From the NCBI GenBank assembly GCA_018263585.1, contig JAANWZ010000093.1, forward strand, positions 1 to 34,188: DNA of 34,188 nt. The letters run 5' to 3'. This DNA comes from Calditrichota bacterium (GTDB lineage Bacteria > Electryoneota > Electryoneia > Electryoneales > Electryoneaceae). Positions 1-34,188 of the stretch are shown one piece after another. The translations under genes and the position numbers were made by a program. Within the stretch, counting starts at the first letter, position 1, and every line of letters starts with the position of its first letter. The notes beneath the pieces were generated by a model. That model saw nothing but the letters and a program-made list of their open reading frames with translations. It was not told where the DNA came from and did not search any database.

Positions 1-45
1 CGCGCTGTCACAGGGGCACGACCGTGATCTGACATGTCGCGTTAC

Positions 46-71
46 GGGGACGCTTGCAAGCAAGCGTCCCC
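46..71. repeat. Palindromic hairpin GGGGACGCTTG/CAAGCGTCCCC
   Basis: Perfect 11-bp inverted repeat with a CAAG loop. A half-site of the same sequence (GGGGACGCTTGCTTGCA) recurs at 8286-8302 in another intergenic region, so this looks like a dispersed intergenic repeat rather than a gene-specific terminator. No T-run follows it. Confidence 0.6.
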
Positions 72-245
72 CTTGTACCGGCCGTGCGGGCTTGCCCGCG
101 CGGTTGATTCACCGGTTATTGCACCCTGCGACATCGCTGCCCGCTGTCACAGGGGCACGACATCGTTCACGGACAAGGGAGCAATGCTCAGCGCAGGGAG
201 CTCGCCGGCGGGCGACGCGGGTGAAACTTTCGCCGCGGAAGTGTG

Positions 246-251
246 TATATT
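246..251 (+). promoter_or_regulatory. Candidate -10 box for ssrA (TATATT)
   Basis: TATATT followed a few bases later by GCCGG, about 108 bp upstream of the mature tmRNA 5' end. The same TAYATT then CCGG arrangement precedes four protein genes in the window. The upstream -35 match (GTGAAA at 221-226, 19-bp spacing) is poor, so the assignment rests mainly on the recurrence and the position. Confidence 0.35.
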
Positions 252-358
252 CAGGTGCCGGGCGGGAGACGGACACGGGCCGGTTGCAGTGCGGGATCGT
301 GGTTACGTACTGTGTGCCGGCATGTGCCGCGGTGACCGCCGGCCGCTCTTTCACAGAT

Positions 359-725
359 GGGGACGATCTGGTTTCGACGGGACGATGGGATGCATCACTC
401 GCGCGTCGGGGGGGTTCGCAGCCCCGCACCCCTGCGTTCAACTCTACAAATGCCGATGATACCGGCTATGCTCTGGCTGCGTAAACTGTAACCAGCCAGC
501 GTCCACTTCCGGCTCCGACCGTCCGGCCGGTTGCTGGGCGACGAGCAGGACGGTCTGCTCGCCGGCGGTTGCTCGAGCCGCCGTCGTCAAGTTCCATCGA
601 GCTGGACGAATCCGGCCCGCCTGCCGGCGTGACGGGTTCGTCGAGACTGCAATAGGCAGGCTACACGCGTAGACGGTGACGTGGCCCCGTCTCCGGACCC
701 GGGTTCGACTCCCGGCGTCTCCACC
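359..725 (+). ncRNA. ssrA: tmRNA (transfer-messenger RNA)
   Basis: The 5' end GGGGACGATCTGGTTTCGAC is the conserved tmRNA start. The 3' end carries a T-arm (GGGTTCGACTCCC) and CGTCTCC, which pairs with GGGGACG to form the tRNA-like acceptor stem with one G-T wobble; the discriminator A is at 723. The terminal CCA is not encoded (CCC follows), so it must be added. The tag reading frame reads GCC GAT GAT ACC GGC TAT GCT CTG GCT GCG TAA at 452-484, giving ADDTGYALAA, with the YALAA end recognised by ClpXP-type proteases. The RNA rescues stalled ribosomes with SmpB and tags the incomplete product. The resume codon could be one codon earlier (AAT), but an alanine start is the norm. A strong terminator follows at 731. 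Confidence 0.95.
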
Positions 726-730
726 CATCA

Positions 731-752
731 CCCGCCTTCGGGCGGGTTTTTT
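731..752 (+). terminator. Rho-independent terminator of ssrA
   Basis: CCCGCC-TTCG-GGCGGG followed by TTTTTT, starting 5 bp after the tmRNA acceptor stem. UUCG tetraloop and a U-run make this a textbook intrinsic terminator. It is the only clearly U-tailed one I noticed in the window. Confidence 0.93.
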
Positions 753-814
753 GTTCTCGCGGGTATAGGCCAGGGCTGAGGAGCCTGCTGCGCATTCGAG
801 ATAACGGCCAAATC

Positions 815-969
815 TGTCATCCTGAACCGCGCCCGCGTCAGTTTGCGGGCGCGAGTGAAGAACCTGCGAGCGGGAACAACACCCGATTCGATTGGCACTG
901 TCAGCGGGTGGTGTATGCGGTAGATCCTTCACCCCCGCACAGACAGACGTGCGGGGGTTCAGGATGACA
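815..969. repeat. Dispersed inverted-repeat element, copy A (CATCC subtype)
   Basis: Begins with TGTCATCCTGAAC and ends with GTTCAGGATGACA, giving 13-bp terminal inverted repeats over 155 bp. Inside lie a GTGAAGAACCTGC segment, AGATCCTTC, and a terminal hairpin ACCCCCGCAC / GTGCGGGGGT. It contains no ORF of its own. It resembles MITE- or REP-like non-autonomous elements; other copies are at 5851, 8354, 12884, 31978, 33773, 33824 and 34062. Confidence 0.8.
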
Positions 970-990
970 CGGAGGGCCGCACCGTTTGTG

Positions 991-1139
991 CAGCCGCGGT
1001 GACGCCCTTCGGGCCGTCCCGGCGGGCATGTGCGCGACGTTCGATCAGCCGCGGTGACGCCCTTGCGGCCGTCCCCGCGGGCATGTGCGCGACGTTCGAT
1101 CAGCCGCGGTGACGCCCTTGCGGCCGTCCCCGCGGGCAT
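991..1139. repeat. 55-bp tandem repeat, about 2.7 copies
   Basis: Units start at 991, 1046 and 1101 with CAGCCGCGGTGACGCCC; the last copy ends at GGGCAT. Each unit can fold because CCGCGGTGACG and CGTCCCCGCGG are complementary except for one position. Copies 2 and 3 are identical over the shared part and copy 1 differs slightly. A diverged single copy lies at 12141-12194. It fills the gap before the S58 peptidase gene and shows no coding signal. Confidence 0.85.
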
Positions 1140-1215
1140 TGTCTGGATCCTCGGTGACCGTAGCTCTGCAGCTCCGACTGCGTGAGATGAACCGGCGGCA
1201 GACACAGGCGAGAGG

Positions 1216-2097
1216 ATGAAGAACCGCACAACTACCGCGATTCGGGGAATCGACGCGGGCCATGAGACGGACGAGTCCGGGGCTACGGGGGTGACCGCGT
1301 TTCTGTTCCGGGACGGCGCCGCCGCGGCGCACATGATTTCCGGGCACGCGTCCGGGTCGCGCGAGCTGGACGTGCTCTCGGAAACGCATGTGAGCGGCGT
1401 GATCCACGGGCTTTGCTTCGCGGGCGGGTCGGCGTACGGGCTTGCGGCGGCGGACGGGGTCGTGCGCGCGCTCGCGGAACGTGGAATCGGATACGAAGCG
1501 CCGCACGGGCTCGTGCCGCTCGTACCCGCGGCGATCATCTACGACCTCGACCGCGGGCGGGTGCGGCCGGACGCGGAGATGGGCTACCGCGCCGCGCGCG
1601 CGGCAACGAGCTCACCGCTTCCCGAGGGTCCGGTCGGCGCGGGCGCGGGCGCGAGTGTCGCGAAGGTGACCGGGACGCCGCAGCCGGCGGGCGTCGGCTC
1701 GTGGGCGGAACGACAGGGCGCGTGGACTGTCGCGGCGACCGCAGTGGTCAACGCCTCCGGCGCGATCCGCGACCCGGAGAGCGCGCGCTGGGTCGCGGGT
1801 GAGATCGATCCTCAGCGCGCCTCGTTCGACGCGATCCCGATCGGGAACACGACGCTCGCGCTGATCGCGACCGACGCGGCGCTCGACCGGCGCCAGTTGC
1901 GGATCGCCGCGCGGATGGCGAACGCTGCGATCGCGCGCACCCACTGGCCCGCGTTCACCCCGTTCGACGGCGACATCGTGTTCGCGGTGTCGACGGGCGA
2001 CGGCGAGCCGGGGTCAACGAAAACGCTGCTCGAGGTCGGCGCGCTCGCGTCGTGGTGCCTCGAGCGGGCGATTCTGCGCGCGGTCGGGGCGGGTTGA
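1216..2097 (+). CDS. P1 family peptidase (S58, DmpA/L-aminopeptidase-like)
   Basis: The 293-aa product belongs to the S58 N-terminal-nucleophile peptidases, which self-cleave into two chains and release N-terminal or beta-amino residues from peptides. Family landmarks are GGSAYGLAAADGVV (about 70-83), the VPLVPAAIIYDL strand (about 100-111), the GAGAGASVAK glycine loop (about 141-150), and GNTTLALIATDAAL, in which N211-T212 is the expected autoprocessing site and nucleophile. FDGDIVFAVSTG near 250-260 is also conserved in the family. No signal peptide is seen, so it is probably cytoplasmic. The ATG is supported by GAGAGG just upstream. The length is somewhat short of the roughly 320-370 aa of DmpA itself but normal for the shorter bacterial homologues. 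The substrate cannot be deduced. It appears monocistronic. Confidence 0.88.
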   Translation: MKNRTTTAIRGIDAGHETDESGATGVTAFLFRDGAAAAHMISGHASGSRELDVLSETHVSGVIHGLCFAGGSAYGLAAADGVVRALAERGIGYEAPHGLVPLVPAAIIYDLDRGRVRPDAEMGYRAARAATSSPLPEGPVGAGAGASVAKVTGTPQPAGVGSWAERQGAWTVAATAVVNASGAIRDPESARWVAGEIDPQRASFDAIPIGNTTLALIATDAALDRRQLRIAARMANAAIARTHWPAFTPFDGDIVFAVSTGDGEPGSTKTLLEVGALASWCLERAILRAVGAG

Positions 2098-2118
2098 CGA
2101 GCGCCGCGGCGGCGGGGT

Positions 2119-2808
2119 TCAGAAGTCGAGGATGCGGTCGTCGCGCATCATCTGTCCGGTCGGCCCGTGATCGGGCAGCGTCGCCGCGCGCACGATCCCG
2201 CGCGCGCCCTGCTCCGTGCTCCGGGTCGCGTGATCGCCGCCCATCCGTGTCCGCACCCAGCCCGGCGACACCGAGTTCACCTTCACCGAATCCGGCAGTT
2301 CGGCGGCGAGGCGGACGGTGTACGCGTTCATCGCCGCCTTCGACACGCCGTAGTTGGCCGGGCTCGCGGTCAGTGAGCCGGAGAACGTGCCCATCCCGGA
2401 GCTGACGTTGACAATCCGGCCCCAGCCGCGCTCGACCATCCGCGGCACGAACGCGCGGCAGGTGCGGATCACGCCGAGCACGTTCACGTCGAACGCGCGC
2501 GCCCAGTCCCGCTCGTCCGTGTCGAGCGCGCCGCCGTGACAGAGCACGCCCGCATTGTTGACGAGAATCTCCACCTCGATCCCGCGCTCGGCGAGCGCAC
2601 CGGCGCACGCGCGCACGGATTCCGGGTCGGACACATCGAGCTGGCGCGGGATGATCCCGCGCTCGCCGGCGAGCGACTCCGCCGCCGCGTGCGCGTCCTC
2701 TTCCACCCGGCTTGTGAGCACGACACGGTGGCCGTGCCGCGCGAGCTGACGGCAGACTTCGAGCCCGATTCCACGGTTGCCGCCGGTGACGAGCGCGGTG
2801 CGTGTCAT
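2119..2808 (-). CDS. Short-chain dehydrogenase/reductase (SDR, carbonyl-reductase-like)
   Basis: A 229-aa classical SDR that transfers hydride between NAD(P)H and a carbonyl substrate. Visible landmarks are the cofactor loop TGGNRGIG (8-15), a D-V pair (58-59), NNAG (84-87), the catalytic Ser in NVSSG (about 136), and YGVSKAAM with Tyr153 and Lys157. The NRGIGLE start and the TRMGG...RSTEQGA tail resemble the carbonyl-reductase (CBR1-like) branch, so an aldehyde or ketone reductase is likely. I start at the internal ATG at 2808 rather than the track start at 2832, because a strong AAGGAGG lies just before it. It sits 75 bp downstream of the glycosyltransferase on the same strand and may be co-transcribed, but nothing ties it to polysaccharide synthesis. 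Substrate unknown. Confidence 0.92.
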   Translation of the reverse strand: MTRTALVTGGNRGIGLEVCRQLARHGHRVVLTSRVEEDAHAAAESLAGERGIIPRQLDVSDPESVRACAGALAERGIEVEILVNNAGVLCHGGALDTDERDWARAFDVNVLGVIRTCRAFVPRMVERGWGRIVNVSSGMGTFSGSLTASPANYGVSKAAMNAYTVRLAAELPDSVKVNSVSPGWVRTRMGGDHATRSTEQGARGIVRAATLPDHGPTGQMMRDDRILDF

Positions 2809-2883
2809 CGTGATTCCTCCTTCCGGTCTCAACCCGCGGGGACGGGCAACGGATGGACTACGGGTGATCGATCGATTCCCGCA

Positions 2884-4119
2884 TCAGCCGCGGAGCCCGG
2901 CGAGCAGCTCAACGAGCCGGTCGTTGAGACGATCGATGTTGAACTCCGCCTCGACGAGCTCCCGTCCCCGCCGCGTAATCTCCGCGAGTGACCCGGGGTT
3001 GCCGGTCGCGTGCCGGATCGCGTCACTCAATCCCTCGACGTCACGTTCATCCACGAGGAACCCGGTCTCCCGATCACTAATCAGCTCGGGAATGCCCGAG
3101 TGGCGCGTGCTGATCACCGGCAGGCCGGTCGCGAGCGCCTCCATCAGCACGACCGGGATCCCCTCCGTATTCCCGTCCGCGGCGGTGACGCTGGGAGCGA
3201 TGAGCACGTGTGCCCGTGCGAGCATCGACGCGACCTCATCGTGCTGCATCCACCCGTGAAGCTGAACCCTGTCGCCGAGCCCGAGTTTGTCGATCAGCGT
3301 TTCGAATTGCGGCCGCAGCGGGCCGTCGCCGACGATATCGAGCCGGCAGCCGGGCAGTGAACCTGACACGCGCGCGAGCGCGAGGATCGCATACTTCATC
3401 CCTTTCTTCTCCGCGAGCCGGCCGATCGTGAGGAAACGCCAGCGCCCGTCGCTCGGGAACGCGCGTTCCCGATACGCGAGCCGTTTCACATCCACGCCCA
3501 TGTGGTGCACCGTGATCCGGGCGGGAATCGCGCCGAGCTCGATCAGGCGCCGGCGAAAGAACCTGCTGATCGGCAGCAGGCGCGCCGGCGAACGCAGGAG
3601 CGGGTCGTACGCGCGCCGGCCCTCGATCCGGAGCAGGCGGCTGAGGTCAAACCCGTGAAATACGACGGCCCGCGGACCGCGCAGCGCACCGATTTCTCCG
3701 AGACGGTGCGCGATCAGGCCGGTCGGACCGTACTGGCACAGGATCGCGTCGAATCCCCGCCGCAACTGGCTGAGCCTGAGCGTGTAATACGCCAGTCTGA
3801 GCGAAAACGCATCGCGGCCGTGACGGAACACGTTCAACGAACGAAGTACCTGCAACACCGGCCGGCGGTATGTCGCGAAGAAGAGCCCGGCGACCCGGGA
3901 AACCCGCCCCCACGGATCGGCCGGGAGATACCCGAGGTAGATCGTGTGCGCGCGCAGATTGTACTGCTTGACCACCGCGTGCTCGTCGCGAACCGACACG
4001 CCCTCGCGGTAGGCGAGCACCGTCACCTCGTGCCCCCGGTCGATCAGCCCGGTGACCTGGTTGAGCACGAATGTCTCGCTCATGCTCGGGAACGATGGGA
4101 CGAACACGGCAATTCGCAT
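2884..4119 (-). CDS. Glycosyltransferase family 4 (WcaL-like, exopolysaccharide)
   Basis: This 411-aa GT-B glycosyltransferase should move a sugar from a nucleotide-sugar donor to a growing surface-polysaccharide intermediate at the inner face of the membrane. The N-terminus contains FPSMSETFVLNQ, a signature of colanic-acid-type WcaL enzymes. The donor domain has IGRLAEKKG (about 228-236), IVGDGPL and the GT4 EGIPVVLMEALATGLPVI segment with its E-x7-E pair. Translation most likely begins at MRIAVF (4119); the 38 residues upstream on the track lack family similarity. The ribosome binding site is weak. It follows the flippase gene by 123 bp on the same strand, and together they look like part of a polysaccharide assembly cassette whose polymerase and other transferases are not in this window. 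Sugar specificity cannot be read from sequence. Confidence 0.92.
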   Translation of the reverse strand: MRIAVFVPSFPSMSETFVLNQVTGLIDRGHEVTVLAYREGVSVRDEHAVVKQYNLRAHTIYLGYLPADPWGRVSRVAGLFFATYRRPVLQVLRSLNVFRHGRDAFSLRLAYYTLRLSQLRRGFDAILCQYGPTGLIAHRLGEIGALRGPRAVVFHGFDLSRLLRIEGRRAYDPLLRSPARLLPISRFFRRRLIELGAIPARITVHHMGVDVKRLAYRERAFPSDGRWRFLTIGRLAEKKGMKYAILALARVSGSLPGCRLDIVGDGPLRPQFETLIDKLGLGDRVQLHGWMQHDEVASMLARAHVLIAPSVTAADGNTEGIPVVLMEALATGLPVISTRHSGIPELISDRETGFLVDERDVEGLSDAIRHATGNPGSLAEITRRGRELVEAEFNIDRLNDRLVELLAGLRG

Positions 4120-4242
4120 GCGACGGTCCGTGACGGATATCGGTTCTCGCTCGCTCTCGACTGAACCCGGGCAAGCTATCGACTGAGGACGGGATGTGAA
4201 AGACCCGCGGGCGGGCGGCGTGCTCCAGCGCAACGGATACGG

Positions 4243-5769
4243 TTACTGCGACTCGGCGAATAGAACACGGAGAACGTAGCGGAGGTCGCGGAGTGTGCGC
4301 CGTCCCGCCGGCAGAATGAGCAGCACCGCCGCCCCGGCGGCGAGCGCAATCCCGGCGGCGATGAGCAGGTCGGCAAGCGGCTGCCCGAGGCGCCCGTAGA
4401 AGCGAAACAGAGCGACCGTCGCCGCGACCGCCGCAGACACCGTCACCGGAAACGGCAACAGCCCCCACAGCTCGCGGATGCCCACCGGTCCTTTCCTTCC
4501 CACGTACCAGAACAGGAGCGGAATGCGCACTGCGACGAGGCCGATCGTCACTCCCCAGGCGACTCCGATCGTCCCCCACGGCAGCCCCGCTACGATCGCG
4601 AGCGCGGCGATTCCCCCGCTGATCAGCCCCCAGCGGAACATCTCCCCGGCCCGGCCCTGGCTCGTGAACAGCCACCCGGTTGCGTTCGCGAACGGAGTCA
4701 TCAGCGCGGAAATGCCGAGAATCGAAAACAGCGGCGCCGTCTGATCCCACTGCGGGCCGAGCAGAACGCGGATCAGTTCGGGCGCCATGATGATGGTCAT
4801 GGTCACGGCGGGCATCGTCACGAGCCCGATGATGCGCAGCGCGCGCAGGTAGTAGTTGCAGTAACGCTCCGGCTCGTTCTGCAAGCGGCTGAGCGCGGGG
4901 ATGACGACGTTGCCGATCGGCTGGTTGATCTGGGACAGCGGAAGGAGCAGCAGCTTGTAGGCGCGCTCGTAGTAACCGAGCGCCGTCGCGCCGACTGTCT
5001 TTCCGAGCAGCACCTGGTCGAGGCGACGACTGAGGTAGTTGATCACCTTGAACCCGGTCATGTGGCCGCCGAAGCTGATCATCGAGCGTACGCCGGCGCC
5101 GCGTCTCGGCAACCCCGGAATCCACCCGCTGGCAATCCAGTACCCCGTGCCCAGCGCCGTATTCAACACCACGAGGTGAAGCACGAGCGCCCAGTACGAT
5201 GCGCCGAGCGCGGCAGCGACAATCGCGCACGTGACCGCGAGCACCATCGATGCCAGCTCGACGGTGACGAGCCGGCCGAACTTCATCTGCCGGGAGAGGA
5301 TCGCCTGGTGTTGGGCGCCAAGACCGAGCGGGAAGAAACTGATTCCGATCGCGACGGTCACCCACTGCACTTCCGGGCGGCCGTACCACATCACAAACAA
5401 CGGGGAGGAGGCAGCCACCAGCAGCACAATCGCCGCGCTGAACGCCGCGTTCACCCAGAACAACGTTGAGACCTGGACGTGATTCACTTCTTTCTTCTGG
5501 ATCGTCGCCGCGGTCAGCCCCAGGTCCTTCGCGGCAACAACCACGCCGGTCACCGAGGTGACCATCGCGACGATCCCGAAATCATCCGGCGTGAGCAGTC
5601 GGGCGAGTACGATGTTCGACACCGTCTGGATGAAGAACTTGACCGCCTGCCCAGCCGTCGTGAACGCGCCGCCGCGCGCGGTCCGGCCGCCGAGACCGGT
5701 ACGTACCTGCTCCGTGTCGAAATACGCCTCACGTTCCGGCCGTCCCGGTCGAGCCACCCGTGCCCTCAT
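4243..5769 (-). CDS. Oligosaccharide flippase, WzxC-like (MOP/polysaccharide transporter)
   Basis: A 508-aa polytopic membrane protein of the MOP exporter superfamily. It would flip lipid-linked oligosaccharide repeat units across the inner membrane for extracellular polysaccharide. The N-terminal segment GGAFTTAGQAVKFFIQ followed by VLARLLTPDDFGIVAM is typical of the WzxC/Polysacc_synt_3 branch, as are DLGLTAATIQK and SRRLDQVLLGK. Many hydrophobic segments fit the usual 12-14 helices; the C-terminus (from about 410) is a run of alanine/valine helices. The ATG at 5769 has a modest GGACGG upstream. It is the first gene of a minus-strand run with the GT4 gene, supporting a Wzx-dependent pathway. 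The repeat element at 5851-5967 lies in its upstream region. Confidence 0.9.
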   Translation of the reverse strand: MRARVARPGRPEREAYFDTEQVRTGLGGRTARGGAFTTAGQAVKFFIQTVSNIVLARLLTPDDFGIVAMVTSVTGVVVAAKDLGLTAATIQKKEVNHVQVSTLFWVNAAFSAAIVLLVAASSPLFVMWYGRPEVQWVTVAIGISFFPLGLGAQHQAILSRQMKFGRLVTVELASMVLAVTCAIVAAALGASYWALVLHLVVLNTALGTGYWIASGWIPGLPRRGAGVRSMISFGGHMTGFKVINYLSRRLDQVLLGKTVGATALGYYERAYKLLLLPLSQINQPIGNVVIPALSRLQNEPERYCNYYLRALRIIGLVTMPAVTMTIIMAPELIRVLLGPQWDQTAPLFSILGISALMTPFANATGWLFTSQGRAGEMFRWGLISGGIAALAIVAGLPWGTIGVAWGVTIGLVAVRIPLLFWYVGRKGPVGIRELWGLLPFPVTVSAAVAATVALFRFYGRLGQPLADLLIAAGIALAAGAAVLLILPAGRRTLRDLRYVLRVLFAESQ

Positions 5770-6147
5770 CGTTCCGTCCGCGAACCGCGCCGCCGACGGG
5801 TTCCGTTCAGCGCGCTAATACCGGTCATATCCGGCATGCTCGTTCCACTGTGTCATTCTGACGCCCGTAGGGCGGAAGAAGGTCGGAGTATGCTCGGGGT
5901 ACTGTCTGGATTGACCGGTGCCGAAACTGGACCTTCTTCACGCCGCTGACGCGGCGTTCAGAATGACGAAAACTCCAACTGAATCTGAACCCAGCGCTAA
6001 TGTACGCGTTCAGCGGGCCGGTGTGTGAAGCGACGGGCGTGCGACGGGGACCGGCGGCTGATCCCTCCCCGGCGTGTCGTTGTCTCTCGGTCGCCAACGC
6101 CTGCGAGTCTGAAGATGGTCTGCGTCTCTCCCGGAGCCGCCGGGCGC
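5770..6147. other. Intergenic region between divergent wzx-like and arsR genes
   Basis: No gene is supported here. The stretch holds repeat element copy B (5851-5967) and, towards arsR, unremarkable GC-rich sequence. The 200-aa minus ORF over this stretch has no recognisable domain and uses the repeat as coding sequence. Confidence 0.6.
5851..5967. repeat. Dispersed inverted-repeat element, copy B (CATTC subtype)
   Basis: Starts TGTCATTCTGA and ends TCAGAATGAC; the inner arms are GAAGAAGGTC and GACCTTCTTC, and there is an internal ACGCCGC / GCGGCGT hairpin near the right end. Compared with copy A both members of each arm differ, yet the arms remain complementary to each other. Length 117 bp, no ORF. 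Confidence 0.78.
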
Positions 6148-6175
6148 TTGCATCGGCGAATATCGTTTTTACATT
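6148..6175 (+). promoter_or_regulatory. Candidate promoter of the ars operon
   Basis: TTGCAT (6148-6153) and TACATT (6170-6175) with a 16-bp spacer resemble -35 and -10 boxes. TACATT is followed by TCCGG, matching the recurrent TAYATT-CCGG pattern of this window. The -10 overlaps a perfect palindrome. The leader to the arsR ATG would be about 95 nt. Confidence 0.5.
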
Positions 6176-6186
6176 TCCGGAAATGT
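6171..6186. promoter_or_regulatory. Probable ArsR operator (perfect 16-bp palindrome)
   Basis: ACATTTCCGGAAATGT is perfectly self-complementary and overlaps the candidate -10 box about 90 bp upstream of the arsR ATG. ArsR-type repressors are dimers that bind AT-rich inverted repeats over their own promoter and leave on binding As(III), so this is the expected position and symmetry for an autoregulatory operator. Confidence 0.65.
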
Positions 6187-6275
6187 TGAACTGAGGGCCG
6201 GGCGGCCGGGCGGTACTGCTGCGCAGGGACGATGTGTCACGGGCGGGATCGCCTGTGCGCCCGGGAGAGAGCACG

Positions 6276-6671
6276 ATGAACGATGCGGTGAAACGGATCA
6301 AGGCGCTCGCGGACCCGCACAGGCTGCGCGCGCTGCATCTCGTTGCACGGCGCGGCGAGTGCTGCGTGTGCGAGATCCAGCAGGTGCTCGGGCTCACGCC
6401 GCCGACCGCGTCGCGCAACCTGCGCATCCTCGAGGAGGCGGGCTGGGTCGCGAAGCGCCGGCACGGGAAGTGGATGCACTACCGGGCGGCGGAGGTTGAC
6501 GGCCGCTGGTGGAGGGTGCGTGACGCGCTGCTCGCCGTGCTCGACGATGAACCGACTGCGGCAGACGACCTCGCCCGTCACGCGGCCTGGCTCGGCGCCG
6601 ATCCCGCGTGCGCGCCGGAACCGGCGACCGGAGAAGAGCCCCGGTTGGCGACGAGCGGAGGGCGACGGTGA
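6276..6671 (+). CDS. arsR: ArsR family arsenic-responsive repressor
   Basis: A 131-aa winged-helix repressor. The helix-turn-helix region reads [25 protein letters not shown] (about 34-58), followed by the wing [11 protein letters not shown]. Just before it lies ECCVCE with Cys29, Cys30 and Cys32, the ELCVC-type motif whose thiols bind As(III)/Sb(III) in classical ArsR. The start at 6276 (MNDAVKRIK) is preceded by GGGAGAG and fits the family; the track start 14 codons earlier does not. The last 30 residues are low-complexity and unlikely to be structural. The stop codon overlaps the acr3 start (GTGA), so the three ars genes form one operon that this protein probably represses through the upstream palindrome. 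Confidence 0.95.
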
Positions 6672-7759
6672 CGAACTCTCCGACCTCGCGAAACGCCCGC
6701 CCGCGGCTTCGCCTGCTCGACCGGTTTCTCACCGTGTGGATCGTGCTCGCGATGGCGGCGGGGGTCGCGCTCGGCGCGTGGTTTCCCGCCGTCCCGGAGG
6801 CGATCGACCGGATGAGCGTCGGCACGACCTCGCTGCCGATCGCGGCCGGCCTGATCCTGATGATGTACCCGCCGCTCGCGAAGGTGCGCTACGAGGAGCT
6901 GCCGCGTGTGTTCGCCAACGTGAAGGTGCTCGCGCTCTCGCTCGTGCTCAACTGGATCGTCGGCCCGATCCTGATGTTCGCGCTCGCGGTCCTGTTTCTC
7001 GGCGAGTATCCGCACTACATGACCGGGCTGATCCTGATCGGGCTCGCGCGCTGCATCGCGATGGTGATCGTGTGGAACGACCTCGCCCGCGGCAGCGCCG
7101 AATACGCCGCCGGCCTCGTCGCGTTCAACAGCCTGTTCCAGGTTTTCTTCTACGCGTTCTACGCGTACGTGTTCGTCACCGTGCTCCCGCCGCTGCTCGG
7201 GATGCAGGGGTTCGCCGTCGCAATCACGATCGGTGAGATCGCGCGCAGCGTGTTTATCTACCTCGGGATCCCGTTCATCGCGGGCTTTCTCACCCGGTTC
7301 GTGCTCGTGCGCGTGAAAGGAAAGGCGTGGTATCACGGGCGGTTCGTGCCGGCGATCAGTCCGCTCACGTTGATCGCGCTCCTGTTTACGATCGTCGTCA
7401 TGTTCAGCCTCAAGGGCGAGATGATTCTCACGTTGCCGCTTGATGTGGTGCGTGTCGCGCTGCCGCTGCTCGTCTATTTCGTCGTCATGTTCCTCCTCTC
7501 GTTCGTGTTCGCGCGCGCGCTGCGCACGGACTACCCGAAGTCGGCATCGCTGTCATTCACCGCGGCGTCGAACAACTTCGAACTCGCGATCGCGGTCGCG
7601 GTCGCGGTGTTCGGGATCCACTCGGGCGAGGCGTTCGCGGCGGTGATCGGGCCGCTGGTGGAAGTGCCGGTGCTCGTGGCGCTGGTCACCGTCGCGCGCC
7701 GGATCCAGCGTACGTGGTACGGTGAACGGCCGACAGAAGAGGTGGGGGAGGCGGCGTGA
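6668..7759 (+). CDS. acr3: Arsenite efflux permease ACR3
   Basis: A 363-aa ten-helix carrier of the BART/ACR3 family that exports As(OH)3 by proton antiport. The essential membrane cysteine is present in [16 protein letters not shown] (Cys129 from the GTG start), as are [21 protein letters not shown] and [20 protein letters not shown], all characteristic of ACR3. The GTG at 6668 overlaps the arsR stop as GTGA and has GGAGGG upstream. The track start (6608) lies inside arsR and adds a charged non-family leader, so it was rejected. The gene ends in another GTGA overlap with arsC, implying translational coupling. Confidence 0.96.
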
Positions 7760-8181
7760 ACAACGTGCTCATCCTGTGCACGGGCAATACGGCGCGCTCG
7801 ATCATCGCGGAAGCGCTGGTCAACCATGAGCTCGGCGACCAGTGGCGCGCGTTTTCCGCCGGCGTGCTACCGTCACAGGTCAACCCGTACGCGCGGCGCG
7901 TGCTCGCGGAGATCGGGATTTCCACCGACGATGCGCGCTCGAAGTCGGTCGCCGAGTTCCTTGCACGGGATGATCTCGATCTCGTGATCACCGTCTGCGA
8001 TCACGCACGCGAAACGTGCCCGGCGTCTCTCAACCCGGTCGAACAGGTGCACATCGGGATCGAAGATCCATCCCCGCTCCCGGGCGAGCCGGAACCGGAA
8101 CACGTCACGCTCGCGAAGTTCCGCGCCGCGCGTAGCAGGATTCGGGACGAGCTGGTCGGTTACCTGCGCGGGAGGTCGTGA
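7756..8181 (+). CDS. arsC: Thioredoxin-coupled arsenate reductase ArsC (LMW-PTP fold)
   Basis: A 141-aa low-molecular-weight phosphatase-fold enzyme that reduces arsenate to arsenite for export by ACR3. The P-loop is C8-TGNTA-R14 (Cx5R). The redox relay cysteines Cys81 and Cys88 lie in VCDHARETC with the same six-residue spacing as Cys82/Cys89 of Staphylococcus aureus ArsC. That identifies the thioredoxin-recycled type rather than the glutaredoxin type. The DPS segment near 103-105 provides the general acid loop of the fold. GTG start overlapping the acr3 stop; last gene of the operon. Confidence 0.95.
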
Positions 8182-8719
8182 CAGAGTGGTGGAGACGGGT
8201 GTTTGCGACCACTGATGGCACAGAAAACGCGGATTCGTTTATGCCCCGTGCCTGCTTGCAGGGCGGGCTCAGTCTGCTCCATGTAGGGGACGCTTGCTTG
8301 CACCCGCTTATCGCTTTGGCTCAGCCGAAGGCAGTATCGGATGTGGCAAGCGCGTCATTCTGACCGAAGCCCGAAGTCTGTTTGTCGGCGAAGGGAAGAA
8401 GGTCCGGATTCGATAAGGGTGGGGAAACCCAGCAAACTCAAGAAATAGTCCTCAGATAAGCTGGACCTTCTTCACCCGCCTCCACGCAAACAGACGCGTG
8501 AAGCCGGGTTCAGAATGACGCCTCCGCCTTCCGGATACGATAGAGTCCCGGTCCGTGCACGTGGCTGATCGAACGGGACAACCGGATGACAGGAAGCATA
8601 CCCGCTTTCAGGTGATGCGGTCAAGTGTGCGGTGCTGAATACGCACTTTCGAACAAGAGAACGTGCGAAAAGCAATAGAGCATGATTCATTGTGAAATCC
8701 GACGTAACCGGGGGAGACA
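8182..8719. other. Intergenic region with repeats after the ars operon
   Basis: No convincing gene. Contains the half-site GGGGACGCTTGCTTGCA (8286-8302), repeat element copy C (8354-8519), and less GC-rich sequence from about 8620 to 8700 that probably carries the promoter of the small gene at 8720. ORFs 8178-8363 and 8472-8720 have no family features and overlap repeats. Confidence 0.6.
8354..8519. repeat. Dispersed inverted-repeat element, copy C (CATTC subtype)
   Basis: Outer arms GTCATTCTGA and TCAGAATGAC; inner arms GAAGAAGGTCC and GGACCTTCTTC, 11 bp and perfectly complementary. The right part carries AACAGACGCGTGAAGCC in place of the ACGTGCGGG of the other subtype. Length 166 bp, no ORF. 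Confidence 0.8.
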
Positions 8720-8908
8720 ATGCCCGAAAAAGATGAGATCCACATGCATGTCGCCGACGCCTATCGCAAAGCGGTCACCGGAGACGGCGGCTGCGGCGGC
8801 GGCGGCGAGAAGATCGCGGACGCGGACGAGATCCGGCGCGCTTCGATCGAACTCGCGGGCAAGGTGTCCAGCGCGCTGATCACCGCGCGCAAGCCGGAGC
8901 ACATCTGA
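8720..8908 (+). CDS. Small Gly/Cys-containing protein of unknown function (62 aa)
   Basis: A good ribosome binding site (GGGGGAG, 3 bases before the ATG) and a clean stop before a strong hairpin argue that this 62-codon frame is real. The sequence has a short helix (HVADAYRKAV), a glycine cluster with one cysteine (GDGGCGGGG, about 21-29) and a second helical segment. The start resembles the first 30 residues of arsenite S-adenosylmethionine methyltransferases (ArsM), which begin with a helix and a Gly/Cys-rich loop, but no methyltransferase domain follows. It could therefore be a truncated ArsM relic or an unrelated small protein. Its position about 540 bp after arsC makes a link to arsenic conceivable but unproven. 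Confidence 0.6.
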   Translation: MPEKDEIHMHVADAYRKAVTGDGGCGGGGEKIADADEIRRASIELAGKVSSALITARKPEHI

Positions 8909-8947
8909 GCGAACGGGCCGCGGCAACCGGTGCCGCGGCCCGTTCGC
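8909..8947. terminator. Strong hairpin between convergent genes
   Basis: A perfect 17-bp inverted repeat (GCGAACGGGCCGCGGCA and its complement) with an ACCGG loop, directly after the stop of the 62-aa gene and 26 bp before the end of the convergent protease gene. No T-run on either side, so it would be a U-less bidirectional terminator or an mRNA 3' stabiliser. Confidence 0.6.
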
Positions 8948-8973
8948 GAGCTGTCAGTGTTCCCGGCTCCCCG

Positions 8974-11859
8974 TCATTTTGCCAGCACGACTTTCTGCGT
9001 CCGTGCCTCGCCCGCGTGCGTGACGCGCAGCAGGTAAACGCCCGCGGCGAGCGTTCCGCCCGACGTTTCCGCGGACAGGGTGACCGTGTGCCGGCCCGCG
9101 CTCATCCGCGCCGTGGACTGCGCGACCCGCTGCCCGAGCACGTTGTAGAGCGCGACCGTGACCTCGCCCGGCGCCGGAAGCGCGAGATCGACCGCGAGCG
9201 ACGGGTTGAACGGGTTCGGGTACGCGTGCCCGACGCTGAACTCGTCCGGGACGCCGACGGGCGCCGCGTCCTCGTCCGCGCCGCTCGCGGGCGCGACCGC
9301 GACGCGTGTGTACGCGCCCGAGCCGAACGTGCCATCCCCGGCGAACAGTTCCGTGATCAGCAGCTCCTCGCCCTCGCCGGTAGATGCGTCGCGGTAGTCG
9401 AATGTGATCGGGTCGCCGCTGGTGAACCCCTCGCCGTTGCCGGGATCGCCCCACGCGGTCACGATCACCGGGAACACGTCGTGAGCTGGCGCGGCCGCGC
9501 CGACCGCGAGCCCGTCGTCGAGCACCGCGACCTCTACGTCGGTCAGCGGTCCCGGCACGCCTTCACTGATCACGACCGGGTACGGCTGGTCGTTCGGCGG
9601 CACGACTTCGTACTGCTGAAACTCCGCCGGCCACGCCTTCACCGCGGTCACATCGAAGAAGCTCCAGCCGTTGTCGAGGTCGCGCGAGCCGAGGAACACG
9701 CCGTCGATCGGCGCGTCCGCGACTTCGAGCAGCTCGTGCGTGACGAGCGCGAACTCGTCGTCGAGCAGGATCACGTGCAGCATTCCGTCGAGGTAGTGCA
9801 CGGCGAGCCGGTACCAGCGGTTGTAGTCGAGGGAGGCGTTGCCGAACGGGGCCGGGTTCGGCATCCCGGGGTGCGCGTACCAGAGCCCGCCGCTGTGTCC
9901 GATGAACACCTCGAACCGATCGTCGCCGGAGTACAGGTGCACCGCCCCGGCCTGCCCGCCCGGGACCGGGAACCCGCTCAGGTAGAACCAGGTATCGACA
10001 CTCGCGCCCTCGGATTCGGCGAAGTAACGCTGGATCCCGTCGTAAACATCGTTCGGGCTCGAGACGCCGGCCGAGTACTCGCCTTCATATTGCCGGCTCG
10101 TGAACCGCCATGTGTTCGCCTCGTTCAGCACCTCCCACTCGTCGAGGCTGTCTTCGAAGTCATCGACGATCGGAATCCCGTACAGCCCGGAGTAGTAGAC
10201 GGATTCATCGAGCGGGAGCGACTCGATTTCGCCGAACACGCCGCGCACCCGGTACGTGTAGTCGCCCGCATCCGGGAGCTGGTCGGTGTACGTCTCGTCC
10301 GTGGTTTCCGCGAGCAGCAGCTCGCCGTTGCGGTAGATGTTGTAGCCGAGGAAGTCGTCGTGGTCGCCGGGGTCGATGTGCCATGCGAGCGCGACTTCGC
10401 CGGTCGCGCGATCGACTTCCGCGTCGAGCTGGTCGGGCACAGGCAGCGTGCCCGCGGGCGCGTATTCGGCCGCCCGGCGGGCGTTGACACGGCCCGCGCC
10501 GAGCAGCCCCGCGTACGAAGCGTTCAGCGAGTCGATGTTGTCCGCGCTCGCCTTGAGCACGAGCTCGAGCTGGTCGTCGTCCAACTCCGGGTGGTAGCCG
10601 AGGATGTACGCCGCGACCGAGGCCGCGTTCGGGCTCGCCATCGACGTGCCCTGCCACGCGACGTAATCCTGCGGCTGGTAATAGCCGCCGACCATCGTGC
10701 TCCAGATGCCGACGCCCGGCGCAGTGATCCCGACCCACTCGCCGTACGTCGAGAACCCGGCCTTGTAGTCGTTCGACGTGCTCGCGACGACCGCGATCGC
10801 GCCGTCGTACCCCGCCGGGTAGTTCATGTTGTCGTCGCCGTTGTTGCCCGCGGAGGCGAACAGGATCACGCCGTTGTCGCGCGCGTAGTCGATCACGTCC
10901 TGGTACGACTGCTGGTAACTCGGTCCGCCGAACGAGATCGAGATCACGCGCGTGCCGTTGTCCACCACGTACTGGATCGCGGCCATGAAGTCGGTGCCGA
11001 ACCCGCTGCCGCCGAGCGAGCCGCCGTCCACCCACGCGAACCCGGCGCGCGCGGGAAATGCGACCGCGTTCCATGACGCCGCGGCGACGCCGATTCCGTT
11101 GTCGGTGGACGCGGCCGCGGTGCCCATCACGTGCGTGCCGTGCCCGTGGATGTCCGGATACACCATGTTGTCGCGCGGGCCGTAGTCCTCGCCCACAGCC
11201 GGGTCGCCCCACAGGTCGCCGACGTCGATCGAGACGAAATCCCAGCCGGTGAGATCATCGACGAACCCGTTGTTGTCGTCGTCGATCCCGTTGTTGTCGG
11301 ACTCGTCCCAGAACCCGTCGCCGTCGAGGTCCTCGCCCGGGTTCACCCACATGTTGTTGAACAGGTCCTCGTGCGTGATCTTGCACCCGGTGTCGATCGT
11401 GGTCACGCGCACTTCGGTGTCGGACTGGAAGATGTCCCACGCCTCCGGGCACTCCATGATCTCGAGGCCCCACATGTTGAAAATGTCGAAGTCGTTCGGC
11501 ATCAGCATCGCGTGATGGAGCTCGTCGAGCTCGCTGTGGAGGATGTCGCCGCCGGTCGGGATCTTGCCGATCAGCGCGCGGCCGTCCGGCGCGTGCTCGA
11601 GACGGAACCAGCGGTTCAGGCCGTGCTCGTACCAGGACGCGTTCAGCGCCGGGTCGTTCGGCTCGTAGAAGAGGGGGACGATCTGCGCATCCGCGCCGGC
11701 GTAGCTGCGCACGACCGCCGGCATTACACCGGATTCGCGCGCCGTGTACGCCGCCTGGTCGGACAGTTCCAGGATGAGACGGGTCGGCATCTCCGCGGAG
11801 AACGCGGAGGAGATGATCAGGAGCGAAAGAGTGATGACAACGGGCAATCTGAGCAGCAT
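8974..11859 (-). CDS. Secreted subtilisin-like serine protease (S8) with C-terminal sorting domain
   Basis: A 961-aa exported protease. A signal peptide (LLRLPVVITLSLLIISSAFSA) is followed by a prodomain-like region and the catalytic domain with Asp156 (TTIDTG), His240 (HGHGTHVMG), an oxyanion Asn in SAGNNGD, and Ser406 (GTSMASPN). Between Asp and His lies an acidic insertion, DLDGDGFWDESDNNGIDDDNNG (about 178-198, shown with omissions), that looks like a calcium-binding loop. A fibronectin-III-like domain (about 470-555) and a jelly-roll/LamG-like stretch follow. The tail has YPNPFNPSLAV and GVYLLRVTHAGE, a FlgD-Ig/Por-type sorting domain of the FCB group. I start at 11859, nine bases after GGAGGG; the track start lacks a site. 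It probably degrades extracellular protein. CATAAT at 11966-11971 on the minus strand may be its -10 box. Confidence 0.94.
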   Translation of the reverse strand: MLLRLPVVITLSLLIISSAFSAEMPTRLILELSDQAAYTARESGVMPAVVRSYAGADAQIVPLFYEPNDPALNASWYEHGLNRWFRLEHAPDGRALIGKIPTGGDILHSELDELHHAMLMPNDFDIFNMWGLEIMECPEAWDIFQSDTEVRVTTIDTGCKITHEDLFNNMWVNPGEDLDGDGFWDESDNNGIDDDNNGFVDDLTGWDFVSIDVGDLWGDPAVGEDYGPRDNMVYPDIHGHGTHVMGTAAASTDNGIGVAAASWNAVAFPARAGFAWVDGGSLGGSGFGTDFMAAIQYVVDNGTRVISISFGGPSYQQSYQDVIDYARDNGVILFASAGNNGDDNMNYPAGYDGAIAVVASTSNDYKAGFSTYGEWVGITAPGVGIWSTMVGGYYQPQDYVAWQGTSMASPNAASVAAYILGYHPELDDDQLELVLKASADNIDSLNASYAGLLGAGRVNARRAAEYAPAGTLPVPDQLDAEVDRATGEVALAWHIDPGDHDDFLGYNIYRNGELLLAETTDETYTDQLPDAGDYTYRVRGVFGEIESLPLDESVYYSGLYGIPIVDDFEDSLDEWEVLNEANTWRFTSRQYEGEYSAGVSSPNDVYDGIQRYFAESEGASVDTWFYLSGFPVPGGQAGAVHLYSGDDRFEVFIGHSGGLWYAHPGMPNPAPFGNASLDYNRWYRLAVHYLDGMLHVILLDDEFALVTHELLEVADAPIDGVFLGSRDLDNGWSFFDVTAVKAWPAEFQQYEVVPPNDQPYPVVISEGVPGPLTDVEVAVLDDGLAVGAAAPAHDVFPVIVTAWGDPGNGEGFTSGDPITFDYRDASTGEGEELLITELFAGDGTFGSGAYTRVAVAPASGADEDAAPVGVPDEFSVGHAYPNPFNPSLAVDLALPAPGEVTVALYNVLGQRVAQSTARMSAGRHTVTLSAETSGGTLAAGVYLLRVTHAGEARTQKVVLAK

Positions 11860-12103
11860 GAGGATGTTCCCTCCACGAAGTAGCCGTGCGGGCAGACGGC
11901 GTTCGGCGCCGTTCGCCGTGTTCACGTTGGAACAGGATGATCCGACCCGCGGTCACGGTGCAAAGATTATGACCGCCGCAGGTGTGTGACCCGTTCGCAC
12001 TGACGAAAGAAACAGGATACGGGCGGCGTGCGTCCCGTGCAACGGATCGCGGGGCGTGGGGAGAGAATGCGCCGTGCTTGTCCAGGATGGCGCAGTTGCA
12101 GGC

Positions 12104-12125
12104 CCGCGGTTGCTCGCAACCGCGG
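12104..12125. repeat. Palindrome CCGCGGTTGC-TC-GCAACCGCGG
   Basis: Perfect 10-bp stems with a 2-base loop, flanked by AGG and CTGATC. The same element with a AA loop and inverted flanks occurs at 31947-31968, showing a dispersed family. Confidence 0.75.
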
Positions 12126-12140
12126 CTGATCGACCGTTGG

Positions 12141-12194
12141 ATCAACCGCGGTGACCCGGCTTCGCGCCGCTACGCCGCGGTCCCCGCGGGCATG
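12141..12194. repeat. Diverged single copy of the 55-bp hairpin repeat
   Basis: Shares ATCA-CCGCGGTGAC at the left and GTCCCCGCGGGCATG at the right with the tandem units at 991-1139; the loop between differs and is longer. The stem-forming ends are the conserved part. Confidence 0.65.
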
Positions 12195-12234
12195 AACCCG
12201 TCGCCTGCCGCGATCTGTCCCGTCGCGCGCCGGA

Positions 12235-12816
12235 TCAACCTTCGAGCAGCTCGCTCAGCTTCCCGTCGAACGCGAGCAGCGTCTGCCGGTCGAACAGGCA
12301 GAGACGGATTTCGCGAACTGAGCTCTCGTCCTCTTTGTCGAGGTACTTGCGGATCGTGTCGAGGATGATCCCGGCGGCGCGCTCGAGCGGGAACGCGAAG
12401 ATCCCGGTGGACACGGCCGGGAAGCTGATCGACTCGACGCCGTACTCGTCCGCCATCACGAGCGCGCACTTGATCGCGGAGGCGAGCTTCGCGTCCTCGT
12501 CGCCTTCGCCCCAGCGCGGGCCGACGGTGTGGATCACCCAGCGCGCGGGGAGGTCGCCGGCGGAGGTGATCACGCACGTGCCGGCCGCGACCGGCGCGAA
12601 CTTCTTCGACTCTGCGCGGATCACCGGTCCCCCGCGGTTCGCGATCGCCGCCGCGACGCCGCCGCCGTGCTGCATGTGGCTGCCGGCCGCGTTCACGATC
12701 GCGTCCACGCCTTCGACCGTGATGTCGCCGCTCACGAGCACGAGTTTGCGCCCGGTCGCGTGTGTCCACGTGCGGAACTGCTCGTTCGTCGCTGCAGCCA
12801 TCGCATGCCCCCTCAT
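12235..12816 (-). CDS. Macrodomain protein (ADP-ribose binding / de-ADP-ribosylation)
   Basis: A 193-aa single-domain protein. VSGDITVEGVDAIVNAAG, the HGGGVAAAIANRGG loop and FPAVSTGIFAFPLERAA are the adenine, distal-ribose and diphosphate contacts of Af1521/MacroD-like macrodomains. GDLPARWVIHTVGPRW is also family-typical. Such proteins bind ADP-ribose or its derivatives and often hydrolyse O-acetyl-ADP-ribose or mono-ADP-ribosyl groups. The NAAN of most hydrolytic members is NAAG here, so activity is less certain than binding. Two starts are possible: 12816 (AGGAGA ten bases upstream) and 12801 (GAGGGG six bases upstream). No DarT-type toxin is adjacent, so a DarTG pair is not supported. 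It appears monocistronic. Confidence 0.93.
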   Translation of the reverse strand: MRGHAMAAATNEQFRTWTHATGRKLVLVSGDITVEGVDAIVNAAGSHMQHGGGVAAAIANRGGPVIRAESKKFAPVAAGTCVITSAGDLPARWVIHTVGPRWGEGDEDAKLASAIKCALVMADEYGVESISFPAVSTGIFAFPLERAAGIILDTIRKYLDKEDESSVREIRLCLFDRQTLLAFDGKLSELLEG

Positions 12817-12883
12817 CCTGTTGACTCTCCTGCATCTCGTTAGTTAGACCCGCGTGCGCCCGGCCGGCAAATGCGCGCGATCG

Positions 12884-13054
12884 TGTCATCCTGAACAAGC
12901 GCGGCGTTCGTCTCATGCCTCCGCACCGACGACATACGTATACGAGGATCTACGCGGTACACTACCCGGGGTTATTCGACACGCACCCTGCGCGGTACTT
13001 GCCGGTAGATCCTTCACCCCCGCACACACTGACGTGCGGGGGTTCAGGATGACA
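12884..13054. repeat. Dispersed inverted-repeat element, copy D (CATCC subtype)
   Basis: TGTCATCCTGAAC ... GTTCAGGATGACA over 171 bp, with AGATCCTTCACCCCCGCAC and the terminal CCCCCGCAC / GTGCGGGGG hairpin. It fills most of the gap between the end of the SLC13 gene and the macrodomain gene. Confidence 0.82.
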
Positions 13055-13101
13055 CTCTCGGCGGCCGGCGACGCGTTCCAGCCGAGGGCGCATCCTGATC
13101 G

Positions 13102-14694
13102 CTACTGCGGCAACAGCACCGGCATTCCCATCATCGGCCAGATGAACGCGATGAACACTGCGAGCACGGCCATCAGCAGCACGCTCGCCGGCGCCCCGAC
13201 CTTGAAGAACTCCCCGGATTTGAACTGACCGCTCTCGTAGGCGATCGCGTTCGGCGCGGCGCCGACGAGGAACAGGAACGGCATCCCTGCCACGGCGAGG
13301 CTCGCCCAGAACACGACTTCCGGCGCCACGTGCACGTATTGCGCGATCACGAGCGCGACCGGCAGGCTGATCGCGATCGCGGCCACGTTCATGATCAGGT
13401 TTGTCATCAGCAGCACGAACGCCGCGATCCCGAGCACGAAGATGAACCAGTTCGCGTTTTCGAGCAGCATGATGAACTGGACCGCGAGCCAGCGCGCGGC
13501 GCCGGTCTGCCACAGGCAGAAGCCGATGCTCATCGCCCCGCCGAACAGGAGGATGATGTTCCACGGGATCTCTTCGAGGTCCTTCAGGTTCAGGATCCTG
13601 AACAGGAAGAAGAGGATGGTCGTGGTCAGGATGATCGCGCTCTTGTTGAACGGGGCGAGCGCGGGCACGAACGAGCGCAGGCTGAGGAACACGATCACTC
13701 CGGCGACGAGCACGACCGCGGTCCATTCGCCGCGTTTCATCGGGCCGAGCCGTGAATACAGCGCGTGCGCCCGTTCGCGCAGCCCGGGGATGTGCGCCTT
13801 TTCCGGCCGGTACACGAGCAGCATGTAGCCCCAGAGCAGCACGGTCATCGCCACCCCGACCGGAAACATGTAGTACGAGTACTCGAAGAACGTGATCTCG
13901 CGTCCGACGATGTCCTTGAAGAAGGCGATTCCGACCGCGCCACGGGCCGCGCCGAGCAGGGTGATGATGCTGCCCGCGCCCGCGACGAACGCCATCCCGA
14001 TAAACAATCCCTTGCCGAACCGGGTCGGCGTCGTCGAGTGCGAGTACATCGTGTAGATTGCGCGCAGCAGCGGGTACATCGCGGCCGCGACCGCGGTGTG
14101 CGCCATCACCAGCGTCATCGCGGACGTCATCAGGAACACGCCGAGCAGAATCAGCGCGGTCCGCTCGCCGACGACGACCAGCATCCGGTACGCGAGCCGC
14201 TGGGTCAGGCCCGTCTTCGAGAACACCTTCCCGATGATCAGCGACCCGAAGATGAACCACACCGACGGGTCGAAGAAGTCGGTGAACGCAACGCGCGGGT
14301 CGCGGATGAGGAACATCGCCTGGAACACCGCGATCGCGATCGAGGTGACCCCGATCGGGACGACTTCGAACACCCACCACACCGCCGCGAGCAGGAACAG
14401 CCCGATCGCGGCCTTTCCTTCCCGCGAGAGCGCGAACACATCGCCGACCGGATCGGTCGCGTCCGGCCAGGACGGGGAGAGGAACACGCCGGTGAACAGC
14501 GCGAGCCCGAGCGCGATCAGCGCGATGCGCCTGAGATCGAGCGGCGCCCGCCGTTCCGCGAGCGTGATTTCGCCCGGTTTCTCCGGCAGAGATTCGGGGT
14601 GAGCGCGGGAGTCCGCGCCCGACACCGGCTTCTTCTCTTTCCTGCTCGTGTCGGAGGGCTTTTTGTGAACAAAATCACGAATACCGGCAAACAT
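13102..14694 (-). CDS. SLC13/DASS family anion transporter
   Basis: A 530-aa integral membrane protein of the divalent anion:sodium symporter family (ArsB/CitT-like fold), which moves dicarboxylates, citrate, sulfate or similar anions. About 40-70 residues of charged cytoplasmic N-terminus precede the first helix. Family segments include VWWVFEVVPIGVTSIAIAVF, DPSVWFIFGSLIIG, MAHTAVAAAMYPLL (half-site 1), IPWNIILLFGGAMSIG, and TNLIMNVAAIAISLPVAL (half-site 2). GGAGCG supports the ATG at 14694, 13 bp after the CBS gene; the track start at 14775 falls inside the CBS gene. It is the last gene of the operon with phosphotransferase, kinase, receiver and CBS protein and is presumably their effector. 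The transported anion cannot be deduced. Confidence 0.92.
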   Translation of the reverse strand: MFAGIRDFVHKKPSDTSRKEKKPVSGADSRAHPESLPEKPGEITLAERRAPLDLRRIALIALGLALFTGVFLSPSWPDATDPVGDVFALSREGKAAIGLFLLAAVWWVFEVVPIGVTSIAIAVFQAMFLIRDPRVAFTDFFDPSVWFIFGSLIIGKVFSKTGLTQRLAYRMLVVVGERTALILLGVFLMTSAMTLVMAHTAVAAAMYPLLRAIYTMYSHSTTPTRFGKGLFIGMAFVAGAGSIITLLGAARGAVGIAFFKDIVGREITFFEYSYYMFPVGVAMTVLLWGYMLLVYRPEKAHIPGLRERAHALYSRLGPMKRGEWTAVVLVAGVIVFLSLRSFVPALAPFNKSAIILTTTILFFLFRILNLKDLEEIPWNIILLFGGAMSIGFCLWQTGAARWLAVQFIMLLENANWFIFVLGIAAFVLLMTNLIMNVAAIAISLPVALVIAQYVHVAPEVVFWASLAVAGMPFLFLVGAAPNAIAYESGQFKSGEFFKVGAPASVLLMAVLAVFIAFIWPMMGMPVLLPQ

Positions 14695-14707
14695 AGTCTG
14701 CGCTCCG

Positions 14708-15229
14708 TCACAGAACCATCTTCGCGACCGCGTGCAGCACATCGATCGAACGGACGACGCCGACGATCTTCCCATCGCGGAGCACGGGCAGCATGTACAC
14801 GTTGTTGACCACGATCTCGCGCACCGCGTGCAGCAGCGTGTCCGTGACCTGGATCGTGTGTACGATCGGGTTCATCACTTCGCTCACCGGCCGGTTCGCC
14901 TGCTCCGCGATGTCGCCCTCTTCCGCGGCGAACACGTCGCTCAGATTCGGGTCGACGTGGATGTCGTACGTGCTCCGGATCCCCTCGTCCGCATCTTCGA
15001 GCAGGTAGGAGGGGAGCAGCCCGCGCAGGATGTCCCGCCGGCGAACGAATCCCATCAGGCGGTAGGTTTCGTCGAACACGAGCACGACCCGCGGGATCGA
15101 CCGGCGGCCGTCCGTTTCCACCTCGGCGGTCTCCATCTCGGCTATCGCCTGGCGGACCGTGAACCAGTACGGGATGTGGGGGTAGAGGTCGAGGGGGACC
15201 ATGATGTCCCCGGCGGTCAGGTTCTCCAT
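14708..15229 (-). CDS. CBS-domain pair protein
   Basis: A 173-aa protein made of two CBS motifs. The first has VRQAIAEME and RVVLVFDETYRLMGFVRRRDIL (about 25-70) and the second SEVMNPIVHTIQVTDTLLHAVREIV and LPVLRDGKIVGVVRSIDVLHAV (about 115-170). Stand-alone CBS pairs form a Bateman module that binds adenosine nucleotides and modulates a partner. The start at 15229 (MENLTAGDIM) has AGGGAGG at ideal spacing; the longer track start would overlap the response regulator. It sits directly before the SLC13 gene and after the receiver gene, suggesting it adjusts transporter activity to adenylate charge; that role is inferred. Confidence 0.92.
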   Translation of the reverse strand: MENLTAGDIMVPLDLYPHIPYWFTVRQAIAEMETAEVETDGRRSIPRVVLVFDETYRLMGFVRRRDILRGLLPSYLLEDADEGIRSTYDIHVDPNLSDVFAAEEGDIAEQANRPVSEVMNPIVHTIQVTDTLLHAVREIVVNNVYMLPVLRDGKIVGVVRSIDVLHAVAKMVL

Positions 15230-15264
15230 CGGGCCTCCCTTGCAGCGAAAGTCGTCGCCGCCGC

Positions 15265-15654
15265 TCACTCACTCGCCCGGCGCTCGCGCTGTCGCGCGAG
15301 CGCCCGCTCCACCGTGGTGAGGATCTGTTCCTTGCGGAAAGGCTTGTGAATATAGTCGAAAACACCGAGCTCGCGCGCCTGCTCCGAGCTCTGATAATCC
15401 CCAAAGGCTGTGATCAGAATCACGAGTTCATCGCGCTCCTTCCCGCGAACGAGCCGGAGCACGTCGAGCCCGTCCAGCTTCGGCATGCTCAGATCGGTGA
15501 TGATGAGGTCGAACCGGTGTTGCGCGAGCAACCGCGGGATTTCGAGCGCGTTGTTTGTCGTCACGACCTCGTACGGCGTCTTCTCGCGGATTATCCGTTC
15601 GAGCAACACGAGCATGTCGGGCTCGTCGTCCACGGCAAGGATGCTCTCGCTCAT
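15265..15654 (-). CDS. Receiver-only response regulator
   Basis: A 129-aa CheY-like receiver with no output domain. The acidic pair is D9-D10, the phospho-acceptor Asp54 sits in LIITDLSMPKLDG, the conserved Thr in ILITAFGD and Lys in YIHKPF. Its ATG overlaps the histidine kinase stop by 4 bp (ATGA), so the two are translationally coupled and almost surely cognate. Lacking a DNA-binding or enzymatic domain, it must act by protein contact, for example on the CBS protein or transporter downstream or as a phosphorelay intermediate. Confidence 0.95.
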   Translation of the reverse strand: MSESILAVDDEPDMLVLLERIIREKTPYEVVTTNNALEIPRLLAQHRFDLIITDLSMPKLDGLDVLRLVRGKERDELVILITAFGDYQSSEQARELGVFDYIHKPFRKEQILTTVERALARQRERRASE

Positions 15655-17783
15655 GAAGCCGCCTCCGGGTTGAATTCAGCGTCGTACACCGGAATCCGAA
15701 TCGTGAACGTCGTCCCCGAGTCGTTTCTCCGGTCCTCGCCGGCGGTTCGAGTTTCGAACTCTATTTCCCCGCCCCATTTCCTCACCAGCCCGTAGCAGAG
15801 CGAAAGCCCGAGCCCGGTCCCCTCGCCGAATTCCTTCGTCGTGAAGAACGGGTCGAACACGCGCGGGCGGATCTCTTCAGGGATGCCGCGGCCGTTGTCC
15901 TTCACGCAGAGCTGGACCCAGCCGTCGCCCGCGCGGTTCGCGACGATCTGCACCACTCCCCGCTTGTGATCGATCGCGGCGGCGGCGTTGTTCACGAGGT
16001 TGAGCAGCACCTGCTGAATCTCGCGCGAGTCGCCGTTCACCGGCGGCAGGTTGTCGTCGATTTCGACCTCGAGCTCGGTCTTCTTCACAAGGTGCGTCTT
16101 GCGCACGAATTCGGCGAGCCGGTGCACGCTCTCCGCGAGGTCGGCGTGTTTGCGCACGGCGTGTTCGGACCGGGAGAACCCGAGCAGGTCGTTGACAATC
16201 GTCTGCGCCTGGTTCGCGTTTGCCTCGATCTTCTCCAGGTCCCGGTAGATGTCGCTGTCCGGCTCGAACCGCTCCTTCAGCAGGTCGGTGAACCCGAGGA
16301 TGATCGCGAGCGGGTTGCTGATCTCGTGCGCGACTCCGGAGGCGAGCAGGCCGATCGAGGCCAGTTTTTCCGCGTTGTACATTTTCTGGTCGAACTCGTG
16401 CTTTTCCGTAACATCCTTGACGACGGCGGTGTGGCCCTCGAACTGGCCGTCCTCGCTGCGGAAGGGAGTGCGCGAGATGTCCACGGTGATTCTGCGGCCG
16501 TCCTTCGTCACGCGCTGCGTGATGAAGTTGCGCACGTACCCGTGTTGCCGCACGAGCTCATCGAGCCGCGCGATCTCCTCGTCGGGATCGATGTCCGGCG
16601 GGATCAACCTGCGGAACGTCTGCCCGAGCATCTCCTCGGGCGTGTAGCCGAAGATGAGCTGCGCGCCCCGGTTCCACATCTGGATGTGATTCTCGTTGTC
16701 GAACACGATGATCGCATCGACGCTGTTCGTGAGGATGCTCGCAATGATCTGGTCCTGTTCGCCGACGAGCAGTTTGAGCCGGCGCGATGTGCGTTGCTGG
16801 TAGCCGGCGACGAGCATCCCCGCGAGCAGCATGATCAGCAGCAGGCCGCCGAGTGTGAAAAACTCGCGGCGGTAGATCGTGTCCACGTCCGCGAGCAGTC
16901 CCTCCGCAGAGGTGACGAGCGCGAGCCGGCCGAGCGGGTGATCGACGAATTGTTCGCCGGACACTGTCGCGTACGATACGAACATCAGCCGGTTGCCGCG
17001 CTCGCCCGGCGCCGCGAGCTCCGCTTCCACGAACCCGCGCGGTTCCGCCGCGAGCCGACTCGCGAGCGGCTCGTTCACATCCTGGAGAAACCGCGCCCCG
17101 GCGAACGGTCCCGTTCCCGCCGACTCCGCGCCCGGCACCGACTTCAGGGAACCGTCCCGCTCGACCAGGTACATGTTCCCGCCGCCCGTTTCGATCTCCC
17201 CGAACATCGCCGCGAGCAGGGCGTGCACGCTTACGCGCGCGTAGAAACGGACTCCCGGTTTGCCCGCGCCGCGCTCCCCGGCGCCGAGCAACAGGTACGT
17301 TTCGCTCGCGCCGGTCGTATCGGTGACTTCGACGAGCAGGCCAATATCCTTCGGCGCGTGCACCGCCGCGTTCTCCGGCGGGTTCGGCAACCCGACTTCA
17401 TAGACGAGAAACGGCGGCGCGCTCGCGTCGAGCCGACCGATCTGCGTCACCCCGAGCCGTCGCGTCCGTTCGACCGCGATCCGCATCGTTCTCTCCAGCT
17501 CCGAACGGCCGGCCGCCCGCGAGTGGCGCTCGAGGCCGGCGACCTCGGCCTGGATCACGTTCAGCGACCAGCGAATCCGGTCGGCGGCCTGATCGACGAT
17601 CCGCAGCTGTTGCCGGCTGAAGTCATCCTTGAGCCGGTTGCGCACCACGCGCGCGTTGTTGTACACGCTCACCGCCGACGCGAGAAACACGAGCGCGAAC
17701 AGGCCCGCGGTCACCGGCAGCAGAAGCGGCGACTGGATCCAGCGCACCCACAGCCTGCTCAGTCTGGCACGCAGCGACCTCAT
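15651..17783 (-). CDS. Membrane sensor histidine kinase with PAS domain
   Basis: A 710-aa kinase. One helix near 21-40, a large extracytoplasmic sensor region (about 41-308) and a second helix (about 309-327) are followed by a PAS domain (about 345-460, IIVFDNENHIQMWNRGAQ). The HisKA domain follows with the phospho-acceptor His486 in SGVAHEISNPLAI, then HATPase_c with LNLVNNAAAAI (N box), DNGRGI (G1), DPFFTTK (F box) and GTGLGLSL (G2). All catalytic boxes are intact. Its start overlaps the stop of the PEP-synthase-like gene by 4 bp (ATGA), and its end overlaps the receiver gene. It should phosphorylate that receiver in response to an external ligand, possibly the anion carried by the SLC13 protein; the ligand is unknown. 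Confidence 0.95.
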   Translation of the reverse strand: MRSLRARLSRLWVRWIQSPLLLPVTAGLFALVFLASAVSVYNNARVVRNRLKDDFSRQQLRIVDQAADRIRWSLNVIQAEVAGLERHSRAAGRSELERTMRIAVERTRRLGVTQIGRLDASAPPFLVYEVGLPNPPENAAVHAPKDIGLLVEVTDTTGASETYLLLGAGERGAGKPGVRFYARVSVHALLAAMFGEIETGGGNMYLVERDGSLKSVPGAESAGTGPFAGARFLQDVNEPLASRLAAEPRGFVEAELAAPGERGNRLMFVSYATVSGEQFVDHPLGRLALVTSAEGLLADVDTIYRREFFTLGGLLLIMLLAGMLVAGYQQRTSRRLKLLVGEQDQIIASILTNSVDAIIVFDNENHIQMWNRGAQLIFGYTPEEMLGQTFRRLIPPDIDPDEEIARLDELVRQHGYVRNFITQRVTKDGRRITVDISRTPFRSEDGQFEGHTAVVKDVTEKHEFDQKMYNAEKLASIGLLASGVAHEISNPLAIILGFTDLLKERFEPDSDIYRDLEKIEANANQAQTIVNDLLGFSRSEHAVRKHADLAESVHRLAEFVRKTHLVKKTELEVEIDDNLPPVNGDSREIQQVLLNLVNNAAAAIDHKRGVVQIVANRAGDGWVQLCVKDNGRGIPEEIRPRVFDPFFTTKEFGEGTGLGLSLCYGLVRKWGGEIEFETRTAGEDRRNDSGTTFTIRIPVYDAEFNPEAAS

Positions 17784-20371
17784 AGCGGAAACACCTTCGA
17801 ACGGTCGAGCTCGAGCTTGCGCGCGAAGTCTTCGATGTACCAGCGCGTGATCCGGTCGTTCGAGAGCGCCATGTCGAGCTGCTTCGTGAGCATCACGAGT
17901 CTGCCGACGCGGTTGATGTTCAGCTCCGCCGGCTCGCGCTCCATTCCGGTCGCGCGGCAGTCGATGTAGTCGGATTTCACCGTGTGTTCGAACCCCATCC
18001 GGTCGAGCAGTTCTTCCAGCAGTCCGATTCTTCTCCGCCTCCGTTTGTCAGCGGCGCCGCCACCCTTGTAATGTACGCGGATCAGGTTGCGCGCGGCATC
18101 GTCCGAAAGCACCGCTTCCACGCTCGTGAAATGATACCCGAGGTACAGGTTCGCGAGCATGTACTCGCGGCGGACGACGGCAAAGCTGCTCTCCGTGAAC
18201 TGCGCCTCGCCCGGCAGCCCCTGGTCGCTGCGTCGATCCACCCGCAGCCGCGCCGGTTCCGGGTAGGCGAACGGCCACTTCTCCGCGAGCAAACCGTCCC
18301 AGAACGCGCGCATCGGGGCCGAGGGAATCGATTGATCGTCGTACGGTTTCGTGCGCGCGTGCCCCGTCTCCTCGTCGAGGTTCAGGATCATCACGGGAAA
18401 CGGGAGCGCGGTCTTCAGCCGCACGCCGAGATCCTGCCTCCGCCCGAGCGACCGGGCGTACGCGAACACCTCCTCGATTCCCCGCTGGTGCGCGAAACGC
18501 GTGATGTCGTGCAGTGTGCGGCACCGCTCCGGCCGGAACTCGGGGTCGCGCGGATTCACCAGGTGCAGCGGTGAAATGAGCGCGAGCAGCCGGCGCAACA
18601 GATCGAAGATCGCCGTGTCCTGGAACAGGTCATACTCCGGCCGCCGCGCCTGCATGAGCTCCGTGTTGCAGCCGGCGTACACCCGCGTCCCCGACGCGTC
18701 CACGGTGACCTCTGTCCCCGCCGGCAACCGCTTTCGCGCCTGCACGAGACCAACGATCGTCGGCAGCCTCCGCTCGCGCACGAGCGTCGCCATGTGGCTC
18801 GCGCTGCTGCCGACCTCGGTGACAACCGCCGCCGCGCGATCCAGCACCTGCGCCAGCGCCGGGAACGGGTTCGCGGCGACAACCACGCTGCCGTGCCGCA
18901 CCGGCGCGAGATCCGCCTCGCCGGATACGTGCGCGACCTCCCCGCATCCCGCCCCCGGGCAGATCGTCGTGCCCCCCTCCGCCAGCAGCTCATGATCGCT
19001 CATGTCCGGCAGTTCGAACGACGGCTGCGCGCAGATCGTCCGCAGCGGCCGCGTCTGCAACATGTAGATCGCTCCCGTCCCGTCGATTGCCCATTCGACG
19101 TCCTGCGGGTGTTCGTAGTGATCCTCGATCCGGGTCGCGATCCGCGCCAGTTCAACCAGTTGCCGGTCGTCGAGACACGGCCGCCCGCGCAGCTCTTCCG
19201 GGACGGGCATTTCCCGCGTTCCGTTGCCCGCGTCCAGCTTCAGTTGCACCCCCTTCTCGTGCACCGCGCGTTCGAGGATCTCATTGCTGTCACGGGAGAT
19301 TCGGTACACGTCCGGCGTGAGCACACCGCCGACGAGATACGGCCCGAGCCCGTAGATCGCATGCACCTGGATCACGGCGTCTTCCGGGTCGAGCGGATCG
19401 CGCGTGTAGATGACGCCGCTCACGGCCGCGTCCACCATCCGCGTGCAGCCCACGCTCATCGACAGGTTCGCCTCTTCCAGCGAGTGGCTGAGGAAGTAGT
19501 AGATCGCGCGGGGACTGTACTTGCTCGCGAGGATCTGCCGGTAGCGATCGAGAATCTCACCGGGAGGGACGTTGAGGAAGCTGGAATACTGGCCGGCGAA
19601 GCTGAACAGCGTGTCCTCGCCGACGGCACTCGAACGGAGCGCGACAGGCTCCGGCCCCGCATCCCCCGTGAGCTCGCCGTACGCTTCACGAACCGCGTCC
19701 GCGAGATCCTCCGGGATCGGCGCCGTCAGGATCCGCTCGCGCAGCGTCGCGCTCGCCCGCTCGAGATCCTCCTGGTCGCGGATGTCCAGCTCGGTGAGCG
19801 TCTCGTGGATGCGGTCGGCGAGACGGTTTTCCGCCAACACGTGCTGGAACGCGTGCGTCGTAATCGCGAACCCGTCGGGGATATTCAGCCCGAGCGCGCG
19901 CAGTTCCCCGAGTTGCGCGTTCTTGCCGCCGACGCTCGCGCTGTGCACACGGCCGATCCGTGCAAACTCTAGCACGAACGGCCCCGGGAGCACATCTCGG
20001 CCGCCGGGAAGCAGCCCGTCGATCTGGTTCCAGATCGCTTGTGCGCGCGCGCGCAACGTCTCGTACGGCTCGCCCCCGAGATCGATGATCCGCTCGATGA
20101 TGTCGCCGATCCCGTCCCGCAACGTCTCGATCGACCTGCGCACGTACACGATGTCAAAGAGAAAGTCGCCCTGCGCTTTCTCCTCCATGTCGCCGATCAC
20201 CGAGAGCACGCGGTTGTTGCTCTCGACCAGCGCGCGGAAACCGTCGAACCGCCGGCGCAGATTCTCGAGATCAACCGCCGCCTCGGAACCGGCCGTCTCA
20301 CCGCCCGCGCCGTTCCCGGCGCCGCCCTCCCCGCGCGCACCCTGCCTGCGCTTCCGCAGCCAGCCCATCAT
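17780..20371 (-). CDS. PEP synthase/PPDK-like phosphotransferase with atypical C-terminus
   Basis: An 863-aa protein counted from MMGWLRK at 20371 (or 20368); GGGGGG lies just before. The track start at 20455 has no site. After a low-complexity and helical N-terminus (1-130) comes a PPDK_N ATP-grasp domain (about 145-440: GGKNAQLGELRALG, VALRSSAVGEDT, FAGQYSSFLNV, QDVEWAID, LQTRP). The swivelling phosphohistidine domain follows, with TEVGSSASHMATLVRERRLPT and the His near 526. The last 290 residues are not the PEP/pyruvate-binding TIM barrel of true PEP synthase; I recognise no family there. It is therefore likely to phosphorylate its own His from ATP and pass the phosphate to an unknown acceptor. 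First gene of an operon with ATGA coupling to the kinase gene. Rifampicin phosphotransferase-like activity is an alternative, less likely from context. Confidence 0.85.
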   Translation of the reverse strand: MMGWLRKRRQGARGEGGAGNGAGGETAGSEAAVDLENLRRRFDGFRALVESNNRVLSVIGDMEEKAQGDFLFDIVYVRRSIETLRDGIGDIIERIIDLGGEPYETLRARAQAIWNQIDGLLPGGRDVLPGPFVLEFARIGRVHSASVGGKNAQLGELRALGLNIPDGFAITTHAFQHVLAENRLADRIHETLTELDIRDQEDLERASATLRERILTAPIPEDLADAVREAYGELTGDAGPEPVALRSSAVGEDTLFSFAGQYSSFLNVPPGEILDRYRQILASKYSPRAIYYFLSHSLEEANLSMSVGCTRMVDAAVSGVIYTRDPLDPEDAVIQVHAIYGLGPYLVGGVLTPDVYRISRDSNEILERAVHEKGVQLKLDAGNGTREMPVPEELRGRPCLDDRQLVELARIATRIEDHYEHPQDVEWAIDGTGAIYMLQTRPLRTICAQPSFELPDMSDHELLAEGGTTICPGAGCGEVAHVSGEADLAPVRHGSVVVAANPFPALAQVLDRAAAVVTEVGSSASHMATLVRERRLPTIVGLVQARKRLPAGTEVTVDASGTRVYAGCNTELMQARRPEYDLFQDTAIFDLLRRLLALISPLHLVNPRDPEFRPERCRTLHDITRFAHQRGIEEVFAYARSLGRRQDLGVRLKTALPFPVMILNLDEETGHARTKPYDDQSIPSAPMRAFWDGLLAEKWPFAYPEPARLRVDRRSDQGLPGEAQFTESSFAVVRREYMLANLYLGYHFTSVEAVLSDDAARNLIRVHYKGGGAADKRRRRRIGLLEELLDRMGFEHTVKSDYIDCRATGMEREPAELNINRVGRLVMLTKQLDMALSNDRITRWYIEDFARKLELDRSKVFPL

Positions 20372-20514
20372 CCCCCCATCAGCAGATGAACCTCGGAAGC
20401 GTTCACTCGTTGACCCGCTTGTGAAGAAAGTACCGCGTTGCGCGCGCAGGAGCAAAACGGCTCTCGTCCGCCCGCGCTCCTGACTGTCGTCCCGGATCCC
20501 TCAGCCCGGCTGCT

Positions 20515-20520
20515 TACATT
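20515..20520 (+). promoter_or_regulatory. Candidate -10 box of the DUF4301 gene (TACATT)
   Basis: TACATT followed by CGCCGG, 50 bp upstream of the ATG. It fits the TAYATT-n-CCGG pattern also seen before arsR, the deoxynucleoside kinase gene, the receiver gene and ssrA. I see no good -35 box. Confidence 0.4.
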
Positions 20521-20569
20521 CGCCGGTGAACAAGCTGAATCGCCGGTATCCCGGCGGGGAGGAGTGTTC

Positions 20570-22132
20570 ATGGAACCTGATCTCAGCGCCGAAGATCGGA
20601 GACAACTCCGCGAACGCGGCATCGAGGAGAGCACACTTCGCGCTCAACTTGACCAGATTCGACGCGGGACGGTGCGCACGGAACTGGTGCGCGCCTGTAC
20701 CGCCGGGGATGGCATCCGACAGCTCACACGAAATCAGCGCGAATCCGCCCGCGAGGCGCACCGGAAAGCGGCGGCCCGGGGGAGATTCATCAAGTTCGTG
20801 CCCGCCTCCGGCGCCGCGAGCAGGATGTTCAAACCGCTGCTCACTGTGCTCCGAACCGTCGATCACGAGACCGGTATCGACGAACTCCGGCGCAGTGCGG
20901 GCAGCGGGGATGAGGATGCGCGGTTCGCGGTCACGTTCCTCGAAAACGTGCGCCGGTTTCCGTTTGCCCCCGCACTCGCGGAACTGCTCGCGCGCAGAGG
21001 GACAACGCTTGACGCGGAGCCGGATGCGGGCCGGGTGCGGAACGTGCTTGCGGCCGTGCTCGAGCCCGACGGGCTCGCCTTCGCGTCGCTCCCAAAAGGG
21101 CTGATACCGTTTCATCGTGCCGGGGACGATGTCCGCACGCCCGTGACCGAACACATGTTTGAAGCAAGCGATTATGTGCGTGGTGCGGACGGTCGGGCCC
21201 CCCTCCACTTCACCGTCTCGCCGCAGCATCGAGCCCGGTTCGACGACCGGGTGCGCCGGGACGCGCGCCGATTTCCGCACACCGAGTTCGCCGTCTCGTT
21301 CTCGGAGCAGGCCGCGTCCACGGACACGATTGCGGCGGATCTGGACAATCGGCCGCTCCGGGATCGGGATGGCCGGCTCGTGTTCCGGCCCGGGGGGCAC
21401 GGCGCCCTGCTCCCGAACCTGAACGCGCTCGACGCCGATTTCGTGTACATCAAGAACGTGGACAACGTCGTCCCGCCCGATCGCGCCGAGCTCACGCTCG
21501 TGACGATGCGCGAACTGGCCGGGGTTCTCGCCCAACTCGTTGAGCGTCGTAACGAGGCGCTGGAGGAATTGGCGTCTCCGCCGGCGGATGCGTTCTTAAT
21601 AGAAAGATGGAAGAAATGGGTCTCTGAAACACTGGAGCTGGAGGTCAACCTCCCGCAACCGGGCGGTGCAGAGACGAGGAGGCAGGCACTCTTCGACGAG
21701 CTGAACCGCCCGGTCAGGGTCTGTGGAATGGTGCGAAACGTCGGTCAGCCCGGCGGCGGGCCGTTCTGGGTCAGGCGTTCCAGCGGTCGCATCGACCGGC
21801 AGATCGTGGAAATGTCGCAGATCGAGCTCGGGGACCCGGGCCAGGCGGAAATAGTCGCGGGCGCGACTCATTTCAACCCTGTCGAGATCGTCTGCGCACT
21901 GCGCGATCACCGCGGGAAGCCGTACGATCTCCGGCGGTACGTCGATCCGGAAACCGCGTTCATCGCGCGCAAATCAAAGGACGGCCGGGAGTTGAAGGCG
22001 CTGGAGTTGCCGGGCCTTTGGAACGGGTCGATGGCCGACTGGCTCACCGTGTTCGTGGAAGTCCCGGAGCAGACGTTCAACCCGGTGAAGACGGTGAATG
22101 ACCTGCTCGGCGAGGCGCACCGGCCGTTATGA
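20570..22132 (+). CDS. DUF4301 family protein, nucleotidyltransferase-like
   Basis: A 520-aa protein of the DUF4301 family, best known from Bacteroidetes. Recognisable segments are KFVPASGAASRMFK (about 75-88), KGLIPFHR, TPVTEHMFEASDYV, FRPGGHGALLPNLN, DFVYIKNVDNVVP, GQPGGGPFWV and the C-terminal FNPVKTVNDLL. The ASGAASRM loop near the N-terminus and the later IKNVDNV segment recall the glycine-rich nucleotide loop and metal-binding Asp of sugar-phosphate nucleotidyltransferases of the UTP-glucose-1-P uridylyltransferase type, but no activity is established for the family. The ATG at 20570 has GGGGAGGAG seven bases upstream; the track start 44 codons earlier lies in the divergent promoter region. 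Divergent from the phosphotransferase operon. No signal peptide. Confidence 0.88.
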   Translation: MEPDLSAEDRRQLRERGIEESTLRAQLDQIRRGTVRTELVRACTAGDGIRQLTRNQRESAREAHRKAAARGRFIKFVPASGAASRMFKPLLTVLRTVDHETGIDELRRSAGSGDEDARFAVTFLENVRRFPFAPALAELLARRGTTLDAEPDAGRVRNVLAAVLEPDGLAFASLPKGLIPFHRAGDDVRTPVTEHMFEASDYVRGADGRAPLHFTVSPQHRARFDDRVRRDARRFPHTEFAVSFSEQAASTDTIAADLDNRPLRDRDGRLVFRPGGHGALLPNLNALDADFVYIKNVDNVVPPDRAELTLVTMRELAGVLAQLVERRNEALEELASPPADAFLIERWKKWVSETLELEVNLPQPGGAETRRQALFDELNRPVRVCGMVRNVGQPGGGPFWVRRSSGRIDRQIVEMSQIELGDPGQAEIVAGATHFNPVEIVCALRDHRGKPYDLRRYVDPETAFIARKSKDGRELKALELPGLWNGSMADWLTVFVEVPEQTFNPVKTVNDLLGEAHRPL

Positions 22133-22619
22133 GCGTTGACGCCGGGTGATTGTGGTTGCGACTGCTGAGCGCGCGGGCGAGCCGAGTGAGGTTCGTAGCC
22201 CGGGCTCGCCGAACCCGTCGGTCGGCGTGTGGGGTTGGACGCGCGCGGCTGGCGTAAGACTGTTCTGAAGGTCAGTAGTAGCCCGGGTTCGCCGAACCCG
22301 GGACTGAAGGTCAGTTCGTAGTAGTAGTCCCGGGTTCGGGTGAGGCTATTGTGAAAAGTGAGTTTAGAAATAAGCAGCCCACTAAAACCGGATGTTCAAA
22401 TAAAACAGATCTCCGGAAAAAGCGGAGCTGCCCAACAGGATAAGAGTTTGATTACGCTGGTCATAGCATTATCTCGGAATCGCCCGAGTACCCCGCGGCC
22501 GCATCAGCCACCTGCTGCGGTGCGGGCCCGGCTTACACTCACGAGCGCGCGGCAGTGAGAGAGCATGGCGCGGGAAATGAAAAGCGGAGGGAGACGGTCC
22601 GCGGGAACGGCTGCGCCGG
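22133..22619. other. Intergenic region between convergent DUF4301 and tatA genes
   Basis: No gene is supported. From 22192 to 22335 there are repeated CCCGGG-type palindromes and two CTGAAGGTCAGT direct repeats. From about 22340 to 22480 the sequence is markedly less GC-rich than its surroundings, with no coding signal; the 66-aa ORF at 22358 lacks a ribosome binding site and a family. Confidence 0.6.
22192..22335. repeat. Cluster of CCCGGG/GAACCCGGG palindromic repeats
   Basis: TAGCCCGGGCTCGCCGAACCCG (shown only in part elsewhere) occurs near 22197, a perfect CCCGGGTTC-GCC-GAACCCGGG hairpin at 22282-22302, and a further half-site at 22329. The last two are each linked to CTGAAGGTCAGT. A related GCCCGGGGCTTCAGCCTCGG hairpin follows the deoxynucleoside kinase gene at 31904. 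Confidence 0.7.
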
Positions 22620-22829
22620 CTACTTCTTCTCAGTTTCCTCCGACCCGCCTTCGTCGGCGATCGACTTCTTCTCGCCGTCGTCGTCCCGGACACCCTTCTT
22701 GAATTCCTTGATTCCGGTGCCGATCCCTTTCATCATCTCGGGGATCTTGCGACCGCCGAACAGGATGAGCAGGGCGATCACGACGAGCACCAGTTCCCAG
22801 TGACCGGGGATGTAGAGGGGGATGATCAT
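22620..22829 (-). CDS. tatA: Twin-arginine translocase subunit TatA/TatE
   Basis: A 69-aa protein with the TatA plan: a short N-terminus, one transmembrane helix (HWELVLVVIALLILFGG), the hinge FGGRKIPE, an amphipathic helix (MMKGIGTGIKEFKKGV) and a charged tail. TatA oligomers form the pore for folded proteins carrying RR signal peptides. The FGGRKIPE hinge with Phe-Gly is diagnostic. It lies 59 bp downstream of a receiver gene on the same strand; no tatB or tatC is in the window, so the rest of the system must be encoded elsewhere. Confidence 0.95.
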   Translation of the reverse strand: MIIPLYIPGHWELVLVVIALLILFGGRKIPEMMKGIGTGIKEFKKGVRDDDGEKKSIADEGGSEETEKK

Positions 22830-22888
22830 CAGGCGCTCCCGGGCGCGAATGCGTTCGCTGTCTGATTCGGATTCCGCCGCCGCACGGC

Positions 22889-23284
22889 CTACGAGGAAAT
22901 CAACGAGATCAACTTCACCATCACAGTCGTTTCAAGGTACTCAAGATCGATCGGCTTGGTCACAAAGTCGGCCGCCCCGAGAGCCAGCGCTTCCCGGCCG
23001 ATGTTCACCTCGTGCACGGCCGTGACCATGATCACGCCCACGCTCTCGTCCACGTCTCGAATGCGCCGCAACGTTTCCAGGCCGTCCATTTCAGGCATGC
23101 GCACGTCGAGCAGGATCACATGCGGGTTGAACGGGCGCAGCGCGTCGAGCGCGTCCCGGCCGCTCGTGGCCATCTTCGTCTCGTACCCCTTGAGCTCGAA
23201 AAAAGTCGCGAGGAAATCGCAGATGTCGGGTTCATCATCGACGATCAGGATTCGCCCGCGGGAATGCGTCGGTTCCTGAGTCAT
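22889..23284 (-). CDS. Receiver-only response regulator
   Basis: A 131-aa CheY-like receiver. D16/D17 form the acidic pocket, Asp60 in VILLDVRMPEMDG is the phospho-acceptor, Thr is in IMVTAVHE and Lys in FVTKPIDLEYL. No output domain follows. I start at MTQEPTHSRG (23284); the track frame reaches further upstream into the promoter region. No kinase is adjacent, so it is an orphan regulator that could serve a hybrid or distant kinase. The promoter-like TATATT at 23331-23336 lies about 47 bp upstream. Confidence 0.92.
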   Translation of the reverse strand: MTQEPTHSRGRILIVDDEPDICDFLATFFELKGYETKMATSGRDALDALRPFNPHVILLDVRMPEMDGLETLRRIRDVDESVGVIMVTAVHEVNIGREALALGAADFVTKPIDLEYLETTVMVKLISLISS

Positions 23285-23330
23285 CGGCAATTCCGAAGTT
23301 TCGATTCGCCCAGCGGTCAATTCGACCGGC

Positions 23331-23360
23331 AATATAGGTCGGCGGAACTCAACCGTGCAA
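23331..23360 (-). promoter_or_regulatory. Candidate promoter of the orphan receiver gene
   Basis: Read on the minus strand: TTGCAC (23360-23355), an 18-bp spacer, TATATT (23336-23331), then GCCGG. The position just upstream of the 23284 start and the match to the TAYATT-n-CCGG pattern support it. Confidence 0.5.
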
Positions 23361-23438
23361 TCGGGTTCCGCGGCAATCCGGATCACGTGTGCGTCAGGAA
23401 ACGCCGCTCGCACGGCGGAGTTTCTTGTTGCCCTCGTC

Positions 23439-24806
23439 TCAACTTCTTGTTCCCGAGCCGGCGGCGGCCGCGCGTCCCTCGCTCTCATCGACCCGCAGCA
23501 GCAGCACGATCCCGGCAATGAAGAACACGATCACACTGAGGATCGCGGTCCGCAGCGAGCCCGTCACCGTCACGATCAGTCCGTAACTGAGCGGACCGAG
23601 CACTGACGCGAATCGACCGGACACGGCGAAGAACCCGAAAAACTCGGCCTCCCGCGACGGGGGGGTGAACTCGCCCTGCATCGCGCGCGCCAGCGATTGC
23701 GAGGCCCCGAGCACGATCCCGGCGACGACCCCGAGCACGAAATACTCCTCGACCGGATACCCGGTCCAGCCGACGAAAAACGCGCCGGTGACGACTCCGC
23801 ACCAGATCGCCAGCGTTGACAGGAGCGCGGGTTTCAGTCCGACACGAACCGTGAGACGGCCGAACAGGAACGAACCGGCGAACGCGGTGAACTGGATCAC
23901 GAGGAAGAACGTGACGATCTCCCCCTGGCTCATTCCGAGTTCCTGATCTCCATAAATTGCGGCCATCAGAATTACCGTCTCGATCCCGTCGTGGAAAAAC
24001 AGGTTCGCGATCAGGAACCGCCACAGCTGTCTGTACCGGCGAACATCACGAAACGTCTCGCGGAGCCGGCTCACAGAGGCACGTGCCCCGTCGATGAACG
24101 AGTGCGTCGATGCAACCGCCCGTTCGCGAACGTTCGCGAACAGCGGCAGCGAGAACAGGCCCCACCAGATCGCGACGCTGAGGAAGCAGTGTTTCACGGT
24201 GAAGAAGCCGTCCGGCGCGCCGAGCAGGCCCGGCGATTCGAGCATGATCAGGTTGAACGCGAGCAGGAGGCCGCCGCCGAGGTAACCGACGCCCCAGCCG
24301 AATCCTGAAACGCGCCCCACCTCATCGGGATCGGCGAGTTCACGCAGGAAACCGTTGTAGAAGACATTTCCGCCGGCGAAGGCGAAGTTGGCTGCGATGA
24401 AGAACAGCCCGCCGAGCACCCATTCGCCCTCGTCCGCGAGCGACAGCAGCGCGGTCGAGATCACGCCGATAGTCACATACAGCGCGAGAAACCGTTTTTT
24501 CCCGGCGCGCGCGTCGGCCCACGCGCCGAGCAGCGGTGCGGTGAACGCGACCAGCAGCATCGACACGGTGACGATGAAGTTGAACATCGCGGCGCCGTGC
24601 ACGCGGAATGATGCTCCGAGCACGGAGACCGCAACGCCCGTCTCGCCGCCGGCGACGACGCCGGCGTAGTAGCGGTTGAAGACAACGGCGAGGATGCTGG
24701 TCGCGAACGCGGAGTTCGCAAAATCGTAGAGAGCCCAGGAGAGGATCTCGGGCGACCGGGCGCGCCGTGTGCTCAGCACGGTGTGCCGTCCCGGATTGAC
24801 GTGCAC
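23439..24806 (-). CDS. MFS transporter, UMF1/Atg22-like
   Basis: A 455-aa twelve-helix transporter of the UMF1 branch of the major facilitator superfamily. EILSWALYDFANSAFATSIL at the N-terminus is the hallmark of this family, and PLLGAWADARAGKKRFL is the MFS loop between helices 2 and 3. GASQSLARAMQGEFTPPSREAEFFGFF is also highly characteristic. Fungal Atg22 exports amino acids from the vacuole; bacterial substrates are mostly unknown. The track start at 24806 is a GTG; a second GTG at 24782 sits closer to the conserved region and has GGGACGG nearby, so the start is uncertain. It lies 7 bp after the lipoprotein gene and is probably co-transcribed with it. Confidence 0.92.
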   Translation of the reverse strand: MHVNPGRHTVLSTRRARSPEILSWALYDFANSAFATSILAVVFNRYYAGVVAGGETGVAVSVLGASFRVHGAAMFNFIVTVSMLLVAFTAPLLGAWADARAGKKRFLALYVTIGVISTALLSLADEGEWVLGGLFFIAANFAFAGGNVFYNGFLRELADPDEVGRVSGFGWGVGYLGGGLLLAFNLIMLESPGLLGAPDGFFTVKHCFLSVAIWWGLFSLPLFANVRERAVASTHSFIDGARASVSRLRETFRDVRRYRQLWRFLIANLFFHDGIETVILMAAIYGDQELGMSQGEIVTFFLVIQFTAFAGSFLFGRLTVRVGLKPALLSTLAIWCGVVTGAFFVGWTGYPVEEYFVLGVVAGIVLGASQSLARAMQGEFTPPSREAEFFGFFAVSGRFASVLGPLSYGLIVTVTGSLRTAILSVIVFFIAGIVLLLRVDESEGRAAAAGSGTRS

Positions 24807-24813
24807 AACGTTC

Positions 24814-25830
24814 TCATCCGCCGAGCACGTCGTCTATCATCTCGTTGAGCAGCTCGTAGGATATCTGCCCGCGGCGAAAGTGAATCTCTCCGGTGGGTCC
24901 GACGATGAAGTTGGCCGGCGCCTGCTCGATCCCGAGATCGAACCGTGTCCACTCCGGCCCGTTCGTGTTGAACAGGAGCGGGAATGTGAGCCCGAGCTGC
25001 TCACGGATCGCCTCGAAGTCCTCCTGGTCGTCCTGATACCAGCCGACGTTGACACCGAGCACGCGGAACCCGTCGCCGGCCCGTTCCTGAAAAACCTGTT
25101 CGATGGACGGGAACTCGTCGCGGCACGGCTGGCAGTCGTAGAACCAGAAGGTGAGCAGCACGATGCGCCCGCGAAACTGGCCGAGGCTGTGCTCGCCGCC
25201 CCAGTCGTCGGGCAGCGTGAAATCGGGGAACAGCGAGCCGACCTCGGTGGAGACTGTTCCCTGTTCGAGTTCGAACTGAAACGTGTAGAACTCGCCGGCC
25301 TCGAGGCTCTCGCTCCGCAGCGCCGGGGGGAGCGTTCGGTGACCGGGTTTGTGCAGCGACAGGGTGTAGTCGCCCGGCGGGAGCAGGGAGTACTCGTCCG
25401 GCGGCCGCTCGGATTGTAGTTGCTCGTCGATGATCACAGTCGCGTCGGGGAGATTCGAGACGACCTTCACCGATGCGTTGTTTGCCTGCGAGTTGTCGGG
25501 TCTCGCGTAGAGGAAGTGTACCTGTGTTGTCTCCGGCGGATCGACTGTGACGACTCGGGTGGCGGGCGGGTAGCCCTGGCCCGGTCGCAGCGTGACGGTC
25601 ACCTCTCCGGGCGGCAGCTCACCAAGCACAGCCGGCACGGTTTGCGAACGAGGGACGCTGTTCACGAGTACCTGGGCCTGTTCCAGCGCGAAGCCCTGCG
25701 TGGTGTCCATCGCGGTCACACGAATCGCGCCCACCGGCTCGACCTCCGTCTGCTCGATTGCGCAACCGGCGATCAACCCCGCGGCTACGGTTAGTCCCGC
25801 CAGCCTGACTGCTGCGTTCCGATCCATCAT
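24814..25830 (-). CDS. Lipoprotein with PEGA repeats and thioredoxin-fold (TlpA/redoxin) domain
   Basis: A 338-aa envelope protein. A signal peptide ends in the lipobox LIAGC with Cys23 as the lipidated residue. Two PEGA-like beta modules follow (about 34-110 and 119-165; the second ends LLPPGDYTLSLHKPGHR). The C-terminal half is a redoxin/TlpA domain (VGSLFPDFTLPDDWGG, IVLLTFWFYDCQPCRDEFPSIEQVF) with an active-site C233-Q-P-C236. It should act as an extracytoplasmic thiol reductase, for example in cytochrome c or disulfide maturation, with the PEGA part as a spacer or cell-wall contact. I start at 25830, where AAGGAG lies eight bases upstream. Between an RHH gene and the UMF1 gene with short gaps. 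Confidence 0.93.
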   Translation of the reverse strand: MMDRNAAVRLAGLTVAAGLIAGCAIEQTEVEPVGAIRVTAMDTTQGFALEQAQVLVNSVPRSQTVPAVLGELPPGEVTVTLRPGQGYPPATRVVTVDPPETTQVHFLYARPDNSQANNASVKVVSNLPDATVIIDEQLQSERPPDEYSLLPPGDYTLSLHKPGHRTLPPALRSESLEAGEFYTFQFELEQGTVSTEVGSLFPDFTLPDDWGGEHSLGQFRGRIVLLTFWFYDCQPCRDEFPSIEQVFQERAGDGFRVLGVNVGWYQDDQEDFEAIREQLGLTFPLLFNTNGPEWTRFDLGIEQAPANFIVGPTGEIHFRRGQISYELLNEMIDDVLGG

Positions 25831-25856
25831 GTTTGCTGCTCCTTCAGCGCACATGG

Positions 25857-26312
25857 TCAGTCTCGCGCCGACTCGTCCCGGCCGGTCTCACCGCCGGGAG
25901 ACTCCAGGCCTGTATCTTCGGCCAGATAACGGAGTTCGTCTCTCAGTTCCTGGATCTTGCGGATCCGTTCGCTGATCCGGTCGAACAGGTCCCTCTTCGC
26001 TTCGATCCCCTCCGCGATCAGGTAGGCGGCGGCCTCGCTCCGGCTGCGGAACAGGCCGGCGTCCTTTAGGTCGTTGATCCGGTTCAGCGACTCATCGTTG
26101 ATGCGCACCATCAGCACATGATCACGTGCTTCAAGCGCCTGTTTGACTACGCTGGACACGCTGCCGGCGACGCGTGTCGCAGTCCGCCGCACCCGTCCGC
26201 TCAAGTCCGCTTCGCGGTTCGAGAACTGAGTCTCGTCGTCAACATCTGAATTGGTGTCCGGCTCGCCGGAATCAGCGCGCGGTGCAGTGGGTTCGCGTTT
26301 GTCTTCCATCAT
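25857..26312 (-). CDS. Ribbon-helix-helix-type protein
   Basis: A 151-aa protein starting at MMEDKRE (26312 or 26309, with GAGG immediately before). The first 70 residues are charged and probably disordered. VLMVRINDESLNRINDLKDAG (about 78-98) fits the beta strand and first helix of a MetJ/Arc/CopG fold, and FRSRSEAAAYLIAEGIEAK fits the second helix. A C-terminal coiled-coil-like helix (RISERIRKIQELRDEL) follows. The RHH core suggests a dimeric DNA-binding protein, but the long N-terminus is unusual. First gene of a likely three-gene unit with the PEGA-redoxin lipoprotein (26 bp gap) and UMF1 transporter. The longer ORF on the track runs into noncoding sequence. Confidence 0.8.
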   Translation of the reverse strand: MMEDKREPTAPRADSGEPDTNSDVDDETQFSNREADLSGRVRRTATRVAGSVSSVVKQALEARDHVLMVRINDESLNRINDLKDAGLFRSRSEAAAYLIAEGIEAKRDLFDRISERIRKIQELRDELRYLAEDTGLESPGGETGRDESARD

Positions 26313-26963
26313 CCTCGGCCGTGTCAGTGGGGAATCTCCGGGTACTCTCCGCTGCCTGAGCTGCAATATCTCGGTTCTCTCCGTGCGCTCGCAAGCCGGC
26401 AGGCTCGGATATCGTCTCGCGACGGGGGGTCTCCGCTCTGAGCGGGATCTGTGCCGCACACCGTCCGGACAGTCCGGGACAGTCTGCAGCGAGGGCTGCA
26501 GGTGCCGGCTCCCGGTTCAGCTTCCTGCGAACAGAGTGCGGATGAACACGGTTTCCGGACGTCGGGCGGAGATGCCGATCCGTGGAAGCATAAACGGATC
26601 CGCGCCTCTCAGCCGGCCCGGCGTGGACGTGTACTTCGCGCATCCGTACCGGTCGTGCGAACGGGCCCGCAACGAGAACCTGAACCGGATCGTTCGGCAG
26701 TGGTTCCCGAAACAGTTGGACTTCCGCTCGCTGCATGGCCAGGACGTCCAGTCCGTTGAACGGAGCCTCAACCGGCGACCGCGAAAACCACTCGGATAGG
26801 GAACACCCGAAGAGGTCCTCTTCAGCCGGAGAAACAAGGGCGTGCGTTTGATTCTATAATTTGCGCGTCATCGCCGGGTCGTTGCTGTAAAAGAACTCCA
26901 GCCGGGCGTTCGGGCGGCGCACGGCCACCTAGCGGATCCGGACCACGCGGCGGGCGTTCTCGC
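26313..26963. other. Region between RHH and helicase genes
   Basis: Apart from the IS30 remnant I see no gene. GATATT on the minus strand (26362-26367) could be the -10 box of the RHH operon. Between 26860 and 26960 a minus-strand frame reads RLEFFYSNDPAMTRKL after an in-frame stop; it may be another relic, but I do not recognise it. Confidence 0.5.
26515..26859 (+). pseudogene. IS30-family transposase C-terminal remnant
   Basis: The frame of the 26251-26799 ORF carries, from about 26623, VDVYFAHPYRSCERARNENL, FPKQLDF and SLNRRPRKPLG, which match the end of the IS30 DDE domain (normally DVYFADPY..W.RG.NEN..G..RQ.FPK and LN.RPRK.LG). Upstream, LPANRV and RRAEM look like decayed versions of the preceding LP.....L..D.G.EM region. 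An in-frame TAG at 26797 sits where an aromatic residue is usual, and GTPEEVLF follows in the same frame up to a TAA at 26857. The first DDE Asp and the N-terminal HTH are absent. It is a non-functional fragment; I see no terminal inverted repeats around it. Confidence 0.8.
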
Positions 26964-29300
26964 CTACATGCCTGCGCTTTCCGCCGCCCAGCGGGCGATT
27001 CGCGCGAGAACCTGCTCGCACGTCGCAAGCGGCTCACTCTCGCGCCATTCATCGGCGAGCAGCGATTCTACGGCGGGTGCCGCAAACCGGCTGTCGATGA
27101 GCAGGAGCACGCCGTCCTGCTCCTCGCTGCGGAACAGGCGCCCGGCGGCCTGCTGCACACGCCGCAACCCGGGCACGAGGTACGATCCGGACAGCGGGGC
27201 CGTTTCCTCAGAGAACAGATTGATAAGTTCGCTGCGTGCGTTCGGCGGCGGGATCCCGATCGAGACGACAGCCGCGCCGTCGTAAAACCCGACCGGCGGG
27301 TCGAACCCTTCCGCGTACTTCCCGCCGAGCACGGCGAGGTGCAGGCGCGCGCCCTCTCCCTGGTCGAGGAACCGCAGCATCTGCTGGGTCAGGCCCGTGG
27401 CGAGCACGGTGTGCGGGACGTGCCGCCGTTCGAGCCCGGCCGCGGCCAGCTCGAGGTACGATCTCGACGGGAAAAACACGAGCCATGCGCCCCCGGTCGC
27501 AGCCGCCGCCCCGGAGAGCAGACTGCACAGCTCGCCGAGCGAATTGTCGCGCCTGCGCCAGGTTGTCTCGATCCCCGTCGCGCGGAGCACGAGCCGGCGG
27601 CCGGCGGGCTCCGGCGCGCTCAGTTGCAGCAGGTCACAGCGTTCGCCGGACAGCCCGAGTTCCTCCGCCGTCAGACGCAGCGGGCTCAGCGTGCCGGAGA
27701 ACCCGATCGCCGCTTCGCACCGTTGCCAGAAGTGTCTGAGCAACGAAGCCGTGTCGATCGACTCCCAGTGCGCGGCGCGGGCGGAGCAGTCGAAATAGGC
27801 GGCGCACCCTGACGGCTCGGCCGAGGAACGGGCCGCGTTCGCGAGCCTGCGCGCGAGGTTCGCGGTCTCATCCGCGCCGGTCGTGTCGATCAGGGGCGGG
27901 AGCACGTGCGCCGTACGCGCGAGCGTCTCCGCGAAGTCGGGATCGTCCGGATCGAACAGCGCGAACGCCGTGCCCTCGTCCGCCAGCGTTTCGAGACGCG
28001 CCTCGAGCCGCTCAGCCAGCTCGCCGAGCGCGGACAGCGCCTCTCCGGCGATCGGGTGGTTCGCCCGATTCGCCGTCTCCGCGAGCCGGACGAGCCCGGG
28101 CAGCGATATCCGCCCGGCCAGTCGGTCGCGGAGGCGGTCCGCGAGACTGTGCACCTCGTCGATGAGCAGAATCGTCGGGCGCGCGTGACGGGCCGGGTCG
28201 AACCAGCCGGGCAACGGCCGCAGCGGGTTCACGACGAGGTTCATGTCGCCGATCACGACGTCGCACGCGCCGATCGCGGCGCGCTGGAGAACGTGCGCGC
28301 CGATCCCGCGTTCGCCGGCGGCCTCGGCCGTGTCCTCCGGTGTGATCGCGCCGGCCGTGTCGAGCCAGCGGATGAACCAGTCCGGCGGGTCGTGCGCGTC
28401 GATCCCGGCAATTTCAAGACCGGCCGGTCCATCCTCCTCATCCAGACGCGCGCGCGAGCCGAGCAGGAGCACACGCACGCGCGCGTCCACCGGCAGCGCC
28501 CGCGCGAGCAGCTCGAGACGGTCCTCCTGCTGCGCTGTGCGGGAGGTGGCGAACGCGAGCCGCGCGCCCGAACGCAACGCCTCCGCGAGCGCCGCGAGCA
28601 GGATCGGAGCCGTCTTCCCCGAGCCGGTCGGCGCCTCGAGCAGAAGCGTCCGCCGTCCGCGCAACGTCTCGCGCACCGCCGACCGCATCCGCTCCTGCAG
28701 CGGGCGCACGCTGTCGAATGGCCACCGGAGCTGATCAGTTGTTTCAGACAGCCGTTTGATACGCCTGCTTTCGGCGCGCGTTTGACGGAGGATGCCGGTC
28801 AGGCGCTCGCGCAGGTCGGATTCCGCGGCCTCGCCGTCCGCTGGATCAGGATCGTGCGGGAACGCCTCGACCGTGCCCGCGAGCGGGTCGAGGTACGTGA
28901 GCACGCCGGCGGCAGGTTTCCGGGAACCGTGCACGTTGCGCCACAGCCACAGGTACCAGGTGAGCTGTTCGAGGTCGCCGGGCAGCGGCAGTTCCGGGGC
29001 CTCCAGCGGGCGCAGCTTCACCTCTTCGAGCACGACCGTCTCGTCTTCCTCCCAGACGCCGTCGATCCTGCCGCTCACGGCGACTGTCGCTCCGCCGAGC
29101 GGGAACTCGTGCCGGATTCGTACTTCCGGCCGGTAGCTCTGCTCGCGTGCGGCGCGGCGTTCGCCGTGGAGCACGTGCGCGCGCCGGCCGAGCTCGCTGC
29201 GCCGTCCGCCGGCGAGTGGGGAGGCGGCGCGGCGCGTGCGCACGAGATCGGTGACCGCGAGCGAAAGGCGATCAGCGCGGGAGTCGTAACGGACCGCCAT
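26964..29300 (-). CDS. XPD/DinG-like helicase with N-terminal PD-(D/E)XK nuclease domain
   Basis: A 778-aa protein starting at the ATG at 29300, six bases after GGGGGG. Residues about 55-140 form a Cas4/RecB-like nuclease: SGRIDGV (Asp80), LEEVK (Glu93, Lys95) and EQLTWYLW (Gln112). The superfamily 2 helicase follows with Walker A APTGSGKT (223-230), ATSRTAQQ (motif Ia), IDEVHS (DEVH, about 381-384), IGFSGTL (motif III region) and QQAAGRLFRS (motif VI). Rad3/XPD and DinG relatives carry four Fe-S cysteines between Walker A and the DEAH box; only Cys346 is present here, so the cluster is evidently lost. Likely a 5'-3' DNA unwinding enzyme with attached nuclease for repair or nucleic-acid clearance. 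It follows the gamma-glutamyltransferase gene by 21 bp. Confidence 0.92.
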   Translation of the reverse strand: MAVRYDSRADRLSLAVTDLVRTRRAASPLAGGRRSELGRRAHVLHGERRAAREQSYRPEVRIRHEFPLGGATVAVSGRIDGVWEEDETVVLEEVKLRPLEAPELPLPGDLEQLTWYLWLWRNVHGSRKPAAGVLTYLDPLAGTVEAFPHDPDPADGEAAESDLRERLTGILRQTRAESRRIKRLSETTDQLRWPFDSVRPLQERMRSAVRETLRGRRTLLLEAPTGSGKTAPILLAALAEALRSGARLAFATSRTAQQEDRLELLARALPVDARVRVLLLGSRARLDEEDGPAGLEIAGIDAHDPPDWFIRWLDTAGAITPEDTAEAAGERGIGAHVLQRAAIGACDVVIGDMNLVVNPLRPLPGWFDPARHARPTILLIDEVHSLADRLRDRLAGRISLPGLVRLAETANRANHPIAGEALSALGELAERLEARLETLADEGTAFALFDPDDPDFAETLARTAHVLPPLIDTTGADETANLARRLANAARSSAEPSGCAAYFDCSARAAHWESIDTASLLRHFWQRCEAAIGFSGTLSPLRLTAEELGLSGERCDLLQLSAPEPAGRRLVLRATGIETTWRRRDNSLGELCSLLSGAAAATGGAWLVFFPSRSYLELAAAGLERRHVPHTVLATGLTQQMLRFLDQGEGARLHLAVLGGKYAEGFDPPVGFYDGAAVVSIGIPPPNARSELINLFSEETAPLSGSYLVPGLRRVQQAAGRLFRSEEQDGVLLLIDSRFAAPAVESLLADEWRESEPLATCEQVLARIARWAAESAGM

Positions 29301-29321
29301 CAGCAACCCCCCGTTTTCCGG

Positions 29322-31061
29322 CTACTTCACCCCCGCCGCGTTGCCGATGAAGCGCGGGTCGGCGGCGCCGAAGTAGAGCCCGCGCGCGGCGTCGTAGAGC
29401 ACCGCCTGCACCACGCTGCCCGGCGTGTAATGGATCGCGGTGTGTCCCATCTGACGCAGGTTGATCAGGCAGTCCGGCGAAATCTCCTTTGATACGAACA
29501 GGTAATCCGGCGACCACTGGTGATGGATGCGCGGTTCGCTCACCGCCTCCTGCACGTCCATTTCGAAGTCGATCACGTTCACGATCGTCTGCAGCGTGCC
29601 GGTGATGATCTTCGGCCCTCCCGCGGCGCCGACCGCCATGAACGGCTGCCCGTCCTTCAGGATCAGCGTTGGGCTCATGCTCGACAGCGGCCGCTTCCCC
29701 GGCGCGATCGCGTTCGCCTCGCTGCCGACGAGCCCGAAGTAGTTCGGCACGCCCGGGCTGATCGAGAAGTCGTCCATCTCGTTGTTGAGGAAGATGCCGG
29801 TGTTGCCGAGCACGACCTTGCTCCCGAAGTGCGTGTTGATCGTCGCCGTGATCGCGACCATGTTCCCCCAGCGGTCGATCACACTCAGGTGGGAGGTGTG
29901 ACGGTCCTTGAGCAGCGAGTCGGGCGGGTTTTCCATGTAGTTCATCGGGTCGCCCGCGCCCTTCGGATGGCGGTCGTAGAGGAACGTGACCCGCCCGCGC
30001 AGCGAATCCGCGTAGTCTTTCGAGATCAGCCCTTCGACGGGTACATTCACGAAAGCCGGGTCGCCGAGGAACACCGCCCGGTCGGCGAACGCGAGCTCCA
30101 TCACTTCGCCGAGATGGTGGTAGTACCGTGATGATCGCTGCCCGAACTGGGGCAGGTTCCAGCCCTCGAGCGTGTTCAGCATCTGCACGAGATGAACTCC
30201 CCCGGAGCTCGGCGGCGGCATCGAATAGACGTCGTACCCGCGGTACGTGCCATGTATCGGCGCGCGCACCTTCGCCTCGTAGCCGGCGAGATCCTGTCCG
30301 GTGATCAGGCCGCCGTTCTCGCGCATGAACCGTGTGATCTCGGCGGCGATCGACCCGCGGTAGAACTCGTCGGCACCGCCCTCTGCGATTCTACGCAGGG
30401 ATTCGGCGAGTAGAGGTTGCCGGTGACGTTCGCCGATCCCGGCGGATGCCGAATCTTCTGTCAGCATCTTCTTTGCGGAGCTCGGAAACTTGCGGAACTC
30501 CGGAACCGCGTCCGCGTAGATCCCCGCCTCGCGAGGGCTGAGCACGAAACCCTCTGACGCGTAGCCGATCGCCGGACGGATCAGGCGCGCCCATTCGAGG
30601 CTCCCGTACAGCTTCCAACCCCGCTCCCGAGCCGCGACCGAACCGGGCACGCCGCCCGCGAGAATCCCGGTCGTGGACAGCCCCTCGATCACCTCGCCGT
30701 TCTCATCGAGGTACATGTCACGGCTCGCGGCGGCGGGGGCGACTTCACGGCCGTCGATGCAGGCGACATCCCCGCTCTCCGCGTGATGGATCACCCAGAA
30801 CTCGCCGCCGCCGAGGCCTTCCGAGTAGCCGGTGACGACATCGAGCGCGAAGATCGCGGCGAGCGCGGCATCCACCGCATTGCCGCCTTCCTCCAGCACC
30901 TCGTAGCCGGCTTTCGTCGCGAGCGGGTGTGCGGTCGCGATCATCCCCTGCCGGCCCCATTCCGGCGGCGGAGCGGCGGAATGCGCCGGCGCCGTGGCGG
31001 CGAGCAAACCGAACAGAAGTAACAGGGTAGTCCCGGGGATCCTCCGTCTCAGCGGGCTCAT
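29322..31061 (-). CDS. ggt: Gamma-glutamyltransferase
   Basis: A 579-aa exported Ntn-hydrolase. It cleaves gamma-glutamyl bonds of glutathione-like compounds and transfers the group to water or amino acids. A signal peptide (RRIPGTTLLLLFGLLAATAPAHSA) fits periplasmic or secreted location. Conserved parts include GGNAVDAALAA, GYSEGLGGGEFWVIH, DGREVAP with the substrate-binding Arg105, GVPGSVAA, and PPPSSGGVHLVQML. The autocleavage and nucleophile region is KDRHTSHLSVID with Thr389, followed by GKRPLSSMSPT and GAAGGPKI. The start at 31061 has GGAGG six bases upstream; the track start lies in the divergent promoter region. TACTTT on the minus strand near 31104-31099 may be the -10 box. Divergent from the deoxynucleoside kinase gene; the helicase gene is directly downstream. 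Confidence 0.95.
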   Translation of the reverse strand: MSPLRRRIPGTTLLLLFGLLAATAPAHSAAPPPEWGRQGMIATAHPLATKAGYEVLEEGGNAVDAALAAIFALDVVTGYSEGLGGGEFWVIHHAESGDVACIDGREVAPAAASRDMYLDENGEVIEGLSTTGILAGGVPGSVAARERGWKLYGSLEWARLIRPAIGYASEGFVLSPREAGIYADAVPEFRKFPSSAKKMLTEDSASAGIGERHRQPLLAESLRRIAEGGADEFYRGSIAAEITRFMRENGGLITGQDLAGYEAKVRAPIHGTYRGYDVYSMPPPSSGGVHLVQMLNTLEGWNLPQFGQRSSRYYHHLGEVMELAFADRAVFLGDPAFVNVPVEGLISKDYADSLRGRVTFLYDRHPKGAGDPMNYMENPPDSLLKDRHTSHLSVIDRWGNMVAITATINTHFGSKVVLGNTGIFLNNEMDDFSISPGVPNYFGLVGSEANAIAPGKRPLSSMSPTLILKDGQPFMAVGAAGGPKIITGTLQTIVNVIDFEMDVQEAVSEPRIHHQWSPDYLFVSKEISPDCLINLRQMGHTAIHYTPGSVVQAVLYDAARGLYFGAADPRFIGNAAGVK

Positions 31062-31220
31062 CGAACGCCTCCGTGAATCAGTGTCGCGCGTCGAGGCGAA
31101 AGTAGCACCCCCTCCCGAGTGCCGCAAGCGGGCCGCGGGCCGGATCCGGTCGCCGCGAACCGTTCGCCCCGGCTGTGTGCGCCGCGCTCCGTTCGCCGCC
31201 GCCCGCACGCCCGACCCGCT

Positions 31221-31249
31221 TCGAAACCGCCTGGCTCAGCGCTTATATT
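31221..31249 (+). promoter_or_regulatory. Candidate promoter of the deoxynucleoside kinase gene
   Basis: TCGAAA (31221-31226), a 17-bp spacer and TATATT (31244-31249), followed by CACCGG. The predicted transcript would begin about 10-18 bases before the ATG at 31274 and almost at the in-frame ATG at 31259. This is the best matched example of the TAYATT-n-CCGG pattern. Confidence 0.55.
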
Positions 31250-31273
31250 CACCGGACCATGGGCAGAGCGGAT

Positions 31274-31891
31274 ATGAACCACTTCATCGCAGTCGCCGGC
31301 AACATCGGGGTGGGGAAGACCACGGTCACCCGGAAGATCGCCGACTCGCTCGGCTGGCGGCCCTATTTCGAACCGGTGATCGACAACCCCTACCTCGACG
31401 ATTTCTACGCCGACATGAAGCGCTGGAGCTTCCACCTCCAGATCTACTTCCTGTCAAGACGGTTCGAGTCGCAGAAGGAGATTTCCGAGTCGCCGGTCTC
31501 CTGCGTGCAGGACCGCTCGATATACGAGGATGTCGAGATTTTCGCGCGCACGTTGAACCTGCAGGGGTTTCTCAACGCGCGCGACTACGAGAACTACCGC
31601 GCCCTGTTCGCGCAGATGGTCTCGTACCTGCGCAAGCCGGACGTGATCCTCTACCTGAGGGCGGATGTCGATACACTGCTGCGCCGGATCCGCGAGCGCG
31701 GCCGCGGCAGCGAGAAGAAGATCCGGAAGAAGTACCTCGCGGAGCTCAACCGGGCGTACGAGGGGTGGGCGAGCCGGGCGCGGAAGCGGATGCATGTGCT
31801 CACAATCGACGCCGGCGAGCCCAATTCACCCGAGAAGGTGGCCGAGGAGGCGGTCGAGGAGATGCGCTCGCTGTTCGGCCTCTTCTTCTGA
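31274..31891 (+). CDS. Deoxynucleoside kinase
   Basis: A 205-aa P-loop kinase of the dNK family (dCK/dGK/dAK-like), which phosphorylates salvaged deoxynucleosides with ATP. Visible are the P-loop AGNIGVGKTT (8-17), the base Glu in YFEPVIDNPYLDDFY (Glu33), the substrate-binding VQDRSIYED (DRS at 80-82, Glu85) and the Arg-rich LID RRIRERGRGSEKKI. I choose MNHFIAVAG (31274); MGRADMNHF at 31259 is possible, but neither has a clear Shine-Dalgarno, and the TATATT box is so close that a nearly leaderless transcript is likely. It is followed by a CCCGGGGCTTCAGCCTCGGG-like hairpin (31904-31927). Which base it prefers cannot be read with certainty. Confidence 0.94.
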   Translation: MNHFIAVAGNIGVGKTTVTRKIADSLGWRPYFEPVIDNPYLDDFYADMKRWSFHLQIYFLSRRFESQKEISESPVSCVQDRSIYEDVEIFARTLNLQGFLNARDYENYRALFAQMVSYLRKPDVILYLRADVDTLLRRIRERGRGSEKKIRKKYLAELNRAYEGWASRARKRMHVLTIDAGEPNSPEKVAEEAVEEMRSLFGLFF

Positions 31892-31903
31892 CCGGCGGCG
31901 GGT

Positions 31904-31927
31904 GGCCCGGGGCTTCAGCCTCGGGTC
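31904..31927. terminator. Hairpin after deoxynucleoside kinase gene
   Basis: GCCCGGGGCT-TC-AGCCTCGGGT can form an imperfect stem with one G-T pair, 13 bp after the stop codon. No T-run follows. It resembles the CCCGGG palindromes at 22192-22335, so it may be a repeat doing duty as a terminator. Confidence 0.4.
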
Positions 31928-31946
31928 TCACATCCCGACTGGTCAG

Positions 31947-31968
31947 CCGCGGTTGCAAGCAACCGCGG
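31947..31968. repeat. Palindrome CCGCGGTTGC-AA-GCAACCGCGG
   Basis: Same 10-bp stems as the element at 12104-12125. The flanks (GTCAG before, GCCTG after) are the reverse complement of those at 12104, so the two are inverted copies of one family. It abuts the half-copy of the CATCC element at 31978. Confidence 0.75.
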
Positions 31969-31977
31969 GCCTGTGCG

Positions 31978-32013
31978 TGTCATCCTGAACAAGCGCGGCG
32001 TTTGTCTGCCGCG
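31978..32013. repeat. Left half-copy E of the dispersed element
   Basis: TGTCATCCTGAACAAGCGCG and then GGCGTTTGTCTGCCGCG match the left side of copy D, but there is no right arm. It ends about 10 bp before the Shine-Dalgarno of the epimerase gene. Confidence 0.7.
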
Positions 32014-32038
32014 CGCGCGGACTCGAGGGGAGTGCCCG

Positions 32039-32440
32039 ATGATCGAGAGAATCAGTCACATCGGCATCGCCGTCCACGACCTTGAGCGGGGCATCGGTCT
32101 CTACCGTGACGTGTTCGGGATGCAGTTGCTCGGGATCGAGGATGTCGCGGAGCAGGGGGTGCGTGTCGCGATGTTCCGCGCCGGCGAGTCGCGGATCGAA
32201 CTGCTCGAGCCGACGTCGGCCGAGTCCCCGGTCGCGAAGTTCCTCGCCTCCCGCGGCCCGGGTCTGCACCACATCTGCTACGAGGTGGACGATGTCGACC
32301 GCGCGCTCAAACGTATCGGTGAAAGCGGTGTGCGGTTGATCGACCATGAGAGCCGGCGCGGCGCCGGCGACACGAAAGTCGGCTTCCTCCACCCGAACAG
32401 CACCGGCGGCGTGCTCATCGAGCTCAACTCGCACGTGTGA
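32039..32440 (+). CDS. mce: Methylmalonyl-CoA epimerase
   Basis: A 133-aa vicinal-oxygen-chelate protein with two beta-alpha-beta-beta-beta modules. It interconverts (2S)- and (2R)-methylmalonyl-CoA in propionate and branched-chain amino-acid metabolism. Metal ligands expected for the family are visible as His7 (ISHIGIAV), His78 (LHHICYEV) and Glu128 (VLIELNSH), and HPNSTGGVLIEL is a characteristic ending. ATG at 32039 is preceded by GAGGGGAG. No mutase or propionyl-CoA carboxylase gene is in the window. The stop overlaps a possible GTG (32437) of the next gene, so the two may be co-transcribed. Confidence 0.95.
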   Translation: MIERISHIGIAVHDLERGIGLYRDVFGMQLLGIEDVAEQGVRVAMFRAGESRIELLEPTSAESPVAKFLASRGPGLHHICYEVDDVDRALKRIGESGVRLIDHESRRGAGDTKVGFLHPNSTGGVLIELNSHV

Positions 32441-32499
32441 CAATCCACCGGCAGTCCCCGCCCGACAGCGGACGGGACTCGAACCGCAGGGAGTGTATC

Positions 32500-33696
32500 G
32501 TGAGTGAAATCAATCCCGACTGGCGCATCGCGACGAAGGCGATCCACGGGTTCGGCCCATCCGACCCCGCGACCGGCGCGGTGAGCGTGCCCATCTACCA
32601 GAGTTCCACGTTCCGGTTCAGGGACGCGCAACACGGCGCCGACCTGTTCAGCGGAGAGGCGGAAGGGTACATCTATTCGCGGATGAACAACCCGACCGTG
32701 AACGCGTTCGAACGCGAGATCGCCTGCCTCGAAGGCGGGGACGCCGCGCAGGGGACCGCCTCCGGAATGGCCGCCTGCGCGAACGCGATCCTCGCCGAAT
32801 GCCGCTCCGGCGACAGCTACATCTCCTGCGACACCGTCTACGGCGGCACGCACACGCTGAACTCGAAAGTGATGCCCCGGTTCGGCGTCACCGCAATCGA
32901 AGTCGACGCCACCGACTTCGACCGCGTCGAGGACGCGATCAAACAGGCGAAGAACTGCAGGGTGCTGTTCTTCGAGACGCCCGCGAATCCGACGCTCACT
33001 GTGCTTGACATCCGCGCGCTCACCGAGCTCGGCCACAAGCACGGGCTCACCGTGATCGTGGACAACACGTTCGCAACGCCGATCCTGCAGCGGCCGATGG
33101 AACACGGGGTGGACGTCGTCGTCCATTCAGCGACGAAATACATCGGCGGGCACGGTGATGTTGTCGCCGGCTGCGTGATCGCGAGCGCGGAGTTCATCGA
33201 GAAGATGCGCAAGGGGGTGTTCGTGGAAACCGGCGCGTCGATGACTCCGCTGTCGGCGTGGCTGCTGCTGCGCGGGCTGAAAACGCTGCCGCTGCGGATG
33301 CAGGCGCACTGCCACAACGCGATGCGTGTCGCCAAGTTCCTCGCCTTCCACCCGAAAGTTGTGGACGTCTCTTATCCCGGCCTCACCCACCATCCGGGCC
33401 ACGAAATCGCGAAACGGCAGATGAGCGGGTTCGGCGGGATGGTCGCGTTTGCGGTCAATGGCGGCTACGATGAAGGGCTGAAGCTGATCGACGCCGTCCG
33501 GCTTGCGACCGTCGCGGTCAGCCTCGGCGACTGCGACACGCTCATCTGCCATCCGGCCTCGACGACCCACGCCGCGTACGATCCGGAGGAACGCCGCGCG
33601 GCGGGGATCGAGGATAACCAGATCCGGCTCTCGGTCGGCGTCGAACACTCCGCGGACATCCTCGACGACCTCAACCAGGCGCTGCGGCAGTTGTGA
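32500..33696 (+). CDS. PLP-dependent Cys/Met metabolism enzyme (methionine gamma-lyase-like)
   Basis: A 398-aa fold-type I PLP enzyme of the transsulfuration family. YSRMNNPT (59-66, phosphate-binding from the partner subunit), the Tyr114 stacking residue in DTVYGGTHTL, Asp188 in IVDNTFATP and the Schiff-base Lys213 in VHSATKYIGGHGD are all present. CHPASTTHAAYDPEERRAAGI near the end fits methionine gamma-lyases and O-acetylhomoserine sulfhydrylases better than cystathionine enzymes. The active-site Cys of classical methionine gamma-lyases (YGCT) is Gly here, so the precise reaction is open. I use the GTG at 32500, six bases after AGGGAG; the GTG at 32437 overlaps the epimerase stop and adds a non-family leader. 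A GCGCTTG/CAAGCGC hairpin follows at 33732. Confidence 0.9.
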   Translation: MSEINPDWRIATKAIHGFGPSDPATGAVSVPIYQSSTFRFRDAQHGADLFSGEAEGYIYSRMNNPTVNAFEREIACLEGGDAAQGTASGMAACANAILAECRSGDSYISCDTVYGGTHTLNSKVMPRFGVTAIEVDATDFDRVEDAIKQAKNCRVLFFETPANPTLTVLDIRALTELGHKHGLTVIVDNTFATPILQRPMEHGVDVVVHSATKYIGGHGDVVAGCVIASAEFIEKMRKGVFVETGASMTPLSAWLLLRGLKTLPLRMQAHCHNAMRVAKFLAFHPKVVDVSYPGLTHHPGHEIAKRQMSGFGGMVAFAVNGGYDEGLKLIDAVRLATVAVSLGDCDTLICHPASTTHAAYDPEERRAAGIEDNQIRLSVGVEHSADILDDLNQALRQL

Positions 33697-33772
33697 CCCC
33701 CGGGTGGCGGGGGCGCTCTCTTGCCTCGTGCCCGCGCTTGCTTGTCAAGCGCGGCCGGCCGCGGGGGAACAG

Positions 33773-33823
33773 TGTCATCCTGAACCGCGCCGCCGTTTGT
33801 ATTGGTTGAGGCAGGGCCAACTG
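33773..33823. repeat. Left half-copy F of the dispersed element
   Basis: TGTCATCCTGAACCGCGCC then GCCGTTTGTATTGG; it has no right arm and is followed at once by copy G. Its start matches copy A more than copy G. Confidence 0.65.
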
Positions 33824-33989
33824 TGTCATCCTGAACAAGCCGGCCGAGCTGTTTTCAGTTTCAGGCCGGCGCCGTGAAGGATCTGCGAGCGGAAACCGCA
33901 CCCGGTTTGTTTGACGCAACCAGCGGATTGTGCTTCGAGTAGATCCTTCACCCCCCGCACACACTGACGTGCGGGGGTTCAGGATGACA
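33824..33989. repeat. Dispersed inverted-repeat element, copy G (CATCC subtype)
   Basis: Full 166-bp copy with TGTCATCCTGAAC / GTTCAGGATGACA ends, GAAGGATCT / AGATCCTTC inner arms and the CCCCGCAC / GTGCGGGG terminal hairpin. An internal GCCGGCC / GGCCGGC pair flanks TTTTCAGTTTCA. Its first 127 bp are identical to copy I. Confidence 0.85.
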
Positions 33990-34061
33990 CGGAGGGGGCA
34001 CAAGCAGACGTGCGGGGCGTTCAGGATGACACTCATGCGCCCGACGGCTGGCCGCCCAATC

Positions 34062-34188
34062 TGTCATCCTGAACAAGCCGGCCGAGCTGTTTTCAGTTTC
34101 AGGCCGGCGCCGTGAAGGATCTGCGAGCGGAAACCGCACCCGGTTTGTTTGACGCAACCAGCGGATTGTGCTTCGAGTAGATCCTTCA
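34062..34188. repeat. Dispersed inverted-repeat element, copy I (truncated by window end)
   Basis: Base-for-base identical to 33824-33950 over all 127 visible bases and offset by 238 bp. The window ends at AGATCCTTCA, so the right arm lies outside. An orphan right arm (GTTCAGGATGACA, ending 34031) sits between the two copies. Confidence 0.85.

Follow-up and report, generated by a model that had tools for sequence, protein, structure and literature searches.

YGTC-tagged hairpin repeats of a Calditrichota genome are probably spread by a small GIY-YIG nuclease

The window, i.e. the whole stretch of 34,188 nucleotides analysed here, is interspersed with inverted repeats, which raises the question of what these elements are and what moves them. 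The sequence-only reading had described a dispersed inverted-repeat family with two subtypes, and both points hold. The 34 kb window has TCATYCTGA at 15 sites, where 0.34 would be expected and 100 shuffles give 2 at most. A YGTC tag accompanies 14 of the 15 sites, all 14 being part of elements; the unrelated site at 13626 (minus strand) lies within a long ORF. The tagged sites make up five complete two-arm elements, three half-units and a further element truncated at the end of the window.

Elements of the window and hairpin anatomy

The complete element at 815-969, of subtype TCATCCTGA, consists of a left hairpin (815-866) and a right hairpin (919-969) with TGTC tags pointing outward, as derived from sequence and folding. 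The same subtype, with AGATCCTTC-type inner arms in all three copies, is present at 12884-13054 (motif and folding) and 33824-33989 (folding), and subtype TCATTCTGA, with GAAGAAGGTCC/GGACCTTCTTC-type inner arms, at 5851-5968 and 8353-8520 (motif and folding in both). The half-units are a left-half fragment at 31978-32009 (plus strand), an extra left half at 33773-33804 (plus strand) and an extra right half at 33990-34031 (minus strand), which the sequence places joined onto the element at 33824-33989. The copy cut by the window end occupies 34062-34188, and the segment 34054-34188 is 98% identical to 33816-33950.

Each single arm is its own hairpin, TGTC-ATYCT-GA-stem-loop-GA-AGRAT-CT, and an element is made of two such hairpins facing each other with the tags outward. 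Within one half the outer ATCCT (or TTCT) pairs with the inner AGGAT (or AGAA), and folding of the halves places a GA/GA internal loop above this foot and a GC-rich stem further in. In eight of nine halves at most 4 of 200 shuffles fold as well; the left half of the element at 8353 (8353-8409) folds poorly alone, no better than chance, and for the left half at 815 the fold shows the inner stem alone. The whole of 815-969 can also be folded as one four-arm cross with three hairpins (z -6.9).

The sequence-only reading took the two outer arms of an element as one pair and the two inner arms as another. It was right about a mobile-element-like family whose complementarity is maintained, and the covariation is real, but the partners were wrong, since each outer arm pairs with the inner arm of its own hairpin. 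In a set of 149 distinct cross-phylum hairpins the Y:R position shows C:G in 119 cases, T:A in 27 and a mismatch in 3. Of the two pairs that follow, one is present in 144/149 and the other in 139/149, compared with about 105 in shuffles; the 3' arm of this sample was searched as GAAGRATC, hence the constancy of its GA/GA loop is partly built in. Within the window's own genome the Y:R and two further pairs barely vary, so the significant covariation comes from the other genomes. The covariation proposed earlier between the two subtypes is present, with its partners within one arm.

Copies in the host genome and across phyla

The host assembly (2.85 Mb in 165 contigs, 92% complete) contains 588 exact copies of GTTCAGGATGACA and 625 of TGTCATYCTGARC, with no match of a reversed control pattern, i.e. 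about 600 copies of the repeat. TG or CG precedes 144 of 157 TCATYCTGA sites of this genome, so that the unpaired CGTC/TGTC tag is present. In a 347 kb sample of it 63 clusters were found, the commonest being the simple inverted pair +- (n=20); an isolated -+ pair never occurs among them, and other clusters form arrays, e.g. +++---, in which the half-units beyond the central pair are spaced by about 40-50 bp. A 13-mer of the repeat is present in 33 of 39 genomes of the window's phylum, in which copy number ranges from 0 to 625 and the window's genome (G000) is the richest for the TCATYCTGA class.

A scan of 84,980 species with AGATCCTTCAC-N8-36-GTTCAGGATGACA (24 fixed bases) returned at least 100 matches. 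By their record titles the matches listed include Bacteroidales, Clostridia, Acidobacteria, Gammaproteobacteria, Planctomycetota and Omnitrophota, as well as Parcubacteria, Fibrobacter, Spirochaetales, Neomarinimicrobiota and Chloroflexota (Pelolinea), cultured strains among them; in total the motif is present in at least ten phyla. In three loci of gut Bacteroidales (L047, L063, L073) the 5' half-unit alone is repeated in tandem about every 20 bp and a single complete hairpin follows, which suggests slippage or repeated half-insertion at the tag. A Bacteroidales contig (L080, L128) harbors tandem paralogous permease-like genes (MKSYLRFLG...) with these hairpins between them.

Such hairpins could be functional RNA or DNA structures, for example terminators or mRNA stabilisers, kept by host selection with mobility playing a minor part, a view compatible with their strong folding, their covariation and their location in the window, apparently between genes. 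We regard this as improbable given the variation from 0 to 625 copies between genomes of one phylum, the two-hairpin units and tandem half-arrays, the nuclease linkage described below, and the Rfam search, in which a tmRNA is the sole match and none is obtained for the repeats. The tmRNA gene lies at 359-725, with tag peptide ADDTGYALAA, and adjoins the first element.

The terminal inverted repeats TGTCATYCTGA also recall ordinary MITEs moved by a cut-and-paste DDE transposase. Target-site duplications, proposed earlier as a check, show no excess at any length from 2 to 9 bp in 58 elements, of which 23 are own-genome and 35 cross-phylum, and none was found; in the cross-phylum loci, the genes with repeats on either side include no recognised transposase. 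This reading was rejected and has very little probability left.

A Y1 (RAYT/IS200-like) transposase acting in trans, as in classical REPINs, was the mobiliser suggested by the sequence-only reading. The architecture is indeed REPIN-like, the genome contains three Y1 genes, and one TGTC half-element lies near the Y1 gene of locus L033. Each of these genes is, however, flanked by unrelated repeats of its own, and YGTC-hairpin brackets were found around 0 of 32 Y1 genes of the phylum, the three of this genome included. Moreover, the outer end does not carry the GTAG tag, a GTAG string being present at the inner side of some right hairpins only and in no left hairpin, and the 2013 survey of similar repeats likewise found no such enzyme (PMC3733652). 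The suggestion was therefore dropped, and we consider it very unlikely.

It should be noted that a second palindromic repeat family, TCAGCCGCGGTTGCAAGCAACCGCGGGCCTG, occurs in the window at 12099-12129 and 31943-31973. It flanks a 186-aa Y1/RAYT-like gene on both sides (L033, 1400-2120), with which it apparently forms a REP-RAYT pair separate from the TGTC elements. TGTC halves sometimes directly adjoin copies of this family, as does the left-half fragment at 31978-32009, located directly 3' of one. Two further Y1 genes (L031, L032) have their own unrelated palindromes, GTGCGGCTTCAGCCGCAC and TTCATCCCCTTCGGGGATGAT. Directly after the element at 815-969, three tandem 55-bp repeats (978-1142) with CAGCCGCGG...GGCGGGCAT/CGCGGGCAT resemble the second family.

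Small GIY-YIG genes bracketed by hairpins

A small GIY-YIG nuclease first came up in cross-phylum loci, those of an acidobacterium and of Fibrobacter, as a gene with the repeat on either side. The protein, encoded outside the window, is a small stand-alone nuclease of about 95-110 aa that matches PF01541 above cut-off, with catalytic Y, R, H, E and N intact and invariant or nearly so in A1. Its structure model (pLDDT 89) is predicted to be close to UPF0213 (structures 1zg2 and 1ywl) and SLX1, a nuclease that cuts branched DNA, as the nearest folds. It thus resembles known small GIY-YIG nucleases in catalytic domain, residues and predicted fold, and for those relatives no link with hairpin repeats is described in the literature searched. 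PADLOC gave weak matches alone (E about 0.01).

For a systematic count, genes were collected by a PF01541 search of the phylum and of 50 element-bearing genomes, and the DNA around the matches was taken. The 50 cross-phylum genomes were chosen for carrying the repeat, the phylum set without regard to it. Inverted YGTCAT hairpins bracket 29 of the 91 small GIY-YIG genes with full flanks that entered the strict count, and 20 of 50 in the phylum set alone; controls from the window's phylum gave 0/20 for uvrC, 0/32 for Y1, 4/2368 for sliding pseudo-genes and 0/97 for reversed sequence. The strict detector misses variant tags (CATC, CGTCGT), and with a looser one 46 of 104 genes are bracketed, against 1.7% of random positions, although 1 of 20 uvrC genes passes too. 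Over both detectors the random-position rate is 0.2-1.7%. Hairpins and nuclease are hence associated.

The arrangement is that of a unit. Of 104 nearest hairpins 81 face inward (p 9e-9), so that the inverted pair encloses the gene, as would be predicted for an autonomous unit with a gene-less derivative, and hairpin-nuclease-hairpin units measure 348-599 bp. Bracket classes extend beyond TCATYCTGA to ATTCC, ATCCC, ATTGC and others, and the left and right hairpins of one gene match at 8.8 of 10 nt, compared with 5.4 between genes (p 0.0005); in two of the 29 strict brackets (L182, L193) the two hairpins are unlike each other, and chance may account for these. About half of the small GIY-YIG genes show no two-sided bracket, several of them probably belonging to other subfamilies.

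Hairpin class and nuclease also track each other. On a nuclease tree of 59 genes, built from a short alignment and with weak supports, hairpin class changes 15 times against 25.8 when shuffled (0 of 200 as low); rhizobial ATCCTCGGG hairpins were scored as ATYCT despite their CCA tail, which biases against this result. A Mantel test of hairpin class against nuclease gives p 0.0002, and a hairpin class is more abundant in genomes in which it flanks the nuclease (p 0.002, 0.006 and 0.017). Total copy number against presence or absence of the nuclease is borderline (p 0.05) with the window's genome and reaches p 0.008 without it.

In cultured bacteria the gene is found inside the inverted pair in Shinella, Neorhizobium, Rhizobium and Aeromonas, and beside dimers or arrays in Azospirillum, Planktothrix, Photobacterium and N. 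gonorrhoeae. A. lipoferum 4B shows dimer-nuclease-dimer between sufB and sufC, and three relatives, with flanks 95-96% identical, have the same locus empty of this unit. The precise insertion junction was not obtained, the Azospirillum sufB-sufC spacer being too diverged and 50 kb yielding one strictly detected dimer.

The 34 kb window contains no nuclease gene, and family and profile searches of its genome to E 10 returned no small GIY-YIG gene, UvrC being the only match. Two genomes of the same family (G016 and G017) have nucleases adjoining TCATYCTGA hairpins. Since the window's genome is without a detectable gene its copies look orphaned, and since the assembly is 92% complete and in 165 contigs the gene may be absent from the assembly or lost; the copies have either lost their enzyme or are still served by one whose gene the assembly lacks.

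These results can also be read in terms of a homing parasite, in which the GIY-YIG enzyme would not spread the hairpins but cleave at them, repair from the homologous flanks then copying its gene into the cut sites, while the repeats spread by other means. GIY-YIG enzymes include homing endonucleases, the nuclease has a weak match to TIGR01453, A. lipoferum and N. gonorrhoeae have the gene amid whole dimers or arrays, and none was found in the repeat-richest genome. The commonest layout nevertheless encloses the gene in a single inverted pair, the arrangement of an autonomous element; hairpin class and the clade of the nuclease go together, and no further kind of mobility gene turned up in association with the repeats. 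We judge the homing reading unlikely.

Proposed mobility and relation to known repeats

Our preferred reading is that the repeats are REPIN-like non-autonomous elements whose dedicated mobility enzyme is the small GIY-YIG endonuclease, with a hairpin-gene-hairpin autonomous form; we give it a probability of roughly 0.6. Judged from sequence relationships, the nuclease probably spreads the hairpin repeats. The REPIN-like unit would have a short core between two YGTC-tagged hairpins that point their tags outward, and the autonomous form, of about 350-600 bp, would hold the nuclease gene between its hairpins, the loss of this gene giving rise to short elements such as those of the window. In DNA that is single-stranded or extruded during replication the hairpins would fold, the nuclease would recognise the tag and hairpin foot and cut there, and repair or ligation would insert a copy elsewhere, leaving no target-site duplication. 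What counts against this is the lack of a small GIY-YIG gene in searches of the repeat-richest genome, the unbracketed half of these genes and the borderline presence/absence test of copy number.

As in REPIN/RAYT systems, two inverted hairpins would be the spreading unit and a small single-domain enzyme gene is flanked by its own hairpins. The tag is, in contrast, YGTC at the outer end rather than GTAG, and the enzyme a GIY-YIG nuclease rather than an HUH tyrosine transposase.

The closest described repeats are the CGTC-tagged REPs, among them Neisseria dRS3 and Rickettsia RPE, which according to the survey that named them "apparently lack a dedicated transposase", their mobilisation being left to future work (Di Nocera 2013, PMC3733652). 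By the same text, they have in common with the window class the CGTC/TGTC tag, an A-T stem start, mainly head-head dimers, intergenic location, occurrence in several phyla and no RAYT (PMC3733652). Head-head dimers predominate with the C/T-variable tag of the window's genome as well (+- in 20 of 63 clusters). The REPs are described there with a fully paired 8-9 bp stem, A-T at the first two positions and a loop of 4-5, whereas the window class has a 5-bp foot, the GA/GA internal loop, a variable inner stem and tandem half-units; the A-T start is kept in the ATCCT/AGGAT subtype and the TTCT subtype loses the first pairs. The tail is CT in the window class and mostly CCA in those REPs (PMC3733652), a CCA tail being present in other members of the nuclease-linked set, and a GIY-YIG partner is not reported for them in that text. 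Going by the survey's text, then, tag and dimer form place the window class with the CGTC/TGTC-tagged REPs, but stem and tail do not.

In the open-access literature searched we found no report joining GIY-YIG genes with REPs; one Moraxella paper has separate entries for RAYT genes and for GIY-YIG genes, and a REP survey of 2025 makes no mention of a nuclease. The earlier description of such repeats as poorly explained was fair, and the GIY-YIG nuclease is a new lead. We put at slightly above even odds the wider reading of a pan-bacterial mobile class with a GIY-YIG mobility enzyme, comprising autonomous units and gene-less two-hairpin derivatives and including CGTC-REPs, Neisseria dRS3 and the TCATYCTGA repeats.

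CGTC-type REPs are widespread, and a specific candidate enzyme, itself small and widespread, makes the question of their mobilisation directly testable. The candidate suggests a third way to spread miniature elements, beside DDE and HUH enzymes, and, if true, would provide a function for many genes annotated merely as "GIY-YIG nuclease family protein".
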